This document shows, piece after piece, positions 1 through 64,000 of a stretch of DNA of 64,000 nt; position 1 is the stretch's first letter, and every line of letters begins with the position of its first letter. The notes under the pieces were generated by a model. That model saw only the letters and a program-made list of their open reading frames with translations. It had not been told where the DNA came from and ran no database searches. A program made the position numbers and the translations under genes. The stretch comes from Ignavibacteriota bacterium (lineage in GTDB: Bacteria; Bacteroidota; Ignavibacteria; UBA10030; SZUA-254). Where the stretch lies: positions 129,566 to 193,565 of the forward strand of contig JACREZ010000032.1 in NCBI GenBank assembly GCA_016212665.1, written 5' to 3'.

Positions 1-1
1 C

Positions 2-706
2 GCGCAAGACCACAAGCGCGTGTTCGATAATGATGAAGGAAAAAACACCGGCGGCATGGGCGCGTACGCTCCCGCCCCGATTGTCTCTGCTGAAATTCTT
101 GAGCACGTAAAGGAGGCAATCATTCAGCCAACACTTGATGGAATGTTATCCGAAGGTCATCCGTACAAAGGATGCTTATACGTCGGGTTAATGCTCACGA
201 ACGACGGACCAAAAGTGGTTGAGTACAATTGCCGCCTCGGCGACCCCGAAACGCAGGTCATTCTTCCCTTGCTTGATGAAGATTTGGCTGAGTTGATGCT
301 CGAAGTCGCTGAAGGAAAACTTAACAGGACAGAAATCAAATTGAAAAATCAATCAGCAGTCTGTGTTGTACTTGCATCCGGCGGTTATCCTGATGAGTAT
401 CAAACAGGAAAAGAGATTTTCGGATTAGAACTAATTGCAAAATCTCCTCATGTCATTGCATTTCATGCAGGCACCAAAACACAAAACATTCATCTGCCGT
501 CCACGCCTGCGGCAGGCACAGCGGCGGACAAGAAACTCAAAACGAACGGCGGTCGTGTACTTGGCGTTACTGCGCTTGGCGACTCTCTCGGGGATGCAAT
601 CAAACAAATATATCAAGCCGTTGACAACATACATTTTGATGGAATGCACTTCCGTCGCGATATTGGCTACAAAGGATTACAACGAACAACGAATAAGGAA
701 CAATGA
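2..706 (+). CDS. purD: Phosphoribosylamine-glycine ligase, C-terminal part (5' end outside window)
   Basis: GAR synthetase joins phosphoribosylamine and glycine with ATP in purine synthesis. The reading frame is open from base 2, so the N-terminal part lies upstream. The visible part begins AQDHKRVFDNDEG and carries the ATP-grasp stretch NTGGMGAYAP, the metal/ATP region EYNCRLGDPETQ, and the C-terminal NGGRVLGVTALG, all typical of PurD. Between FHAGTK and TNGGRVL, where family members have a short loop, there is an extra stretch of about 15 residues encoded by a palindromic GC-rich segment (about 488-530). The stop overlaps the start of the next gene (ATGA). Family assignment is firm. Confidence 0.96.
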   Translation, partial: AQDHKRVFDNDEGKNTGGMGAYAPAPIVSAEILEHVKEAIIQPTLDGMLSEGHPYKGCLYVGLMLTNDGPKVVEYNCRLGDPETQVILPLLDEDLAELMLEVAEGKLNRTEIKLKNQSAVCVVLASGGYPDEYQTGKEIFGLELIAKSPHVIAFHAGTKTQNIHLPSTPAAGTAADKKLKTNGGRVLGVTALGDSLGDAIKQIYQAVDNIHFDGMHFRRDIGYKGLQRTTNKEQ

Positions 707-1629
707 ACATTTTAGTAACAGGCGGAGCGGGCTTCATCGGTTCGCATATTGTGGATGCGTACATCGAAGCAGGACACAATGTCACCATTCTCGACAACTT
801 ATCAACCGGAAGGATGGTGAACCTAAATTCCAAAGCACAGTTTTTTCAGATGGATATTCGGGAGTTTGCCATTGATAAAATTTTCGATGAAGGAAAGTTC
901 GATGTCGTCAATCATCATGCTGCACAGATGGATGTGCGCAAGTCGGTACTTGACCCGATATTTGATTCATCCATCAACATACTTGGGACGCTAAACGTAC
1001 TTGAAAACTGTAAACGAACCGGAGTAAAGAAATTTATCTTCGCTTCGACAGGCGGTGCGATTTACGGCGAGCAGGATTATTTCCCTGCCGACGAAGCACA
1101 TCCGCAACGACCTCTTTCCCCTTATGGCATCACCAAATCGGCTGTCGAAAAATATCTTTTTTACTATCAGGAGGTTTGGGGAATTCGCTCAACAATTCTT
1201 CGCTATGCAAATGTGTATGGACCGAGACAGAATCCTCACGGTGAAGCGGGCGTTGTTGCAATCTTCGCGAAGAAAATGCTCGCCGGTGAACAAGTAACAA
1301 TCAACGGCGATGGAAAACAGACGCGGGATTATGTTTTTATCCGTGATGTCGTTCAGGCAAATCTTCTTGCATTGAATCAAAAAACTTCAGACACTTTTAA
1401 CATCGGAACAGGCATCGAAACAACCGTGAATGAGATTTATTCGGTTCTTGAAACTGCGCTCGGAAAACAATGTAAAAGCATACACGCACCGGCAAAGGAA
1501 GGCGAGCAACTTCGTAGCGTCCTTTCGTTTGAGAAAATCAGAACTTCTCTTGGTTGGCAACCAACTGTTTCACTTCGCCAAGGGCTGGAAGCAACAGTGA
1601 AATATTTTCAAGAACATCCGACAGCGTAG
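703..1629 (+). CDS. NAD-dependent epimerase/dehydratase, UDP-glucose 4-epimerase-like
   Basis: Extended short-chain dehydrogenase of 308 residues that probably epimerises or dehydrates a nucleotide sugar for surface polysaccharide. The N-terminal Rossmann motif TGGAGFIGSHI is at residues 5-16, the catalytic YGITK (YxxxK) near 145, followed by RYANVYGPRQNP, a GalE-like substrate region. Length is normal for the GalE/RfbB-type family. Its ATG overlaps the purD stop by four bases, so the two are probably co-transcribed. The exact sugar cannot be read from sequence; GalE or a UDP-N-acetylglucosamine/glucuronate epimerase are the main options. Confidence 0.92.
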   Translation: MNILVTGGAGFIGSHIVDAYIEAGHNVTILDNLSTGRMVNLNSKAQFFQMDIREFAIDKIFDEGKFDVVNHHAAQMDVRKSVLDPIFDSSINILGTLNVLENCKRTGVKKFIFASTGGAIYGEQDYFPADEAHPQRPLSPYGITKSAVEKYLFYYQEVWGIRSTILRYANVYGPRQNPHGEAGVVAIFAKKMLAGEQVTINGDGKQTRDYVFIRDVVQANLLALNQKTSDTFNIGTGIETTVNEIYSVLETALGKQCKSIHAPAKEGEQLRSVLSFEKIRTSLGWQPTVSLRQGLEATVKYFQEHPTA

Positions 1630-1631
1630 CA

Positions 1632-2579
1632 GTGGCAATCGAACAGAAATTTGTTGAACGGATTTTGAGCGGCGAACGGATTGCTGTTGCTCGCGGAATT
1701 TCTTTGGTAGAAAATGAACATCCATCAGCTACTGAACTGTTGAAGGCATTGTACCCGAACACCGGGAAAGCATATCGCATCGGAATTACCGGACCACCGG
1801 GAGCGGGAAAAAGTACTATCACCAACAAACTTGCAAAACTCTACCGAACACAGAACAAGCGAGTCGGCATCATCGCGGTTGACCCGACAAGTCCGTTCAC
1901 CGGCGGTGCACTGCTCGGCGATCGCGTTCGCATGACTGATGTTGAACTTGATGAAGGCGTCTTTATCCGAAGCATGGCATCACGTGGAAGTCTCGGCGGC
2001 CTCAGCAAGAAAACAAAAGAAGCGGCTGACGTACTTGATGCGGCTGGTTATGATTTTGTGTTGTTTGAAACTGTCGGCGTGGGACAATCGGAGTTGGATA
2101 TTGTGCGTGCGGCAGATACAACGGTCGTTGTTCTTGTTCCCGAATCCGGCGACTCAATTCAGGCGATGAAAGCCGGGTTGATGGAGATTGCCGATTTCTT
2201 CGTCGTGAATAAATCGGACAGACCGGGGGCTGAGCAGGCAGTCATGTCAATCAAGATGGTATTGCAGTTCAAACATCCGGCAGATGGCTGGCAAGTGGAA
2301 GTAATTAAGGCGACGGCGAACGATGGGAAAGGAATTGAGGAAATCGCAACCATGATTGATGCACACAAAGCATTTCTGTTGAACGAAAACCGGTTGCAAC
2401 TCAAACGAAAAGAGAGGGCGATCGAACGTGTGCGTGAGCTGGTGAACGATAAGTTACGAGTGGAGTTTTGGAACGAAGAACGGGAAACGAAACTTACTTC
2501 CGATATTGAAAATGTGTTGGATGGAAAAAGTACGCCGTATGACTTGGCGGCAATGTTGTTAAGGGATGATAGGAAGTAG
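1632..2579 (+). CDS. meaB: MeaB/ArgK-type GTPase, methylmalonyl-CoA mutase chaperone
   Basis: G-protein chaperone that loads and protects the adenosylcobalamin cofactor of methylmalonyl-CoA mutase. I chose GTG 1632, three bases after the epimerase stop, giving 315 residues that begin VAIEQKFVERILSGERIA, which matches the usual MeaB N-terminus; the longer frame from 1554 overlaps the epimerase and adds unrelated residues. Motifs: Walker A GPPGAGKST, the magnesium/switch region FETVGVGQSELD, and NKSD for guanine binding. The mutase itself is not in the window, but acyl-CoA dehydrogenase and carboxyltransferase genes at 7.2 and 11.8 kb fit the same propionyl-CoA pathway. Confidence 0.93.
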   Translation: MAIEQKFVERILSGERIAVARGISLVENEHPSATELLKALYPNTGKAYRIGITGPPGAGKSTITNKLAKLYRTQNKRVGIIAVDPTSPFTGGALLGDRVRMTDVELDEGVFIRSMASRGSLGGLSKKTKEAADVLDAAGYDFVLFETVGVGQSELDIVRAADTTVVVLVPESGDSIQAMKAGLMEIADFFVVNKSDRPGAEQAVMSIKMVLQFKHPADGWQVEVIKATANDGKGIEEIATMIDAHKAFLLNENRLQLKRKERAIERVRELVNDKLRVEFWNEERETKLTSDIENVLDGKSTPYDLAAMLLRDDRK

Positions 2580-2620
2580 GAGAGGTAAGGAGACTGGCAA
2601 AATCCAATTATCTTCACATT

Positions 2621-2938
2621 TTATTCAACGAGCATTTGTGAAATAATACTTTTAATGCGATGAATGATTTCCGGTTCTAAATGTCCAAGTTTCTTTAGTA
2701 GTCTGACTTTATCCACCGTTCTGATTTGATCTAAGACAATCCATCCTTGTTTTCCCTCGAATTCTATCTCGATTCTCGTTGGATAATTTTTTGATTGAGT
2801 TGTCATCGGGGCAATAATTACTGTCCCGATATTTCGGTTCATTTCATCGGGTGAAATGATAACACATGGTCTGGTTTTCTTTATCTCGTGGCCTACTGTC
2901 GGATCCAAATTCACAAGCAGAACATCATACTGATTCAT
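2621..2938 (-). CDS. MazF/PemK-family endoribonuclease toxin
   Basis: Toxin of a type II module, 105 residues. It starts MNQYDVLLVNLDPTVGHE and continues KKTRPCVIISPDEMN, the signature of the PemK/MazF fold, with the conserved TRP and the second strand VIIAPMTT. Family members cleave mRNA. I chose ATG 2938, which shares one base with the antitoxin stop (TAATG), over the longer frame starting with TTG at 2950, because one-base coupling is usual for such pairs. The gene converges on meaB with about 40 bp between the ends. Confidence 0.92.
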   Translation of the reverse strand: MNQYDVLLVNLDPTVGHEIKKTRPCVIISPDEMNRNIGTVIIAPMTTQSKNYPTRIEIEFEGKQGWIVLDQIRTVDKVRLLKKLGHLEPEIIHRIKSIISQMLVE

Positions 2939-3186
2939 TACCATTCCCAAGCAAACGAGTGCACTTCCAATGAATCTTCGATGAGAAGTTTATCATCTCC
3001 ATTATTGTGCATTTGTTGAAACGCTTCTTCCCAGCCCTGCCGCGTTTTGGCTGGATATGGTTTCATGACAATGGAATCTCCCAGTATCTCAACTTCCACG
3101 CTGTCGGAAATTCTGCATTGCTCCAGAAGCGACTGTGGAAGTTGGAGTACATTGACATTTCCGATTTTAGTTAATGATAATTGCAT
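2938..3186 (-). CDS. AbrB/MazE-type antitoxin
   Basis: Antitoxin of 82 residues directly upstream of, and translationally coupled to, the MazF-like toxin. The first 45 residues (MQLSLTKIGNVNVLQLPQSL onwards, then VEVEILGDSIVMKP) form a SpoVT/AbrB swapped-hairpin DNA-binding domain. The acidic, aromatic C-terminus (about 55-82, ending SFAWEW) is the likely toxin-binding tail. By family behaviour the complex should repress its own promoter in the 222-bp region to the right (3187-3408), where I see no other gene. Confidence 0.88.
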   Translation of the reverse strand: MQLSLTKIGNVNVLQLPQSLLEQCRISDSVEVEILGDSIVMKPYPAKTRQGWEEAFQQMHNNGDDKLLIEDSLEVHSFAWEW

Positions 3187-3408
3187 AATATCAGATGAGA
3201 TTCTTTGTTACATTGATTATTTTATTTGATTGAATCTACAACACAGGGAAACGATATGCAAATAAAAAGGCATTATTTACCGGGAGGTCACGCCCGACTG
3301 CTCTCTCTACGATACCGTAGGTACAAGTTGTTAACCTTTGGCATGAGACCATCCCTGACCATCACGTTAGTGTTACGGTTTGGAGCGTGACACCCAAGGG
3401 AAAATGAT

Positions 3409-4221
3409 CTACAGTGCTTTGTTCGCATCGACAATGAATCCTGCCGATTTAAGTTCCTTTACGAGTAAGAACTTCCAATTGCCATTGGGGTCGAGTGGAA
3501 TGTAAACAACGCCTAAGTAGTCTGATGGAAGTTCAACGCCTTCTTGATAAATGGCGGTCACGTTATTTCTGCCAAGTTTCCCGATGAAGTATCCAAATTC
3601 GAAAACAACATTTTGCCTAGCGCGTGGCTGAAGACTTTCAGGAGATTTAGCACTGCCACCGATATCGTCTGGTGTAAATAGGGCAACCGCATATGGTGTT
3701 GATGCATGTGCTTCAAATTTCTCTATGATTGTTCTTCCTTGATTTGGTTGTTCATGCAATATGATTGGATTCAGTTCTATCTTGGACAGGAAGCGAGCAA
3801 CAGCATCCTTTAATCCCTCATCGTGCCCATGTATTACAAAGATGTCTTTAGTCTTATTTGCAGGTTCAGAAGGTTTTAGATTGTCAATCTGTTCGGTTCT
3901 CTCTTCCTCATCCCAGTATTCTTGAACCTCTTGAACCATTGATTGCAAAATGGCTCTTGCACTCTCCATGCCTCGCCGAAAGGCATCTTCGAAGGCGCTG
4001 TCTGGCGTTCTCGAGTGAAAGGCACCTAGACTATAACTTATTTTGTCAAAGTCATTTAGATGTCGGGACTTTTCACCAAACACATACGAAATGTCTATTT
4101 CAGTATCTCTGTACCATTTTTTGAAATCTGGAGATCTTCTACCCTTCGCCTTGACTTCGTCGATCTGCTTGATTCCCCTGTCAAGCTTCTCAAGTGCAAC
4201 CTTCTTCGTTAGTTTAGGCAT
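3409..4221 (-). CDS. TIR-like domain protein (Cap12/Pycsar-TIR Pfam family, PF10137), putative NADase effector
   Basis: 270 residues. An alpha-helical N-terminal region (1-120) precedes a TIR-like domain (about 126-270) that starts KDIFVIHGHDEGLKDAVARF and continues LHEQPNQGRTIIEKFE, FTPDDIGG, ARQNVVFEFGYFIGKLGR and VELPSDYLGVVYIPLD. This pattern is that of the predicted nucleotide-binding TIR-like family used as effectors in CBASS and Pycsar defence, where the domain destroys NAD. The glutamate in IIEKFE is the best candidate catalytic residue (inference). A strong ribosome site (AAGGAG) lies 8 bases before the ATG. No CD-NTase or cyclase gene is present nearby. The gene sits between attC-like boundaries and so looks like cassette cargo. 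Confidence 0.85.
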   Translation of the reverse strand: MPKLTKKVALEKLDRGIKQIDEVKAKGRRSPDFKKWYRDTEIDISYVFGEKSRHLNDFDKISYSLGAFHSRTPDSAFEDAFRRGMESARAILQSMVQEVQEYWDEEERTEQIDNLKPSEPANKTKDIFVIHGHDEGLKDAVARFLSKIELNPIILHEQPNQGRTIIEKFEAHASTPYAVALFTPDDIGGSAKSPESLQPRARQNVVFEFGYFIGKLGRNNVTAIYQEGVELPSDYLGVVYIPLDPNGNWKFLLVKELKSAGFIVDANKAL

Positions 4222-4255
4222 ATTCGGTTCTCCTTATGTGTCGTACAAAAATAGC

Positions 4256-4370
4256 GCTTAACGTGTCGCAAGATTATGCAATGGTTTTGTGAGTATATAA
4301 ATCTCATTTGAGCGAATGTTTCTATTCATTGGTCTTTTCTTCCAGTGTCGTTATTTTGCGTGTTAGGTGT
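4256..4370 (-). other. attC-like recombination hairpin between the TIR gene and its upstream neighbour
   Basis: On the plus strand the segment begins GCTTAAC and ends GTTAGGT, matching the integron core consensus RYYYAAC...GTTRRRY. The arms are imperfect inverted repeats: left CTTAAC, CGCAAGATTA, ATGG; right, read on the complement, CCTAAC, CGCAAAATAA, CTGG. Extra unpaired bases lie on one side, as in folded attC sites. It overlaps the last 45 bases of the membrane coiled-coil gene and lies upstream of the TIR gene, which is where a cassette boundary would be. Length 115 bp is within the attC range. Recombination activity is inferred only. Confidence 0.55.
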
Positions 4371-5000
4371 TTGTTGATTTGCCAATTTCGAAATCTCTTT
4401 GTGTATCCAATTTGCCAGTTCCAAGTAATGCCATGCCATATTTCCAAAAGGAATACTATTCACAACAAGACGACTGAAACGAAAATATTGTTTACCAATC
4501 CTAAAGACAATATCACCTTTTTGCTCAGCCTTTAGTCGTTCATAGAGTTGAACCATTTCTTTTGATTTCAAAACAGGTTGATGGTTAACATCAAGTTTAG
4601 CTAAATTCTGGTCAGTGTTATCTAGTTCTGTTAAGATTTGTTGGGCTTCACTCTCTAGAATCTTTCTTTTGTCGATTAGAGCTGCTTTTTGTGCTTCGAA
4701 TTGAATTATTTCTAGAAGAGTCTCCCGTTCTTTTTCGAGCGTCTTTATTTTCTCTTCCTTGCTCTGCGCCTCTGCTGCAAGACGTTCCAATTCAGGAACT
4801 TTCGAGAGCTTTTCAAGGAGTTTATTATCATCTTTCTGGAAAACATACCCGATTGCTGATAAACCCACAGGAGCCACGAGTGCTGAGGCAAGCCCAAATG
4901 CTATGATATACCAATTGCTGTCTGTTGCATGAATTCCGAGGTAGACAACGCCTCCGCATAGTAATAGTCCAACTACAAGTAGTACAATTTTCTTTATCAT
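4326..5000 (-). CDS. Small membrane protein with long coiled coil, function unknown
   Basis: 224 residues, not assigned to a family. Two hydrophobic segments lie at about 3-22 (IKKIVLLVVGLLLCGGVVYL) and 31-55, followed by a charged coiled coil of roughly 80 residues (about 65-145; rich in Glu, Lys and Leu) and a C-terminal globular part with DIVFRIGKQYFRFSRL. I start at ATG 5000 because AGGAGTTGG stands just before it; the frame extends eight codons further without a ribosome site. A perfect GTTRRRY heptamer (GTTAGGC on the minus strand, 5028-5034) lies about 28 bases upstream, like the edge of an integron cassette. It may act with the downstream TIR protein, but they could equally be independent cassettes. 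Confidence 0.7.
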   Translation of the reverse strand: MIKKIVLLVVGLLLCGGVVYLGIHATDSNWYIIAFGLASALVAPVGLSAIGYVFQKDDNKLLEKLSKVPELERLAAEAQSKEEKIKTLEKERETLLEIIQFEAQKAALIDKRKILESEAQQILTELDNTDQNLAKLDVNHQPVLKSKEMVQLYERLKAEQKGDIVFRIGKQYFRFSRLVVNSIPFGNMAWHYLELANWIHKEISKLANQQTPNTQNNDTGRKDQ

Positions 5001-5058
5001 TCCAACTCCTTCATGACAAAACAATGATGCCTAACTAGTGTAATTCCGCAATCCAACA

Positions 5059-5094
5059 TGTGTACTTCCACCCAACTCCGGATGTAAGTACACA
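5059..5094. other. Perfect 9-bp inverted repeat
   Basis: TGTGTACTT (5059-5067) and AAGTACACA (5086-5094) form a perfect stem with an 18-base loop. It lies upstream of the minus-strand membrane/coiled-coil gene and beyond its cassette-like boundary. It could be an operator or a remnant of the outer attC-like site; no T-run follows closely on the minus strand. Confidence 0.45.
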
Positions 5095-5143
5095 GTCCTG
5101 CGTTTATTTTTTTGTGTATAAAAATCATTTATCATTTTTACAA

Positions 5144-5169
5144 GGAGGTCACGAACCATCGTGACCTCC
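5144..5169 (-). terminator. Rho-independent terminator for the minus-strand lipoprotein transcript
   Basis: GGAGGTCACG, loop AACCAT, CGTGACCTCC: a perfect 10-bp stem. Read on the minus strand it is followed by TTGTAAAAATG and further T-rich sequence. It lies just past the end of the small ORF ending at 5183, so it closes that transcript. Confidence 0.7.
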
Positions 5170-5182
5170 ATGCAAGTATTTC

Positions 5183-5380
5183 CTATATCAGCACCATCAC
5201 ACTCAACTCCAGAACCATGCCTACTTCTACATCGTCAATGATATAGACGTATCTGTACTTCCGTAGTTCCGGTACTCCGGCGACGAGGTTTGCATCAGTA
5301 TCATCGAACGGGGAGCGGGTGTCGGTCCCAATTTTCTTGTATTCGGTTTCCGAGCCGCGCATACGATACATACGGAGCAT
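5183..5380 (-). CDS. Possible small protein of unknown function
   Basis: 65-codon frame downstream of the lipoprotein gene and immediately before a terminator, which is the main reason to keep it. No family recognised; no signal peptide and no clear ribosome site. Another frame (5227-5418) is open over the same stretch, so coding status is uncertain. It may be the decayed 3' end of a longer gene. Confidence 0.3.
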   Translation of the reverse strand: MLRMYRMRGSETEYKKIGTDTRSPFDDTDANLVAGVPELRKYRYVYIIDDVEVGMVLELSVMVLI

Positions 5381-5421
5381 TCCTGTAGTATGGTCTGTGG
5401 GAATTTACTCATGTTCATGAT

Positions 5422-5829
5422 TCATCGTTTAACTACGGTCAATGTATCACGGAAATTGGTGAAGAGAATTGTACTCAACGTATCTTCAGCGGCAGGAGGA
5501 ACCATGTAAGCGAACGTTTTCTTTACATACGTTTCAGAAGTCACAGTACCACATATACCCATTATATTGAGAAAAAGTATATGACCATCAGTTTTGCAAT
5601 CAAGGAACAAACCGTATTCTTCAACACCCCACCCTGTTACTTCCGTCTTCATGGTTCCATCTCCCTGACGGGCTGTTCGTAAGGACATGTAGGATGAATC
5701 AGAATCGGTTCCGGATTCAATAAACACTTCCGGGAATTGAGCCTGAGTTTGGGGTTCAGTATCGGTCGGAGATTTACAACCGAGTAATGTTAACAAGAGA
5801 CTGATGATGAAGAGATGGTTCTTAGTCAT
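5422..5829 (-). CDS. Putative lipoprotein, function unknown
   Basis: 135 residues starting MTKNHLFIISLLLTLLGCKS: a short basic start, a hydrophobic core and a lipobox (LLGC, cysteine at 18), so probably exported and lipid-anchored. The mature part is Thr/Glu/Ser-rich and resembles small extracellular beta-rich lipoproteins, but no family is recognised. The frame is open 19 codons further upstream; ATG 5829 is preferred because it places the signal peptide at the N-terminus and has AGGA upstream. The transcript probably ends at the 5144-5169 hairpin. Confidence 0.72.
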   Translation of the reverse strand: MTKNHLFIISLLLTLLGCKSPTDTEPQTQAQFPEVFIESGTDSDSSYMSLRTARQGDGTMKTEVTGWGVEEYGLFLDCKTDGHILFLNIMGICGTVTSETYVKKTFAYMVPPAAEDTLSTILFTNFRDTLTVVKR

Positions 5830-6255
5830 AATGCGTCCTATACTGTTTGCTGTCACTCGGCGTCGTGGCGTTTGACATCCAAGCAATACGGTTGTGGCTT
5901 GAAATTTTTTCTACGGTAAGTTTTGTAAGATTTTCTTTGGTGTGATTGGCTTGAGCGTAGTTTGCCCGCCTCGCCGCGTTTGTTCCGCGCTTCTCCGGCA
6001 TCGTTGCATGTGTCGTACAGAACCCATTCACTGCACGATACCCGTCTTCCAAACCTTCAATGATATTGCTCAAAATTTTTACCCTAAAAAAAATTATGAA
6101 TTATTCATTTTGGAAGGTTCCCGCTTCTCTCTTTCCTGACTGCGTTCACGAAGCAGGCGCCTTGTTCTGGATGCAATGGTAAGGAGTATTTTTGAAATAT
6201 CCAAGAAAAAAATGAATAATTTGTATTTTTTTCCGTTGACTGCCGGAGTTCTATG

Positions 6256-6272
6256 CGACCCCTACGGGGTCG
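6256..6272. repeat. Perfect hairpin with CCCTACGGG core (copy 1)
   Basis: CGACCCC-TAC-GGGGTCG, 7-bp stem and 3-base loop. A second hairpin with the same CCCTACGGG core lies 50 bp on (6306-6322), pointing to a dispersed palindrome family. Downstream sequence is A-rich then T-rich, so it may also stop transcription. Confidence 0.6.
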
Positions 6273-6305
6273 AAAAAATGTTTTGTTTCTTTTTCTATAA
6301 ATATG

Positions 6306-6322
6306 GAATCCCTACGGGATTC
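6306..6322 (+). repeat. Perfect hairpin with CCCTACGGG core (copy 2), terminator-like
   Basis: GAATCCC-TAC-GGGATTC followed on the plus strand by TTTTT. Same core and loop as the hairpin at 6256-6272 but different outer stem bases, so the pairing is conserved while the sequence changes. Confidence 0.6.
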
Positions 6323-6423
6323 TTTTTGCAAGAGCATTATGGTACAAGCGGAAACTCCATTACTCCAATAATCCAATAATCTATTACTCCATTACTCCAC
6401 TACTCCAACACTCCATTTCTCCG

Positions 6424-6464
6424 TTAGTCAACACTTCTTTGCACAGATTTTAGTTTTTGACTAA
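6424..6464. promoter_or_regulatory. Inverted repeat upstream of the PIN toxin gene, possible operator
   Basis: TTAGTCAA (6424-6431) and TTGACTAA (6457-6464) are perfect 8-bp inverted repeats ending 26 bases before the PIN gene start. A location between promoter and start fits autoregulation by a toxin-antitoxin complex; this is inference. Confidence 0.4.
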
Positions 6465-6490
6465 ATCTATTTGTTTCTTTACATTAGCAC

Positions 6491-6961
6491 ATGAAAAAAG
6501 AACGTCTCTATTTGGACTCATCTGTCATTGGCGGATACCACGACCCTGAGTTTGCAGACGATTCAAAAAGAGTGATTGAGTATGCCCGACAAGGGAGAAT
6601 TATCACCCTCATGAGCGAGGTTGTGATTCAAGAAATATCAAAAGCTCCTCAAAAGGTTCAAGATGTACTTTTTTCAATCCCAAGTAGCAATATTGAGAGA
6701 GTTGAAATGACAGAAGAAATCATCGCTCTGAGCAATGAGTATCTTTCAGCCAACATACTCTCTCAAAAATGGAACGATGATACTACTCATGTAGCAGCTG
6801 CTACAGTATCACGCGCTAATGCCATTGTTTCGTGGAACTTTCGGCACATTGTACGACTTGACAAAATGCAAGCATATAACCGAGTTAACCTTGCTCATGG
6901 ATATGATATTTTAACAATTGTTACACCAAAGGAAATAGTTTATGATGAACCAACAGAATAA
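6491..6961 (+). CDS. PIN-domain ribonuclease toxin (VapC-like)
   Basis: 156 residues with the PIN-fold start LYLDSSVIGGYHD, a conserved acidic residue in VVIQEIS, and the late acidic/strand region WNDDTTHVAAATVSRANAIV followed by SWNFRHI. PIN proteins are magnesium-dependent RNases, often toxins. The gene overlaps the next by 20 bases, so the order is toxin first, antitoxin second. It probably belongs to the family of PIN proteins paired with small KREIQ-type antitoxins. Confidence 0.83.
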   Translation: MKKERLYLDSSVIGGYHDPEFADDSKRVIEYARQGRIITLMSEVVIQEISKAPQKVQDVLFSIPSSNIERVEMTEEIIALSNEYLSANILSQKWNDDTTHVAAATVSRANAIVSWNFRHIVRLDKMQAYNRVNLAHGYDILTIVTPKEIVYDEPTE

Positions 6962-7130
6962 AGAATTTGATTGTATCGCTATGAAACGAGAAATTCAAAA
7001 TCAAATTTATGAAGAAACAAAGGATATGTCGTCTTTAGAGAGATTAGAATATTTTCGTAATGCTGTACGTTCAAGCAAATTTCGTGATTGGTGGGAACAC
7101 GCCGGTAAAGATTCTAAAAAGGCAGATTAG
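6942..7130 (+). CDS. Small antitoxin partner of the PIN protein
   Basis: 62 residues (MMNQQNKEFDCIAMKREIQN...), helical and charged, ending in a WWEHAG segment. Short proteins containing MKREIQxQIYEETK and a helix rich in Glu and Arg are regularly found overlapping PIN genes, and I infer an antitoxin role. ATG 6942 or 6945 may be used; both overlap the toxin gene. No DNA-binding motif is obvious. Confidence 0.7.
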   Translation: MMNQQNKEFDCIAMKREIQNQIYEETKDMSSLERLEYFRNAVRSSKFRDWWEHAGKDSKKAD

Positions 7131-7244
7131 CATACCGATGATTGGATTCCCGTTTAGAACCATTCGGGAATGATAACCATTTTTTTTCTTGTTCGCCACA
7201 TGCGGGCAAAACTTTTTAACTGTTTTAACAAATGAAAACTAACT

Positions 7245-8399
7245 ATGAATGATACTACCCCTGAATACGAATTTACCGAATCCATGAAAATGGTTCGGGA
7301 CCTTGCACGCGAGTATGCAGAAAAAGAAATCAAGCCCGTCGTTATGAAGTATGATGAATCTCAGGATTTCCCATTCGACATTATGAAGAAGTTGGGCGAG
7401 ATGGGATTTCTCGGCGTCATCTTCCCTGAAGAATACGGGGGCGCAGGCTTTGGTTATCTCGAATATGTTACCGTCATCGAAGAGATTTCCAAAGTTGACC
7501 CGTCGGTCGGACTTGGAGTTGCGGCACACAACTCTCTTTGCACGAACCATATTTTTACGTTCGGCAATGAAGCGCAGAAGAAGAAGTACCTGCCTCTGCT
7601 GACGACCGGAACAATCATGGGCGCATGGGCGTTGACCGAACCAACTTCCGGCAGTGATTCGGGCGGAATGCTCACGACTGCTGTCCGCGATGGCGACCAT
7701 TACATTCTGAATGGAAGTAAGAATTTTATCACGCATGGCTCGGTCGGGAAAGTTACGGTGGTTATGGCAATCACCGATAAAGAAAAAGGACGGAAAGGGG
7801 TCTCGGCATTTATTGTTGATAACGATTCGCCCGGCTTCATCGTCAGTAAGAAAGAAAATAAACTTGGGATGAGAGCAAGCGATACATCCGCCATTGCGTT
7901 TGATAATGTTCGTGTGCCAAAGGAACATCTTCTCGGTGAAGAAGGGACAGGATTCATTCAGGCAATGACGGTGCTTGATGGTGGAAGAATCAGTATTGCG
8001 GCGCTTTCTCTTGGCATCGCACAGGGCGCGCTCGATGCGAGCATCAAATATGCGAATGAACGAAAGCAATTCGGGAAAACGATTGGTTCGTTTCAGGCAA
8101 TCCAATGGAAACTTGCCGACATGGCAACGCAAATCGAAGCCGCACGACTGATGACGTACAACGCCGCTCATACAAAGAACAAAGGCGGAGACGTGACACG
8201 ACTTTCGGCAATGGCAAAATATTATGCAAGTGAAGTCGCCGCGGCGGCAACAAGCGAAGCGATTCAAATTCACGGCGGCTACGGCTTCATCAAGGACTTT
8301 CCTGTCGAGAAGTTTTACCGCGATGTAAAACTCTGCACCATCGGCGAAGGGACTTCGGAGATACAGAAGGTCGTGATTGCGAAGGATATACTTCGTTAA
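7245..8399 (+). CDS. Acyl-CoA dehydrogenase
   Basis: FAD enzyme of 384 residues that makes 2,3-enoyl-CoA. Signature segments are present: WALTEPTSGSDSGGM (FAD/substrate loop, about 130-145), GGRISIAALSLGIAQGALD, RKQFGKTIGSFQAIQ (ACAD signature), QIHGGYGFIKDFPVEKFYRD and EGTSEIQ, whose first glutamate is the catalytic base of the short-chain/branched-chain type. Length is normal. The nearby carboxyltransferase gene and meaB suggest a role in branched-chain amino acid or odd-chain acyl-CoA breakdown; the exact substrate is not readable. The antisense strand also has a long open frame, judged a shadow. Confidence 0.95.
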   Translation: MNDTTPEYEFTESMKMVRDLAREYAEKEIKPVVMKYDESQDFPFDIMKKLGEMGFLGVIFPEEYGGAGFGYLEYVTVIEEISKVDPSVGLGVAAHNSLCTNHIFTFGNEAQKKKYLPLLTTGTIMGAWALTEPTSGSDSGGMLTTAVRDGDHYILNGSKNFITHGSVGKVTVVMAITDKEKGRKGVSAFIVDNDSPGFIVSKKENKLGMRASDTSAIAFDNVRVPKEHLLGEEGTGFIQAMTVLDGGRISIAALSLGIAQGALDASIKYANERKQFGKTIGSFQAIQWKLADMATQIEAARLMTYNAAHTKNKGGDVTRLSAMAKYYASEVAAAATSEAIQIHGGYGFIKDFPVEKFYRDVKLCTIGEGTSEIQKVVIAKDILR

Positions 8400-8730
8400 G
8401 TGATGCAACAAATCTCTACCACAATATTCTTGAACTCATCCCCCTTCCGAGGTTGTACAGAAAGCAACTTCGGTGTTCAGAATTCATCATTCGATATTCA
8501 TTATTTAGGGTAGTTCCAAAAACTTCAATCAAAAATGTTTAACCGCAAAGCACACAAAGAATACGCAAAGTGGCGCAAAGATAATAGGGTTTTTGGAACT
8601 ACCCTTTACTTGAATATCAAATATCGAACAAGGAATTTTAAATGATAAAGTACTTTTTAGACAACCTCTGGAGCGAAGGGGTTGAGTTAAGAATAACCAA
8701 TCAAACATCCGTTCTCTTCTCTCTTCCTTC
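8400..8730. other. Gene-free region made of nested palindromic repeats
   Basis: 331 bp between two plus-strand genes. A 97-bp palindromic element (8508-8604) is flanked by a further inverted pair of ATTCGATATTCA-type words (about 8487-8502 and 8611-8627), as though one element had entered another. No gene seen. Confidence 0.6.
8508..8604 (+). repeat. 97-bp MITE-like palindromic repeat, copy 1
   Basis: Ends are inverted repeats of about 16 bp, GGGTAGTTCCAAAAAC and its complement. The middle carries CGCAAAG words (AACCGCAAAG, ACGCAAAG, GCGCAAAG). A second copy in reverse orientation lies at 46123-46219, also 97 bp, with about 50 central bases identical. No coding capacity. Confidence 0.85.
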
Positions 8731-11700
8731 ATGAAAAAAGAAACTCTCTACAGCCTCATCGCTGTCATGTTCATTACATCGGGGGCAATCGGATTAGTCT
8801 ATGAAATAGTCTGGTTCAAGTATCTCTCGCTCTTTCTCGGCAACACAACGTACGCGCAATCCATCGTGCTTGCTTCGTTTATGGCGGGACTTGCCATCGG
8901 CGCATCGCTGTGGGGCAACCGTGCGGATAAAGTCAAACAGCCACTTGCTATTTACGCTGTGCTTGAAATTATCATCGGTATCTACGGCTTGCTGTATCCG
9001 ATGTTTTTCGAGTTGCTTAAAAGTGTTTTCATCAACACCGTTATTGGTCTCGAACTTCCAAGCGACGGCACATCGGTTCTCTCTCTCAAACTTCTTACAA
9101 GTTTAATTACGCTCCTCCCTCCTACTATTTTGATGGGAGGAACTCTTCCCGTTCTTGTCCGACATATTTCAGAACGCATCGAAGAATCGGGAAAGAACAT
9201 TGCCATCCTATATTTCCTGAATAGTTTCGGCGCGGTGATTGGCTCGTTTCTCGGCGGCTTCTTTTTTGTCCGCACACTCGGACTTGACCCGACGATTTAT
9301 ATGGCGGCAGTTCTTAACATCACTATCGGTGTCGTCGCGTTTCTGCTCACCAAAGCGAAGATGGAAGAACGCCCGCAAGAAGAATTAGTTCAATCAGCGC
9401 CGATGCAATCGTTTTCTAAAAAAGAAGTCTTCATCGCATTTGCCATTGCCGGGTTCTCCGGACTTTGTTCGATGATGTATGAAGTCGCATGGGTGCGATT
9501 GCTTATTCCGGTTCTCGGCTCGTCAACATATTCTTTTTCGATTATGCTGATTACGTTTATCTCCGGAATCACCATCGGCAGTTGGCTTGTCTCGAAGTTT
9601 ATCGAACGTATGAAAAACATGTTCGGGTTTCTTGCCGTCTGTCAGTTCGGCGTCGTTCTTTCATTGATTGCAACCCTTCCGCTCTATGGTTATTTACCTT
9701 ACACATTCTGGCACGCCGCGCACATCCTCAACAGAACCGGTCTGACATATCCGCTCTTTCTTTCGATTCAATTATTATTTTCTGTGTTGATCATGATTGT
9801 CCCGACGATTTTTCTCGGGATGAGTTTGCCGGTTGCAAGCCGCATCGCCACAAGCAAGATTGAAATGCTCGGAAAATCTGTCGGCAGTGTCTTCTCCATC
9901 AACACAATCGGAACCGTGCTTGGCTCGCTTGGCGCAGGGTTGATGTTGATTCCGCTTGTCGGCATCAAACATACAATCGAATTTGCGTTGGTGTTGAATC
10001 TCGCTCTTGGAATTCTTGTTGCGTTCAGCGACTCACTGTATTCACAAATAAAAAAGTATGTCTCGGTCGGTTTGATATTCGTTCTGACACTTACCTACTT
10101 CTTCATTGCGCCGGATTGGAGCCGAATCATCACACTGTCGGGAGTGTTCAGAAACATCAATGATAACGACCCGCCTCCTTCTTCTTATCAGGAATTTCTC
10201 CTACGCTCACAACCGCCTGAAGTGTATTTCTATAAAGAAGGAACTACAGCAACAGTTGCCGTCACGAAAACATTTTCAACTCTTTATGGTGAACAAAAAG
10301 TTCTCGTCATCAACGGAAAAGGTGATGCTTCATCAAAAGGCGATATGCCCACGCAGGTTCTGCTCGCTCAGTTCCCTGCGATGCTTCACCCGAAACCGGA
10401 AACCACGTTGGTCATTGGGCTTGGAAGCGGTGCAACTGCCGGAAGTCTCCTCTCGCATCCCATCAAACAATTAGATTGTGTTGAAATATCTCCCGAAGTA
10501 GTTGAAGCGATGGAGTATTTCAGTGAAGTGAACCATCGTCCGCAGGAAGACCCGCGCTTTCGATTGTACATTGAAGATGCGCTTGCGTTTCTCAATCTGA
10601 CGAAAAAGAATTACGATATTATTGTAAGCGAGCCATCGAATCCGTGGATTGCAGGCATTGGCAATTTATACACGATTGATTTTTTTGAAGTCTGTAAACA
10701 ACGCCTTCGACCAAACGGATTGATGGTTCAGTGGTTTCATTTGTATGAGATGGATGATGAAACGCTTCGCTTGGTGTTCCGGACATTTCAATCGGTCTTT
10801 CCGCATGTGTCGGTGTGGCAATCGTTCGCTACCGATGTCATTCTTATCGGTTCGCTTGACCCGCTTCAACCGAATTTCAACCTGATGAAAAAGAAATTTG
10901 AAATTCCGCGAGTGAAATCTGACCTTGAAAACATCAACATGCCGGATGTAGCAACATTGCTTTCGATGCAAGTCGCCTCAGAAAATACTATCAAGGAATA
11001 TGCAGGCTACGGAGAAGTGAATACGGAAAAACTTCCCTACTTAGAATATTGGGCGCCGCGGTCGTTCTTCATCAACTCAGGCGTACATCAGTTCATCACG
11101 TACGACGAACGCTCGATGCGGGAAAATTCTCACACGCTGATGAAACGATATGTCATACAATTTGGTTTGAATGACACTGAACGATTAAACATCATTAACT
11201 TACATTCAATGCCTAACCGGGGAAAGAACACATTTGCATATGCGTTTCTGCGCGACTATCTTCGCGTACATCAGGATGATAAGCAAGCACTTTCCTTGCT
11301 CGCCGATGTTACAGAACGAATGGGACGAAAGGAAGAAAGTCTGAAGTTGTTTGAATCCTTGGCAGCAATAGATTCGACCAATCTTTCCGTGTTGGAGAAT
11401 TACGGATGGTCACAGTACTTAATGGAAAAACCCGTAACGACTCCTTATACATTTTCAAAATTGGATTCCATCGAAAAGATTTTTCAAAGAACAATCCTTC
11501 TTGCAAAAGATACGGTTGACCGATACAGAGCAAAACTTGCAGATGTGAATTTTGCAAAAGGTGATTACGAGAAAGCAATCATCAATTACAAAATTGCTCT
11601 TCAACACCGGAATGAATTTACGCCCGACAACAACATGCGGGTTGATTTGATTCTCCTCCATCTTGCTCAGGCGGCATTCAGACTGAACAAGGAAGATGTT

Positions 11701-11817
11701 GCGATGGGATATGTTGTTCAGGCGTACATGGCGAACCCCAATAATCCTGAGACGAGAGAGTTCGCCTCGTTTTTATACATGAAACAAGTGGAAGATAAAA
11801 AAGCAAAGAAACAATAA
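8731..11817 (+). CDS. Fused polytopic membrane / spermidine synthase-like / TPR protein
   Basis: 1028 residues. Residues about 1-450 form some 12 membrane helices in the arrangement seen in fused MFS/spermidine-synthase proteins (SGAIGLVYEIVWFKYLSLFL, then MAGLAIGASLWG; a second copy SGLCSMMYEVAWVRLL). Residues about 490-720 are a Rossmann methyltransferase-like fold with VIGLGSGATAGSL, DCVEISPEVVEAM, YIEDALAFL and SEPSNPWIAG, as in spermidine synthase. The C-terminal 200 residues contain TPR-like helices. Whether it makes polyamines is unknown; many such fusions lack a proven substrate. It ends two bases before the carboxyltransferase gene, indicating one transcript. Confidence 0.88.
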   Translation: MKKETLYSLIAVMFITSGAIGLVYEIVWFKYLSLFLGNTTYAQSIVLASFMAGLAIGASLWGNRADKVKQPLAIYAVLEIIIGIYGLLYPMFFELLKSVFINTVIGLELPSDGTSVLSLKLLTSLITLLPPTILMGGTLPVLVRHISERIEESGKNIAILYFLNSFGAVIGSFLGGFFFVRTLGLDPTIYMAAVLNITIGVVAFLLTKAKMEERPQEELVQSAPMQSFSKKEVFIAFAIAGFSGLCSMMYEVAWVRLLIPVLGSSTYSFSIMLITFISGITIGSWLVSKFIERMKNMFGFLAVCQFGVVLSLIATLPLYGYLPYTFWHAAHILNRTGLTYPLFLSIQLLFSVLIMIVPTIFLGMSLPVASRIATSKIEMLGKSVGSVFSINTIGTVLGSLGAGLMLIPLVGIKHTIEFALVLNLALGILVAFSDSLYSQIKKYVSVGLIFVLTLTYFFIAPDWSRIITLSGVFRNINDNDPPPSSYQEFLLRSQPPEVYFYKEGTTATVAVTKTFSTLYGEQKVLVINGKGDASSKGDMPTQVLLAQFPAMLHPKPETTLVIGLGSGATAGSLLSHPIKQLDCVEISPEVVEAMEYFSEVNHRPQEDPRFRLYIEDALAFLNLTKKNYDIIVSEPSNPWIAGIGNLYTIDFFEVCKQRLRPNGLMVQWFHLYEMDDETLRLVFRTFQSVFPHVSVWQSFATDVILIGSLDPLQPNFNLMKKKFEIPRVKSDLENINMPDVATLLSMQVASENTIKEYAGYGEVNTEKLPYLEYWAPRSFFINSGVHQFITYDERSMRENSHTLMKRYVIQFGLNDTERLNIINLHSMPNRGKNTFAYAFLRDYLRVHQDDKQALSLLADVTERMGRKEESLKLFESLAAIDSTNLSVLENYGWSQYLMEKPVTTPYTFSKLDSIEKIFQRTILLAKDTVDRYRAKLADVNFAKGDYEKAIINYKIALQHRNEFTPDNNMRVDLILLHLAQAAFRLNKEDVAMGYVVQAYMANPNNPETREFASFLYMKQVEDKKAKKQ

Positions 11818-11819
11818 TT

Positions 11820-13475
11820 ATGGCAGTCATTGGCAGTGAAGCAAAGCGGGACAAAAATTTTCTTTTGTTTGAAGAAAAGAATCTCGCACTTGTCAGAGAA
11901 ATAGAAAACAAAGCGGCAATCGTCAAGTTGGGGGGCGGTAAGAAGGCGATTGAAAAATTGCACGGTCGCGGCAAGTTGACCGCACGAGAACGCATTGAGA
12001 AACTGATTGACCCAAACTCATCGTTCCTTGAAATCGGGTTGTTCACTGCGTACAACATGTATGAGGAATACGGAGGCGCTCCATCATCAGGAACGGTGTT
12101 CGGAATCGGAAAGATTCATGGGCGCGATATTGTCATCGTTGCGAACGATGCGACAGTGAAAGCCGGCGCGTGGTTTCCGATGACGTGCAAGAAAAATCTC
12201 CGCGCTCAGGAAATCTCTATCGAAAACCGGTTGCCGATTGTTTATCTTGTTGATTCTGCTGGTGTGTTTCTTCCGTTACAAAACGAAATCTTCCCCGACA
12301 AAGAACATTTCGGAAGAATATTCCGCAACAACGCAGTCATGTCTTCGATGGGAATTCCGCAGATTGCCGCAATCATGGGACCGTGTGTTGCAGGCGGTGC
12401 ATATCTTCCCATCATGAGTGACGAAGCGTTGATTGTCAACAAAACGGGAAGTGTGTTTCTTGCCGGACCGTATCTTGTCAAAGCGGCGATCGGTGAAGAT
12501 GCCGACATCGAAGAACTCGGCGGAGCGGAAATGCACTGCGAAATTTCCGGTGTCACAGATTACAAAATGGATGATGACGCTTCGTGTCTGAATCAAATAC
12601 GAAATCTCATCAGCAAGTTTGGGCAAAGCGCGAAAGCGCCGTTCGACAGAATCGGAGCGAAGCCACCAAAGCATGATGCGAAAGAAATTTATGGACTGAT
12701 GCCGGTTGACCGTGCGAAACCGTACGACACATATCAGATTCTTTCTCGCATTGTAGATGATAGTGAGATTGATGAGTACAAAGCCGGAATCGGTCGGACA
12801 GTGATTTGCGCATACGCACGCATTGATGGTTGGGCTGTGGGAATTGTCGCGAACAATCGCTCGCTCGTGAAGACAAAAAAAAACGAACTACAAATTGGCG
12901 GAGTGATTTACAGTGAAAGCGCGGACAAAGCTACACGCTTCATTATGAACTGCAATCAGAAAAATATTCCGCTCGTGTTTTTGCAGGATGTTACGGGTTT
13001 CATGGTCGGAACGAGAGCGGAACAAGGCGGCATCATCAAAGATGGGGCAAAGATGGTGAATGCTGTTGCAAATTCCGTTGTGCCGAAAATTACCTTTATC
13101 ATGGGGAACAGTTACGGAGCGGGGAATTATGCAATGTGCGGCAAGGCGTACGACCCGCGATTTATTTTCGGATGGACAACTGCACAAATTGCAGTCATGG
13201 GGGGAAAACAAGCAAGCGAAACATTACTCAGTATCCGCGTCCAACAGATGTCTGCGCATGGGAAAGAAATTCCGAAAGAAGAACAGCAGAAGATGCTTCA
13301 GGAAATTGCAGACAAATACAATTCGGAACTTGACCCGCTCTACGCCGCCGCCCGTTTGTGGATTGACGGAATCGTTGACCCGACCGATACTCGACGCATT
13401 ATTTCCCGCTCGCTTGAAATTGCTTCGTGTAATCCGAACATCCAGAAGTTTAATCCGGGTGTGATACAGACATAA
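11820..13475 (+). CDS. Acyl-CoA carboxylase, carboxyltransferase (beta) subunit
   Basis: 551 residues of the biotin-dependent carboxyltransferase family (propionyl-, methylcrotonyl- or geranyl-CoA carboxylase beta). Key stretches: HGRGKLTARERIEKLID, GGAPSSGTVFGIGKIHG, the oxyanion region IMGPCVAGGAYLPIMSD, and in the second half FLQDVTGFMVGTRAEQGGII and NSYGAGNYAMCGKAYDPRF, with GWTTAQIAVMGGKQA. GCVAGGAY and MCGKAYDP forms are commonest in methylcrotonyl-CoA carboxylase, so leucine breakdown is my first guess. The biotin-carrying alpha subunit is not in the window. Follows the fused membrane gene by two bases. Confidence 0.93.
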   Translation: MAVIGSEAKRDKNFLLFEEKNLALVREIENKAAIVKLGGGKKAIEKLHGRGKLTARERIEKLIDPNSSFLEIGLFTAYNMYEEYGGAPSSGTVFGIGKIHGRDIVIVANDATVKAGAWFPMTCKKNLRAQEISIENRLPIVYLVDSAGVFLPLQNEIFPDKEHFGRIFRNNAVMSSMGIPQIAAIMGPCVAGGAYLPIMSDEALIVNKTGSVFLAGPYLVKAAIGEDADIEELGGAEMHCEISGVTDYKMDDDASCLNQIRNLISKFGQSAKAPFDRIGAKPPKHDAKEIYGLMPVDRAKPYDTYQILSRIVDDSEIDEYKAGIGRTVICAYARIDGWAVGIVANNRSLVKTKKNELQIGGVIYSESADKATRFIMNCNQKNIPLVFLQDVTGFMVGTRAEQGGIIKDGAKMVNAVANSVVPKITFIMGNSYGAGNYAMCGKAYDPRFIFGWTTAQIAVMGGKQASETLLSIRVQQMSAHGKEIPKEEQQKMLQEIADKYNSELDPLYAAARLWIDGIVDPTDTRRIISRSLEIASCNPNIQKFNPGVIQT

Positions 13476-13486
13476 CATGAAGTTTA

Positions 13487-13592
13487 GTCATTGCGAATCC
13501 TGCTTTAGCAGGATGAAGCAATCTCCTTGTTTATTGTTCTAACAGTAGCGAGATTGCTTCGTCCTCCGATGAATCGGAGTCCTTGCAATGAC
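13487..13592. repeat. Nested palindromic repeat of the GTCATTGCGA...GCAATCTC type
   Basis: Outer arms GTCATTGCGAA and TTGCAATGAC, middle arms GAAGCAATCTC and GAGATTGCTTC, and two inner hairpins (ATCCTGC-TTTA-GCAGGAT, and CTCCGAT-GA-ATCGGAG). The whole folds into a branched structure. It sits between the carboxyltransferase stop and the next start. Repeats of this word set are common in diverse bacteria; no coding capacity. Confidence 0.75.
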
Positions 13593-13601
13593 CGAGTAAA
13601 T

Positions 13602-14315
13602 ATGAAGTATGCGTTTCTCATTCTTTGGTGCAGTTCGATTGCGGTTTCACAAGTATCAGCAAGCAGCGATTCACTGCAACACTATCTTCAATTCGATGAA
13701 TCAGAATCGCTCAGTTTTCTTATCACGCTCTTCCCTCCGTTCCTGATTCAAAACGGAATGGAACTGAAAGAGTTTATCCGCAGTTCTGAATTCAAACAAG
13801 TACGTAACACTTACGGTGACCAAAAAGCAATTGATGCAATCTTTATCCGCTCGATGCAACTGACACATAACAATACAGGATTCTCCTTGTTACTTTCGAC
13901 TCTCGCTGTGTTCGACCATCGGACGCTTGGTTTCAAAGTTCCATTGTTTAAATTATTTTTCCCGTTGAGCGATGAATCGGAAAAAGAATTCAACCAACGC
14001 GTGCAGAATCTCCCGACAAAAATATTTTCGGATAGCCCGAATACAAAACGAGGTGACAAAGACAAACTTCAGCACTTCTTCGGTTCAGCGTTTCTCACAT
14101 TCGCATTTGAATCTCCCTCTGCTGCCGGAAGATTTGGAACTGCAATTGAGCAAGGAGAAGAATCGTTCGTCGTTGGTGGTGCGAACGATACGCAAGATGA
14201 ACGGGCAAACGAACTTGGTCAAAAGTTTGGGGTAGCGTTAATGGAAAATCCGTTCCGCTTCCCCTCCGAGTTTTTATACTCTGAAATATCTCCCTCAGCA
14301 GACAGCACAAAATAA
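13602..14315 (+). CDS. Exported protein of unknown function
   Basis: 237 residues with a signal peptide (MKYAFLILWCSSIAVSQVSA). The frame continues upstream into the palindromic repeat, so ATG 13602 is the sensible start. The mature part contains DKLQHFFGSAFLTFAFESP and ANELGQKFGVALMENP; a conserved-looking DKxxHFxGS stretch recalls YfiM/DUF2279-type envelope proteins, but I am not confident of that link. No other motif. It precedes the sigma-54 regulator gene by about 50 bp. Confidence 0.75.
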   Translation: MKYAFLILWCSSIAVSQVSASSDSLQHYLQFDESESLSFLITLFPPFLIQNGMELKEFIRSSEFKQVRNTYGDQKAIDAIFIRSMQLTHNNTGFSLLLSTLAVFDHRTLGFKVPLFKLFFPLSDESEKEFNQRVQNLPTKIFSDSPNTKRGDKDKLQHFFGSAFLTFAFESPSAAGRFGTAIEQGEESFVVGGANDTQDERANELGQKFGVALMENPFRFPSEFLYSEISPSADSTK

Positions 14316-14362
14316 TAACCCTAAATCCTGCAATCGTAAATCGTCAATCGTCAATAAATAAT

Positions 14363-15709
14363 ATGTTTTCCGTTTTAGTAGTAGATGATGAAAAAAGTAT
14401 CCGTGATTCCATCAAGATGATTTTGGAGTACAACAAGTACTCGGTCTCGCTTGTGGAAGACGGAACAAAAGCGCTCACCGCTTTTTCTCAGGAACAATTT
14501 GATGCAGTCTTGCTTGATATAAAAATGCCGGGGAAAGACGGAATCGAAGTGTTAGAAGAAATCAAAAAGCAAAAGACAACTGTTCCCGTCATCATGATTT
14601 CCGGGCATGGTTCGTTTGAGGATGCGGTGAAGGCAACCAAACTTGGCGCGTTCGATTATCTTGCCAAGCCACTCGACCGGGAACGCCTCCTCATCACGCT
14701 TCGCAACGCGCTCGAACATCGGCGGCTTGCTGATGAAATCAGCAAGTTGCGTGAAAAAGATTTAATTATCGGGCAGAGTTCGAAAATGCGGGAAATATTT
14801 TCACTCATTCAGCGCGTTGGTCCGACTGATGCGCGGATTCTCATCACCGGAGAAAGCGGAACGGGGAAAGAACTTGTTGCACGCGCAATGCATCAGGCAA
14901 GCAAGCGTTCTTCACTGCCAATAGTTGAGGTGAATTGCGCGGCAATCCCTGCAGAATTAATTGAATCGGAATTGTTCGGTCATGAGAAAGGTTCATTCAC
15001 CGGCGCTACAGCGCAGCGCATCGGAAAGTTCGAGCAGGCAGATGGCGGAACATTATTTCTTGATGAAATCGGAGACATGAGTCTTGCGGCGCAGGCAAAA
15101 GTTCTTCGCGCGTTGGAGGAGGGAAAAATAGAACGCGTTGGTGGAAACAAACTTATTTCTGTCAACGTCAGAGTCATTGCGGCAACGAATAAAAATCTTC
15201 CTGAAGAAATTAAAAAAGAAAAGTTCCGCGAAGATTTGTATCATCGTTTGAATGTCATCCCCGTTCAGATTCCTCCTCTTCGTGAGCGACGAGAAGATAT
15301 TCCACTTCTTGTTAAAGCCTTCGTGACAGAAACATGCGCACGCTATGGCTTTCAGGAGAAAACTGTTTCAGAGCGAGCGATGCAATCATTGACGATGTTG
15401 GATTGGAGCGGCAACGTGCGTGAGTTACGAAACAGCATCGAACGACTCGTCATCATGTCGTCAGGAAATGTTATAGAATCTGCCGACTTACAAATGCTCG
15501 GAGTGGCGCACAAAAACGGCGTTGATGATTTAATTGTTTCAAGTCAAACATTTCAGGAATTCAAAGACAAAGCAGAAGCGGCATACATTAAATATCAACT
15601 TGAAAAACACAATTGGGTTGTCTCCAAAACGGCAGAAGCGTTAGACATGGAACGAAGTCACCTTTACACAAAAATCAAAAAATATGGATTGGAAGCGAAG
15701 GGAGAATAA
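14363..15709 (+). CDS. NtrC-family sigma-54-dependent response regulator
   Basis: 448 residues in three parts. The receiver (1-120) has DDE at 8-10, phospho-acceptor Asp52 (LLDIKMPG) and conserved K near 101. The AAA+ domain (about 135-370) has Walker A GESGTGKE, the sigma-54 contact loop GSFTGA, Walker B FLDEIGDM and the arginine-finger region. The C-terminal Fis-type helix-turn-helix (VVSKTAEALDMERSHLYTKI) binds enhancers. GSFTGA in place of GAFTGA is a variant seen in functional members. No partner histidine kinase is adjacent, so its signal is unknown. Confidence 0.96.
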   Translation: MFSVLVVDDEKSIRDSIKMILEYNKYSVSLVEDGTKALTAFSQEQFDAVLLDIKMPGKDGIEVLEEIKKQKTTVPVIMISGHGSFEDAVKATKLGAFDYLAKPLDRERLLITLRNALEHRRLADEISKLREKDLIIGQSSKMREIFSLIQRVGPTDARILITGESGTGKELVARAMHQASKRSSLPIVEVNCAAIPAELIESELFGHEKGSFTGATAQRIGKFEQADGGTLFLDEIGDMSLAAQAKVLRALEEGKIERVGGNKLISVNVRVIAATNKNLPEEIKKEKFREDLYHRLNVIPVQIPPLRERREDIPLLVKAFVTETCARYGFQEKTVSERAMQSLTMLDWSGNVRELRNSIERLVIMSSGNVIESADLQMLGVAHKNGVDDLIVSSQTFQEFKDKAEAAYIKYQLEKHNWVVSKTAEALDMERSHLYTKIKKYGLEAKGE

Positions 15710-15870
15710 TTTTCTATTTCAAAAACATTGCAGCCGTAATCTGTAAATTGCAGTAATATTCCCTTGCACGATTGAAACCTTTTTTGCATTTTCTTTCCCG
15801 TCGTCCGGTTGAGAATGGCAACATCATCCCCATACCATCGGACATTACATTTATTAACACCTAACTATTC

Positions 15871-18018
15871 ATGATGAACAAACGAATCTTCTTTTTCTTT
15901 CTTCTCCTTTTTTCAATCACTCCCTCCTTCTCCAAAGACGAGGGAATGTGGATGCCAAATCAATTAGCAAAATTGCCTTGGAGTGAAATGAAGCAACGCG
16001 GGCTTGAACTTTCACTCGAACAAATTTACAGCGAAACCACCCCCAGCATGAAAGACGGCATCGTGTTGTTGAATGACGGCACCGGCTCATTCGTCTCATC
16101 GAACGGATTGATTCTGACAAACTATCACGTTACACTTGCCGCGCTTCAATCGGTGAGCAATGCAAAACAGGACTTCATCAAGAATGGTTACACAGCGCGC
16201 AAAATGGAAGAAGAAATTCCCGTCCCTTCCTACACTGCGAAAATTCTTCTCAGCATGAAAGAAGTAACCGAGCAAGTTCTTTCTGTTGTGAATGAAACGA
16301 TGACGTACGAGCAACGGGCTAACGCCATCAAATCAAAGTCGGCGGAGATTGAAGAGTCAGCAAAAGGAACGAGCGACTATGAATGTCATGTCGTCTCCAC
16401 ATTCTTCGGGTTGAAATATTATCTTTATACATACGAAGTACTTCGGGATATTCGCGTAGTAGTTTCTCCTCCATCTTCCATCGGTGCATTTGGTGGTGAA
16501 GAAGACAATTGGATGTGGCCCCGACACACCGGCGATTTTGCTTTCATGCGAGCATACGTTTCACCGGACGGCAAAGCATCACAATACGCAATTACAAATG
16601 TCCCTTACAAACCGAAAACGTTTTTCCCGATTTCAACACAAGGCTATCAGGAGGGGACGTTTGCGATGGTGATGGGTTTTCCATCCTTGACTCTTCGTCA
16701 AATGGCATCCCCCGGAATTCAGGCGGCGAAAGATATTAACCTTCCCTACCTACTTGAACTGACGAATGAACAACTTGACATCCTTCATCGAGCCGCAGAA
16801 GAAAATCCTATTAATGCGATTAGTTATGCAGTGAAAATCCAAACGTTAGAAAATACTTCAAAATATATTGAAGGAACTCTGAAAGCAGTGAAGAAAGCGG
16901 ACGTGGTGAAATACCGTCAAAACGAGGAATTGGAGTTATGGGATTATATCTTTGCTGATTCAATATTGTCGGAGAAATACGGAACGGTCATGATTGACCT
17001 CGATACGGCTTATACACTCTATCGCTCGTTCAGCAAAAAGCAAATCGCAGTGACGCAATTTATCGGTATCATTCAGGCATTGAGAGTTGCCTCTGTCTTT
17101 AAGGACTACGCAAATTCGTTCGGTGAAAAAGAGCAACCGAATCCGACCTATAAAAATAATCTGACAAACTTTTTCAAATCAACCTTTAAAAACACCGACC
17201 TTGAAGTTGATAAAAAACTTTTTAAAATATTGTTGAAAGCCGCCGCTGAACTTCCCGACGACCAGCAGATTGAAGCAATAAAGAAAATATACGGTGAAAA
17301 GAAATTTAAGGAACGAGATTCTCTGATTGATAAATATGTTGATAATCTTTACAAGAACTCGCAGGTTGCGAATGCTGAGAAGTGCGAAAAGTTTATCGAA
17401 CAGACTTCGAAGAAAATATTGGCTGACAATTTTGTAAAGTTTGCCATCGCGCTTGATAAAGAAACGAAAGCCGTTCAGGAAGAACTCAATACATTAGATG
17501 CAAGAATTTCTACACTCTTACGATTGTATGTTGAAGTGAAATTGAAGTGGAAGGGAACCGAACAGTACCCTGATGCGAACAGAACTCTGAGATTTAGTTA
17601 TGGGGGAGTGAAGTTATACACGCCTCGTAATTCTGTTTTGTACAACTATTATACAACGTTTGGCGGAATGATGGAAAAGGAAGATGTTGAAAACGATATC
17701 TTCAGTGTTCCGCCTCATCTTCATTCACTCTGGGTGAATAAAAATCTGTCGTACACCGAACCGGCGACGAACGATGTTCCGCTCGCGTTCATCACGAACA
17801 CCGACATCAGCGGAGGGAATTCCGGCAGTCCGATGCTGAACGGAAAAGGGGAACTCATCGGTGTTGCGTTTGATGGAAACTGGGAAGGGATGGCAGGCGA
17901 TTACTTGTATCAGGAGCAATATAACCGCACCATCAGTGTTGATGCAAGATTTATTCTTTTTTATTTGGATAAATATACCGGCGCACAAAATATTCTGAAC
18001 GAACTTACAATCAAATAA
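15871..18018 (+). CDS. S46-family dipeptidyl-peptidase (DPP7/DPP11 type)
   Basis: 715-residue exported serine peptidase that removes dipeptides from peptide N-termini in the periplasm. A signal peptide (IFFFFLLLFSITPSFS) is followed by a chymotrypsin-like fold split by a helical insertion. Catalytic His is His86 (LTNYHV), and the nucleophile is Ser651 in GGNSGSP. Eighteen residues after the serine, at the S1 specificity position, stands a glycine (FDGNWE), as in DPP7 for hydrophobic P1 residues, rather than the arginine of DPP11. Ten bases before the GAF-phosphatase gene. S46 peptidases mark protein-feeding Bacteroidota and relatives. Confidence 0.94.
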   Translation: MMNKRIFFFFLLLFSITPSFSKDEGMWMPNQLAKLPWSEMKQRGLELSLEQIYSETTPSMKDGIVLLNDGTGSFVSSNGLILTNYHVTLAALQSVSNAKQDFIKNGYTARKMEEEIPVPSYTAKILLSMKEVTEQVLSVVNETMTYEQRANAIKSKSAEIEESAKGTSDYECHVVSTFFGLKYYLYTYEVLRDIRVVVSPPSSIGAFGGEEDNWMWPRHTGDFAFMRAYVSPDGKASQYAITNVPYKPKTFFPISTQGYQEGTFAMVMGFPSLTLRQMASPGIQAAKDINLPYLLELTNEQLDILHRAAEENPINAISYAVKIQTLENTSKYIEGTLKAVKKADVVKYRQNEELELWDYIFADSILSEKYGTVMIDLDTAYTLYRSFSKKQIAVTQFIGIIQALRVASVFKDYANSFGEKEQPNPTYKNNLTNFFKSTFKNTDLEVDKKLFKILLKAAAELPDDQQIEAIKKIYGEKKFKERDSLIDKYVDNLYKNSQVANAEKCEKFIEQTSKKILADNFVKFAIALDKETKAVQEELNTLDARISTLLRLYVEVKLKWKGTEQYPDANRTLRFSYGGVKLYTPRNSVLYNYYTTFGGMMEKEDVENDIFSVPPHLHSLWVNKNLSYTEPATNDVPLAFITNTDISGGNSGSPMLNGKGELIGVAFDGNWEGMAGDYLYQEQYNRTISVDARFILFYLDKYTGAQNILNELTIK

Positions 18019-18027
18019 TCTAACCGT

Positions 18028-19293
18028 ATGTCAGAAGCAACCTCAAAGCAAACCGAAATTATCAAACGACTAAACGCACTCGTCGAGGCGAGTAATCTTC
18101 TCAACTCATCGTTGAATTTGAAAAAAGTCCTTACCATTCTTCTTGATCTTGCGACAAAAAATCTTCATGCAGAACGTGGCACAATTTACCTCATTGACAA
18201 AGAACGGAATGAAATCTGGTCTCAGGTTGCAAAGGGAAATGAACTGAAGGAGTTTCGTCTCCCCATCGGACAGGGAATTGCAGGAAGCGTTGCAAAAACC
18301 GGGAAGACGGTGAACCTGAAAGATGCATATCAGGATAAACGTTTCGATAAAGAATTCGATAAACGCTCCGGCTTCAAAACAAAGACAATGCTTTGCACAC
18401 CGATGAAAGATAAAAAAGGAACCATCGTCGGTGTGTTTCAAATCTTAAATAAAAACAGAGGATACTTCACGCCGGATGACCAGAGTTTTCTTTCCTCATT
18501 ATCAATTCCTGCAACATTAGCAATTGAGAATGCGCGATTACATGAGGCAGAGATTCAAATTCAACGGATGGAACGTGAATTAGAAGTAGCGGCGCAAATT
18601 CAACAACAAATTCTTCCCAAGTCATTACCAAAGATTGAAGGATTGCAACTCGGTTCGTTATCAATTCCTTGCCACGCAGTCGGAGGCGATTTCTTCGACG
18701 TGATGAAACTTGACGACCATAGAATTGCGCTTGTGATTGCAGATGTTTCCGGCAAAGGAATACCGGCGGCGCTCCTCGTCTCAACGTTACATGCCTCGTT
18801 GCATGCGTATCGTGAACTTAACTTTTCTTCCGTTGATTTGACAACGAAACTCAATCAATTCATTTATGAAAATTCTACGGCAGAAAAATTCATTACATTT
18901 GCCATCTGCATTTTTGATTCAAGGACTTCAACCATCCATTCAGTCAATGCGGGACATTGCTTCCCGCTCATCATTCGCGCTGATGGTTCGATGATTGAGT
19001 TGAAGAAAAATGGCTTTGGACTTGGCATGTTGCCCGGTTCAAAGTATGAAGAAGAAACCGTGAAACTTGGCGCGGGCGATATGATTGTTCTGTACACCGA
19101 TGGAATTTCAGAAAGCATGAATGATAAGCGGGAACTGTACGGAAATCTCCGGCTTAGTAAAACGCTGAATCGCTATCGTGGTTTTATGGTTGAAGAAATT
19201 CTTGATGAAATTGTCAAGGATACAAAGAAATTTTCGGGCAATTCCGCTCAGGATGATGATTTAACGCTTGTCCTGCTCAAAGTAGGGAGTTAA
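18028..19293 (+). CDS. GAF-domain PP2C/SpoIIE serine phosphatase (RsbU-like)
   Basis: 421 residues. An N-terminal GAF sensor domain (about 20-165; ERGTIYLIDKE, LPIGQGIAGSVAKTGK, FQILNKN) is linked by a coiled segment (MERELEVAAQIQQQILPK) to a SpoIIE-type PP2C phosphatase (about 200-421) with metal-binding AVGGDFFDV, IADVSGKGIPAALL, YTDGISESMN and DDLTLVLLK. Such enzymes dephosphorylate STAS anti-anti-sigma proteins in partner switching. A STAS gene lies at 52.6 kb, not adjacent. It directly follows the S46 peptidase. Confidence 0.94.
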   Translation: MSEATSKQTEIIKRLNALVEASNLLNSSLNLKKVLTILLDLATKNLHAERGTIYLIDKERNEIWSQVAKGNELKEFRLPIGQGIAGSVAKTGKTVNLKDAYQDKRFDKEFDKRSGFKTKTMLCTPMKDKKGTIVGVFQILNKNRGYFTPDDQSFLSSLSIPATLAIENARLHEAEIQIQRMERELEVAAQIQQQILPKSLPKIEGLQLGSLSIPCHAVGGDFFDVMKLDDHRIALVIADVSGKGIPAALLVSTLHASLHAYRELNFSSVDLTTKLNQFIYENSTAEKFITFAICIFDSRTSTIHSVNAGHCFPLIIRADGSMIELKKNGFGLGMLPGSKYEEETVKLGAGDMIVLYTDGISESMNDKRELYGNLRLSKTLNRYRGFMVEEILDEIVKDTKKFSGNSAQDDDLTLVLLKVGS

Positions 19294-19487
19294 TCCGACC
19301 TCCTTCTTTTTGTTCAATTTTCGGGCAATGAAAATAATTGTCGGAAAATCGAATTTCTTCCTTGCCATTCCTCTGGGGAATTTGTAACTTCTATGTGTCC
19401 ACCACCATCAACACCTATCATCGTTGATGGCAATCCGCACGCAAAGTTTCTTTCACATATTTTTTCAACAATTTAGGGAACACCGCT

Positions 19488-22400
19488 ATGAAACATTTTT
19501 GTACGTTTTCATTTTTCCCGCGCAGAACAAGCACCTTTTCTTCTCTGTTGCTTTTTGTTGTGATGCTTTCATTTCTTTGTTTAACACTCTCTTCAGCATC
19601 TCAAGCAGGAAAACTTACATCTGACAAATCGAAGGAACGAATCCTTCGAGCACTCTCTGCCAACGAGCAGTTGAACGATTACAATCTCCGGATTCAGCAA
19701 TCAACGAAACTGAATAAAATCGGAGCGAATACATTTGCATTAAAACCGGAAGTGCAAATCAAACTGAACGAGTCAATGCAAACCACTTCCACCGTTTTCT
19801 TCTACGACAACATGGAGAACGGAACCAATGGTTGGACGACACAAATTTTGTTCGAAGCGTTTGATGATATCTGGCATCAGACTACTTCGAATGCAAGCTC
19901 AGCGACGCACAGTTGGTGGGCTGGTGTAGAAGGACAAGGAAACTATAACACGGGCAACCGTATTAATGTCGGACTTGTCTCTCCTTCCATTGACCTCTCT
20001 TTTGCTGTTGCTCCAATCTCTCTCCTTTTTGCAGAATCGTTTGCGACCGAACAAGGTTGGGATTTCTGCATGGTTGAGATTTCCATTGATGACGGCTCAT
20101 CATGGTTGCCGCTTCGTGGAATCTATGGTCACGCGCCGAACGGGAACAGCAACGGTTGGAACATTTCCAATATCAGTTTGGATGCATTCGCCGGTGCGTT
20201 TGTAAAACTTCGTTTCCATTTCGACACCGGAGACCAATTGTTCAATGGGTTCCCCGGTTGGTTTGTGGACGATGTGATTATCTATGACCAGGCTGGAACA
20301 ATCAGCGGCAAGAAATTTTTTGATTTCAACAGCAACGGGCAAAAAGATACCGATGAACGTGGGCTACGTGATTGGCTCATCACCGCTTCTGGTCCCGTTA
20401 CCTTAACAACCAGAACAAACACGTGGGGCAATTATGATTTGTTACTCCCGCTCGGTTCTTATACGGTTTCAGAGGTTCAACAAGCAGGATGGACACAAAC
20501 AATGCCTGCCGGAAATTATTCTGTTGAACTAACAACCGCCGACACAACCGTCACTGGTCTGAATTTCGGAAATGATAAAAACGGCATCTTCATTACCGGA
20601 ATGAAGTTCGATGACATCAATAAAAACGGAGTAAAGGATGAAGGCGATACCGCTCTCGCAAACTGGAGAATTAATCTCTACAACTCAAATGGAACACGAA
20701 TTGATTTTGACAGAACTGATTCGCTCGGCATGTATACGTTGTTTGTGTTTGAACCCGGACAATACATCGTTGAAGAGACCGAGAAATACGGTTGGGTTGC
20801 ATCGCTTCCTGATTCAGGTCGTTACAGAATTACCGTTCCGAATCTGAACTCGAATTTCACCAATCTCAATTTCGGAAATTATTACAACAACGAATCGAAC
20901 GCTATTGTCGGACAGAAATTCCACGACGTAAACATGAACGGAATGAAAGATGAACACGAGCCGGGACTTGCCGGTTGGACGATTCATCTTACCGCGCAAG
21001 GAGTTGGAAACAAATATCGAGTAACCGATGACAGCGGATATTATTCATTCCTGAGTCTGCCAAAAATCAGAACGTATCGTGTTCGCGAAATTCATCAGGC
21101 GGGATGGTGTCAATTCGTTCCCGATTCTGTGTATGAATTGCAAGCAGGTGCGGGCGAGTTCTATGACAGCGTTGATTTCGGAAATTACGAAGTGACAACC
21201 GGTTCCATCAGCGGAATGAAATTCTTTGATAGAAACGGAAACGCACAGAAGGATTCCGGCGAAGTTGGTTTATCAGGATTCTCACTTAATCTTACAGGAA
21301 TTGCTAACGACGCAACAGTGAATATGACTACCACAACCGATGGAGATGGTAATTATTCATTCACAGGGTTATGGTCAGGAACATACACTGTTAGTGAAGT
21401 CAACCGACAAGGTTGGGTGCAAACGTATCCGACAAACTTCGGTTCCTACTTCGTCACGCTTGATTGTGAAGAAAATGTAACCGGCTACGATTTCGGCAAT
21501 CTTGATAGTTTGTATCTTGGTTCATATCGTTCATTCAAAGCAGAAAGTTTGGCGCTGTCGCACGACCTCAAAGGAAAACATTTGCCTGTTGAAGCAAAGC
21601 CAACGCATGATGATTTTTGCGCCACCTTCCTGAACACGGAAACTGATACAGTTACAAAACTTTCAATATTCTGGAAAACAGAAATTGTTTTGGCAACAAT
21701 TGTTTCTTCAAAAACCGCGACAAATGATTACATCAACGGAAAACCTAATTCTCTCATTTTAACATTTACTGAACCACTTCAAACGGGCGACAGTGTAACT
21801 GTGTGCGGTAAAACCAGGAAGCCAAAACTTCAGGGGATGAACAAATGGTGGTGGCACTTCTCGAATGGAAAGTTAAGCACGAAAAAGAAAGTCGCGCCAA
21901 TCACCAACACGTTACGCTTGCCTATGCCAAACGCTATGAATGCTATTCAGGTTGTTGGTAAGGGATTACGAGTTGGATTAGGCGGCGCACATTCGGTTGT
22001 ACATTCTACGTTTAAGGATGTCATTAAATCGTTAATTGAAATCCGGGCGAAGACTGAACGACAGCACATCGGCGCACCAAGTTGCCTCAACAGATTTACT
22101 AACGGTCGTTTGATGAAGAAAGAGAAAAAATATCTTACTCCGACTGAAGGACAAAACAGATTGTTTGCAAAAGCCGTAGCGTTGAAGGTGAACATCCTCT
22201 CAAGTCAGGCAGGCGTAACACCATCCGGATTTGGCAGTTTGATGTATGATGACGGAACAGGTGCGGCAAATCCGTTCAACAATCTCACGCTCTATCAAAT
22301 CGCCGCGAAGATTGATAGTTTCATGACGCAAGATACGTGCGACATGCTTCCCTCTCTTGGCGCACTGACAGCCGGAGATTTGGACGACATGCTTGGATTG

Positions 22401-22856
22401 ATTAACGCCTCATTCTCCGGACCGATTGATACACTCCGGTTCGGCGGCGGCGTCCGGTTCGCTCCAGTCCGTTCGTTAACTGATGTTCCGTATCTGCGCT
22501 ACGATACATCAACAACAGCGCGGCAAGAATGGATTGAGATGTCATCGTATGAAGAAGTGCCGGAAGAGTTCACAGTGTATCAGAACTATCCGAATCCATT
22601 TAACCCGACGACAAATTTCGAATTCCGGATTGCTGATTTCGGATTAGTGACATTACAAATTTACAATTTGTTAGGACAGCAAGTCTCAACTGTGTTAGAA
22701 AGAGAAGCATTAGAAGCAGGTGACTATGAATATGAATTCAATGCAACAAATCTCCCGAGCGGGATTTACTTCTATCGCATCAATGTTGAAAGTGTTGATG
22801 ATGACGGTGTTGTTCAGACATATTCTAATGTGAAGCGGATGGTGTTGTTGAAATAA
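19488..22856 (+). CDS. Large secreted protein with four SdrD_B-like repeats and a T9SS sorting domain
   Basis: 1122 residues. A long signal region (1-43) leads to a jelly-roll-like domain (about 100-265) ending GWFVDDVIIYD. Four Cna_B/SdrD_B-type domains follow, each opening with a calcium-loop motif: SGKKFFDFNSNGQKDTDERG (about 272), TGMKFDDINKNGVKDEGD (369), VGQKFHDVNMNGMKDEHEPG (474) and SGMKFFDRNGNAQKDSGE (572). An unassigned region (690-1020) precedes the C-terminal sorting domain with YPNPFNPTTNFEFRIADFG and LPSGIYFYR. Such proteins cross the outer membrane by the type IX system and stay on the surface or are released. Closed by a strong terminator. Confidence 0.93.
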   Translation: MKHFCTFSFFPRRTSTFSSLLLFVVMLSFLCLTLSSASQAGKLTSDKSKERILRALSANEQLNDYNLRIQQSTKLNKIGANTFALKPEVQIKLNESMQTTSTVFFYDNMENGTNGWTTQILFEAFDDIWHQTTSNASSATHSWWAGVEGQGNYNTGNRINVGLVSPSIDLSFAVAPISLLFAESFATEQGWDFCMVEISIDDGSSWLPLRGIYGHAPNGNSNGWNISNISLDAFAGAFVKLRFHFDTGDQLFNGFPGWFVDDVIIYDQAGTISGKKFFDFNSNGQKDTDERGLRDWLITASGPVTLTTRTNTWGNYDLLLPLGSYTVSEVQQAGWTQTMPAGNYSVELTTADTTVTGLNFGNDKNGIFITGMKFDDINKNGVKDEGDTALANWRINLYNSNGTRIDFDRTDSLGMYTLFVFEPGQYIVEETEKYGWVASLPDSGRYRITVPNLNSNFTNLNFGNYYNNESNAIVGQKFHDVNMNGMKDEHEPGLAGWTIHLTAQGVGNKYRVTDDSGYYSFLSLPKIRTYRVREIHQAGWCQFVPDSVYELQAGAGEFYDSVDFGNYEVTTGSISGMKFFDRNGNAQKDSGEVGLSGFSLNLTGIANDATVNMTTTTDGDGNYSFTGLWSGTYTVSEVNRQGWVQTYPTNFGSYFVTLDCEENVTGYDFGNLDSLYLGSYRSFKAESLALSHDLKGKHLPVEAKPTHDDFCATFLNTETDTVTKLSIFWKTEIVLATIVSSKTATNDYINGKPNSLILTFTEPLQTGDSVTVCGKTRKPKLQGMNKWWWHFSNGKLSTKKKVAPITNTLRLPMPNAMNAIQVVGKGLRVGLGGAHSVVHSTFKDVIKSLIEIRAKTERQHIGAPSCLNRFTNGRLMKKEKKYLTPTEGQNRLFAKAVALKVNILSSQAGVTPSGFGSLMYDDGTGAANPFNNLTLYQIAAKIDSFMTQDTCDMLPSLGALTAGDLDDMLGLINASFSGPIDTLRFGGGVRFAPVRSLTDVPYLRYDTSTTARQEWIEMSSYEEVPEEFTVYQNYPNPFNPTTNFEFRIADFGLVTLQIYNLLGQQVSTVLEREALEAGDYEYEFNATNLPSGIYFYRINVESVDDDGVVQTYSNVKRMVLLK

Positions 22857-22880
22857 TTTAATCTCATAATGAACAATTTA

Positions 22881-22911
22881 AGGCGCATTCACTTGGATGC
22901 GCCTTTTTTTT
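22881..22911 (+). terminator. Rho-independent terminator
   Basis: AGGCGCAT, loop TCACTTGG, ATGCGCCT followed by seven or more T. Perfect 8-bp stem 24 bp after the stop of the SdrD_B-repeat gene. Confidence 0.93.
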
Positions 22912-23016
22912 ATTAAAATAACACATCACTTTTGATTTTGTTTTCCTTATTAAGTTTCGTATGATAGACAAAATTAAGCAATAAATATCTATTAATTGTT
23001 GGTGGAACGGAGTAGG

Positions 23017-25743
23017 ATGAAATTAAGATTTCAAGCATTTTATTCAAGGCAATGTTTATCTACTATTATTGTGTTCTTCTTTAATTATTCTGTGGTCATG
23101 GGACAATGCTTCACATATGTTGAAGCGCCAAACAGTGAACGATTGTTTAGTGTTTCTTTTGCTGATTCACTACATGGGATAATAGTTGGAGGTGCTGGTT
23201 TAACGACAATACTCTACACAAAGAACGGAGGTTTATCATGGAACAAAGGAAGTTTCCGTGATATAAATAACCATGCTTTCTTTGCTGTCAAAATGCTTGA
23301 TACAAACACCGCAATTGCGACAGGACATAGTGGTATTATTGCAAAGACCACGGATGGAGGTATTACATGGACAAAAAAACAAGATATAATATACATCAAC
23401 TATGGATTTAATAGTCTTTCTTTCGTTGATTCACAGAACGGAATTACTGCCGGTGCTGGAACTTTTATAAAAACAACTGATGCAGGCGAACACTGGGAAC
23501 AAGTATCCTCGGTACCCAAAAATATCTTTGATGTAGTTTGTCTTGATTCTTCCACTGTTGTTGCCGCAAGTGATCAAGGAATTATTTTATCAACAGACAA
23601 AGGCAGTTCTTGGCAGGATATACCCTCATCAGGCGGATATATAACAAGCCTATCATTCATTGACCGTTATAATGGGTGGGCAGGAGGACCAGGTGTTATC
23701 TTAAAAACAACCGATGGGGGCATAACTTGGAATTGGATTTCTTCGTTCAATCAGTCATACATTATTAGTATTTCTTTCTTTGATCAGTTCCATGGTATTG
23801 CTACAGATTATTTTTCATCAATACAAATCACATCTAATGGTGGAATTTCTTGGACAGATTTTGAACTTCAGCAATTTCATCTTTATGACGTATGTTATAT
23901 CACTAGTGAAAAGGTTTTGGGTGTTGGTGTCCTTAGCTCGAACGGTTTTGCTGGAGGTATAATTAGTGTTGATCCTTTCAATATCTGTTTAAAAAGTACT
24001 ATCGTTCCTTTTTATCCACCAGAAAACGCGCAATCAATTACTCTCCTTCAAGACCCAATTATTCCATATTCTGTACAGTTCGATTGGAAATACTCTCGTC
24101 ATCCGAACGTTCATAGTATTGGTTCAAGATTTCAGATATCAATAGATTCAACTTTTCTCTACTCGACAATATTGGACACAAGCATAGACTTTAATGGAAG
24201 CCCTTACAATAAATCATTAGCTGTCTCAAAACTTGACAAACGTTCGTCATATTTTTGGCGCATGTCATTCATCTCTGATGATGACTCTGTGTTGGAATGG
24301 TTCGGACCTTGGAAATTTTCAACAGCAGGGGGGGATATTAAAGGAAGAGTTTATAAAGACTTAAACAAAAACAGTAGTTACAACTCAGGAGAACCTGGGG
24401 TATTTAAACGACTTATCAAACTTAATGGAAAAACACAAGGTACAATTTATACTGACTCACTTGGAGTATTTTCTTTTATTGGCTTAGATTCTGGTATCTA
24501 CAAGATTATCTATAAACCAACTTCCCCTTGGAAAAGTACCGCGCCGTCCGATACCTATTCTGTATTTCTCCCCTTGAACGATTCTATAATTGACATTAAC
24601 TTTGGGCAATACATGTCAATATGGAACAAAGCATCGGGGATTGTTTACCACGACGCAAACGAGAATGGCAACCAGGATTCCGCAGAACCTGGTTTGAATA
24701 ATTGGACTGTGCGATTGAAAAGAAATTCTTCAGAATCTTTTGTTACTACTGATACCTTAGGAACTTACCTGTTCGATTATCTTGAAATAGAGAGTTGTAG
24801 TTTGTTTCTTATTCCTCAATCGCGCTGGGAGAAAATTACGCCTCGCTTAGTTGATGCCTATACCATTCAATTCAACAGTTTTGACCGACACATCTCAACG
24901 TTACATTTCGGTGTTCATCCGATTCCTCAACGCGTAAAATTGGCGTTTACGTTTCACGATACCAGTTACAACCGTATTCAAACAATTCAGTTTGGTGTTC
25001 GACCGAATGCAACATTCGGGCTATGGAATGCAGACATCAACGCGACACGAGCAGATTTTTCCGAGGGAGAAGATGAAATACCACCTCCTATTCCCGATGC
25101 ATTTGATGTTCGCTTCGTGAGTCCACGCGGCACGCGCTTACAATTCGGTAACGGTTCATGGGTTGATATGCGTCCCTACTTTTCTTCTGCACAACAGGAT
25201 ACATACAAAATAATTTTTCAAACCGGCTATTTAACAGGCGGAAGTTATCCTGTGACTTTTCGGTGGGATAAGAATCAAATTGATTCCGCCTATTCCGGTC
25301 AGGTATTTTTCCGGGACATGTACAATGTCGATTACGATTTGAAATCACTCGATAGTCTCGTTATCTCCGACAATACAATTCAACATCTCATGCTCTTTGC
25401 ATCATCGCCAATCTTACCGCCACTCTCAGTCTGGAGCGATGACGAGATACATCCTGCTGCGTTTCAACTCGAACAGAATTATCCGAACCCGTTCAACCCG
25501 ACGACAAATTTCGAATTTCGGATTGCCGGTTTCGGATTGGTGACATTAAAAATTTTCAACTTGTTAGGACAGCAAGTCTCAACTGTGTTAGACAGAGAAG
25601 CATTAGAAGCAGGCGATTATGAATATGAATTCAACGCAACCAATCTCCCGAGCGGGATTTATCTCTATCAACTCGCAGTCGAACCGAAAGATAAATCAGT
25701 TCCTCTCTTCATTCAGACGAAGAAAATGGTATATCTTAGATAA
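23017..25743 (+). CDS. Secreted Ycf48-like beta-propeller protein with SdrD_B repeats and a T9SS sorting domain
   Basis: 908 residues from ATG 23017 (GGAG just upstream; a TTG seven codons earlier is less likely). Signal peptide region 1-36. Residues about 37-300 hold BNR/photosystem-assembly-type blades (SFADSLHGIIVGGAGLTTIL, TKNGGLSWNKG, TTDGGITWTKK, TSNGGISWTDF). Two SdrD_B-type domains follow (GRVYKDLNKNSSYNSGEPG, about 440; GIVYHDANENGNQDSAEPG, about 538), then a segment with PPPIPDAFDVRFVSP and the sorting domain YPNPFNPTTNFEFRIAGFG. The last 60 codons are about 93 percent identical in DNA to those of the preceding gene. Probably cell-surface or released. Confidence 0.92.
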   Translation: MKLRFQAFYSRQCLSTIIVFFFNYSVVMGQCFTYVEAPNSERLFSVSFADSLHGIIVGGAGLTTILYTKNGGLSWNKGSFRDINNHAFFAVKMLDTNTAIATGHSGIIAKTTDGGITWTKKQDIIYINYGFNSLSFVDSQNGITAGAGTFIKTTDAGEHWEQVSSVPKNIFDVVCLDSSTVVAASDQGIILSTDKGSSWQDIPSSGGYITSLSFIDRYNGWAGGPGVILKTTDGGITWNWISSFNQSYIISISFFDQFHGIATDYFSSIQITSNGGISWTDFELQQFHLYDVCYITSEKVLGVGVLSSNGFAGGIISVDPFNICLKSTIVPFYPPENAQSITLLQDPIIPYSVQFDWKYSRHPNVHSIGSRFQISIDSTFLYSTILDTSIDFNGSPYNKSLAVSKLDKRSSYFWRMSFISDDDSVLEWFGPWKFSTAGGDIKGRVYKDLNKNSSYNSGEPGVFKRLIKLNGKTQGTIYTDSLGVFSFIGLDSGIYKIIYKPTSPWKSTAPSDTYSVFLPLNDSIIDINFGQYMSIWNKASGIVYHDANENGNQDSAEPGLNNWTVRLKRNSSESFVTTDTLGTYLFDYLEIESCSLFLIPQSRWEKITPRLVDAYTIQFNSFDRHISTLHFGVHPIPQRVKLAFTFHDTSYNRIQTIQFGVRPNATFGLWNADINATRADFSEGEDEIPPPIPDAFDVRFVSPRGTRLQFGNGSWVDMRPYFSSAQQDTYKIIFQTGYLTGGSYPVTFRWDKNQIDSAYSGQVFFRDMYNVDYDLKSLDSLVISDNTIQHLMLFASSPILPPLSVWSDDEIHPAAFQLEQNYPNPFNPTTNFEFRIAGFGLVTLKIFNLLGQQVSTVLDREALEAGDYEYEFNATNLPSGIYLYQLAVEPKDKSVPLFIQTKKMVYLR

Positions 25744-26150
25744 TTTTTTTTCACACGATATTTCAACCAAAGATTAATACACTCTTTCTGCGCTAATTCA
25801 GCATAGAATTTAATTTTTACATCCTGCCATGATTGTTTTTCTGTTGTATTTTAAGTAATTTATTACCGCTTTTTATTAACAGGCACTGTGCTCATTTCTG
25901 TTTGACAGGCGTGAAGTCAAGTTCAAAGCAAGTATTTTTTTATCGTTATTAAAGGTACATAGGGATTTATCGTGAACAGCATCGTACAACTGTTTCCGGG
26001 AACATGGTCTTCCCTTTTTCGGGGGAACATTGTTCCTTCAGAACTGTATTGCAGGGAGAAACTTCATGGAGGTTTCGGGGTATTGTTTTCTTATCAACAA
26101 CACAACTTACTCATTCCTGATACATCAAAGAAAGGATTTGTCAGTATCTC
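25744..26150. other. Gene-free region before the M1 peptidase
   Basis: 407 bp. A 61-codon frame with GTG start (25972-26157) has no family resemblance and overlaps the next start, so I do not call it. A GGAACATTGTTCC palindrome lies near 26024-26036. No clear promoter or terminator found. Confidence 0.5.
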
Positions 26151-27815
26151 ATGTTGAGAGGCGCGTTCAGATACTTCTCTATAATCGCGGGAGCGTTTAT
26201 CCTGTCGTTCACCTGTTTGCATGCAAAAAGGAATGACCCCCGTATCTTTGGATACGATGTTCAGTTCTATGAACTCACTATCGGGTTTAATGTTCAGGCA
26301 AAATCATTCGGAGGCAATGTTATGATGAGTGCAGAAGCATTGAGCAAACTCGATACGATTGTGCTTTCCGCATCAAACAAAACATTAACTATTGATTCAA
26401 TTTTTTTCAATGGCAGGAGAATTCATTTCCTCCACGAGAACGACCACCTGTATGTCGTTCCAACGACGAAGCCGACGGCAAGTCATTCGTTCGAGTTGTA
26501 TATTTTTTATAATGGCGTTTCCGATTTTCATGGTGAGTATGAAGGTGGCGGCGTATTCTTCAATACAGACCGCGGCGTAGAACGAATTGCAACAAGCAGT
26601 CAGCCGCATTTTGCACGAACGTGGTGGCCCTGCAAAGATGTTCCGGATGATAAAGCAACGATGAACATCAACATTACCGTACCAAATACTCTCACAGCAG
26701 TATCGAACGGGATTTTGAAAAACATTGAGTTAGGAGAAAAGACAAATACGTTTCAATGGGAAACAGAGTACCCTATCTCCACGTATCTTGTTTCCGTCGC
26801 GGCATCAATTTATCGTCAATACTCGGAAACGTATACCGGACTGAACGGACAAAAGATGAAAATCAGTTATTACGTTTACCCCGAACACTATTTCCGTGCG
26901 CAAAAAGATTTTGAGAACACACTGGAGATTGTCAAGTTCTTTGCAACGACATTCTGCGAGTATCCTTTTATCAATGAAAAGTTGGGCTTTGTCGAAGTTC
27001 CCGGTCAGATTACAATGGAACATCAAACAATAGTCAGTATGTCCGACAATATCATCACTGGCGACCAGCAATATGAATTAACGCTCGTCCATGAAATTTC
27101 ACATCATTGGTGGGGAAACTTATTGACGCCCGAAAACTGGCAACATACATGGTTAAACGAAGGATTTGCAACGTATGCAGAAGGCTTGTGGTTGGAACAT
27201 TCAAAAGGAAAGTTAGCCTACAATAAATTTATTTATGATTTGATGAGTGTGAACCAAGGTCAATTTGCGGGCTCCGTTATCGGTGCGAGCGATACGGCAT
27301 TTCTGGATTCCTTCTCTCCTCGAGTGTACAGAAAAGGCGCACTCGTCCTACACATGTTACGCGGCGTTGTCGGCGATTCTAACTTCTTTACCATCATGCG
27401 AAACTATCTTAACTTACAGAAGTTCCATTACGGAAACGTCAACACAGGAGATTTCATCACCGAGTGTGAACAAGTCTATGGTAAAAGTTTGAAATGGTTT
27501 TTCGATGAGTGGGTGTATGCGCACACAGAAACTATTGACCGTCCTGAATATGAACTCTCGTGGACAGATTCACTTGACTTTCCGAATTACGCGGTAAATG
27601 TTTTACTGAAGCAAACAACAGCCCGTACTCAATTATACCAGATGCCAATGACGATTAGCATCTCGACAAACAATAACATATACAATTTCAAAGTGGAAAA
27701 TTCACTTCCGACGGAAATGTTCACGTTTACTGTTCCGGAAAAACCCCGCTGGGTCGAAATTGATAGAGATAATTGGATTTTCAAGCAGGTAAAACTTGTC
27801 GAGAAAAAATATTAG
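26151..27815 (+). CDS. M1-family zinc aminopeptidase, exported
   Basis: 554 residues with a signal peptide (about 1-25). The N-terminal beta-saddle (RIFGYDVQFYELTIGF; FARTWWPCKDVPDDKAT) leads to the thermolysin-like domain. Zinc site HEISHH followed 18 residues later by the glutamate of NEGF; the exopeptidase motif is GQITMEHQT instead of the usual GxMEN. It ends soon after the catalytic domain with a short beta domain (WVEIDRDNWIFK), so it lacks the long helical C-terminal domain of PepN. It should remove N-terminal residues from peptides, complementing the S46 peptidase. Confidence 0.94.
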   Translation: MLRGAFRYFSIIAGAFILSFTCLHAKRNDPRIFGYDVQFYELTIGFNVQAKSFGGNVMMSAEALSKLDTIVLSASNKTLTIDSIFFNGRRIHFLHENDHLYVVPTTKPTASHSFELYIFYNGVSDFHGEYEGGGVFFNTDRGVERIATSSQPHFARTWWPCKDVPDDKATMNINITVPNTLTAVSNGILKNIELGEKTNTFQWETEYPISTYLVSVAASIYRQYSETYTGLNGQKMKISYYVYPEHYFRAQKDFENTLEIVKFFATTFCEYPFINEKLGFVEVPGQITMEHQTIVSMSDNIITGDQQYELTLVHEISHHWWGNLLTPENWQHTWLNEGFATYAEGLWLEHSKGKLAYNKFIYDLMSVNQGQFAGSVIGASDTAFLDSFSPRVYRKGALVLHMLRGVVGDSNFFTIMRNYLNLQKFHYGNVNTGDFITECEQVYGKSLKWFFDEWVYAHTETIDRPEYELSWTDSLDFPNYAVNVLLKQTTARTQLYQMPMTISISTNNNIYNFKVENSLPTEMFTFTVPEKPRWVEIDRDNWIFKQVKLVEKKY

Positions 27816-27834
27816 AGGCGTCTTACCGAATTGT

Positions 27835-27962
27835 GGTTGTTCAAAAAGTCGTAGGCGCGACCTTTATTAGGGCATCCCTTTCGGACAAGGTTGCGTTTTT
27901 TTAAATAAATAACGCAGACATAAAGTCTGCGCCTACATGCCTAACGGACTTTTTGGACAACC
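27835..27962. repeat. MITE-like element: GGTTGTTCAAAAAGTC ends, GTAGGCGC...GCGCCTAC core
   Basis: Outer inverted repeats of 16 bp (15 match): GGTTGTTCAAAAAGTC at 27835 and GACTTTTTGGACAACC at 27947. Inside is a core (27851-27936) starting GTAGGCGCGACC and ending GACATAAAGTCTGCGCCTAC, with a further small hairpin. The same core, shorter, occurs inside a different outer frame at 52421-52483. No coding capacity. Starts 20 bp after the peptidase stop. Confidence 0.82.
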
Positions 27963-28272
27963 ATACAACAATGGTTTTAATAAACGAAATATTCCATACC
28001 TGAGACATTCTGCCAATGTTCTGAGATACGTCCCTCCCGTTCACAAGAACTTTCGATTCTCAAAAGACGGTACTCTGTATTTCGACACCTTCCCCCTCTC
28101 CTCATAGACTCACGACTTCATCTTTCACTGTCTGCAGTTGAATTTTATGTGGAGGAAAAAAAATCTTTTCAAATACTCCTCTTTTCTGTTGATAATCTCA
28201 TAGAAATGTATTATCATTGCTTAGTTTTTAATCCCTAATCCACCAACATTATTCATTAATTATGGAGTCGGT
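27963..28272. other. Non-coding leader of the next secreted-protein gene
   Basis: About 310 bp with no credible ORF or hairpin of note; AT-rich toward the end. A TAGTTTTT (28222) is one base off the Bacteroidota -7 box but no matching -33 box is present. Confidence 0.4.
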
Positions 28273-31200
28273 ATGAAAAGTCGGCTACTATTTTTACTCA
28301 TTATTCTTTTCTTGTTCCTCTCACAATCAGGTTTCTCTCAGAAGCGAGTACTTGTTACTCCTTACGGAGATGTTATTCCTCTTCAAAAAGGAGAAAGCGC
28401 GGCATTCGCGGCGCAGAAAGCACAGGTTGATTACGAAAATTTTGCCTGTTCCAACCAAGGTACGTTTGGTTTCAATCCTGCTCAATATCCTGTTATAAGC
28501 GGACACATCGGTTTCCACAAAGATGTTATCGGCGCATGGTTCACCGTTCCGGCAAGCGGAACGATAGATACGGTGTTCTGGTATTCCTCAAATATTGTGT
28601 GTTCACCGGATTCTACTCTCTATCTTCGAATCCATGAATCAAATGTGTATGAAGGTCATGGACCGGGATATGATGGTTACCCTGCACCAGGTCCCAGTAC
28701 GTGTTGGGGTTACTTCAATGCTATTAATTCGGATTTAGATAACGGTGTTGCAGCATTTCCGGAGGATGCTGACCAACCTGCAACATGGATTTCTACAGTA
28801 AATTCTCCGAATCCTTCATACGCTCCTTTTGGGAGCGAAATATGGGGGTTAGGAGGCTTTCCTGTTAAAACTCGCGCGAGCCAGGTAAATTTTGCTTCAC
28901 TGAATGATTTGCCAATTACTGTTCAAAAAAATATCGGGGACCATATACTGATTACATTTCGAATAAATGGCGACCATTCAAATGACCCTATATGCAATGG
29001 TACAAATGGACAGAATACAGGATTTGCTACAAATGACGGTGGGCTTGCAGATGGAATCCCGGACACTCTAACACATAACTGGAAATTTTATGAGCATGTT
29101 GTTACCTTTCAAGAAGGGTTCGCATGTAAAGGCTGGGTTGCGCGAGGCGATTTCCATAATCTCATCTGGTACACAATGTCTGTAACGACAAATCTCCCAC
29201 CAAAAATTCTTGGTGCAACACCGCTAAAGAATACAATTTCTACATCACCGAGAGAGTTCTCCGTAGAGATTGAAGACTGCGACCCGGAATATCCTGATAG
29301 CGCAGAAATTGCTATCGCTCAACTTGAATATTCAGTGGATGGAGTTCCTCAACCGCCGATTGAGTTGTCAGGGTTAGGCGGAACAACATTCATCGGTCAG
29401 ATACCGGGATACCCTGCCGGCTCTACAATTGAATACAATTTCCGCTCAGTTGATATTCGAGGAATGGAAACCTTTACGTCTTCTTCGAGTTATCGCATCA
29501 TTGACCCATCAACGAATCTTGCCGTACTTCAGTCTGTCAACGATTGCTCCATCATCAACCGTGATGAAAATTTCCTTCCCATTGATACTTCTGCATTCTT
29601 TTTAAAACCGGATACTGCCGCAACTGCAAATCCGCGTGATGATGGAACAGCAGGACCGTTCGACTTGGGTTGGGATTTCACATTCGGAGGATCGAATGTT
29701 CGCTATGCCTGGGTCGGAGTTAACGGTGCAATGGCTTTATCCGAAACTGCTACCGAAACATTAGATGTGAACGCAAATCGTTTCTACACAGCAAACTGGA
29801 CGTTCCCGCAACCGAATTATGAAAACCGTTCTGACACATTACAGAATGATGCCTGGATGCCAAAGAATTTCATCGCGCCATTCTGGAACGATATGATTAT
29901 CGGAGATTCAACAGCACAATATGGAAATATTTATTACCGAAACGATTCTTGTACGTTCATTGTTGAATGGGACTCATTAGGAATGTTTACAACCGATGGT
30001 GTATTTCCAGATGAAATGACAATCCGTGTTGTGATTAACAAATGTCAAAACACAATAGAGTTCCAATATCTCAATGCAGGATTAAACGGTTTGGATACCA
30101 CCGCTTTGGTAGGAATGCAAGCAGATTCAGCAAACGGACTATGGTTGTTTGCAAATAAAAATGGCGCTCCCACGGAATTCACCCCATCGAACGGACTGTG
30201 TCTGAGATACTATCTCAACGGAGTCACCGTAAAAGATAAATGGAATATGATTTCAGTGCCGGTTCTTCCTTCGAACTTATCTACAGCTACTCTCTTCCCT
30301 ACGGCAGCATCAGATGCTTTCCGATATGAAGCCGGGTATATCCCTTCACCAACATTAGAACTTGGAAAAGGGTATTGGATGAAATTTAATGAAGGACAAT
30401 CAATAGGCATTTCAGGTTCAACAATTTCTGAATTATCAATATTATTAGCACAAGATTGGAATATGATTGGTTCAATTTCCCAGAGCATTCCTGTCGGAAG
30501 CATTGTTGACACTGCAAACATTATCACTTCAAATTTATACTCCTATGATAATGGTTATACAATTGCAACCTCGATTGAACCGGGAAAAGCATATTGGTTG
30601 AAAACAAGTTCAGCAGATTACATCAAACTGCAATCAGGGGCATTTGAGAAAAAAGAGACTCATGGTTCCCCGCATCTTGCTATGAACAAACTATTCATTA
30701 CCGATGCACAGGGGAACAATCAAACACTCTACCTTGGAAATGAAAAGCAGTTGAATGTTGCTCGTTCAAAGTTTGAATTGCCTCCGCTTCCTCCCGCCGG
30801 CTTGTTTGATGTTCGATTCGGTTCACAAAATTTTGTTGAGACGTATCCTGAGCAGGTTAGTACAGACCAACATCTTGAGTATCCAATAACGATTCAAACG
30901 GATGCATATCCGATTACCGTTCGTTGGAACACAACATCACAGGAAAATGTCACGCTCATATTAACTGATGCTCAGCAAGGAAAAATCATCGGTGAAAATA
31001 TTTTAGCCGGTTCCGGGAAATTGCAAATCAAGAATCCCGGAATCAATAAATTGATTGTCAAAGTTACGAATGGCTCGACGCAACCGCGTGAATTTGCACT
31101 CAGCCAGAACTATCCTAATCCGTTCAATCCATCAACGCGATTCACAGTCGAAGTACCGAAGATTGCTGATGTTGAAGTTGCGGTGTTTGATGTGCTTGGA

Positions 31201-31365
31201 AGAAAAGTCGCCACACTCATGAACGGCTCAAAACCGGCAGGATACTACACAGTAGATTGGAACGGACTTGATAATCAAGGATTCTCGATGCCAACCGGAA
31301 CATATATTGTCAGAATGAAGTCGGAAGAATTTTCTGCAACACGGAAAATTCTTTTGATGAAATAA
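28273..31365 (+). CDS. Large secreted protein with a T9SS sorting domain, function unknown
   Basis: 1030 residues. Signal peptide LLFLLIILFLFLSQSGFSQ (about 4-22). The middle contains an Ig-like stretch (about 315-415; PPKILGATPLKN onward) and a nidogen-like segment (WVGVNGAMALS; FIAPFWNDMIIGD, about 475-620). Then comes a two-copy module WNMISVPV...GYWMKF / WNMIGSIS...AYWLK (about 655-790), PPLPPAGLFDVRFGS, and the sorting domain QNYPNPFNPSTRFTVEVP ending RKILLMK. The WNxIS/FDVRF module recurs in two other secreted proteins here. ATG 28273 follows a GGAGTCGGT site. Followed by a hairpin repeat and a terminator. Confidence 0.9.
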   Translation: MKSRLLFLLIILFLFLSQSGFSQKRVLVTPYGDVIPLQKGESAAFAAQKAQVDYENFACSNQGTFGFNPAQYPVISGHIGFHKDVIGAWFTVPASGTIDTVFWYSSNIVCSPDSTLYLRIHESNVYEGHGPGYDGYPAPGPSTCWGYFNAINSDLDNGVAAFPEDADQPATWISTVNSPNPSYAPFGSEIWGLGGFPVKTRASQVNFASLNDLPITVQKNIGDHILITFRINGDHSNDPICNGTNGQNTGFATNDGGLADGIPDTLTHNWKFYEHVVTFQEGFACKGWVARGDFHNLIWYTMSVTTNLPPKILGATPLKNTISTSPREFSVEIEDCDPEYPDSAEIAIAQLEYSVDGVPQPPIELSGLGGTTFIGQIPGYPAGSTIEYNFRSVDIRGMETFTSSSSYRIIDPSTNLAVLQSVNDCSIINRDENFLPIDTSAFFLKPDTAATANPRDDGTAGPFDLGWDFTFGGSNVRYAWVGVNGAMALSETATETLDVNANRFYTANWTFPQPNYENRSDTLQNDAWMPKNFIAPFWNDMIIGDSTAQYGNIYYRNDSCTFIVEWDSLGMFTTDGVFPDEMTIRVVINKCQNTIEFQYLNAGLNGLDTTALVGMQADSANGLWLFANKNGAPTEFTPSNGLCLRYYLNGVTVKDKWNMISVPVLPSNLSTATLFPTAASDAFRYEAGYIPSPTLELGKGYWMKFNEGQSIGISGSTISELSILLAQDWNMIGSISQSIPVGSIVDTANIITSNLYSYDNGYTIATSIEPGKAYWLKTSSADYIKLQSGAFEKKETHGSPHLAMNKLFITDAQGNNQTLYLGNEKQLNVARSKFELPPLPPAGLFDVRFGSQNFVETYPEQVSTDQHLEYPITIQTDAYPITVRWNTTSQENVTLILTDAQQGKIIGENILAGSGKLQIKNPGINKLIVKVTNGSTQPREFALSQNYPNPFNPSTRFTVEVPKIADVEVAVFDVLGRKVATLMNGSKPAGYYTVDWNGLDNQGFSMPTGTYIVRMKSEEFSATRKILLMK

Positions 31366-31370
31366 CTCTG

Positions 31371-31443
31371 ATGGAGTAATAAAGTACTGGATAAAAGGAG
31401 TGTTGAATGTTTTACTCCAACGCTCCAAAAATCCAATACTCCG
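31371..31443. repeat. Simple-word hairpin built of GGAGT / ACTCC units
   Basis: Left arm AGTACTGGAT and GGAGTGTTG pair with CAACGCTCC and ATCCAATACT on the right. The same ACTCCAACACTCC words occur at 6349-6421, 62183-62219 and inside lspA at 61014-61043. Confidence 0.65.
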
Positions 31444-31473
31444 ATTCAAATTGTAAATATAATACTCAAGTTC

Positions 31474-31509
31474 GAGTCCCGTTTGTTCAAGCAAGCGGGA
31501 CTTTTTTTA
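31474..31509 (+). terminator. Rho-independent terminator
   Basis: GAGTCCCG-TTTG, loop TTCAAG, CAAG-CGGGACT followed by TTTTTTT. Ends the transcript of the 1030-residue secreted protein, 30 bp before the dus gene. Confidence 0.88.
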
Positions 31510-31537
31510 TGCTTACTGATTTCACTATTTTGCTCAC

Positions 31538-32512
31538 ATGAAAATCGGAAACATTACCATTCCCAATGCCGTCCTTCTCGCTCCAATGGAAGACGTGACG
31601 GATATTTCTTTTCGTTTGATTTGTAAGCGACTCGGAGCGGACATCGTTTACACAGAGTTTGTCAACTCGGAAGGATTGATTCGGAATTCTGAGAAAACGA
31701 AACGAAAAATGGCTTTTCTTGAAGAAGAACGCCCGTTCGGAATTCAGTTGTATGGCGGCTCGGAATGCTCAATGGAAACAGCCGCAAAAATGGCGGAAGA
31801 ACTTCAACCGGATTTGATTGATATTAACTGTGGCTGTTGGGTGAAGAATGTCGTGGGTCAGGGAGCCGGTGCAAGTTTACTGAAAGATTTATGGAAAATG
31901 GAAAGCGTTATTTCAGCAGTTGTGAAATCGGTTCAACTTCCGGTCACAGTGAAAACACGACTTGGGTGGGATGAAAAATCAATCCGGATTGTTGATGTCG
32001 CAAAGATGGTGGAAGATTGTGGTGCGAAAGCATTGACGATTCATTGCCGAACTCGCTCGCAAGGAAATCGCGGCGAAGTAGATTACTCTCACATACCCGA
32101 AGTGAAGCAGGCAGTTTCAATCCCCATCATCGTAAACGGCGGAATTGATACGCCGCAAAAAGCAAAATCCGTTTTTGAAGAAACCGGTTGCGATGGAATT
32201 ATGATTGCAAGCGGCGCTATTTCAAATCCATGGCTTTTTTCCGAAATCAAACATTACTTGAATTCAAACGAATTGCTCGCTCCTCCTACCTTAGAAGAAC
32301 GAATCAATTTGCTTATCGAACATTTGAATCATTCCGTACAATTAAAAGGTGAACGAGGCGGCGTGATTGAATTCAGGAAATATTACAGCGGATATTTGCA
32401 CGGCTATTACGGAGTCTCTAAGTTACGCGCAGAACTAATGCAGTTTACTGACCAGCAATCTGTGTTAGATATGCTTCATCTGTTTTTAGAAAAACAGGTA
32501 GTCGCAGTTTAG
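31538..32512 (+). CDS. tRNA-dihydrouridine synthase (Dus family)
   Basis: 324-residue FMN enzyme that reduces uridine in tRNA. The TIM barrel starts IPNAVLLAPMEDVTDISFRL; the active-site region is DINCGCWVKNVVGQGAGASL, where the catalytic cysteine of the usual GCP motif is kept but proline is replaced by tryptophan; KTRLGWDE, LTIHCRTRSQ and IVNGGIDTPQKA complete the FMN/tRNA-binding set, and the C-terminal helical domain is present. Length is normal. Which uridine is modified is not readable (DusB-like overall). Confidence 0.93.
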   Translation: MKIGNITIPNAVLLAPMEDVTDISFRLICKRLGADIVYTEFVNSEGLIRNSEKTKRKMAFLEEERPFGIQLYGGSECSMETAAKMAEELQPDLIDINCGCWVKNVVGQGAGASLLKDLWKMESVISAVVKSVQLPVTVKTRLGWDEKSIRIVDVAKMVEDCGAKALTIHCRTRSQGNRGEVDYSHIPEVKQAVSIPIIVNGGIDTPQKAKSVFEETGCDGIMIASGAISNPWLFSEIKHYLNSNELLAPPTLEERINLLIEHLNHSVQLKGERGGVIEFRKYYSGYLHGYYGVSKLRAELMQFTDQQSVLDMLHLFLEKQVVAV

Positions 32513-32542
32513 AAACACTCTCTTACAATTTGCTTAATAAGC

Positions 32543-32653
32543 AAAACGAGGCTGTCTCAAAAGTTGGTAGGTCTTCGACAGACAAGTCACGAAGCGATGC
32601 CATAGGCAAATGTCTGTCCTACCATCGTTCCACTTTTTGAGACAGCCCCGTTT
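32543..32653. repeat. MITE-like element with GGGGCTGTCTCAAAA ends
   Basis: Inverted ends AAACGAGGCTGTCTCAAAAG (32543) and CTTTTTGAGACAGCCCCGTTT (to 32653). An inner pair GGTAGG...CAGACA / TGTCTG...CCTACC forms a second stem. The outer ends match those of the element at 52389-52515, while the inner part is different. It lies between the stop codons of two convergent genes. Confidence 0.82.
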
Positions 32654-32673
32654 CAACACTTTTTCTATTCTCG

Positions 32674-35600
32674 TTATCGAATCAACGCCATCTTCCGTTG
32701 AGCGGTAAATCCGTTTGATGTTGTTAAACGATAAATATAGACACCGCTTGCCGTTCCGCTTGCATTCCATTGCGCCGTTTGATATCCTGCTTCCTGCTCA
32801 CCTTCAACAAGCGTTGCAACTTCCTGTCCGAGCATGTTAAACACCTTGAGTGAAACACGGGTATCAACCGGTAATTGATAATGAATCGCGGTGATAGGAT
32901 TAAACGGATTCGGATAATTCTGTTCCAGTGAAAATTCTTTCGGGAGTGATGCGTCAAATCCTTTTGCTAATGAAAGTGAAATAGTTGATTCCTCAGTAAT
33001 TGTCAATGTGCCAGTATGGTCTAAACGTGTTTGCTTTCCATTCACAGAAAGAATTGGATATTCATTCGCGTGTTGAATGTCCCAACTAACAGTCAACGGG
33101 TATGAAGCAGAAGAAACCGTAATCGGAATTGAACGAGTAGTGTTCAAATCCGCACACTCTAATAATCTTCCGGTTTTGAATCGTACATCGAACGCTCCTT
33201 CGGGCGGAAGCGGCGGAGCGATAAATTTCAACATTGTCCTTTGCTCTTCTCTTTTTGTTGAAACAAAAAGTTGTTGTTTGTTTTTCTTACCATCTGAAAA
33301 CGTAAGCACATCAAACAATGAAAGGTTCGCGCTATCGGGATAAACCTCGGTCAATGAATCGGTAAATATGAGCGGCTCTGAGTCAAGAATCAATCGCCCT
33401 GCTTGATTTGCCTTCACCCAATATCCTTTTGCCGGTTCAATGGCATCTGCAATTGCGTATCCTCCTTCGTAGCCGTAATAATTCGATTCAACCACTCCGG
33501 CTGGTTCCTGAATAATTGAATACACAGGAACAGAACTCGAAAGAGAACCAATCAAATTCCATCCTTCCTGAACCTCAATCACTGATTTTGTTAGTGGATA
33601 TCCTGTCAAATCAATGCTTGCTGTATTCTGAAACTTCATCCAATATCCAACTCCGTTCTGCAGTTCCGAATTGGCAACATACTGCCCATTAAATGAAAAT
33701 GCATCAGAGACGGCTGTCGGGAAGACAGATTTCTTCGAGTAATTTGCCAAGCCGAGTGGAATAGAAAGTAAATTCCATCGCTCGTTGACACTGTACGTTT
33801 GTGTAATAGGTTCTTCAATTGTTTTTGAATACACTCCTGTCGCGCCACCGACAATGAGATTATCACCAACAAGCCGTAACGCAAGTAAATCACCTGACGT
33901 TTCTGATTCTTCAAGAGACCAGGTTGTTCCGCCGTCGGTAGTTTTGATAATTGTTCCGAATTGACCGCAAGCCCAACCGTTGTTTTCATCCCGGAAGAAA
34001 ATGCTGTACATCGTCTCATCAAATCCGGTTTCGTAACTGTTCCACGATTGACCGAAATCGGTAGTCTTAAACATTTTTCCACCTTCTCCGATTGCGTACA
34101 TCAAGTATGGATTTACCGCGTGAATACTGTGTAACGCTCCGATAGTATTTAAACCGGGAACGTACATCGAATACCATGTAGAACCGCCGTTAAAAGTTGA
34201 GTAAAGCACACCCACCGGATTTTGCCCGCTCACATCTGTACCCACCGCCCAACCAACATTTGGATGAGTGAACAATACTTTATTCAGTGAACCATTAAAT
34301 GATTGCAATGCAGTTTCCCAGTCGGTTCCACTATTTGTAGTTTTATAAATTGCCCCATCCGCGCCAAGCAGAAAACCATTTTTATCATCAGTAAAAAATA
34401 CTCCTTTTAAATCCGAAGAAGTTGGAGAATTAAAAACTTCCCAATTGTTTCCTCCATCGGATGTCCTCATAAGATTTCCATTTCTTCCAACAACCCAGCC
34501 AAAAAGAGAATCAATCATAAATACATCCAGCAATCGTTCATTCGAAGGCGATTGAACGAGACTCCAGTTATTTCCACCATCCGTAGAACGTGCAAACCTT
34601 CCGGAATCTCCAGCAACGAGAACAGTATTCAAATAATTGCTGATGGCATTGGGTTGTGTTAATAATTCAGATAATGAAAATACCGGGGCGTTTACATTCC
34701 GTTCAAAAACGCTTCTACCAAACGTTCCGGCAAGCAGGTAATCCCCTCCTGCTGAGAATGCATATTCCATGTCATTCACAACTACTGCATCCGGCATTCC
34801 TTTATTCCACCACCACCAAGTCGTTCCACCGTTGGTTGATTTGTACACGCCTTGGTCTGTTCCAAGCCAGAGCACATTAGAATTTACAGGGCTTTCTACT
34901 AAATCGTGTAGCGGAATATTTTGTGTAAAATTCCCGGTAATATTTTGCCAGTTCACACCGTTGTCTGTTGTTTTGAATACACGCTGTGTGGCTGATGGTC
35001 CGTTAAAAAGTGAGTACGCCACACTCGGATTTGTTAAGGATGTGATTACTTTTATCGGTCTGACTGATGGTGTACCGTTTGCACCTGCAAAGGGAAACCA
35101 CAAATATCCTCCAAGCGGTAACGTTATTTTTTGAAAAGTAAATAACCGCATTGAAGTTGTATCAACAATGGTGTATAAAAATTGTCCGTCTGAACTGACT
35201 GCAATATTGAATACAGTTTTTGGAAATGATATTCCTATTGAATTCCAATTCGTCCCTTTATTTGTTGAATAATAAACAACATTATTTCCATTATAATAAA
35301 CCCAATTTGCATCAGAAGGATCTTGATAAACATACGCCGACCACGAGGTTTTCTGCAGCCCATTGTTTAACCAGGGCCAATTCGGTTCGGGAGGACAATG
35401 AACCCCGCCATTCGTCGTTCTGAACACATCACCGAACTGAGTCGTCGCAAAAACAGTGAGCGGGTCAGACCAGTCAACCGTTGCGTCAATTCCATCAGCA
35501 ATATTACTTACTCTCCAAGTCGAAGGACTTGCGATTGATGTTCCTTCTGTGGCATTATCCTGTGATGAACCGAAGACAACACGGTCATCAGTTTTACAAA

Positions 35601-37047
35601 CATCAATATTGTAAAACATCGTGGTCGGTAATAATTGATTGAGAATAGAACTCCACGTTGTTCCATCATTTGTCGAAGTGAAGAGTCCTCCATCGCCGCC
35701 GAGATACAATAAATTATCACCGGTACGATATTTAATTACTTTAATATCGGCATGAGGAGGGGCAACATCAATCCAGTTACCTCCTGCGTTCGTACTTTTC
35801 AGTAATGTTCCACCACCAAGCCATACCAAATCCTGATTCGTCGGATGGACTTCTATCGCATTATGAATCCATCCCTGACTCCAGTGATATACGCGTTGTG
35901 TTCCCATCGGAGTGATATTTGTCCACCTTGGAGGATTGGCTAACAAATCATCGCAACGATATACACCTTCAACATTCCCTGTATAGGTTGTGTCTCCGTT
36001 AATCATTACACGTGCTATCTGTACGTATGCCCTGATAGGAGCAGATTGTGATGCACGGGTTGCAATATCCAACGTCGTAAAACCTATACGTCTCCAGTCA
36101 TTAGTTGGTAAATCCGTAGTGAGTTGATCCCACGTCCAACCTTGATCGGTTGATCTGTACACGCCATTTGCAACTGAACCAAGCAACATAACGGAACTAT
36201 CTGCTGAACATTCTAAACTCGAAACATTACTAAAATGCCTACGAGACCAATTGTCGCCATTGTCGTATGAAACGTAAAGTCCTGTATTTCCTGCTACATA
36301 AACTGTATTATTGTTCCATGGTGCAATTAACACCTTTGACGTATGTGTAGGTGTGGGCAAAAGATTCATTCTTGTCCAGTTCGCACCGTTATCTGTTGTT
36401 TTATATGTTCCGGTTCCACCGCCTCCGCCTTGAGTTGAGTATTCACCCGTTCCATAATAAATTGTCCCGACTTCTGTCGGATGAAGCGCGACACTACCGC
36501 TTCGAAGCGTTGGTAATTTATCCGCAATCGGTACAAAGAATAATATGACAGGCGCCCACAATCCACCGCTTGCCGCGCCAACATACAATCCATTCGTCGA
36601 ATTGAAATCAAGACAACTCACACGTCCTGACCAATAAAGCGAAGTGTTGCATTGATGTCTCATACCGACGGGACCACGAAGCGTCCACTCTGACGGAGGA
36701 GAATTGACTGACTTGTTTTTGAAGTTTCTCTCTTCACTGAAGGATTGAGCGGCTTGATGTGTTTTTAATTTTTGTTCAGGAGTCCATCCTAATGCCTCGC
36801 CATTGACGCGCTTATAATACTCGACCTCTGTCTGAATGTCACCGATAATTTCCGGCTCCTTCTCAAACTCGGTGACGGAGTGTAATTTTTCTGAACTTAT
36901 CCGGGGCATGTTTCCTTTTCCTGTTATAAGCCAACGACTATATGCTTGTTCATCAAGAGGTATATCTGATGACGGTTTGCGTTGGGCAATTGCAGTAACT
37001 GAAAAAAGAATTTCAAGAATTGAAAGAAGAACTATAACAACATACAT
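32674..37047 (-). CDS. Giant secreted beta-propeller (sortilin/BNR repeat) protein with a T9SS sorting domain
   Basis: 1457 residues from ATG 37047, chosen because AAAGG precedes it and the signal peptide YVVIVLLSILEILFSVTAIA then starts at residue 2; the open frame extends 31 codons further. About 14 BNR-type motifs spread over residues 200-1130 (TTDNGANWTRM, STDQGWTWDQL, STNDGTTWSSI, TSDGGNNWEVF, TTDGGTTWSLE and others) predict two or more beta-propellers as in sortilin/xyloglucanase-like and Ycf48-like proteins. A WNLLSIPL...GYWMKF module, PPLPPEGAFDVRFKT and the sorting domain QNYPNPFNPITAIHYQLP follow. Likely a surface or secreted enzyme or binding protein; substrate unknown. Confidence 0.92.
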   Translation of the reverse strand: MYVVIVLLSILEILFSVTAIAQRKPSSDIPLDEQAYSRWLITGKGNMPRISSEKLHSVTEFEKEPEIIGDIQTEVEYYKRVNGEALGWTPEQKLKTHQAAQSFSEERNFKNKSVNSPPSEWTLRGPVGMRHQCNTSLYWSGRVSCLDFNSTNGLYVGAASGGLWAPVILFFVPIADKLPTLRSGSVALHPTEVGTIYYGTGEYSTQGGGGGTGTYKTTDNGANWTRMNLLPTPTHTSKVLIAPWNNNTVYVAGNTGLYVSYDNGDNWSRRHFSNVSSLECSADSSVMLLGSVANGVYRSTDQGWTWDQLTTDLPTNDWRRIGFTTLDIATRASQSAPIRAYVQIARVMINGDTTYTGNVEGVYRCDDLLANPPRWTNITPMGTQRVYHWSQGWIHNAIEVHPTNQDLVWLGGGTLLKSTNAGGNWIDVAPPHADIKVIKYRTGDNLLYLGGDGGLFTSTNDGTTWSSILNQLLPTTMFYNIDVCKTDDRVVFGSSQDNATEGTSIASPSTWRVSNIADGIDATVDWSDPLTVFATTQFGDVFRTTNGGVHCPPEPNWPWLNNGLQKTSWSAYVYQDPSDANWVYYNGNNVVYYSTNKGTNWNSIGISFPKTVFNIAVSSDGQFLYTIVDTTSMRLFTFQKITLPLGGYLWFPFAGANGTPSVRPIKVITSLTNPSVAYSLFNGPSATQRVFKTTDNGVNWQNITGNFTQNIPLHDLVESPVNSNVLWLGTDQGVYKSTNGGTTWWWWNKGMPDAVVVNDMEYAFSAGGDYLLAGTFGRSVFERNVNAPVFSLSELLTQPNAISNYLNTVLVAGDSGRFARSTDGGNNWSLVQSPSNERLLDVFMIDSLFGWVVGRNGNLMRTSDGGNNWEVFNSPTSSDLKGVFFTDDKNGFLLGADGAIYKTTNSGTDWETALQSFNGSLNKVLFTHPNVGWAVGTDVSGQNPVGVLYSTFNGGSTWYSMYVPGLNTIGALHSIHAVNPYLMYAIGEGGKMFKTTDFGQSWNSYETGFDETMYSIFFRDENNGWACGQFGTIIKTTDGGTTWSLEESETSGDLLALRLVGDNLIVGGATGVYSKTIEEPITQTYSVNERWNLLSIPLGLANYSKKSVFPTAVSDAFSFNGQYVANSELQNGVGYWMKFQNTASIDLTGYPLTKSVIEVQEGWNLIGSLSSSVPVYSIIQEPAGVVESNYYGYEGGYAIADAIEPAKGYWVKANQAGRLILDSEPLIFTDSLTEVYPDSANLSLFDVLTFSDGKKNKQQLFVSTKREEQRTMLKFIAPPLPPEGAFDVRFKTGRLLECADLNTTRSIPITVSSASYPLTVSWDIQHANEYPILSVNGKQTRLDHTGTLTITEESTISLSLAKGFDASLPKEFSLEQNYPNPFNPITAIHYQLPVDTRVSLKVFNMLGQEVATLVEGEQEAGYQTAQWNASGTASGVYIYRLTTSNGFTAQRKMALIR

Positions 37048-37125
37048 AAAAAGAACCTTTGAATTATTGATAAATTTTCTGATTGGAAGGTAAAATATTT
37101 TTTTTCGATAGTCAAATCCGAGTGG

Positions 37126-37156
37126 TTTGATTTTCTCCAAGCATTGCTTACCTTTG
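37126..37156 (+). promoter_or_regulatory. Bacteroidota-type promoter of polX
   Basis: TTTG (37126-37129), 19-base spacer, TACCTTTG (37149-37156): an exact match to TTTG-N19-TAnnTTTG. The ATG of polX is at 37164, only seven bases after the -7 box, so the transcript would start at or within a few bases of the start codon. Confidence 0.72.
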
Positions 37157-37163
37157 ATGCGCT

Positions 37164-38906
37164 ATGGACAAAAAACAAGTATCAGACATCCTCGATGAAA
37201 TCGGAACATTGCTTGAATTGAAAGGAGAGAATCCTTTCAAATGCAGAGCATTCCACAATGCCGCACGAACAATCGGCGCACTGACACAAGATTTGAACGA
37301 ACTCGTTCAATCAGGTCAACTCAAAACCATTAAAGGCATCGGTCAATCGCTTTCAGAAAACATCACTGAGATTGTTCAAACAGGAACGATGAAATATTAT
37401 GAGGAATTGAAAGCCTCTCTCCCGCCGGGCTTGCTTGGGATGTTACGCATTCAAGGATTGGGACCGAAGCGTATTAAAATCTTGTATGAGAAACTTGAAA
37501 TCAAATCAGTTGAAGAATTGAAAGCGGCGTGCGAACAACATCGGCTTGCAAAGTTAGAAGGATTTGGAGAAAAGACGGAAGAAAACATCCTGAACGGAAT
37601 TGAACTTCTGAAGAAGCACGTTGACAAACACCATTATTCATCTGCGAAGAAAGCGGCGGATAAGATTGTTGAAGTCATCAAACAACAAAAAGGAATTATT
37701 CGATGTGAAGTTGCGGGAAGTCTTCGACGGCGGAAAGAAGTTATCGGCGATATTGATATTCTTGTGAGCGCGAAGAAATCGGACACCGACAACATTATGG
37801 ATGCGTTTACTTCTCATCCCGATGTTGAACGTATCATCGGGAAAGGAGAAACAAAATCGAGTGTACTCCTCAAGTCAGCAATTAACTGTGACTTGCGGGT
37901 TGTGAACGATGACGAATTCCCGTTCGCACTCAATTATTTCACCGGAAGTAAAGAACATAACATCGAAATGCGTTCACGGGCGAAACAATTTGGCTGGAGT
38001 CTGAACGAGTACGGGTTCTCCGAACTCGGCGCAGAGGAAAAACGAGGCAAAGCCAAACGCATCATCAAATGCAAAACGGAAGAGGATATTTACAAAGCAA
38101 TTGAACTTGAATACATTCCTCCCGAACTTCGCGAAAACATGGGAGAGTTTGAAGCATCGGAAAAGAACAAACTACCGAAACTTGTCGAGGAGAAAGATAT
38201 TCGCGGAACGTTTCATTGCCACACAACCTACAGCGATGGCGCAAACACACTTCTCGAAATGGCAGAAGCAACGATGAAACTCGGCTGGGAATATCTCGGC
38301 ATTGCAGACCACAGCAAGATTGCCACCTATGCAGGCGGATTAAGTGAGGCGAAAGTGAAACAACAGTCCAAAGAAATCGAACAACTTAATAGCACGTTTA
38401 AGAATTTCCGGCTGTTCAAGGGAACCGAGTGCGATATTCTTCCCGATGGTTCGCTCGATTGGAGCGACAAAGTTCTTTCGGGATTTGATTATGTTGTGGC
38501 TTCCGTTCATAGTAAGTTCAAAATGACTGAAGCGGAAGCAACAAATCGAATCATCAAAGCATTGAAGAATAAATATGTTACAATGCTCGGACATCCGACC
38601 GGACGATTGTTATTAGAACGAGACGGTTATCCTGTCAACATGAAAGATGTGATTGATGCCGCGGCGGATTACGGGAAGATTATTGAAATCAACTCGCATC
38701 CGTACCGGCTTGATTTGGATTGGCGATGGTGTCATTACGCAAAAGAAAAAGGCGTGATGATTTGTCTCAACCCGGATGCTCATAACACCGACGGTTTGCC
38801 GGATGTGTTGTACGGCGTCGGTATCGCACGAAAAGGTTGGTTGGAACAATCGGATATTCTGAACACGCGCTCGTTACAGGAAGTTATTAAATATTTGAAA
38901 TTGTAA
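37164..38906 (+). CDS. polX: Family X DNA polymerase with PHP nuclease domain
   Basis: 580 residues, normal for bacterial PolX, which fills short gaps in base-excision repair. N-terminal helix-hairpin-helix 8-kDa domain (about 1-150; two HhH motifs IKGIGQSLSENI and IQGLGPKRIKIL). The nucleotidyltransferase domain has GSLRRRKEVIGDIDILV with two catalytic aspartates and the third in CDLRVV. The C-terminal PHP domain (about 345-580) keeps the metal ligands: HCHTTYSDG, GIADHSK, GTECDI, SVHSKF, HPTGR and NPDAHNTDG, so 3'-5' exonuclease activity is expected. Nth, which acts in the same repair pathway, is encoded two genes downstream. Confidence 0.96.
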   Translation: MDKKQVSDILDEIGTLLELKGENPFKCRAFHNAARTIGALTQDLNELVQSGQLKTIKGIGQSLSENITEIVQTGTMKYYEELKASLPPGLLGMLRIQGLGPKRIKILYEKLEIKSVEELKAACEQHRLAKLEGFGEKTEENILNGIELLKKHVDKHHYSSAKKAADKIVEVIKQQKGIIRCEVAGSLRRRKEVIGDIDILVSAKKSDTDNIMDAFTSHPDVERIIGKGETKSSVLLKSAINCDLRVVNDDEFPFALNYFTGSKEHNIEMRSRAKQFGWSLNEYGFSELGAEEKRGKAKRIIKCKTEEDIYKAIELEYIPPELRENMGEFEASEKNKLPKLVEEKDIRGTFHCHTTYSDGANTLLEMAEATMKLGWEYLGIADHSKIATYAGGLSEAKVKQQSKEIEQLNSTFKNFRLFKGTECDILPDGSLDWSDKVLSGFDYVVASVHSKFKMTEAEATNRIIKALKNKYVTMLGHPTGRLLLERDGYPVNMKDVIDAAADYGKIIEINSHPYRLDLDWRWCHYAKEKGVMICLNPDAHNTDGLPDVLYGVGIARKGWLEQSDILNTRSLQEVIKYLKL

Positions 38907-38908
38907 TT

Positions 38909-39019
38909 TAGCATCACCGTAAACGGTGACGCTAACTATTCAAGTCGGATGAATCCGACTTTTTCCAAAAACATTCTTTAGAATGTTTGAAACCCTGAGC
39001 GTTGTCGTTTACGGCAACG
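38909..39019. repeat. Cluster of four consecutive hairpins after polX, including a terminator
   Basis: Hairpins at 38909-38934 (TAGC, CACCGT-AA-ACGGTG, GCTA), 38943-38960 (AGTCGGA-TGAA-TCCGACT followed by TTTTT, a plausible terminator for polX), 38969-38988 (AAACATTC-TTTA-GAATGTTT) and 39000-39019 (CGTTGTCG-TTTA-CGGCAACG, one G-T pair). No gene. Confidence 0.75.
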
Positions 39020-39055
39020 TATAATATTAATTTGAAATAAAAACAGGAATTACAC

Positions 39056-39634
39056 ATGCGTTATTCATTTGGCGGAGTTATTCTCATTCTTATTGGCGGA
39101 CTTTTTTTACTTGATAATCTTGGTGTTGCAGATTTCGGTGAAGTCATCAGCACATTCTGGCCCCTGATTCTTATCGTTTGGGGATTTACAGTACTTCGGA
39201 ATCGAAGGAAACCGAAACCGGAGACCTGCGATTTACCCCGAACCGATATTCACCAAACACTTGGAGGAGAATTGATTCACGAGTCGAATGTGTTTGGAGA
39301 TATTTTTCTCAGCATCACTTCACAGGTTTTCAAAGGCGGTTCCATCAACGGAACGTTTGGCGATATTGAACTTGACCTTTCAAAAACAACATTTGCTGAA
39401 GGTGAACACTTTCTCCGCATCCATGGAGTGTTTGGCGATTGCACGATTATCACGCCGAAGGATAGCGCAGTAACGGTTTCAGCAAGTTCTACAGCAGGCG
39501 ACCTGTATGTTTTCGGTCAGAAGAAGAGCGGGTTCTCCCCTTCGATTGATGCCGTTTCGCCATCGTACGCTAACAGCACATCCCGATTGAAAATTATGGT
39601 AAGCATTACGTTCGGTGATATTAAAGTCTCGTGA
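39056..39634 (+). CDS. LiaF-like small membrane protein
   Basis: 192 residues. Two hydrophobic segments (GGVILILIGGLFLLDNLGV, about 5-25, and FWPLILIVWGFTVL, about 38-52) with the DNLG...WPLILI pattern of the DUF5668/LiaF N-terminal domain. The C-terminal half is a beta-helix-like domain of short repeats around FGD/GDI (VFGDIFL, TFGDIELDLSK, VFGDCTIITPKD, TFGDIKVS), as in the LiaF C-terminal cell-envelope-stress domain. In Firmicutes LiaF represses a two-component system; here no kinase is adjacent, so the role is unknown. Its stop lies nine bases before the nth start. Confidence 0.85.
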   Translation: MRYSFGGVILILIGGLFLLDNLGVADFGEVISTFWPLILIVWGFTVLRNRRKPKPETCDLPRTDIHQTLGGELIHESNVFGDIFLSITSQVFKGGSINGTFGDIELDLSKTTFAEGEHFLRIHGVFGDCTIITPKDSAVTVSASSTAGDLYVFGQKKSGFSPSIDAVSPSYANSTSRLKIMVSITFGDIKVS

Positions 39635-39643
39635 GGAAATTGA

Positions 39644-40321
39644 TTGAAAGATAAGAAACAAAAAACAAAGGAACCGCTCGAACAGACGAAACACCGTGCG
39701 AAAACGATTCTCAATCGTTTGAGAAAAGAATATCCTGAGGCAACCATCGCTCTCGAATATTCCAACCCGTTGGAGTTGCTTATCTCGACAATTCTTTCTG
39801 CTCAATGTACTGATGTTCGTGTGAACATGGTGACGGAGAAATTGTTTAAGAAATATCGTACTGTAAAAGATTATGCCAACGCTGACCAGCATGAACTTGA
39901 GAAAGACATTCACTCCACAGGATTCTTTCGGGCGAAGGCGAAAAACATTATAGCCTGTTGCAAGGCGCTCGTTGAGAACCACAAAGGAAAAGTACCAAAC
40001 ACAATGGAAGAACTGACCAAACTTGCCGGTGTTGGTCGCAAGACGGCAAACGTTGTGCTTGGCGGCGCGTTTGGAATCGTGGAAGGCGTTGTGGTTGATA
40101 CGCATGTCGGTCGGCTTTCTCAGCGACTCGGCTTCACGCACGAATCCGACCCGAAAAAGATTGAGCAGGATTTGATGCAAGTGATTGCAAAGAACGATTG
40201 GTTTTTCATCGGAAATGTTTTGATTTGGCACGGACGAAAGGTATGCGATGCCCGAAAACCGAAATGCCTTGATTGTTCGCTGAGTGATTTATGTCCTTCC
40301 GCTACCTTGAAACATAATTGA
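39644..40321 (+). CDS. nth: Endonuclease III (DNA glycosylase/AP lyase)
   Basis: 225 residues; removes oxidised pyrimidines and nicks abasic sites. The helix-hairpin-helix LAGVGRKTANVVLGGAFG holds the catalytic lysine, and VVDTHVGRLSQRLG holds the catalytic aspartate. The C-terminal 4Fe-4S loop has the pattern C-x6-C-x2-C-x5-C (CDARKPKCLDCSLSDLC). The start is TTG 39644, preceded by GAGGAAA; there is no nearby in-frame ATG, and the extra N-terminal residues are about 15 longer than E. coli Nth. Likely co-transcribed with the LiaF-like gene. Confidence 0.95.
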   Translation: MKDKKQKTKEPLEQTKHRAKTILNRLRKEYPEATIALEYSNPLELLISTILSAQCTDVRVNMVTEKLFKKYRTVKDYANADQHELEKDIHSTGFFRAKAKNIIACCKALVENHKGKVPNTMEELTKLAGVGRKTANVVLGGAFGIVEGVVVDTHVGRLSQRLGFTHESDPKKIEQDLMQVIAKNDWFFIGNVLIWHGRKVCDARKPKCLDCSLSDLCPSATLKHN

Positions 40322-40394
40322 GCCAAATTTAACACAGAGCAAATTTTTCCACTCTGCTCCAGTTTCGGGGAACTTTTGTTCTATTTTCCCCTGC

Positions 40395-41050
40395 TTTTCA
40401 GCAATTCTTGGAAATTTTTGTACAATTCTTCCCAACTTTTCTGCAATTGTTGGAAACTTTTGGACAATTCTTCCCAATTTTCTGCAATTGTTGGGAACTT
40501 TTGTGCAATTCTTCCTAACTTTTCTGCAATTGTTGGAAACTTTTGCACAATTCTTCCCAACTTTTCTCCAATTGTTGGAAACTTTTGTGCAATTCTTCCC
40601 TACTTTTCTCCAATTGTTGGGAACTTTTGTACAACTCTTCCCTACTTTTCTGCAATTGTTGGGAACTTTTGTACAATTCTTCCTAACTTTTCAGCAATTC
40701 TTGGAAATTTTTGTACAATTCTTCCCAACTTTTCTACAATTGTTGGAAACTTTTGTGCTATTCTTCCCAACTTTTCTACAATTGTTGGAAACTTTTGCAC
40801 AATTCTTCCCAACTTTTCTACAATTGTTGGAAACTTTTGTACAACTCTTCCCTACTTTTCTGCAATTGTTGGGAACTTTTGTACAATTCTTCCTAACTTT
40901 TCTGCAATTGTTGGGAACTTTTGTGCAATTCTTCCCAACTTTTCTGCAATTGTTGGAAACTTTTGTGCAATTCTTCCCAACTTTTCTGCAATTGTTGGAA
41001 ACTTTTGGACAATTCTCCCCAACTTTTCTGCAATTCTGGGAACTTATGCC
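40395..41050 (+). repeat. Minisatellite: about 15 copies of a 42-bp unit
   Basis: The unit, in two halves, is CAATTGTTGGAAACTTTTGT + GCAATTCTTCCCAACTTTTC plus two bases; most copies are 42 bp and one near 40470-40500 is 41 bp. Variants (GGAAAC/GGGAAC, CCCAAC/CCCTAC/CCTAAC, TGCAAT/TACAAT) recur in blocks, suggesting expansion by segments. Because 42 is a multiple of three, long frames stay open on the plus strand (40376-41242 and 40488-41093), translating as 14-residue repeats such as AIVGNFCAILPNFS. On the minus strand some copies (CCCTAC variants) give stops. No ribosome site or family supports translation; I treat it as DNA repeat first. Confidence 0.9.
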
Positions 41051-41258
41051 CTATATTCACTTACTTTTGTGCAATATGAGGATTCTGAACTAATCAGTTT
41101 CTGGATCTCACAGTATTTTGTTGAATTTCAAGGGGTGTATTTAACTCTTCAAGGAAGAGGTGAATCGAACATATTTCTGAAAGGCAGAGTTTTACCACAG
41201 TTTGAGGAGCGTGCGAACGAGAACATAAATTTTTCTAAGTAGAACTATGTCAGTTTTG

Positions 41259-41289
41259 TTTGATTGAAAAAATGAATGAAGTATATTTG
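41259..41289 (+). promoter_or_regulatory. Bacteroidota-type promoter ahead of the cassette-like array
   Basis: TTTG (41259-41262), exactly 19 bases, TATATTTG (41282-41289): full match to TTTG-N19-TAnnTTTG. It points into the three-gene array, whose first attC-like end is about 110 bp downstream, in the position of an integron cassette promoter. Confidence 0.7.
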
Positions 41290-41401
41290 CGGGAAATAAA
41301 ACTGAACAATAATATGGTTAGACACAAAATGCGCCGGACAAACGAATGCTTAAGTCATGCATGATGAACTTCTGTTATTCACTACAACTTAAACAGGCGT
41401 A

Positions 41402-41471
41402 TAACTGCACTATTTGTGCTGGGTTTGCGCTACTTTATGAGATGTGTTTAGCGTTTATTTGAATGTTAGCT
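41402..41471 (+). other. attC-like boundary before the DUF3800 gene
   Basis: Starts TAACTGCACTATTTG and contains GGGTTTGCGCT, similar to the left end of the next site (TAACAGCACATTTG, GGGTTTCGCGCT at 42273). It ends GTTAGCTGTAATT (41465-41477), which is 12 of 13 identical to GTTAGCAGTAATT at 43209-43221, just before the third gene. Compact compared with the 132-bp site; inverted pairing is weak. Confidence 0.45.
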
Positions 41472-41479
41472 GTAATTAT

Positions 41480-42256
41480 ATGGGACAATTCTACATAGAT
41501 GATAGTGTTCACGATGAGGCTGGTTTTATTATCGGTGCTTGTGTTTATACGAACATTGACATAGAAGAAAAAATCATTGAAATAATAAAATCCAATGGGT
41601 TTGACCCAGATAGTTTTGAGTATAAGAGCAGTGCGAACTATTCAAAAGAACACGAAAAAGCCAAAATTCGTGAACACCTAAAGGGACTGTTTAGCGACAG
41701 TTGCAAACTTGGCATTGTAGTGATTCCAAGTACAAGTAGAAAACAACTTGGCTTTGAATGTATAAAAGCTGTTAAGCAGTTTATTGACAGCAATGAAAAA
41801 ATTAAAAAGCCTGTCAGTATTTATTTTGACCAAGGAATGTTTACATCCAAAGACAAAGCAGAACAATTTATATCTACAATAAATTTTACTGACTGTAAGT
41901 TTCATTTAGAACAAAACTCAATTGAAATAAAAGGTATTCAACTTGCAGACCTTGCGGCTCATATCTCCTCAATACAACTTAAAGACGCATTGGGTTTAGT
42001 TACAAAAATGGTTAAGGCGGGCGACAACTCTGGTTACGACCCAGACTTGGACATTGAACTTGGATTTGAAATGTGGGCGACTATTCGCTACACATTTTTC
42101 AATGAAGTTACTAAACTTTACACTGACGACCCAATTGCCGATGCGACTTTAAAAGTTGAACCTTATGGACTTTACATTTCAGACCTTTGTGACAAGAATT
42201 TGACTGACATTGCAAGAACAAAATTTGGCGACATTTATTTAGGATGCATACATTGA
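41480..42256 (+). CDS. DUF3800-family protein
   Basis: 258 residues from ATG 41480 (MGQFYIDDSVHDEAGF); the frame extends 12 codons upstream into the attC-like boundary, so the later start is preferred. The N-terminal YIDDS and the late SIEIKGIQLADLAAHISSIQ, with isolated acidic residues (YFDQG in the middle), match DUF3800, a family with a predicted RNase H-like fold often found in mobile and defence contexts. Biochemical function is not established. AT-rich compared with the surrounding housekeeping genes. First cargo of the cassette-like array. Confidence 0.75.
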   Translation: MGQFYIDDSVHDEAGFIIGACVYTNIDIEEKIIEIIKSNGFDPDSFEYKSSANYSKEHEKAKIREHLKGLFSDSCKLGIVVIPSTSRKQLGFECIKAVKQFIDSNEKIKKPVSIYFDQGMFTSKDKAEQFISTINFTDCKFHLEQNSIEIKGIQLADLAAHISSIQLKDALGLVTKMVKAGDNSGYDPDLDIELGFEMWATIRYTFFNEVTKLYTDDPIADATLKVEPYGLYISDLCDKNLTDIARTKFGDIYLGCIH

Positions 42257-42270
42257 AAAGAATAGCTACA

Positions 42271-42402
42271 GCTAACAGCACATTTGCAATAAGCGGGGTT
42301 TCGCGCTCCACAGAAAGTTATGTGGTAGCCGAAAGTTCAGCTCTCCGCATCAACATTTGTGCTGAAAAGCCGCCCATCGCAAATCTCCAAAACGTTATAG
42401 GC
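42271..42402 (+). other. attC-like site between DUF3800 and TPR genes
   Basis: 132 bp from GCTAACAGCACATTTGCAA to AACGTTATAGGC, starting 14 bases after the DUF3800 stop. The left 28 bases match 22 of 28 of those at 44363-44390, and the right end CCGCCCATCGCAAATCTCC / AAAACGTT matches CCGCCATCAAAATCCCG / AAACGTT at 44464-44486. The arms pair imperfectly (ATTTGC/GCAAAT, GCGG/CCGC, CAGCACA/TGTGCTG), as in folded integron attC sites. Confidence 0.6.
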
Positions 42403-42464
42403 AACGCGTGACGACACAGCCGACATCAATCAGACGAGATTAATACAAGCAAAACAAATAAACA

Positions 42465-43190
42465 ATGGAAATCATCGGATACATCATTTTAGGACTAAGC
42501 ATTATAATCACACTGGGTTGGTGCATCAACATTAGACACAAAGCGACGTATGAACAAGCGACTGAGAAAGCAATGGAACTTCAAGGATTTCTAATGACAG
42601 CTTCCATAATTTTAGTTTTTGTTATTCCGCTTTCATCATTTCATCTGCTTTGGATGCTTCCAGTTTCTTTTATTTTAGGACTACTAAGCGTGACAACTCC
42701 GCTTAAAGTTCTTTGGATTTTTTCTTCCATCTACTTTTCATTTTGGTATATCGGCATAAGTAATCCTGGACGAAAGTTTTTTCTGGACGGTGATTATAAA
42801 AAAGCTGTCGCTGCTTTGAAAGACGAAATAAACAAGAAGCCATCTTCAGCAGAAGCCTATTTTAACCTTGCACTTGCTTACGGAAAATTAGGACAGCACG
42901 ACAATGAAATTTCTGCTTACGAAGAAGCAAGTAAACTAACTCCGAATAAACCCGAAACATATTTCAATTTGGGTAACGCATACATAGACAAAGGTGACAA
43001 ACACAAAGCTATTGAGGTATTCAAACAAGCAATCAGTTTAAGACCTGACTACCTAAAAGCACATTACATAATGTGTAAGACATACGCTGAAATAGGAGAC
43101 AAAGAAAATGCTCTTAAAGAATTGGAGATAGTCAGAAAAACGGACAGCCGAAGTGCTGACGAGTTAGCTTCAATCATTAAAACAGTTTGA
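42465..43190 (+). CDS. Membrane-anchored TPR protein
   Basis: 241 residues. N-terminal half has hydrophobic segments (about 4-23, 44-62 and 66-98), then a cytosolic or periplasmic C-terminal half of three TPR units: GDYKKAVAALKDEINKKPSS, AEAYFNLALAYGKLGQHDNE, PETYFNLGNAYIDKGDKHKA, and YLKAHYIMCKTYAEIGDKEN. TPRs mediate protein contacts; the partner is unknown. Second gene of the cassette-like array, AT-rich. Confidence 0.8.
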   Translation: MEIIGYIILGLSIIITLGWCINIRHKATYEQATEKAMELQGFLMTASIILVFVIPLSSFHLLWMLPVSFILGLLSVTTPLKVLWIFSSIYFSFWYIGISNPGRKFFLDGDYKKAVAALKDEINKKPSSAEAYFNLALAYGKLGQHDNEISAYEEASKLTPNKPETYFNLGNAYIDKGDKHKAIEVFKQAISLRPDYLKAHYIMCKTYAEIGDKENALKELEIVRKTDSRSADELASIIKTV

Positions 43191-43199
43191 CAATGCAAA

Positions 43200-43221
43200 T
43201 AACTGACCGTTAGCAGTAATT
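43200..43221 (+). other. Minimal attC-like boundary between TPR and AlbA_2 genes
   Basis: TAAC-TGACC-GTTA (43200-43212) continuing as GTTAGCAGTAATT. Only the two core ends are present, with no long hairpin, so it may be a collapsed site. The GTTAGCAGTAATT part matches 12 of 13 bases at 41465-41477. Confidence 0.4.
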
Positions 43222-43245
43222 TTTAAATGACGACAAGAACCTACA

Positions 43246-44367
43246 ATGGTTAATAAGAGACAGCTTATAAAGAATATAATTTCTCACAACGATGAGTGCA
43301 CTTTTTTCGATAAGAAGGATTCAGTTGACTTGAAAACAGAAAAGGGCAAAGCAAAATTTCTTAAACACATTTGTGCACTTAGTAATTCAAATCCAGAAAA
43401 TGACTCCTTCCTTATTGTTGGAATATCAAATGACAATGAAATCGTTGGGGCAGAGTTCATTGATGATGCAGATATTCAAAATTTGGTAAATTCAATTTTA
43501 AAAAATCCCCCTTTAATTAAGTATGAGAATGTTTCTTTTCCTAATCTCAAAAAGGACAAGTCCGTTGGCTTATTGACAATTAGAAACAATTCTAAGACAA
43601 CTTCCTTTCTTAAAAAAATATCGACAATTGAAGCGAATACTATCTATCACAGAATTGGTAGTAAATCAGAACCGACAAACGGAGAAATTAACAAAGTCAA
43701 AGAGAACAAAGAAATTGTTGAGAAGACATACAAATTCTCACAAATAAACATCAAAGACCTGTTAGATAATGTTTTCGATTTTTATAATCTTTGGGACAAA
43801 GCATATAACCCAACATACATCGTATTTAAAGACCAGTTTGTTGTTTGTTGGGCAGGCTATTCGACAAATGATGACTACTTGAGTGAAGTTGACATTCAAA
43901 TTGTAAATGAAGGCACTCGACTCTTTTTTTCAGCAATTCAAGAAGTAAAAATGAATATCACAAATGAACTCATCAATATTATTGAATTTCAACGATTAGG
44001 CTTTGGTAATAATTTTGACAACTACGCAACTCATTCCAACTCAATAATCTTCAAAGACAATGGAACTTATAGTATTAACAAGCAATTTATTTTCACACCA
44101 CCTCAATTTCCAATTGAAGATGTTGAAAGGCTTTATGAAAAAGCAAAGAAATTTGAGAATAGAATAAAATCAAATGAGAAAATGGACATCATAGATTGGG
44201 AGTTTGGAGAAGGGTTAGCGAACTACTATTTTCTTTGCTATTTAAATGGTATTAAAGAAGCCAGACAAGATTTTATTAATTCAATAGAATATTTAGACGG
44301 AGTCGCCGCTTTATGGCATCGGGAATGTAACGACTTATTAGAAGAGTATGAGAAAAACTACTGCTAA
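43246..44367 (+). CDS. AlbA_2/Schlafen-like putative DNA- or RNA-binding protein
   Basis: 373 residues. The N-terminal 150 residues follow the AlbA_2 (divergent AAA-4/Schlafen) pattern: SVDLKTEKGKAKFLKHICAL, NDSFLIVGISNDNEIVGAEF, then NTIYHRIGSKSEPTNGEI, which corresponds to the conserved YxRxGS strand. The C-terminal 220 residues (from about 165) are not recognised. Related domains occur in transcription regulators and in tRNA-cutting Schlafen effectors. Third gene of the array; its stop codon is overlapped by the following attC-like end. AT-rich with lysine- and asparagine-heavy usage, unlike neighbouring core genes. Confidence 0.72.
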   Translation: MVNKRQLIKNIISHNDECTFFDKKDSVDLKTEKGKAKFLKHICALSNSNPENDSFLIVGISNDNEIVGAEFIDDADIQNLVNSILKNPPLIKYENVSFPNLKKDKSVGLLTIRNNSKTTSFLKKISTIEANTIYHRIGSKSEPTNGEINKVKENKEIVEKTYKFSQINIKDLLDNVFDFYNLWDKAYNPTYIVFKDQFVVCWAGYSTNDDYLSEVDIQIVNEGTRLFFSAIQEVKMNITNELINIIEFQRLGFGNNFDNYATHSNSIIFKDNGTYSINKQFIFTPPQFPIEDVERLYEKAKKFENRIKSNEKMDIIDWEFGEGLANYYFLCYLNGIKEARQDFINSIEYLDGVAALWHRECNDLLEEYEKNYC

Positions 44368-44487
44368 TAGCCGTTTTGCAAAAGCGGTGGTTAAGTGCTT
44401 CTATGACAGTGAAGTGCTAAATCAATCTCTGTGCGTCTAATGAAGTTTAGTGCAAATAAACCCCGCCATCAAAATCCCGAAACGTTT
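44363..44487 (+). other. attC-like site closing the array
   Basis: Begins GCTAATAGCCGTTTTGCAAAAG, overlapping the AlbA_2 stop codon, and ends CCGAAACGTT. Both ends resemble the site at 42271-42402 (22 of 28 bases on the left; CCGCC-ATC-AAAT-CCC-AAACGTT order on the right). Interior words such as GGTTAAGTGC and GCACTAAAC (complement) can pair. The remaining 180 bp to the next gene is AT-rich without a gene. Confidence 0.55.
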
Positions 44488-44664
44488 TTCACTTTTAATA
44501 ACATCTTTTATCGTGAAGTCAAGTTCGACACTGCAACATAAATACAAAGTCAGGATTGGCAATAGGTTACAATAGAAAATAAGGTAACAACAAACAACAC
44601 ATAGTAAAATCTAAAAAAACGAATCATGAAATTTGTAAAACACCAAAAGTACTTTTGAAAGATG

Positions 44665-44692
44665 TTTGGGTGAAAGTAAAACATTATATTTA
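44665..44692 (+). promoter_or_regulatory. Possible promoter of the membrane phosphatase gene
   Basis: TTTG at 44665 and TATATTTA at 44685 (one mismatch to TAnnTTTG), with a spacer of 16, shorter than usual. ATG follows at 44718. Weak candidate. Confidence 0.35.
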
Positions 44693-44717
44693 GCCGGATG
44701 AATACTAACTTCCGATA

Positions 44718-46112
44718 ATGCAAAACATCTTCGCACAACCATATTTATGGAACACCGTACTGGGAGTGATAGTCTCCGGTGTGGGATTCGCTGTACTTGT
44801 GCTTTCACTCTTCCGATTGAAGCAGAAAGATATTTCACTGACGGCGTTCGGTGCAACTTCCTTACTCTATGGATTACGACTGCTTATAGAAACACAACTG
44901 AGCCAATACGTTTCCTTAGAACCGCCGGCGGGATTGCTGTATCTCAATGCATTCTGTACCTACCTCATTCCTATTCCTCTTTCAGGATTTTTATCTCAGC
45001 TTTTTGGCAAGGGTTGGAGAAACTCAGGACTTTGGGTTTTTCGGGCGGCTACCTTGTTTGCCTTTGCCGGAATTGTATCTGATGCGATCCGAACAACGCC
45101 CTTGTCATTAGAGCGCCTTAACAATATTTTAGTTATCCTTTGGGCTTTCGTAATATTCAAAAACGCCTCATGGTCGGGCATACAGAAGACGAGGGAAACG
45201 CGTGTCGTGTTGATTGGATTTATCATGTTTGGACTATTCGCTGTCAATGATAATCTCGTTGCATTAAATCTTCTGCCCTGGGATTGGGGTGAAGAAGCAA
45301 TTGGCTTTTTACTCTTCCTCATCTCTCTTGGATATGCCGTTGCGTATCGCTTCTTCAACAACGAGAAACAACTTCTCTCCGTCCGGCAGGAGATGGAAAC
45401 CGCACGGCAAATACAATTCTCGATTCTCCCGACACGAATGCCTGACATTGATGGCGTTGAAATTTCTGCACGTTACATTCCAATGACAGCAGTTGCCGGT
45501 GACTTTTATGATATTGTTCATCTTGGTAAAAAACAGATTTGCGTTCTTGTTGCGGATGTGTCAGGGCATGGCGTTGGAGCCGCTCTCATTGCTTCAATGA
45601 TTAAAGTTGCTTTTGCATCACAAACTCAGAACATGTCCAACCCTGCTGAAGTTATGAAAGCAATGAATACAATTCTTTGTGACAAGTTAGAGAGTAAGTT
45701 TATTACAGCGGGATGTGTTTTTATTGATGCAGAGAATGGAACATTGCGTTATGCAGGAGCTGGACATCCGCCGCTTCTCATCTGGAGAAAATCAGAACAA
45801 CGAATGGTTGAATTGTGTGAAAACGGTCCGCTCATCGGTCCCTTCCCGGATGCAACGTATTCAAATACGAACATGAACCTTGAATCGGGTGACAGAATTA
45901 TTTTATATACCGATGGCATTATTGAAACAACAAATGAATCCGGTTCTTTTTTCGGAGATGATTCCTTTACAAGGTTTATTCAATCCCATGAAAATGTTCC
46001 GGCAGAACAATTCACTGAAATGTTACTGAAACATCTTGCTGCATGGTCCGGAAAACGAGCGGATGAATCATTGGATGACGACCTTACTTTGATTGTTGTG
46101 GATAGAAGTTGA
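44718..46112 (+). CDS. Membrane-bound PP2C/SpoIIE serine phosphatase
   Basis: 464 residues. Residues about 1-220 form seven or so transmembrane helices (VLGVIVSGVGFAVLVLSLF; LLYLNAFCTYLIPIPLSGFL; IGFLLFLISLGYAVAYRFF), resembling 7TM sensor phosphatases. A linker QEMETARQIQFSILPTRMP leads to a PP2C domain (about 250-464) with metal motifs AVAGDFYDIV, VADVSGHGVGAAL, YTDGIIETTN and DDLTLIVVD. Likely senses an envelope signal and dephosphorylates a STAS protein. Second such phosphatase in the window (first at 18028). Lies directly after the cassette-like array. Confidence 0.93.
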   Translation: MQNIFAQPYLWNTVLGVIVSGVGFAVLVLSLFRLKQKDISLTAFGATSLLYGLRLLIETQLSQYVSLEPPAGLLYLNAFCTYLIPIPLSGFLSQLFGKGWRNSGLWVFRAATLFAFAGIVSDAIRTTPLSLERLNNILVILWAFVIFKNASWSGIQKTRETRVVLIGFIMFGLFAVNDNLVALNLLPWDWGEEAIGFLLFLISLGYAVAYRFFNNEKQLLSVRQEMETARQIQFSILPTRMPDIDGVEISARYIPMTAVAGDFYDIVHLGKKQICVLVADVSGHGVGAALIASMIKVAFASQTQNMSNPAEVMKAMNTILCDKLESKFITAGCVFIDAENGTLRYAGAGHPPLLIWRKSEQRMVELCENGPLIGPFPDATYSNTNMNLESGDRIILYTDGIIETTNESGSFFGDDSFTRFIQSHENVPAEQFTEMLLKHLAAWSGKRADESLDDDLTLIVVDRS

Positions 46113-46122
46113 ATTCACTACA

Positions 46123-46219
46123 GGGTAGTTCCTAAAACACTATTTTTCTTTGCGCCACTTTGCGTATTCTTTGTGTGCTTTGCGGTTAAACATTTTCATT
46201 GAGGTTTTTGGAACTACCC
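46123..46219 (-). repeat. 97-bp MITE-like palindromic repeat, copy 2
   Basis: Same ends (GGGTAGTTCC...GGAACTACCC) and same length as 8508-8604 but in opposite orientation; about 50 central bases are identical. It starts 10 bp after the phosphatase stop and directly abuts an ORF fragment. Confidence 0.85.
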
Positions 46220-46254
46220 TACAGTATTTGAAATATTTTCATCAACACCCTTGG

Positions 46255-46395
46255 ATGCAAGCAAAAGAATCAGGCAATAATTTGATTCATGTTCAGACTG
46301 GTCACGACACACGATTATTTATGTGGTACGATAATCCGGATGAAGTGTATTCACACATCAACACATTCTTCAAGGAAGAATTCCCAAACAAATGA
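46255..46395 (+). pseudogene. Fragment, possibly the C-terminal end of a hydrolase-like gene
   Basis: An open frame runs through the 97-bp repeat and out of it, giving about 57 residues after the repeat (QYLKYFHQHPWMQAKESG and onward, ending FFKEEFPNK). The order HVQTGHDTRLFMWYDNPDEV then a final helix resembles the last strand, histidine and helix of alpha/beta hydrolases, but this is a weak judgement. No ribosome site precedes ATG 46255. Best read as a gene remnant cut by the repeat; a small real protein is possible. Confidence 0.35.
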
Positions 46396-46401
46396 AATTG
46401 A

Positions 46402-47157
46402 CTACGCGGTCAACCCCGCCACATCCATTAACTTCTTTACTTCCGGTTTTGTCAGATGCCTCCATTCCCCTTTTGAAAGACCTTCGTACGTAATATCCGC
46501 ATACGCAACGCGGTCGAGTTTTTCGACTTCGTACCCGAACGATTCAAACATTCTATGAACCTGACGATTTCGTCCTTCATGGATGATGATACCGATAACT
46601 TTCCCCTTTCCGGCACCGATGGTATAAACTTCAGCGGGTGAAGTTTTTCCATCAGAAAGCCGAACTCCCTGTTCAAGTTTTTTTGCATCATCTTTGGTCA
46701 ACACTTTATCAAGCGTCGCTTTGTATGCTTTTTTAATTTCATGCCGCGGGTGCATGAGTTTGTGGGCAAGTTCTCCATCGTTCGTAAGCAAGAGAATCCC
46801 TGTCGTGTTTCTATCGAGCCGACCGATAGGAAAGATTCGTTCGCGAACTTTCACATAATCCATTACTGTCGGTCTGCCCCGTTCATCGCTCGCTGTTGTG
46901 ATACAATCCTTCGGTTTGTGAAAAGCGATGTACACAAGTTTATCGAGGTTCACCACTTGTTTCCCGTTCACAAACACTTTGTCACGTTCGGTCTGGACTT
47001 TCGTCCCAAGTTCAGTTACAACCGTTCCATTGATTTTTACTTTCCCTTCGGAGATTAACTCATCCGCTTTCCGACGGGAACAGACTCCGGCATCTGCGAT
47101 GAATTTATTCAGTCGTACTAAGCCTTTGGGCATTTTAAATTCGTTTCGGGTTTTCAT
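46402..47157 (-). CDS. rluB: 16S/23S rRNA pseudouridine synthase, RluB/RsuA family
   Basis: 251 residues. An N-terminal S4 RNA-binding domain (RLNKFIADAGVCSRRKADELI) is followed by the RsuA/RluB catalytic core with GRLDRNTTGILLLTNDGELA, where the aspartate of GRLDR attacks the uridine, and IHEGRNRQVHRMFE. Members modify 23S U2605 (RluB), 23S U2604 (RluF), 23S U2457 (RluE) or 16S U516 (RsuA); genes next to scpAB are usually RluB-type. Last gene of the mntA-hepT-scpA-scpB-rluB operon, 83 bp after scpB. Confidence 0.92.
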   Translation of the reverse strand: MKTRNEFKMPKGLVRLNKFIADAGVCSRRKADELISEGKVKINGTVVTELGTKVQTERDKVFVNGKQVVNLDKLVYIAFHKPKDCITTASDERGRPTVMDYVKVRERIFPIGRLDRNTTGILLLTNDGELAHKLMHPRHEIKKAYKATLDKVLTKDDAKKLEQGVRLSDGKTSPAEVYTIGAGKGKVIGIIIHEGRNRQVHRMFESFGYEVEKLDRVAYADITYEGLSKGEWRHLTKPEVKKLMDVAGLTA

Positions 47158-47240
47158 TTCTTGCTCTTTTCTTGTGGTTCTAAAAAATAACTTTAACTTT
47201 TCACTTTGAACTTTAATCTTGTACCTATAACCGATAACGA

Positions 47241-47984
47241 TTAACTGATAACACTTTCATCTCCGTTCGCAGGCGGCGGGAAACTTTCTTCCGGCGAAAT
47301 CTCTTTCAGTTCACCTGTTTCACTCACAACCGTACTTCCAAGTTGCTCTTCAATTTCTTCTGGAGTTTTCCCCATTCGTTTCAAGATTTCCCGTTCCATT
47401 TCACTCGATTGTTCGGCAAGAATTTCATCTATCTCGCGCGGCTTGGGTAAATCCGCCAAATCGTTGATGCCGAAATGTTTGAGGAAATCGTTCGTTGTTC
47501 CGTACAGCAATGGACGACCGGGAGTTGCCGCACGACCGACAATCGTAATCAATCCTCGTTCGAGCAATTTGTGAATTGCATAATCTGCATTGACGCCGCG
47601 AATCGCTTCGAGTTCGGATTTTGTCACCGGTTGTTTGTACGCAATCACAGAAAGCGATTCAAGCACCGACTGCGAAAGTTTCCGCTTCGACTTTTCTTTT
47701 ATCATCCGACCAAGCCAATCGGCAAACTCCGGTTGTGTTGCACATTGGTATCCGCCCGCAATGTGAATAATACGGAACGGACGATTCGATTGCGCGTACT
47801 CTTCGTTGATGCTCTGAATAATCGAGAGCATTTCTTCTTCCCTGATGCGAAACCGCATTCCGGTGTACTCAGTCGAACCCATGATTGTTTGAAGTTGCTT
47901 CACCGTCAGCGGCTCGTCCGAAGCGAAGATAAGCGCTTCTATGATTTGTCGTTTATTTTCAGAAGGTGGAATCGGCTGTTCCAA
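47241..47984 (-). CDS. scpB: Segregation and condensation protein B
   Basis: 247 residues of paired winged-helix domains (RQIIEALIFASDEPLTVKQL; LSVIAYKQPVTKSELEAIRG; GRPLLYGTTNDFLKHFGI, the characteristic end). ScpB with ScpA and Smc forms the bacterial condensin. The start lies 26 bases inside scpA, so translation is coupled. A Glu-rich tail of about 50 residues follows the second domain. Confidence 0.95.
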   Translation of the reverse strand: MEQPIPPSENKRQIIEALIFASDEPLTVKQLQTIMGSTEYTGMRFRIREEEMLSIIQSINEEYAQSNRPFRIIHIAGGYQCATQPEFADWLGRMIKEKSKRKLSQSVLESLSVIAYKQPVTKSELEAIRGVNADYAIHKLLERGLITIVGRAATPGRPLLYGTTNDFLKHFGINDLADLPKPREIDEILAEQSSEMEREILKRMGKTPEEIEEQLGSTVVSETGELKEISPEESFPPPANGDESVIS

Positions 47985-48708
47985 CAGGTTGTTCTTCCTT
48001 TATTTTATACACAATAAAATCGTCTTCATGTTCCGATGGCTTCAGCCCGATAAATCTCTGCTTGACCATCTCCAACATTGCAATAATCGTGACTATGATA
48101 CGAATTTTCTCCGTCATATGCTCAACTAACTCAATGAACCCGATTTCATCCCGCATCCTGAACACATCGGCGATGTAACTCATCTGTTCATCTATCGTTA
48201 CGTTCATCATCTCGACATCGTGATACAATTTTTTCGGAATTCTATCAAGCACTTTCCTGAACGCGGCGATGAGATTGAACATTGTAATATCTTTCAGGCT
48301 TGCTTCCTGGTCTTCGATGGAAATCAATTTCGGGTCGGCATGAAATCCCTGACGATAGAAATACCTGCTTTGCTCAAATTCCAATCCCTGCATTGCAAGA
48401 CTCGCCTCTTTGAAGCGTTTGTATTCCAACAATCGCCGGACGAGTTCTGCACGCGGGTCTTCTTCTTCTTCGACTCCCTCATCTCGCGGAAGTAACATCC
48501 GCACTTTAATTTGCATCAATTCCGCCGCCATGACGATGAAATCGCCTGCAATTTCCAAATCCAACTCTTGCAATAAATGCAGATACTCCAAAAATTCTCT
48601 GGTGATTCTCGCGATGGGAATATCATAGATATCCAACTCATCCCGTTTGATGAAAAAGAGAAGCAGGTCGAGCGGACCCTCGAATGTTTGGAGTTTTACT
48701 TTGTACAT
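47959..48708 (-). CDS. scpA: Segregation and condensation protein A (kleisin)
   Basis: 249 residues opening with the ScpA signature FEGPLDLLLFFIKRDELDIYD, then ITREFLEYLHLLQELDLEIAGDF. Kleisin subunit that bridges Smc heads and binds ScpB. Length is normal. It begins 8 bases after the hepT stop codon, so it shares a transcript with the toxin-antitoxin pair. Confidence 0.95.
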   Translation of the reverse strand: MYKVKLQTFEGPLDLLLFFIKRDELDIYDIPIARITREFLEYLHLLQELDLEIAGDFIVMAAELMQIKVRMLLPRDEGVEEEEDPRAELVRRLLEYKRFKEASLAMQGLEFEQSRYFYRQGFHADPKLISIEDQEASLKDITMFNLIAAFRKVLDRIPKKLYHDVEMMNVTIDEQMSYIADVFRMRDEIGFIELVEHMTEKIRIIVTIIAMLEMVKQRFIGLKPSEHEDDFIVYKIKEEQPVGTADSTF

Positions 48709-48716
48709 TCTGTGTT

Positions 48717-49061
48717 TTAAGATTTGAATGATGCCAAGACCATTTGTATTCGCAAGCCAACTTCAGGTAAATCCTTCTGGATTGTTTCCCAAATTATCTG
48801 AGTATCTACACCAAAATACTCATGTGTAACTTTATTTCGCATGGCAATCATTTCACTCCATGGAATTTCAGGATATCCGTCCTTAATTTCTTCAGGAATA
48901 TTCTTTGCAGCCTCACCTATGATTTCTAAATTTCTTACTACGCCATCAATCGTTTTATCATCATCTTTGAAATCTGCATAAGACATTCCGTTTATGTATT
49001 TCTCAATTTTCGTTATTGAGGAGACAATATCCTCAAGAAACATAAGTGGTTTTCTTTTCAT
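48717..49061 (-). CDS. HepT-like RNase toxin (DUF86)
   Basis: 114 residues, HEPN fold. The catalytic Rx4HxY motif is intact as RNKVTHEY (followed by FGVD), and LEIIGEAAKNIPEEI is the usual upstream helix. HepT cuts RNA and is silenced by AMP addition from its MntA partner. The ATG overlaps the mntA stop by four bases, and the gene ends eight bases before scpA. Confidence 0.93.
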   Translation of the reverse strand: MKRKPLMFLEDIVSSITKIEKYINGMSYADFKDDDKTIDGVVRNLEIIGEAAKNIPEEIKDGYPEIPWSEMIAMRNKVTHEYFGVDTQIIWETIQKDLPEVGLRIQMVLASFKS

Positions 49062-49351
49062 ACTGTAATGAGAGCATTAATTATCTCTTCTCGCATTGCA
49101 GGTTTAAGAGCATCCTTCGTTACCAAATCAACCCTAATACCAAGCGAAGATGTGAGGTAATTTTCCAGATGTAGAAAATGAAAAAAGCCTACTGGCTTGG
49201 AAAATTCGACCAGCACATCAACATCACTTTCGTCATCTTGTTCGTTGCGAGTGTACGAACCAAAGATTCCTATTCTCTCCACAGAATAAGACACTCTTAA
49301 ATTCGGTAGTTCTTCCACCAACTTCTTTTTGATTTCTTCTAAATTCATCAT
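49058..49351 (-). CDS. MntA-like nucleotidyltransferase antitoxin
   Basis: 97 residues from ATG 49351 (or 49348). Minimal nucleotidyltransferase fold with GIFGSYTRNEQDDESDVDVL: the GSx10DxD active site. Family members AMPylate the tyrosine in HepT's Rx4HxY motif to block it. First gene of the operon mntA-hepT-scpA-scpB-rluB. Confidence 0.92.
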   Translation of the reverse strand: MMNLEEIKKKLVEELPNLRVSYSVERIGIFGSYTRNEQDDESDVDVLVEFSKPVGFFHFLHLENYLTSSLGIRVDLVTKDALKPAMREEIINALITV

Positions 49352-49641
49352 TTTGGCTGCATTAAAATACAAAGCGATTGAGCAAGATACAAACTGTAAT
49401 TAGAGCGTGTTCTTATTCACTTGGTTTCTTTGTCTACATAATAAGAGTAACCAAAAATCACGGAAATGGTCCTGGACATATCAATGAGTTCAATCATCAT
49501 CCTTTCCATCCTCCCTCGTCAACCTTTCCTCCCTTCCCACTGTCTTAATGCAGGTTAGAAAAAGTTCGGACAACCTGTAACCTTTTTCTTTTCAATTCCG
49601 TCTAATGGTTGTATTTGACTGTTAATATTTCAGAGTACCAA

Positions 49642-52359
49642 ATGATTCAATCTTTACATCGTCAATCGTCAATCTTCTTTATTTTCCTGCTCCTCTTCGT
49701 CCCCGCATCATGGGCAAACGAAAGCGATGAACCGAGCAGTGTTGATACCTCTATCAAGCGTCCCGCGTTGGAAGCGCTTCGTCTTACAAACTCCATCGTT
49801 CTCGACGGCAAACTTGATGAGCCGGAATGGCAACGGGCAGGCATTACAAATTTCACTCAAAAAGACCCGAATCAGGGACAGGCAGCGAGCGAAAAAACAG
49901 AAGTATGGGTCGCCTATGATGATGCCTCATTGTACATTGCTGCGCGATTGCATGACAAACCTGATTCCATCGTCTCCCGCATAGGACGCCGCGATGCAAA
50001 TATGAACTGCGATTGGTTTTATTTCGCGATTGATTCATATAACGACAAGCGAACAGGTTTTTATTTTGGTGTCTACCCGAGTGGCTCGATAACAGACGGA
50101 ACGTTGTACAACGATTCATGGGATGATAACTCGTGGGATGGAGTCTGGGATGCGGCAACAAGCATTGATGAAAAGGGATGGACAGTCGAAATGAAAATTC
50201 CTTATTCACAACTCAGGTTTCCCAAGCAAGATGAATATGTTTGGGGTGTGAACTTTGGCAGGTCCATCGAGCGAAAAAAGGAAGAATCATTTTTTGTGAT
50301 GGTTCCGAAAGGTGAAAGCGGCTGGGTCTCTCGCTTTGCGACTATGAACGGCATAAAAAACATCAACCCACCGACGCGTATGGAATTTCTCCCCTACACA
50401 GTTTCCAGTATGAAATTAACAAATCAGTTTTCTGACGGCGACCCGTTCAACAAAGCTGTTATGTTCAAAGGCAACCTTGGCGCCGATTTGAAACTCGGGC
50501 TCGGAAGCAACCTCACGCTCAACGCGACGCTCAATCCCGATTTCGGTCAGGTCGAAGTTGACCCGGCAGTTGTGAACCTTACTCAGTTCGAATCGTTCTT
50601 TCAGGAGAAGCGCCCGTTTTTCATAGAAGGCTCAGACTTTTTTAATTTTGGTTACGGCGGCGCAAACAATAACATGGGATTCAACTGGGGCAGTCCCGAT
50701 TTCTTTTATAGCAGAAGAATTGGTCGCTCTCCATCAGGTTCGGAACAGCACAGCGGTTATGTTGACCGTCCGGCAAACACGACAATTTTGGGCGCAGGAA
50801 AAATCACCGGAAAATTGAGTGATAATTTTGCACTCGGTGGGTTAGTTGCACTCACTGAACGGGAATATTCTAAAATTGATGATGGCGCTGGAAATCAATA
50901 CGATGACGTAGTTGAACCACTCGCAGGCTATTCTGTGGTTCGAGGTTTGAATGAATTCAATCAGGGAAACCAAGCAATCGGATTCATCGCTACAGGAACG
51001 AGAAGAGATTTGAATGAATCCTATCTGAAGCCATCATTCAATAAAAGCGCTTATGCGCTGGGAGTTGATGGTTGGACAAATTTAGATTCCGGTAAAACCT
51101 GGGTTTTGACCGGATGGGGAGCGGTAACACGTGTTGAAGGTTCCCGTGACCGTATCCTTGCTTTACAACAATCTCCTACTCACTATTATCAACGTCCTGA
51201 TGCAGAGCATCTCGAAGTTGATAGTAATGCAACCCAACTTTCAGGATACGCAACTCGTATCGCCATCAACAAGCAACAAGGAAATGTCCGTTTCAATACT
51301 GCGCTAGGAATTATCAGCCCGGGATTTGAGACGAATGATCTGGGATTTTTATTTAGAACCGATCAAATCAACTGGCATATATCCACTGGCTATCAATGGT
51401 ACGAACCGGATGATATGTTCAGAAGAAAAGGATTTCAGGTTGCAACCTTCCGGAATTTCGATTTTGAAGGGAATAAGTTTGGAGAAGGATATTTCTTCTT
51501 CTTTAACGCACAACTCCTGAATTACTGGACATTGAACGGCGATATCTATTTCAATAAAGGAATTCTTGATAATCGCATCACACGCGGCGGACCGTTAATG
51601 AAAACGACCGATAGATTCGGTGCATGGTTTGGTGTTGGAACGGACTCACGTGAAAAGATTGTCGGATTTTTAAGTTTCGATGGCGGGCGTTCAGAATCGG
51701 GCGCCTACAACTATTCGTTCAGTCCTGAGATAGAAGTGAAACCAAGTTCAAACATGAGTATTTCATTCGCCCCAAGTTACATGCGGAATACTGCTGTAGC
51801 ACAATATGTCCAAACCGTCGCTGACGGTTGGGCAGACAAAACGTTTGGCAACCGTTATGTCTTCGCACATATTGACCAACATGAATTTTCGGGTAATATC
51901 CGAATGGATTGGACATTCACACCAAAACTTTCGCTTCAGTTATTCTTGCAACCGTTAGTATCTGCCGGTGCATATAATAACTTCAAAGAACTGAAAGAAC
52001 CGCGCACGTTCACTTTCAATGAATATGGTGTTGATAACGGTTCTACCATTGCTTTTGTTGACTCAGTGAATACCTATGTTGTTGACCCAGACGGAAATGG
52101 CAGTGCCTCATCTTTCCTCATTTTAGATAATGGTCAGAAAAGAAAGCCAGATTTTAATTTCAAATCATTGCGCGGAAATGCAGTTCTACGATGGGAATAC
52201 TTGCCCGGTTCAACACTCTTCTTCGTGTGGACACGAATTGGTTCGAGATTTGAAAACAGAGGCAACTTTGAATTCGGAAAAGATTTTGGCGATTTGATAA
52301 CAAATCCGGACCACGAAGATGTCTTTTTAATAAAACTCGCGTATTGGATAACTCCGTAG
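49642..52359 (+). CDS. DUF5916 outer-membrane protein with N-terminal carbohydrate-binding-like domain
   Basis: 905 residues from ATG 49642; an earlier frame start adds only 11 codons. Signal peptide FFIFLLLFVPASWA. Residues about 40-240 form a CBM9-like domain (LDGKLDEPEWQRAG; VWVAYDDASLYIAARLHD; WTVEMKIPYSQLRF). From about 250 the DUF5916 region begins (LNATLNPDFGQVEVDPAVVN, FFQEKRPFFIEGSDFFNFG) and continues as a long series of amphipathic strands ending in ITP, predicted to be an outer-membrane barrel. Common in Bacteroidota and relatives; the transported or bound compound is unknown. The N-terminal codons contain the TCGTCAATCGTCAAT word also found at 14341. Confidence 0.88.
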   Translation: MIQSLHRQSSIFFIFLLLFVPASWANESDEPSSVDTSIKRPALEALRLTNSIVLDGKLDEPEWQRAGITNFTQKDPNQGQAASEKTEVWVAYDDASLYIAARLHDKPDSIVSRIGRRDANMNCDWFYFAIDSYNDKRTGFYFGVYPSGSITDGTLYNDSWDDNSWDGVWDAATSIDEKGWTVEMKIPYSQLRFPKQDEYVWGVNFGRSIERKKEESFFVMVPKGESGWVSRFATMNGIKNINPPTRMEFLPYTVSSMKLTNQFSDGDPFNKAVMFKGNLGADLKLGLGSNLTLNATLNPDFGQVEVDPAVVNLTQFESFFQEKRPFFIEGSDFFNFGYGGANNNMGFNWGSPDFFYSRRIGRSPSGSEQHSGYVDRPANTTILGAGKITGKLSDNFALGGLVALTEREYSKIDDGAGNQYDDVVEPLAGYSVVRGLNEFNQGNQAIGFIATGTRRDLNESYLKPSFNKSAYALGVDGWTNLDSGKTWVLTGWGAVTRVEGSRDRILALQQSPTHYYQRPDAEHLEVDSNATQLSGYATRIAINKQQGNVRFNTALGIISPGFETNDLGFLFRTDQINWHISTGYQWYEPDDMFRRKGFQVATFRNFDFEGNKFGEGYFFFFNAQLLNYWTLNGDIYFNKGILDNRITRGGPLMKTTDRFGAWFGVGTDSREKIVGFLSFDGGRSESGAYNYSFSPEIEVKPSSNMSISFAPSYMRNTAVAQYVQTVADGWADKTFGNRYVFAHIDQHEFSGNIRMDWTFTPKLSLQLFLQPLVSAGAYNNFKELKEPRTFTFNEYGVDNGSTIAFVDSVNTYVVDPDGNGSASSFLILDNGQKRKPDFNFKSLRGNAVLRWEYLPGSTLFFVWTRIGSRFENRGNFEFGKDFGDLITNPDHEDVFLIKLAYWITP

Positions 52360-52388
52360 ATTGGTTAGGGTAAATACGGATTAGACTG

Positions 52389-52515
52389 CTTGGGGGCTGT
52401 CTCACAAGTTAGATTTCACCGTAGGCGCAACCTTCATGGTTGCGTTTCCACATCAATAACGCGGACATAAAGTCTGCGGCTACATCATAATCAGACTTAT
52501 GAGACAGCCCCCAAG
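52389..52515. repeat. MITE-like element: GGGGGCTGTCTCA ends with GTAGGCGC core
   Basis: Inverted ends CTTGGGGGCTGTCTCACAAG and its near-complement to 52515 (20 of 22 bases). The core 52421-52483 runs from GTAGGCGCAACC, through a small hairpin (CAACC-TTCAT-GGTTG), to GACATAAAGTCTGCGGCTAC. The outer ends match the element at 32543-32653 and the core matches the element at 27835-27962, so this copy is a mosaic of the two. Confidence 0.85.
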
Positions 52516-52558
52516 TTTTTTTCTATCAAACTGTAAACACGTTCACCTCCCACATAAG

Positions 52559-52909
52559 TTATTTTTTCTTCGTTTTGAAAACAGCGAGTGCGCGGTCAAC
52601 TGTTTCGTACGTGTCGAAAACTTTTACTAACTGAGTAATCACAAAAAGGTTTTGCACGTTATCTCCGATGCGGGCAAGCAAAAGTTTTCCTCCTGCATCG
52701 CGTACTTTTCCAAGCGCGGAAATAAGTGAACCAAGTCCTGTGCTATTTACATATTTTACTTTTCCCAGGTCCATTACAATTTTTAAAATGCCATCAGCAA
52801 TCAGGCCCGCAACTTTATCTTTTAATTCAGTTGTTTCCGGGTCGCCGATTAGATCGCCTTTGAGTGTTAATATTGCAACATCACCTTCGAATTTTTCTTT
52901 AAGCGCCAT
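52559..52909 (-). CDS. STAS-domain anti-sigma-factor antagonist
   Basis: 116 residues: MALKEKFEGDVAILTLKGDL, then VMDLGKVKYVNSTGLGSLIS, in which the serine of VNSTGLG is the phosphorylation site, and a C-terminal Lys-rich tail. Such proteins bind and release anti-sigma kinases when dephosphorylated by PP2C phosphatases such as those at 18028 and 44718. No kinase gene is in the window. AAAGGAAC stands before the ATG. Confidence 0.92.
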   Translation of the reverse strand: MALKEKFEGDVAILTLKGDLIGDPETTELKDKVAGLIADGILKIVMDLGKVKYVNSTGLGSLISALGKVRDAGGKLLLARIGDNVQNLFVITQLVKVFDTYETVDRALAVFKTKKK

Positions 52910-52951
52910 ATCGTTCCTTTGGTTAATTGTTCATAGAAAAAAATGTTGGCA

Positions 52952-52983
52952 CAAGAATACGAAACTCGGCGTTAATAATCAAA
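52952..52983 (-). promoter_or_regulatory. Probable promoter of the STAS gene
   Basis: On the minus strand TTTG (52983-52980), 20-base spacer, TATTCTTG (52959-52952), one mismatch from TAnnTTTG. The start codon is about 43 bases further. Confidence 0.5.
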
Positions 52984-53053
52984 CAATATTTTTATTTTCT
53001 GTTATTCGTTTTTCTCCGCCGATTTCTTATATTCATTTCCCAAAACCGAAACA

Positions 53054-54205
53054 ATGGCAGAAAAAACAATCGCAGTCTTAGGCGGAGGAATTGGAGGGCT
53101 TGTCGCAGCGCGTCAATTACGCACATTGCTCGGCAGAAAACATAAAATTATCCTCATTGATAAATCTTCCTTTCATCATTTCCCTGCCTCTTACCTGTGG
53201 GCAATGTTAGATTGGCGAAAACCTGATGAAATCAGGAAGCCCCTTTCTTCGCTCAAACGGTATAATATTCGATTCCATAACGGATTGGTGCATGCGATGC
53301 ATCTGACTCAGAATGTCATCCAAACAAATAAAGAAATCATCTGGTACGATTACCTTGTGATTGCGCTTGGCGCAGAACCTGCGTACCATCAGGTTCCGGG
53401 ACTTTCGATGGCAACGCCGACATTCTACACGCTGGAAGGAGCAATCCATCTTCAACCTAAAATAAAAGCTTTGATGAATGGGAAAATTGCTATCATCATT
53501 TCGGGACTTCCATACAAATGTCCCCCCGCTCCATACGAGGCTGCGCTACTGTTAGATTATTATTATAAAAATCTCGGCAGAAAAAATATTCAAATCGAGA
53601 TTTATTCTCCTGAAGAAACTCCCCTTTCTTCTGCAGGAAAAGGAATGGGAGAAGCCTTGCTAGAAATTTTGAAGAAGCGGGGCATTTCGTTCTACCCGAA
53701 TCATACCATTTCCGATATTCAAGGGGGACGGAATGAAATCATTTTTAATAATGGAAGTACGATTACACCGGATATTTATACTGTCGTTCCCCCCTACCAA
53801 CCTCCGCCAATTATTCGTGAATCGGGCATCACTGCGCCGAACGGCTGGGTTGCCGTTGACCCGGTAACTTTGCGAACCAAATATCCAAACGTTTTTTCCG
53901 TCGGAGATATTACCACGATTCCTCTTGCAAACGGATTGTTGCTTCCCAAAGCCGGTGTCTTTGCGGCTCGCGAAGCCGATGTCGTCGCGAACAATATCGC
54001 ATTTGAAATTGCATCAAGCGGTAGCCCGAAAAGTTTTGATGGTCATGGATTTTGTTTCCTCGAAGCAGGGAACGGCACTGCTGGGTACATCAAAGGAAAT
54101 TTCTTCGACCGACCTGCACCGAGTGTTTCACTTCACAAACCGAGAATGTTATATCATTGGAGAAAACTTCTCTACGAGAAGTACTGGTTCTTCCGGTGGT
54201 TTTAA
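53054..54205 (+). CDS. FAD/NAD-dependent oxidoreductase, sulfide:quinone reductase-like
   Basis: 383 residues. FAD-binding GGGIGGLVAARQLR near the N-terminus, LVIALGAEP in the middle, SGLPYKCPPAPYEAALLLD with a redox-candidate cysteine next to the CPPAPYE motif shared by sulfide:quinone reductases and FCSD-like flavoproteins, and the second FAD site NVFSVGDITTIPL. SQR uses three cysteines; here only some are evident, so a different quinone-linked or NADH substrate is possible. C-terminal aromatic tail (EKYWFFRWF) could attach to the membrane. Confidence 0.85.
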   Translation: MAEKTIAVLGGGIGGLVAARQLRTLLGRKHKIILIDKSSFHHFPASYLWAMLDWRKPDEIRKPLSSLKRYNIRFHNGLVHAMHLTQNVIQTNKEIIWYDYLVIALGAEPAYHQVPGLSMATPTFYTLEGAIHLQPKIKALMNGKIAIIISGLPYKCPPAPYEAALLLDYYYKNLGRKNIQIEIYSPEETPLSSAGKGMGEALLEILKKRGISFYPNHTISDIQGGRNEIIFNNGSTITPDIYTVVPPYQPPPIIRESGITAPNGWVAVDPVTLRTKYPNVFSVGDITTIPLANGLLLPKAGVFAAREADVVANNIAFEIASSGSPKSFDGHGFCFLEAGNGTAGYIKGNFFDRPAPSVSLHKPRMLYHWRKLLYEKYWFFRWF

Positions 54206-54273
54206 TCCTTTTTAATTAGTTTGCTTCACTGATTTTCTGTAGATTTTTCATCAAGATGAAGATGAAAAATCAT

Positions 54274-54304
54274 TTTTATATTCCTTCTAAATGAACTATA
54301 TTTG
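54274..54304 (+). promoter_or_regulatory. Probable promoter of yggS
   Basis: TATATTTG (54297-54304) is a full -7 match; 19 bases upstream is TTTT (54274-54277), three of four to TTTG. The start codon is at 54319, so the leader would be about ten bases or less. Confidence 0.6.
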
Positions 54305-54318
54305 CACCTTAAATCTGC

Positions 54319-55002
54319 ATGGTCGCTGAGAATGTAAAAAATATCCGCCGGCAAATCAGCGAGGTATGTTCACGAATTGGCAGGGATTCAAAAGAAATTA
54401 CACTGATTGCAGTCTCGAAAACATTTGGCTCTGAACTTATCCGTGAAGCAATCTCGGCTGGAATCTCTGACATCGGTGAGAACTACGTACAGGAGTTGCA
54501 ACGCAAACAACAGGAACTCTTTGCCGAACAATTTCGCTGGCATTTCATCGGTCATTTACAGAGAAACAAAGTGAAGTTTATTATCCCTTGGATTCATTGC
54601 GTCCACTCGGTTGATTCAATGAAGTTAGCAGAAGAATTGTCGCAACAATCCGGCAAGTATAACAGAACGCTCGACATACTCGTCGAAGTGAACACGTCCG
54701 AAGAAGAAACGAAGTTTGGTGTGCAACCGGAACAAACAGTGAGTTTAGTAAAAGATGTACAGCAATTGAAGAATCTCAATGTTGTTGGATTGATGACCAT
54801 CGGGAAGTTTCCTGATGACCCGGAAGACTCACGTCCGACATTTCAGTTAATGCGAAGTCTTCGGAACGATGTGGAACGAAACGGAATCCGACTCCCTCAT
54901 CTTTCAATGGGAATGACAAACGATTTTCACATCGCCATTGAAGAAGGCGCAACGTTCGTTCGCATCGGCACAGCGATTTTTGGAAAGCGACATTATCAAT
55001 AA
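54319..55002 (+). CDS. yggS: YggS/PROSC-type pyridoxal-phosphate homeostasis protein
   Basis: 227 residues, alanine-racemase-like barrel without the second domain. The PLP lysine is in LIAVSKTF, followed by IGENYVQELQRK, WHFIGHLQRNK, VHSVDS, LVEVNTSEEETKFG, LMTIGKFPDDPE and the phosphate-binding LSMGMTNDFHIAIEEG with VRIGTAIFG. Buffers cellular PLP. ATG 54319 sits close behind a promoter; punA follows six bases after the stop. Confidence 0.95.
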   Translation: MVAENVKNIRRQISEVCSRIGRDSKEITLIAVSKTFGSELIREAISAGISDIGENYVQELQRKQQELFAEQFRWHFIGHLQRNKVKFIIPWIHCVHSVDSMKLAEELSQQSGKYNRTLDILVEVNTSEEETKFGVQPEQTVSLVKDVQQLKNLNVVGLMTIGKFPDDPEDSRPTFQLMRSLRNDVERNGIRLPHLSMGMTNDFHIAIEEGATFVRIGTAIFGKRHYQ

Positions 55003-55008
55003 ATCATT

Positions 55009-55836
55009 ATGAGCAAACTCAGAGAACAAATCAACGAAGCAGTCAATTATATTCGTAAGCAGACGAAAATGAAGCCGGAAGTCGGAATCATTCTCGGTAC
55101 AGGCTTGGGCGGTTTGGTGAAAGAAATCAAACAGGAATGTGTTCTTGAGTATGATAACATTCCGCACTTCCCCGTTTCCACTGTTGAGTCGCATCACGGC
55201 AGGTTGATTTTCGGTACGCTAAGTGGAAAAAAAGTTGTCGCGATGCAAGGGCGTTTTCATTTCTACGAAGGTTACACGATGCAACAAGTGACTTTTCCTG
55301 TTCGCGTAATGAAGGCGGGACTTGGTGTGAAGACATTGTTGATATCCAACGCCGCCGGTGGAATGAATCCTCTCTTCAAGCGCGGCGACATCATGCTCAT
55401 CACCGACCACATCAATTTGCTTGGTGATAATCCATTGATTGGTCCGAATAATGATTCGCTTGGGCCCCGCTTCCCCGACATGTCCGAACCATACACGAAA
55501 AAATTGATTGAACTTGCACAGCAAGTCGCACTTGATGCAAAACTTCCTGTGCAAAAAGGTGTGTTCGTCGCCGTGCCGGGACCGAATCTTGAAACACGAG
55601 CAGAGTATCGTTTTCTCCGAAACCTTGGTGCAGATGTGGTTGGAATGTCAACCGTTCCGGAAGTTATCGTCGCAGCACACATGGGAATGAACGTACTTGG
55701 CTTCTCCATTATCACCGATGAGTGTTTCCCCGATTCTCTTAAGCCCGCGTTGCTTGATGAAATTATCGAAGTAGCAAACAACGCAGAACCGAAGTTGACG
55801 AGGATAATGAAGGAAGTGGTAAAGAGATTGAAGTGA
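55009..55836 (+). CDS. punA: Purine nucleoside phosphorylase (trimeric, PNP family 2)
   Basis: 275 residues; splits purine nucleosides with phosphate in salvage. Motifs: [15 protein letters not shown] (phosphate loop), [30 protein letters not shown], and the base-binding [12 protein letters not shown] with [17 protein letters not shown]. Length and order fit the homotrimeric inosine/guanosine enzymes. Confidence 0.95.
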
Positions 55837-55869
55837 TTTCATTTTTCTGCATATTTATCTATCAATGAA

Positions 55870-56127
55870 ATGACCAAAAAGAAAAAAGTAAATGAACTGA
55901 ATTTTACAATCGTATTAGAAGAAGAACCTGAAGGCGGCTTTACCGTTACCGTTCCTGCATTACCGGGCTGTGTCAGTTTCGGTGAAACAATTGAAGAAGC
56001 AAGAACGATGGCACGTGAAGCAATAGAACTTCATCTCGAAGGACTTCTTGAGTTGGGCTGGATTAAGTCATCTGAACTCACTCATCGTGTTGAACTTGTT
56101 ACAAATGTCAACGCCGCGATTGCTTAA
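55870..56127 (+). CDS. HicB-like antitoxin
   Basis: 85 residues of the partial RNase H-like HicB fold: FTIVLEEEPEGGFTVTVPAL, PGCVSFGETIEEARTMAREA, then a helix ending in a short C-terminal part without a clear DNA-binding domain. Stop and hicA start overlap by one base (TAATG). Antitoxin-first order is one of the two usual arrangements. Confidence 0.92.
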   Translation: MTKKKKVNELNFTIVLEEEPEGGFTVTVPALPGCVSFGETIEEARTMAREAIELHLEGLLELGWIKSSELTHRVELVTNVNAAIA

Positions 56128-56354
56128 TGAGTAGAAAACTGCCGTCGTTTACTTGCCAGGAAGTTTTAAAGAAATTAAAGAAAGCAGGATTTATTGAGAG
56201 CCGTCAACGAGGCTCGCATTTACGTTTAGTTAAGTATGATGAAAAGCGAATGGTTACTCTTCCGATTCATTTTAAGAAGGATATTCCAAAAGGAACATTA
56301 TTAGTTATCATCAAACAAGCCGGACTCACAATTGAAGAATTTTTATCACTATAA
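56127..56354 (+). CDS. HicA-like mRNA interferase toxin
   Basis: 75 residues of the dsRBD-like YcfA/HicA fold: EVLKKLKKAGFIESRQRGSH, with the catalytic histidine in GSH, then RMVTLPIHFKKDIPKGTLLV and IIKQAGLTIEEF. Only three bases separate its stop from the ileS start codon, so the pair is probably transcribed with ileS. Confidence 0.93.
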   Translation: MSRKLPSFTCQEVLKKLKKAGFIESRQRGSHLRLVKYDEKRMVTLPIHFKKDIPKGTLLVIIKQAGLTIEEFLSL

Positions 56355-56357
56355 TAA

Positions 56358-59300
56358 ATGTTCAAACAACTCACAGATAAAATAAATTACTCTCAACTTG
56401 AGCAGGAAGTTCTCAAGTTCTGGAACGAACAGAAGATTTTTGAAAAAAGTATTTCCTCACGTGAAGGGAAATCCGGATTCACATTTTATGAAGGTCCGCC
56501 GACGGCGAACGGTCGTCCCGGAATTCATCATGTTATGGCACGAACCCTAAAGGATTTGGTGTGTCGTTACAAGACGATGCGCGGGTATCAGGTTCATCGC
56601 AAAGCGGGATGGGATACGCACGGTCTGCCGGTTGAAATCGAAGTGGAGAAATCGCTCGGCTTCAAACACAAAGAAGAAATTGTAAAGTTTGGCGTTGCAA
56701 AGTTCAATGAGGAGTGCAGAAAATCGGTCTGGAAATACAAAACCGATTGGGAACAAATGACACAACGAATGGGCTATTGGGTAAACTTGAATGACCCGTA
56801 CGTCACGTTCGAAAATAATTATATCGAATCAATCTGGTGGTCGCTGAAACAATATTTCGACAAGGGATTGATTTACAAGGGCTACAAAGTTCAGCCATAC
56901 TGTCCCCGCTGCGAAACGCCTCTCTCCTCTCATGAAGTTTCGCTCGGTTATGAAGATGTCAAAGACCCAAGCGTGTATGTAAAGATGAAAGTTAAAGGCG
57001 AGGAGAACACCTATTTTCTTGTGTGGACAACGACACCTTGGACACTCATCTCCAATGTTGCACTCGCTGTCCATCCCAATGTCGATTATGTTAAGGTAGA
57101 ACATAAAGGCGAATATTTAATTCTTGCAGAAACTCGACTTGAAGTGCTTGATGGAGAGTTCATAATTATTAAAAGATACAAAGGGAACGAACTAGTCGGG
57201 AAAACATATTTTCCTATATTTTCCTCAAAGGTTAATTTGAAATATCGTTTTAATAAACGTGAATATTATTTATCTGTCAATACTGGAAGGGGGTATAAAC
57301 TTCTTAATCAAAATCTAAATATTCAAGAACCCATTAAAAAAGCATATGTACGTTCTTCAAAAAAGGCAAAAAGAAAACACAATGACAGAACCCTCGTTAT
57401 TGCAAGAGTAAGTAATGAACTTGTACTCATGCCTTTTGTACTCTGGTTAAAGTTGAAACCTAAGTCAACAATTATTACTTATCTATTTAACTTCAATATC
57501 TTAGATTATGATTTAGTCGATACAGATGAACTAAATCGAAATAAAAATCCGCATATATTTCAGATTTCTGGACCTCAAGCATTTTGTGTAGTTGAAGCAG
57601 ACTTTGTAACAACGGAAGATGGTTCCGGTATCGTCCACATGGCCCCTGCATACGGCGAAGATGATTATCAAACAGGTCGCAAATACGGACTTCCGACAAT
57701 CCATCCGGTCAACAAAAGCGGTGAGTTCAATCCCGAGGTAACCGACTTTGCAGGAAAGTTTGTGAAAGATGCCGACGCGGACATCATCCGCAATCTCAAA
57801 GAGCGTCATATTCTTTATAAGAAAGAGACTATCACGCACAGTTACCCACATTGCTGGAGATGTAAAACTCCGCTTTTGTATTATGCACGTGAATCGTGGT
57901 ACATCGCCACCACAAAATATGCACAGCGCATGGTGGAGTTGAACAAGACAATCAATTGGTACCCGCCCGAAGTCGGCGAAGGACGTTTTGGAAACTGGCT
58001 TGCAGAAAACAAAGACTGGTCTCTCTCCCGCGACCGTTTATGGGGAACACCGCTTCCTATCTGGATTTGTTCCGATTGTGGAAAGCAACATTGTGTCGGT
58101 AGCGTTTCTGAACTTCAGGAGGTTTCAGGTTTGAGGTTTCAGGTTTCAGATAATAAACAGGAAACTGAAAACAGGAAACTGGAAACTGAAAACAGAAAAC
58201 TCGATTTACACAAACCTTTCGTTGATGAAATCACATGGAACTGTTCTTGCGGCGGAACGATGAAGCGAACTCCAGAACTGATTGATGTCTGGTACGATTC
58301 GGGTGCGATGCCGTTTGCACAGTGGCATTATCCGTTCGAGAACAAAGAGTTGATTGACTCCGGCGAACAACATCCGGCTGATTTTATCTGCGAAGGAATT
58401 GACCAAACACGCGGTTGGTTTTATTCACTTCACTCCATCAGCACATTTTTGTTTGACAGACCTGCGTACAAAAATCTTCTTGTCAACGATTTGATTCTTG
58501 ACAAAGACGGAAAGAAAATGTCCAAGTCGTTGAAGAACACGGTTGACCCGTTCATGATTATTGACAAGTACGGCGCGGATACAACGCGCTGGTATCTTGT
58601 TACCAACAGTCCGCCCTGGCGACCAACGTTGTTCAATGAAGAAGGAATGGGCGATACGCAAAGAAAATTCTTCAGCACGTTGTTGAACACGTATTCCTTC
58701 TTCAGTATGTACGCGAATATTGATGGTTTCACGTTCGATGGTCCCGGCATCAAAGTACAAGAACGACCGGAGATTGACAGATGGATAATTTCCGTGATGA
58801 ATTCGCTCATCAAAGATTATATTGCGGCAATGGAAACATACGACGTGACAAAAGCCGCGCGCGCCGTCAGCGATTTCACGATTGACCAACTATCAAACTG
58901 GTATGTGCGACGCAACCGCCGACGGTTCTGGTCGAAAGCGTTACCGGCCGATGCGAACCTTGCGGCGAAAGATAAAGCGTCCGCTTATCAAACATTGTAT
59001 GAGTGCTTGCTGACAATTTCGACATTGATTGCGCCCTTCTCTCCGTTCATTGCCGATGAATTGTATCGTAACTTGAACAGCGAATCGAAACGTGAACCGT
59101 TTGAATCGGTTCATCTTGCAGAGATGCCGACGCCGGATGAATCGGTGATTGATGCAGAACTTGAATCACGAATGCAGAAAACCGAAACAATCGTTTCACT
59201 CGTCCGTGCTATCCGAAACAAGGCAAATCTCAAAGTTCGTTTACCCCTCAAACGAATCATTCTTCCGATTGCTGAAGAGAAAAAGCGTCACGAAATCGAG

Positions 59301-59906
59301 ATGATGGAAGCAATAATTCTGGAAGAAATCAATGTCAAAAAAATTGATTATGTTCATGATGATTCAGAAATTGTCTCGAAGAAAGTGAAGCCGAATTTCA
59401 AATCGCTCGGACCGAAACATGGCAAAGGCGTTCAACCGGTCGCAAATGCAATTCGGAACTTTACTCCGGCTGATATCAAACAACTACAAACAAACGGAAG
59501 TTTGACCATGCCGTTGAACGGGAGTGATGTTGTCATCGCTCTTGAAGATGTTGAAATCATTCACGAAGACATCAAAGGTTGGTTGGTCGAGTCAGACGGA
59601 ACAATAACCGTTGCGCTTGATACTGAACTTACGCCTGAACTCATCGAAGAAGGATTTGCCCGTGAGTTTGTGAACCGCGTGCAGAACATGCGCAAGGATG
59701 CCGATTTTGAAGTGATGGACAGAATCAAAATTTATTTCAGCGGAACAGAATCTTTAACAAAAGCGTTACGTACATTCGATAAGTACATTATGAACGAAAC
59801 GCTTGCAATAGAATTGAATAATAATTTCCAGCAAGGCGACTTCTCGGTTGAGGATGAAATCAACGGAGAACGTTGCTCGGTTGGAATTCAACGAGTTACA
59901 AATTAA
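56358..59906 (+). CDS. ileS: Isoleucyl-tRNA synthetase with two unusual insertions
   Basis: 1182 residues, longer than typical. Class I motifs: [20 protein letters not shown] (HIGH region in the form used by this IleRS branch) and KKMSKS near 715. The CP1 editing domain has [12 protein letters not shown] and [20 protein letters not shown]. Two extra segments break the normal alignment: an AT-rich, Lys/Asn-rich stretch of about 115 residues (bases 57222-57575, residues about 290-405) inside CP1, and about 30 residues (bases 58111-58200, residues about 586-614) encoded by an inverted repeat of GGTTTCAGG / CCTGAAACC-type words. All catalytic motifs remain, so the enzyme is probably active. Insertion ends are my estimates. 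Confidence 0.96.
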   Translation: [1182 protein letters not shown]

Positions 59907-59936
59907 TCATTACAATTTTTTCAACGAGGAACGAAC

Positions 59937-60470
59937 ATGGCAACAAAAAAATCCGCTGCAAAAAAGACAACAGCAAAACCCAAAGCAAAGCCGAAGGCAT
60001 CAAAGCCGGTAAAAAAGAAAGTTGTCAAAAAAACAGCGCCAAAGAAAGAAGTAAAAATCGAAATTGCTGCGCCCGTAAAAAAGGTCTCGCATAACTCTAA
60101 AGGCTACGGAAAGCGTGACCTCGAATTTTTTCGCGGAATCATTAACGAGAAGAAGAAAGAAATTTTCGAGGAACTGGAAACGCTTCGCGATACCATGATG
60201 GACTCGATGACGGGCGAATACACGAGCGAAAACCCGACATACTCCACGCACATGGAACAGGGAACCGATACGATGGAACGGGAAAAAACATTTTTGTTTG
60301 CCGCACGCGAAGGAAAATTTCTCAACTATCTCGAAGAAGCATTGAAGAGAATTGATGCAGGCGTCTATGGCAAATGCAATGTCTGCGGAAAACTTATTGA
60401 GAAAGAACGACTCGAAGCTGTGCCGCACGCTCAACAGTGTTTGGATTGCAAACTCAACAAAGGAAAATAA
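59937..60470 (+). CDS. DksA/TraR-type zinc-finger protein with Lys/Ala-rich N-terminal tail
   Basis: 177 residues. Residues 1-55 are a histone H1-like Lys/Ala/Pro tail (TKKSAAKKTTAKPKAKPKAS and similar), unusual for DksA. Residues 65-140 form the coiled-coil hairpin (FFRGIINEKKKEIFEELETL), and the C4 zinc finger follows (CNVCGKLIEKERLEAVPHAQ, then QCLDCK). Related Bacteroidota proteins of this layout are TraR/DksA-family regulators; the tail suggests nucleic-acid binding. Precedes lspA by seven bases. Confidence 0.9.
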   Translation: MATKKSAAKKTTAKPKAKPKASKPVKKKVVKKTAPKKEVKIEIAAPVKKVSHNSKGYGKRDLEFFRGIINEKKKEIFEELETLRDTMMDSMTGEYTSENPTYSTHMEQGTDTMEREKTFLFAAREGKFLNYLEEALKRIDAGVYGKCNVCGKLIEKERLEAVPHAQQCLDCKLNKGK

Positions 60471-60477
60471 TCTCCGA

Positions 60478-61113
60478 ATGCGAATATTATTTCTCAGTCT
60501 TTTCATCGTCATCGCTGACCAACTCACAAAATTGTGGGTGAAAGGAATCAGTCTCCCTTCGCTTGGGATTGAGTTTCAGGGCTATCCCTACGGATACAGT
60601 CAACAAATTTGGGGAGATTTCCTCCGGATGACGTACATCGAAAATCCGGGAATGGCGTTCGGGATTGACATAGGTGGAAAATTATTTTTCTCCATCTTTT
60701 CCATTATCGCAAGCATCGGAATTATTTTTTATCTCTACAAGGTACGTGAAGAATCCATTTTCTTCCGACTTTCCCTTGCATTGATTCTCGGTGGTGCGGT
60801 CGGGAACCTGATTGACCGCGTTTTCTACGGAGTGATTTTTGATGAAGCGCCTTTATTCTATGGTCGTGTAGTTGATTTTATTGATGCTGATTTCTTTAAC
60901 ATCAATCTCTTCGGATATCACCTTAACCGATGGCCCGTGTTTAATATTGCCGATGCTTCTGTAACATGCGGCGTAGTATTGCTCCTCTTCGCTCAGAAAA
61001 CATTGAAGCAGGAAACTCCTGCACTCCAACAATCCATTACTCCGGACATCAATAATATGGGGTCTGCGGAATCTCCTTCTCTTCCCGAAAGTTCCCAAGC
61101 GCCTCAACTTTGA
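60478..61113 (+). CDS. lspA: Lipoprotein signal peptidase (signal peptidase II)
   Basis: 211 residues from ATG 60478, the first after the dksA-like stop. Four membrane helices with the catalytic aspartates in GNLIDRVFYG and FNIADASVT; IADQLTKLWVK and ENPGMAFGI are also typical. The last 40 residues form an extra hydrophilic tail whose codons include ACTCC/AACA words like those of the dispersed simple repeat (61014-61043). Inner-membrane enzyme that trims prolipoproteins. Confidence 0.94.
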   Translation: MRILFLSLFIVIADQLTKLWVKGISLPSLGIEFQGYPYGYSQQIWGDFLRMTYIENPGMAFGIDIGGKLFFSIFSIIASIGIIFYLYKVREESIFFRLSLALILGGAVGNLIDRVFYGVIFDEAPLFYGRVVDFIDADFFNINLFGYHLNRWPVFNIADASVTCGVVLLLFAQKTLKQETPALQQSITPDINNMGSAESPSLPESSQAPQL

Positions 61114-61122
61114 GGCTCACGT

Positions 61123-62115
61123 ATGAAAAATGTTGAAATCATCGTTCCCGACGTGAGGAAGCGGGAACGGCTTGATGTTTTTCTGACGAATCATGTTGAG
61201 AACGCGACACGCTCGAAAGTTCAACAGGCAATAAAAGAGGGCTTGGTGAAAATCAATGGTGAACCCGTCAAACCAAGCCACAAAATTTCAACAGGAGAGA
61301 AAATTACATTTCAACTTCCGAAACCTCCCGCGCCCGATGTCCTGCCTGAAAACATTCCTCTCGATATTTTGTTTGAAGATGATGAACTGCTCGTTGTGAA
61401 TAAACCGGCAGGAATGGTTGTTCATCCCGCGTATGGAAATTATTCGGGAACACTTGTGAACGCGTTACTCTATCACTACAAAAACAATCTTTCCTCATTG
61501 AATGACCCGACTCGCCCCGGCATTGTTCATCGTCTCGATAAAGACACATCCGGTTTGATGCTCGTTGCAAAGAATGATGTCGCACACGCAAAACTTGCCC
61601 GGCAGTTTCTTAACAAAACAATTCATCGGGAGTATTGGTCAATCGTCTGGGGATTGTTTTCAAAAAGTCATGCACGGAAACAACGGAACACAGACATCAC
61701 AGGAATTGTCGAAACATCACTCGGAAGAAGTAAATCAGACAGAAAAAAAATTGCAGTGACGGAAGACGGCAAATCGGCGATTACCGAATACAAAGTCATC
61801 GAAGAATTCGAATACCTTTCCCTCATTCAATGTAAACTCCGGACAGGTCGAACGCATCAAATCCGCGTCCACATGCACCACATCGGTCATCCCGTGTTCG
61901 GCGACCCGACGTATGGCGGAAGAAAAATCTCCTTCGGCGAAACAGATAACAAACGAAAACAGGAAGTCCATCATTTGCTGGAAATCCTCCCGCGTCAGGC
62001 GCTCCACGCAAAAAGAATTTCCTTCATCCACCCTACCTCAAAAGAAACGATGGTGTTTGAATCTGAACTGCCAATAGATATTTCATCCGTTCTGAAGATT
62101 TTACAATCTCATTAG
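61123..62115 (+). CDS. rluD: RluD-type 23S rRNA pseudouridine synthase
   Basis: 330 residues: N-terminal S4 domain (RLDVFLTNHVENATRSKVQQ), then the RluA-family catalytic core with VVNKPAGMVVHPAYGN, GIVHRLDKDTSGLMLVAKND (catalytic aspartate in RLDKDT), CKLRTGRTHQIRVHMHHIGH and QALHAKRISFIHP. By similarity of layout it modifies helix 69 of 23S rRNA. Nine bases after lspA. Confidence 0.95.
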   Translation: MKNVEIIVPDVRKRERLDVFLTNHVENATRSKVQQAIKEGLVKINGEPVKPSHKISTGEKITFQLPKPPAPDVLPENIPLDILFEDDELLVVNKPAGMVVHPAYGNYSGTLVNALLYHYKNNLSSLNDPTRPGIVHRLDKDTSGLMLVAKNDVAHAKLARQFLNKTIHREYWSIVWGLFSKSHARKQRNTDITGIVETSLGRSKSDRKKIAVTEDGKSAITEYKVIEEFEYLSLIQCKLRTGRTHQIRVHMHHIGHPVFGDPTYGGRKISFGETDNKRKQEVHHLLEILPRQALHAKRISFIHPTSKETMVFESELPIDISSVLKILQSH

Positions 62116-62182
62116 GAATATGGAAACTGTATGTCAAGCAAAGAAAAAGGAGTGAATTACAACATCTTCACCTTTCTCCGGA

Positions 62183-62219
62183 ACTCCCAAACTCCAACAC
62201 TCCAATACTCCAATACATT
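62183..62219. repeat. ACTCCAACACTCCAATACTCC simple-word repeat
   Basis: Tandem ACTCCAA/TACTCCAA words between rluD and the next gene, of the same type as at 6349-6421 and 31371-31443. The rest of the 267-bp gap (62116-62382) shows no gene. Confidence 0.6.
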
Positions 62220-62382
62220 ACTTACTCTTTCCACACAATAACATTCGTTTCTTTTTCCAACCATTAGGAAAAGTTGAACGTTTTGCACTTTTTACAATCG
62301 GATTGTGTTGAGATAATGTTGCTTTTACCCAAAGCATTTTGTAAGTTTCTATCAGTCAATTACAATAATTCAATAATTCCAA

Positions 62383-64000
62383 GTGAATAAACTTTTTCTT
62401 TCTTGTTTGCTATTGTTTTGCACCGTCAGTGTTGCGCTTACTCAATCAACAGAATTCGGCAAAAACAAAGTCCAGTACAAAAACTTCGATTGGTATTTCA
62501 TCCAATCAACCCACTTTGATGTTTATTTTTCCGATGGCGGAGAATACCTTTCAGAATACACTGCCGATGTTGCGGAATCCTCTTACAACTCCATCAGCAA
62601 ATCGTTCCGTTATCAAATAACGAACAGAATTCCGATTGTCGTTTATAATTCTCACAACGATTTTCAACAAACAAACGTCGTCAACTCGTACCTCGAAGAA
62701 GGCATCGGAGGTGTAACAGAACTATTCAAGAATCGCGTTGTACTTCCGTTCGAAGGAGATTACGCCAAGTTCCGCCATGTCATCCACCACGAACTTGTTC
62801 ACGCTGTCATCAACGATATGTTTTACGGCGGCTCACTGCAAAACATCATTGCCAATAACATCACGCTCCAACTCCCCTTGTGGTTCAACGAAGGACTTGC
62901 CGAATACGAATCGCTCAAGTGGGATACCGACTCCGATATGTTCCTTCGTGATGCAACCGTGCATGAATATTTACCGCCGATTCAATTTCTTGATGGCTAC
63001 TTTGCCTATCGCGGCGGACAATCGCTATGGTATTACATCGCGACAAAATATGGTGAGGAAAAAATTGGGGATATTCTCATGCGAGTTAAATCCTCGCGCA
63101 GTGTTGAAGAAGGTTTCCGCTCTGCCATCGGCCTGAATATCAAAGAACTTTCAGAGCGATGGGAGAAAGAACAAAAAGTTCTCTATTGGCCCGACATTGC
63201 AAAGAGAAATGAGCCGGTTGATTATGCGCGACGCATCACCGACCACACGGAAGATGGAAGTTTTTACAACACAAGCCCGTCGCTTTCTCCGCTCGGCGAC
63301 AAAATCGCATACATCTCAAATCAGGATGATTATTTTGATGTGTTCATCTCCAGCACCATCGAAGGTTCTTCGCCATCAAAGTTGATTAAAGGACAACGCA
63401 CCGCTGACTTTGAAGAATTACATCTGCTCACGCCCGGCATGGCATGGTCTCCTGATGGAAAAGAAGTAGCGCTTGCGGCAAAAAGCGGAGAGCAGGATGC
63501 GATCATTCTTGTTGAAGTTGAATCGCAGGACGAACAGAAAATCGAATTTCATCTCGATGGAATTTTTTCTATTGATTGGTCGCAGGATGGAAACTACTTG
63601 ACTTTCGGCGGCTCGAAAAACGGCCAATCCGATATTTATGTGTACAATTTCACGACAAAAGAATTGAAGAACATCACGAACGATATCTTCAGCGATGCCG
63701 ACCCCGCGTGGTCTCCCGATGGAAAATCAATTTACTTTGTTTCCGATAGGAGCGAACATCTCTCGTTGATGAACAATCAACAGAATTTTAAGATGCAAAC
63801 ATATGCAAATCGGAAAACGGATGTCTATAAAATTAATGTTGAAAATTCAGTCGTAACCCGCCTGACCGATACCCCGCTCAACGACGAAGCCGGTCCGACT
63901 CCACTCTCAGACGGAAAACATCTCCTGCTGATTTCCGATTTGAATGGCATCAACAATGTGTACTCGCTTGATTTACAAACCGATTCACTTCGCCCGCTCA
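62383..64000 (+). CDS. Exported gluzincin-type peptidase with TolB-like beta-propeller, 3' end outside window
   Basis: The frame opens with GTG 62383 and runs to the window end (539 codons seen). Signal peptide LFLSCLLLFCTVSVALTQ. Residues about 25-270 form a peptidase-MA-like domain: IHHELVHAVINDMF gives the HExxH zinc site, and LWFNEGLAEYES the third ligand region. From about 285, WD40-like PD40/TolB blades appear (SPSLSPLGDKIAYISNQDDY, MAWSPDGKEVALA, PAWSPDGKSIYFVSDRSE). Proteins of this layout in the FCB group are periplasmic or surface peptidases of unknown target. The start is the only sensible one before the signal peptide. Confidence 0.9.
   Translation, partial: MNKLFLSCLLLFCTVSVALTQSTEFGKNKVQYKNFDWYFIQSTHFDVYFSDGGEYLSEYTADVAESSYNSISKSFRYQITNRIPIVVYNSHNDFQQTNVVNSYLEEGIGGVTELFKNRVVLPFEGDYAKFRHVIHHELVHAVINDMFYGGSLQNIIANNITLQLPLWFNEGLAEYESLKWDTDSDMFLRDATVHEYLPPIQFLDGYFAYRGGQSLWYYIATKYGEEKIGDILMRVKSSRSVEEGFRSAIGLNIKELSERWEKEQKVLYWPDIAKRNEPVDYARRITDHTEDGSFYNTSPSLSPLGDKIAYISNQDDYFDVFISSTIEGSSPSKLIKGQRTADFEELHLLTPGMAWSPDGKEVALAAKSGEQDAIILVEVESQDEQKIEFHLDGIFSIDWSQDGNYLTFGGSKNGQSDIYVYNFTTKELKNITNDIFSDADPAWSPDGKSIYFVSDRSEHLSLMNNQQNFKMQTYANRKTDVYKINVENSVVTRLTDTPLNDEAGPTPLSDGKHLLLISDLNGINNVYSLDLQTDSLRPL

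Follow-up and report, generated by a model that had tools for sequence, protein, structure and literature searches.

At a probability of about 0.86, positions 41255 to 44484 of the 64,000-nucleotide stretch of Ignavibacteriota DNA analysed here (the window) represent an orphan array that belongs to an integron-like system of Bacteroidota. As read from the sequence, the array would consist of a head with a promoter and an attI-like site, followed by three cassettes, each made up of a gene and a candidate hairpin recombination site on its 3' side. Far from being a local oddity, the window array is a single outpost of a system that spans the phylum and has a different integrase. An integron-like array without an integrase had been proposed in an earlier note on this DNA, and the proposal is supported by a covarying hairpin, by the match between cassette starts and R'' boxes, by arrays that run in one direction, by an integrase and an attI-like site at array heads elsewhere, and by exact unit breakpoints.

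Integrons are usually pictured as IntI acting with attC sites and as rare in Bacteroidota. Few complete integrons were reported in this phylum by IntegronFinder 2.0 (PMC9024848). The present system was undescribed in the open-licence literature that was searched, subscription papers and preprints lying outside this search.

The locus in the window

On the strength of its gene content and of the sampled relatives, the genome that includes the window (3.91 Mb, 45 contigs) is counted among the Bacteroidota, understood broadly as in GTDB. Three plus-strand genes, encoding a DUF3800 protein, a membrane TPR protein and an SLFN_AlbA_2/DUF5929 protein, lie between nth/21-bp repeats and a gene for a SpoIIE-type phosphatase (Table 1). 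A defence-system search with these three genes gave no match worth naming.

Table 1 Features of the integron-like locus, with positions counted from the first base of the window.
Feature	Position	Strand	Basis
Head element (promoter, leader and attI-like site)	41255..41465	+	Four near-full copies in the genome
Promoter-like TTTG-N19-TATATTTG, candidate Pc of the array head	41259..41289	+	Sequence; recurs with the attI-like site at the genome's other heads
attI-like site, ...TATTTGAAT^G|TT	41406..41465	+	Similarity of the four heads stops at G^TT
Putative cassette 1 (DUF3800 gene)	41466..42394	+	Start GTTAGCTGTAATTA against reverse complement of its own R'' GTTAGCTGTAGCTA
DUF3800 protein gene	41480..42256	+	Pfam PF12686, E 7e-6
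Site A, intact attC-like site of cassette 1	42262..42394	+	122.3 bits, E 6e-24 (site among the sequences that founded the model)
Putative cassette 2 (TPR gene), 3' site lost	42395..43209	+	G^TT bounds at 42394 and 43209; site reduced to a remnant
Membrane TPR protein gene	42465..43190	+	Pfam TPR families
Remnant of cassette 2 site, GCAAATAACTGACCG, hairpin presumably deleted	43191..43209	+	10.9 bits, E 0.4
Putative cassette 3 (AlbA_2/DUF5929 gene)	43210..44484	+	Start GTTAGCAGTAATTT against reverse complement of its own R'' ATTAGCAGTAGTTT
SLFN_AlbA_2 and DUF5929 protein gene	43246..44367	+	Pfam PF04326, E 3e-12; PF19351, E 3e-45
Site B, last site; R'' CTAAT for CTAAC, GTTTTT next	44355..44484	+	95.2 bits, E 2e-18 (site among the sequences that founded the model)

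Three attC-like spacers had been noted here, two of which are full sites, A and B, while the spacer behind the TPR gene is a remnant. No further full site was found in the window with the family model run with its filters off. Sites A and B are spaced by about 2.1 kb with no integrase alongside, and a 21-base pattern of the site was expected 0 times in shuffled windows. As the site of cassette 2 is reduced to a remnant and the last site reads CTAAT in place of CTAAC, the array appears to be partly decayed.

Several details of the earlier description could be compared with the sequence. The spacers are indeed related, sharing both their ends and more. The motif GTTAGC-N-GTAATT is present ahead of the first and third genes (41465 and 43209), and the overlap of one site with a stop codon is real (44365-44367). 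The agreement of the 28-mers at 42271 and 44363, given as 22 positions, comes down to 19 without a gap. An imperfect fold had been suggested as well, which holds for site A (z -1.7 for the top and -2.5 for the bottom strand against shuffles) and not for site B taken alone.

No remnant of an integrase was traceable within the window near the array. Among the relatives searched, which lack the window locus itself, a close homologue of the SpoIIE neighbour as a mark of an empty site occurred in only one (G009), where the rest of the window aligned nowhere, and a scan of the nth loci of relatives for sites found none. Two matches of the first guess patterns in relatives were discarded as chance.

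Cassette starts and R'' boxes

An integron cassette was once a circle cut at G^TT, which is why its first bases are complementary to the R'' box at the opening of its own 3' site. The same circular-permutation signature occurs in the window, where TGTTAGCTGTAATTAT at 41464 is complementary to ATAGCTACAGCTAACA at 42262 for cassette 1, and TTAGCAGTAATTTTT at 43210 to AAAAACTACTGCTAA at 44353 for cassette 3, each match being gene-specific. Cassettes 1 and 3 differ from each other at the same position (T/A) at both of their ends, and the match therefore belongs to the individual cassette. This complementarity between the start and end of each gene, the strongest sign at this locus, was absent from the earlier note.

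Across the sampled arrays the complementarity, which covers about the first 10 bases, was present in 61 of 93 neighbouring pairs, against a chance level of 4.2 +/- 1.9 with a maximum of 12 in 2000 permutations. The cassettes obeying the rule have a median length of 1164 bp and, in 58 of the 61, their largest ORF on the array strand; most of the pairs that fail it probably contain an undetected site in between. At position 11 of the start an A stands in 137/141 cases, opposite a C in R'', and this A-C mismatch is kept in both intact cassettes of the window.

The site family in Bacteroidota

A pattern scan of the genome collection gave six loci, three of which (L038-L040) were discarded as chance, having no match to the family model. 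The other three, used for comparison, were from Raineya orbicola (L041) and two metagenome-assembled genomes (L042 and L043). Aligned with sites A and B over 156 columns, these three Bacteroidota sites gave a mean column identity of 78% and a common hairpin. The site pattern was absent from the viral contigs and phage records searched.

A covariance model built from the five sites, used at E <= 0.001, detected the family of hairpin sites of about 125 nt in 142/396 sampled Bacteroidota genomes and 75/171 genera, a lower bound, as few candidates were scored per genome. The first scan yielded 113 sites in 20 regions and in the window as the 21st source, with a single strand used within each locus and up to 12 sites within one 20-kb locus. 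A second model gave 201 matches in 44 sources; one match departs from the strand rule, and it is the antisense of a site already known. In the arrays each site stands behind a gene.

Cells of the hairpin were paired in 87.5% of cases, compared with 61.3% in shuffled alignments, and the covariation score was 0.591 against 0.162 for shuffles and 0.04-0.07 when the partners were slid. Since the sequences of the family are related, shuffles alone give no probability, and the argument is carried by the slide control together with the variety of pair types. The bottom strand folds slightly better on average (77/139 sites, p 0.035). The suggestion that conserved A-C mismatches clearly favour a bottom-strand fold was dropped, this difference being weak.

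The ends of the window's spacers had been likened to RYYYAAC...GTTRRRY, to which AGCTAAC and GTTATAG are a poor fit, and in the family RYYYAAC fits only 9/142 sites and GTTRRRY 13/142, whereas YAAC is found in 141/142 and GTTR in 137/142. The remark that the sites differ from the Vibrio/class 1 type agrees with core boxes that depart from the canonical ones throughout the family. The label CALIN, also given to the locus, is used for two or more attC sites within 4 kb that IntegronFinder's attC model recognises and that have no integrase; it is apt by function and would not apply as strict membership, the sites not being canonical attC.

Array heads and their integrases

Tyrosine recombinases with Phage_integrase and SAM-like domains were located near the heads of arrays, and a profile built from three of them matched 120/396 genomes. 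Of the 141 recombinases matched by the profile, 28 lay within 40 kb of a site on the list, which comprises best matches only; 27 of these 28 were upstream in the orientation of the cassettes, 22 on the same strand and 5 divergent. Given that so few are close to sites, either many such recombinases have another role or the list of sites is too short.

The start of the first cassette, as predicted from the first R'' box, was recovered at 12-13 of 14 bases, mostly 66-112 nt past the stop codon of the integrase, which places the attI-like site there, and (G)CATATATAAxxGA precedes the predicted start in many heads; in some (L131, L142 and L143) the start was farther off or no clear start was seen. 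On the integron-integrase family the head integrases reached at most 210 bits, the cut-off being 265. A quick tree placed 42 head-type recombinases apart from 19 IntI (the IntI branch starred, the 42 at 88) and both together separate from Xer, the exact branching order being tentative because long branches meet in the tree. The IntI insertion of about 41 residues (alpha-I2) is absent from the head integrases in aligned rows, also in comparison with IntI4, and the distance from GxRxxE to LRHS is 93-96 in them as against 135 in the three IntI measurable by motif.

The 227 bases that precede cassette 1 have further copies, about 70% identical, at three other places of the window's genome (C12:28774, C12:34077 and C27:63622). 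The similarity of all four heads spans the TTTG-N19-TATATTTG-like promoter, called by the general promoter consensus, and the attI-like stretch, and it ends at G^TT. Behind it different cassettes start, with GTTAGCTGTAA, GTTATTGGTAA, GTTAGCGGCAA and GTTATAGGGCA, which indicates that this genome has several array heads; one of them (L093) is followed by an intact cassette with a matching R''. The promoter part alone has nine or so shorter copies. Neither an integrase of the head clade nor an IntI was found in the 45-contig assembly, where only XerC/XerD-type recombinases are present; the head-clade enzyme may have been lost or be missing from the assembly, or its part may be taken by another recombinase.

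Plasmids and resistance cassettes

Plasmids with sites were located by a blast search with one site. A Chryseobacterium plasmid carries an integrase, an attI-like ACATATAAACAA^GTT and sites downstream on the same strand, and a Riemerella anatipestifer plasmid has seven sites separating estT, erm(F), ere(D), blaOXA and other cassettes. As the window locus was lacking in the relatives searched, the movement of cassettes as units was tested with the erm(F) cassette in place of the window's three. This cassette begins with the same bases in four contexts, namely two Riemerella records, a Sphingobacterium plasmid and a Flagellimonas plasmid, and in the last it is the first cassette, directly behind a divergent integrase. 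To the left of G^TT the ungapped identity is 15-35% in five of the six pairs and 72% in the sixth, in which related sites precede both copies. Inside this bound it is 98-100% in the three records without an indel, the 72-73% of the pairs with L189 being due to an early indel. At the right end it drops from 88-97% inside to 25-40% beyond.

Other resistance genes were found in similar positions. Two sites enclose the gene tet(X2) in records from Bacteroides and from Sphingobacterium, the Sphingobacterium record also showing a matching start, a Salmonella plasmid has a site between an IS66-broken copy of erm(F) and estT, and in Acinetobacter indicus a site stands beside estT and tet(X). Forty other cassettes have a diverse cargo, including defence proteins, mercury proteins and transporters. 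A 4.8-kb Riemerella record resembles a circle made of cassettes alone, although it may instead be an assembly loop.

Discussion

The arrays probably work as follows. An integrase of the XerA/IntI-like clade, acting in trans or formerly in cis, would join sites at G^TTR. A cassette would be excised in circular form, its R'' box pairing with its own TTR... start, circles would be inserted at attI or at other sites, and the head promoter would read the cassettes behind it. Catalysis would be performed by this clade, with a single strand as the presumed substrate; the promoter of the window's head may be active, and the integrase of its genome would have been lost or would act from a source not found. 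Against the array reading speak the lack of a clade integrase in this genome and of any trace of one in the window, the changed R'' of site B, the loss of the site of cassette 2, the failure of the relatives to show an empty site, and the small share of profile recombinases (28 of 141) near listed sites.

The sites might alternatively be divergent but ordinary attC left by an IntI integron, that is, a canonical CALIN. The logic of the cassettes is identical, IntI occurs above its cut-off in 105/396 Bacteroidota genomes, and true attC match the family model weakly, yet they do so at no more than 29 bits, the IntI loci carry another type of site, and the canonical core consensus fails. No listed site was within 100 kb of any of the 105 IntI places compared. 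In genomes with sites the XerA-like integrase is associated (OR 6.9, p 8e-17) and IntI is rarer than expected (OR 0.49), with p-values that assume independent genomes where the genomes are in fact related. This origin is accordingly considered improbable. No more credit is due to modules moved by the host XerC/XerD with no dedicated integrase, such as pdif modules or IMEX, a reading about as doubtful and perhaps a little more so: the head integrases are Xer relatives and the window's genome has recombinases of the XerC/XerD type only, but the sites are directly oriented hairpins of about 125 nt, whereas dif sites measure 28 bp and come in inverted pairs, and arrays elsewhere have a dedicated integrase at their heads. 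XerC/XerD could still act in trans in this genome.

Least likely of all is a dispersed non-mobile repeat, be it a MITE-like element, a terminator or an RNA structure, that follows genes by accident. Such a repeat would fit a hairpin behind nearly every array gene and many copies per genome. An Rfam search of the locus, however, gave no match, G-U pairs are rare in the family hairpin except in one column, and erm(F) moves with exact bounds; the match between start and R'' is specific to the cassette and spans the gene, which neither a repeat nor a terminator predicts. Beyond the window, Bacteroidota very probably have a second kind of integron, set apart from IntI/attC by an integrase clade, an attI and long hairpin sites of its own. 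Its sites occur in about a third of the sampled genomes, and it would carry defence, metal and other accessory genes and have assembled or carried arrays of erm(F), ere(D), estT, tet(X) and blaOXA, some pieces of which reached plasmids of Salmonella and Acinetobacter.

This system shares with integrons and CALINs the one-directional arrays of a gene and a 3' hairpin site, the cassette start complementary to its own R'', the G^TT junction, the head with integrase, attI and promoter, and the existence of clusters that lack an integrase, the window having a head without one. It differs in an integrase of a separate clade, which is devoid of the IntI insertion, usually has an extra N-terminal part and is usually encoded on the strand of the cassettes, in GTTR/YAAC with a long pairing (~10 nt) in place of the GTTRRRY/RYYYAAC of integrons, and in sites of about 125 nt with a conserved inner sequence. 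The family NF040815 (recomb_XerA_Arch, 'site-specific tyrosine recombinase/integron integrase') has a threshold of 220 bits, which two of the three full-length head integrases exceed, at 225.5 and 227.8, the third scoring 192, and plasmid copies of the integrase bear the name of this family, which is taken from archaeal XerA and is silent on cassettes or sites. The insertion specific to IntI has been held essential (Smyshlyaev 2021, PMC8138268); if the separate pair of integrase and site is true, cassette logic arose, or can work, without it.

Modules of the pdif type have 28-bp sites without a long hairpin, arranged in inverted pairs, and neither a head integrase nor attI. They resemble the present arrays as resistance modules moved by Xer-type recombinases, and differ from them in that the sites here are long hairpins of uniform direction within each array. 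In resistance regions of Riemerella anatipestifer, direct repeats DR1-DR3 were described, with a 217-bp non-coding repeat flanking ereD, and were suspected of helping to move resistance genes (Luo 2015, PMC4481100). Judged by their description, these repeats probably overlap the present sites; the hairpin, the cassette logic, the integrase and the wider family were not recognised in that paper. A cassette origin would apply to resistance genes whose movement in Bacteroidota lacked an explanation, and with the family model many accessory genes, including genes for defence, could be annotated as mobile cassettes.

In two plasmid arrays, group II introns seem, as read by eye, to sit inside R'' in the opposite orientation. 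Group IIC-attC introns insert likewise in ordinary integrons, and an unrelated element may therefore also treat these sites as attC.

Introns, cassettes and resistance genes at the sites

The resistance genes erm(F), ere(D), estT, tet(X) and blaOXA were found next to or between attC-like sites (L212, L213, L214, L215, L216, L217), on plasmids hosted by Bacteroidota, Salmonella and Acinetobacter. In ordinary integrons, group IIC-attC introns insert within the R'' box, opposite to the array, and the group II introns of two plasmid arrays (L187 and L190) resemble them in both placement and orientation, as they appear to sit within R'', the box opening a cassette's 3' site, and antisense to the array.

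The whole of a 4806 bp circle from Riemerella anatipestifer (L189, NZ_CP081933.1) appears to be tiled by five cassettes, and no replication gene is annotated on this record. It is possibly a multi-cassette circle after excision, or possibly a loop produced by assembly.

Introns and cassettes at attC-like sites
Locus	Feature	Coordinates	Orientation	Position or contents
L187	group II intron	18722-20577	opposite to array	seemingly within R'' of array site
L190	group II intron	6600-8500	opposite to array	seemingly within R'' of array site
L189	cassettes			cation efflux; hypothetical; serine hydrolase; erm(F); other

Recombinases and repeats

Canonical integron integrase, IntI, exceeded the family cut-off in 105 of the 396 Bacteroidota genomes sampled, a higher count than the literature on the phylum would lead one to expect. 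Tyrosine recombinases (TnpF and others) with ~49% identity to the XerA/IntI-like integrase of array heads were found in 48 Acinetobacter plasmid records, and likewise in plasmid records beyond this genus.

At 40376-41040 of the window, a 21/42-bp tandem repeat (TTTTGTGCAATTCTTCCCAACTTTTCTNCAATTGTTGGAAAC) forms a long array a short way upstream of the array head. Separately, a promoter-like piece of 40-48 bp (TTTGATTGAAAAAATGAATGAAGTATATTTGC) recurs without the attI part at about nine places in the window's genome (L222-L230).

Follow-up and report, generated by a model that had tools for sequence, protein, structure and literature searches.

How does a short palindrome come to share its outer ends with one relative and its core with another? 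The question is raised by an element at 52.4 kb in the window, the whole stretch of 64,000 nucleotides that was analysed (C32:129566-193565), which belongs to a genome of 3.9 Mb in 45 contigs. A first-pass annotation of this DNA explained the mosaic by elements that nest within one another and are mobilised in trans. This reading is largely right; what it overlooked is that the core is a RAYT/REP repeat, i.e. a second, unrelated mobile system, and that insertion displaces a hairpin. The explanation favoured here, with a probability of roughly 0.8, is that the element is a MITE of the IS1182 type which took up REP dimers and spreads through the replacement of hairpins, those of its own relatives among them.

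A chimeric palindrome and its relatives

The locus forms an imperfect palindrome (52389-52515) whose arms, 52389-52446 and 52458-52515, are 74% complementary; the element is non-coding and sited between convergent genes. Comparison of copies, with boundaries taken from an empty orthologous site, defines a 119-bp chimeric MITE on the forward strand (52393..52511), in which arms of a type termed E1 (end sequence GGGGCTGTCTCAAAAG) enclose a REP-dimer core of a type termed C1. It opens with a 28-nt left arm, GGGGCTGTCTCACAAGTTAGATTTCACC (52393..52420, forward), followed by a 63-nt core (52421..52483, forward) that reads GTAG-hairpin, spacer, hairpin-CTAC, a REPIN-like inverted REP dimer, and by a 28-nt right arm on the reverse strand (52484..52511), which terminates in an inverted E1 end as judged from copies and from comparison of the arms. 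The two core hairpins, both supported by covariation, are REPa (CGCAACC-TTCAT-GGTTGCG, 52426..52444, forward) and REPb (CGCGGAC-ATAAA-GTCTGCG, 52460..52478, forward). The filled site folds at -69.7 kcal/mol (z -10.2), with seven T directly after the stem; a terminator scan of 52200-52700 found none with a tool that limits loop size, and folding does show a stem and U-tract.

Both the ends and the core have counterparts in the window, as had been noted at first pass. Sequence comparison finds E1 ends (GAGGCTGTCTCA...TGAGACAGCCCC) again in a related MITE at 32.5 kb (32548..32649, forward), around a different core, C2 (GTAGG..GACAGACA../..TGTCTGTCCTACC), and the C1 core again, with an extended left loop, at 27.8 kb (27835..27962, forward), where the ends differ and are of a type termed E2 (GGTTGTTCAAAAAGTC); the right half of the 27.8-kb element is 75% identical to 52445-52509. 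Five genes beside the three elements were scanned and none is a transposase, in agreement with the annotation. It is not the case that only these copies exist: BLAST with the 52.4-kb element gives 65 matches in its own genome (E down to 6.5e-46 for full-length copies), of which ten, besides the element itself, span nearly its whole length at 85-93% identity, and close copies also in the congeners G001 and G002. In the own genome, the half-core CGCAGACATAAAGTCTGCGGCTAC is matched 23 times versus 0 for its reversed control, and the 17-base E1 end 61 times versus 17 for its control. The family is short, multicopy and dispersed over unrelated loci.

Ends and cores prove interchangeable well beyond the window. 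At least five cores, C1 to C5, are found between E1 ends or near variants of them in this genome; core C2 reads GTAGGACAGGCATTCCTGCCTGTC..., C3 TGTCATTCCTGCGAAAGCAGGAATCC...GGGAATGACA, C4 ATTCGACATTTGATATTTG... and C5 GTAGAGTCC...GGACTCTAC, and the C1 core has other ends in other genera, namely GAGGTTGTCCAAAAAGTC in G040, GGTTGGCTAAAAAG in G006, GGGTTCACTAATAA in G009 and GAGACGTCTGAAAAATC in G024. Re-assortment of arms can be read directly from the sequence of at least one recombinant, L010, in which an E1 left arm and a right arm typical of E2 are joined through the common C1 core. Measured from its outer end up to GTAG, almost every arm is 18-19 or 27-29 nt long regardless of end or core; this constancy speaks for common descent or for a constraint on spacing, and against random capture.

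Further repeats were seen in the window. A 97-bp MITE of another kind (8508-8604 and 46123-46219) has ends GGGTAGTTCCAAAAAC and core AACCGCAAAGCACACAAAGAATACGCAAAG, and its 8.5-kb copy lies in the centre of a palindrome of the C4 core type. An 8-bp unit of type NNACTCCA is repeated in short arrays at 6352-6430, 31404-31450, 61005-61043 and 62173-62227, and a 21-bp tandem repeat of ~800 bases lies inside an ORF (40347-41168).

Origins of the ends and of the core

The outer 16 nt of the left arm equal an IS1182-type terminal inverted repeat, GGGGCTGTCTCA(A/C/T)AAG, and the arm matches IS ends both in the own genome and in a complete IS elsewhere. Three contigs of the own genome (C4, C12 and C31) break ~139 bases inside one common IS sequence that starts GGGGCTGTCTCAAAAGGGCAGCCCC, has 16-17 nt in common with E1 ends and leads into an ORF start, MPTAIFKPYSPNQLQLLP, of which ~18 N-terminal residues are visible; the sequence GGGGTTGTCTCAAAAGGACAGCCTC, at the start of contig C4 and the end of contig C8, is probably the other end of this IS. 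A scan of GTDB genomes with a 25-mer of the IS end gave 27 hits. One of them, L099, represents a complete IS of 1.73 kb; its first 25 bases are identical to the own-genome IS end, and its 519-aa transposase matches the NF033551 (IS1182) profile at 468 bits (cut-off 270). At the level of sequence, the identity of the element's ends with those of an IS is therefore a direct observation. A full-length transposon with the same ends, which the annotation had suggested looking for, was found in L099 and not in the own genome, where the IS body is absent from the assembly and the IS1182 assignment consequently rests on the ends and ~18 N-terminal residues. In the own genome, the NF033551 profile gave a weak 29.8-bit match to an IS5-type element, and Pfam DDE_Tnp_1_6 gave no match because the IS has collapsed out of the assembly. 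Among 39 other genomes of the order there is no close match to the IS end, and the IS1182 loci examined in G005, G008 and G010 are without E1 ends. Mobilisation in trans, proposed from the IS-like look of the ends, gains support from their match to an IS, the visible start of which resembles that of an IS1182 transposase, and we infer that a transposase of this type would be the enzyme that moves E1 elements.

Several observations on related ends deserve mention. The 27 GTDB contigs (L096-L122) with the 25-mer GGGGYTGTCTCAAAAGGRCAGCCYC come from Bacteroidota, Bacillota and others; the 25-mer often occurs without a nearby IS body and with an A-run and T-run on its flanks, as if it were a leftover solo terminator, and MITE-like units of 97 bp and 214 bp with GGGGYTGTCTCAAAAGGRCAGCCYC ends are found in L113 and L110. 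The own genome also contains a complete IS5-family IS (L244, C34:25403-25723 plus flanks; NF033578) with ends GGGTTCACTGAAAAAGT. In G009 the outer ends around the C1 core are similar to those of this IS, which suggests that the ends of the C1 core may follow different IS families in different genomes. A further contig end of the own genome (L014, C18:1-220) falls within ACTTTTTACACAGTCTCGATGCC, a sequence that resembles the ends of the G005 IS1182 element and is located within the left REP hairpin of one C1 element.

The C1 core consists of two hairpins, each behind a GTAG tag, that face each other as in REP dimers. GTAG and CTAC are invariant in 33 distinct cores, which were chosen for those letters; in the stems of these cores, 21 cells are doubly compensated versus 3.2 in shuffles, and 95% of cells are paired versus 20-38% when the stems are slid. 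Besides this covariation, the assignment draws on the REPs that flank RAYT genes at L066, L067 and L068: C1 hairpins flank RAYT genes in G005, G034 and G027, from three other families of the order, and these genes match NF047646 at 82.5-84.6 bits (curated cut-off 80). The C5 core, enclosed by E1 ends at L181, is an exact match to the REP next to another RAYT of G005 (L282), so that two RAYT REP families have been placed between E1 ends. The identity of the core with RAYT-flanking REPs can thus be observed directly, and the route by which REP dimers entered between IS ends is a matter of inference. The own genome has no cognate RAYT for C1; none of its 7 Y1_Tnp loci is flanked by C1 REPs or belongs to the C1 RAYT clade (best about 23-29% identity), and own-genome RAYTs were rejected on these grounds as movers of the C1 core.

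Insertion by replacement of hairpins

When the joined flanks of a chosen set of elements (6267 nt) were searched in the congeners G001 and G002, four sites were informative; the orthologous sites of L002 and L006, which had diverged too far or were one-sided, are not counted. At the G002 orthologue of the 52.4-kb site, ...CGCTTGGGGCTGAAATGAGTTTCTGCCCCAAGTTTTTTT..., an intact terminator hairpin (-19.3 kcal/mol) stands without E1 arms. This empty site (L248, GCTTGGGGCTGAAATGAGTTTCTGCCCCAAGTTTTTTT) reads CTTGGGGCTGAAATGAGTTTCTGCCCCAAG-TTTTTTT, and the window reads ...GCTTG, the 119-bp element and CAAGTTTTTTT..., so the terminator loop and upper stem were swapped for the element and the T-tail was retained. 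CTTG (52389..52392) is the surviving left foot of the target stem, and CAAG with the T7 tail (52512..52522) is the right foot and tail of the original terminator. Since the lowest four stem pairs survive, the cut was made within the stem and not at its foot.

The L009 element replaced AGTCGGTTAATAAAAAACCGACT ahead of a T-run, as judged from the empty site in G002, where a second copy of the site has a hairpin with a T-run. The L005 element took the exact place of a CCCACAACT...AGTTGTGGG hairpin bounded by TTAAAA and CTAT, and in G002 this hairpin itself seems to have received a different MITE. For L082, an element of G002, the comparison is with a within-genome paralogue with diverged flanks, which has a CCGTTGGC...GCCAACGG hairpin. 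Comparison of sequences thus documents hairpin replacement directly at four orthologous or paralogous sites. Nesting of one element in another, as the annotation had envisaged, is likewise seen: two other copies of the C1 element carry another MITE at the REPa hairpin position, an E1-C3 element in L015 and an E1-C2 element in L022, each exactly in place of the left REP hairpin, between GTAG and TTCC. The cut lies exactly at the stem feet in L005, L015 and L022, compared with the four basal pairs left at 52.4 kb.

In the flanks of 46 E1-type elements, direct repeats of at least 3 bases are at chance level, and inverted complementarity exceeds that of 1000 shuffles (4 nt: 1.91 vs 1.21, sd 0.14). 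The target duplications that the annotation had wished to define were searched for over the copies and did not appear, because insertion replaces a hairpin without duplicating the target. Strong enrichment of A/T-runs over all element feet was not found; the enrichment is modest, and terminators are therefore just one class of target. IS1272, of the IS1182 family, is likewise reported to replace stem-loops without target duplication, with terminators among its targets (PMC5678879, PMC4923244).

Under the favoured explanation, the element would be a MITE of an IS1182-family IS, with its terminal inverted repeats on either side of an inverted pair of GTAG-tagged REP hairpins derived from an unrelated RAYT (HUH, Y1) system. 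An IS1182-type DDE transposase, supplied in trans, would mobilise the MITE, and the target would be recognised as a hairpin, not as a sequence; its loop and most or all of its stem would be deleted and the MITE substituted there, leaving no target duplication. MITEs and REP cores, being hairpins, would become targets in turn and give rise to nesting, and nesting plus recombination between copies with a common core would produce the mixed ends and cores and explain why these are interchangeable. The element is a long hairpin with a G+C-rich foot and the T-tail is retained, so that a working terminator probably remains and terminator function was probably kept after replacement.

Hairpin replacement alone leaves the constant arm lengths of 19 or 28 nt unexplained. 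A tentative alternative, which we hold to be possible and rather unlikely, is a composite of two enzymes acting as a 'terminator replacer', in which DDE terminal repeats and a RAYT REP dimer would be kept in fixed register, with arms of either 19 nt or 28 nt, lengths that differ by about one helical turn, irrespective of the sequence of end or core. Such an element would swap itself for host terminator hairpins, provide termination itself and diversify via hairpin-for-hairpin exchange with other elements. More doubtful still is a REPIN mobilised by a RAYT, with the E1 arms merely the target palindrome of REP dimers, as for the Anabaena GTAG-15 dimers. In its favour, the core is a genuine REP dimer of the RAYT kind that occurs without E1 arms in other families, and REP dimers within palindromes are on record (PMC3733652), but the empty 52.4-kb site has no E1 arms, which means that arms and core came together and displaced a different hairpin; moreover, E1 arms match IS ends and also surround cores C3 and C4, which are not GTAG REPs, and the own genome is without a RAYT of the C1 clade.

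There is very little room for a classical MITE, for instance one derived from an IS5- or IS4-type element, that makes short direct duplications of its target. The 97-bp MITE with GGGTAGTTCC ends in the window does have 4-bp target duplications (TTTA and TACA), and an IS5-family IS with GGGTTCACTGAAAAAG ends is present in the genome, but the 46 E1 elements have no direct repeats above chance and the empty sites show hairpin loss. Immobile structural or regulatory repeats (terminators or RNA stabilisers), spread or converged by selection and gene conversion, would suit the strong hairpin with its T-tail, the site between convergent genes and the evident re-assortment of arms, but are equally implausible, because insertion is required by the near-identical copies found at unrelated loci, by the presence or absence of elements between orthologous loci, by nested copies and by common IS ends.

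Relation to known systems

The preferred reading, a hairpin-replacing MITE of the IS1182 type, places the element close to the IS1272/IS1182 family, in which target duplication is likewise absent and a hairpin target, often a terminator, is deleted and replaced (PMC5678879, PMC4923244), and its terminal repeats are identical to those of the IS1182-family relative L099. Unlike IS1272, the unit here is non-autonomous, 100-130 bp long and built around a foreign REP core; it targets its own relatives, and its host is not a staphylococcus but a bacterium with type IX secretion tails.

With GTAG REPs and REPINs (PMC3733652), the core shares the GTAG tag, the imperfect hairpin and the inverted dimer, and the RAYT genes of relatives are flanked by C1 repeats; in contrast to RAYT REPINs, the dimer is without a matching RAYT in the genome and is carried between terminal repeats of the DDE type. 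Longer palindromes with REP dimers inside them are on record for cyanobacteria and Halothiobacillus (GTAG-15 of A. variabilis and CGTC-1 of H. neapolitanus), where the palindromes were read as insertion targets and no explanation of their origin was offered (PMC3733652). The present arrangement is alike, but here the palindrome matches IS termini and arrived jointly with the dimer. A likeness by description, and a lead only, is that to the mosaic intergenic repeats of Neisseria, with their interleaved palindromic families (mentioned in PMC3733652).

What looks new is the self-nesting and the way in which the ingredients, each already known, are combined. A literature search for MITEs with stem-loop replacement of the IS1272 type found no paper, and to our knowledge no earlier MITE has been shown to insert in this way. 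Replacement at the level of MITEs with natural before/after pairs, and the exchange of terminator for terminator, are apparently undescribed as far as the literature found goes. With such an exchange, insertion would do almost no harm, and this would account for the build-up of such repeats between convergent genes. Hairpin-targeting elements that land in other palindromic repeats and replace parts of them offer a simple answer to the frequent mosaic nature of bacterial intergenic palindromes, in which unrelated repeat families are combined. In the literature found, hairpin-replacing transposition had been the province of staphylococcal IS1272 and its composite transposons; the elements described here, with several natural before/after pairs, carry it over to MITEs of a distant lineage.
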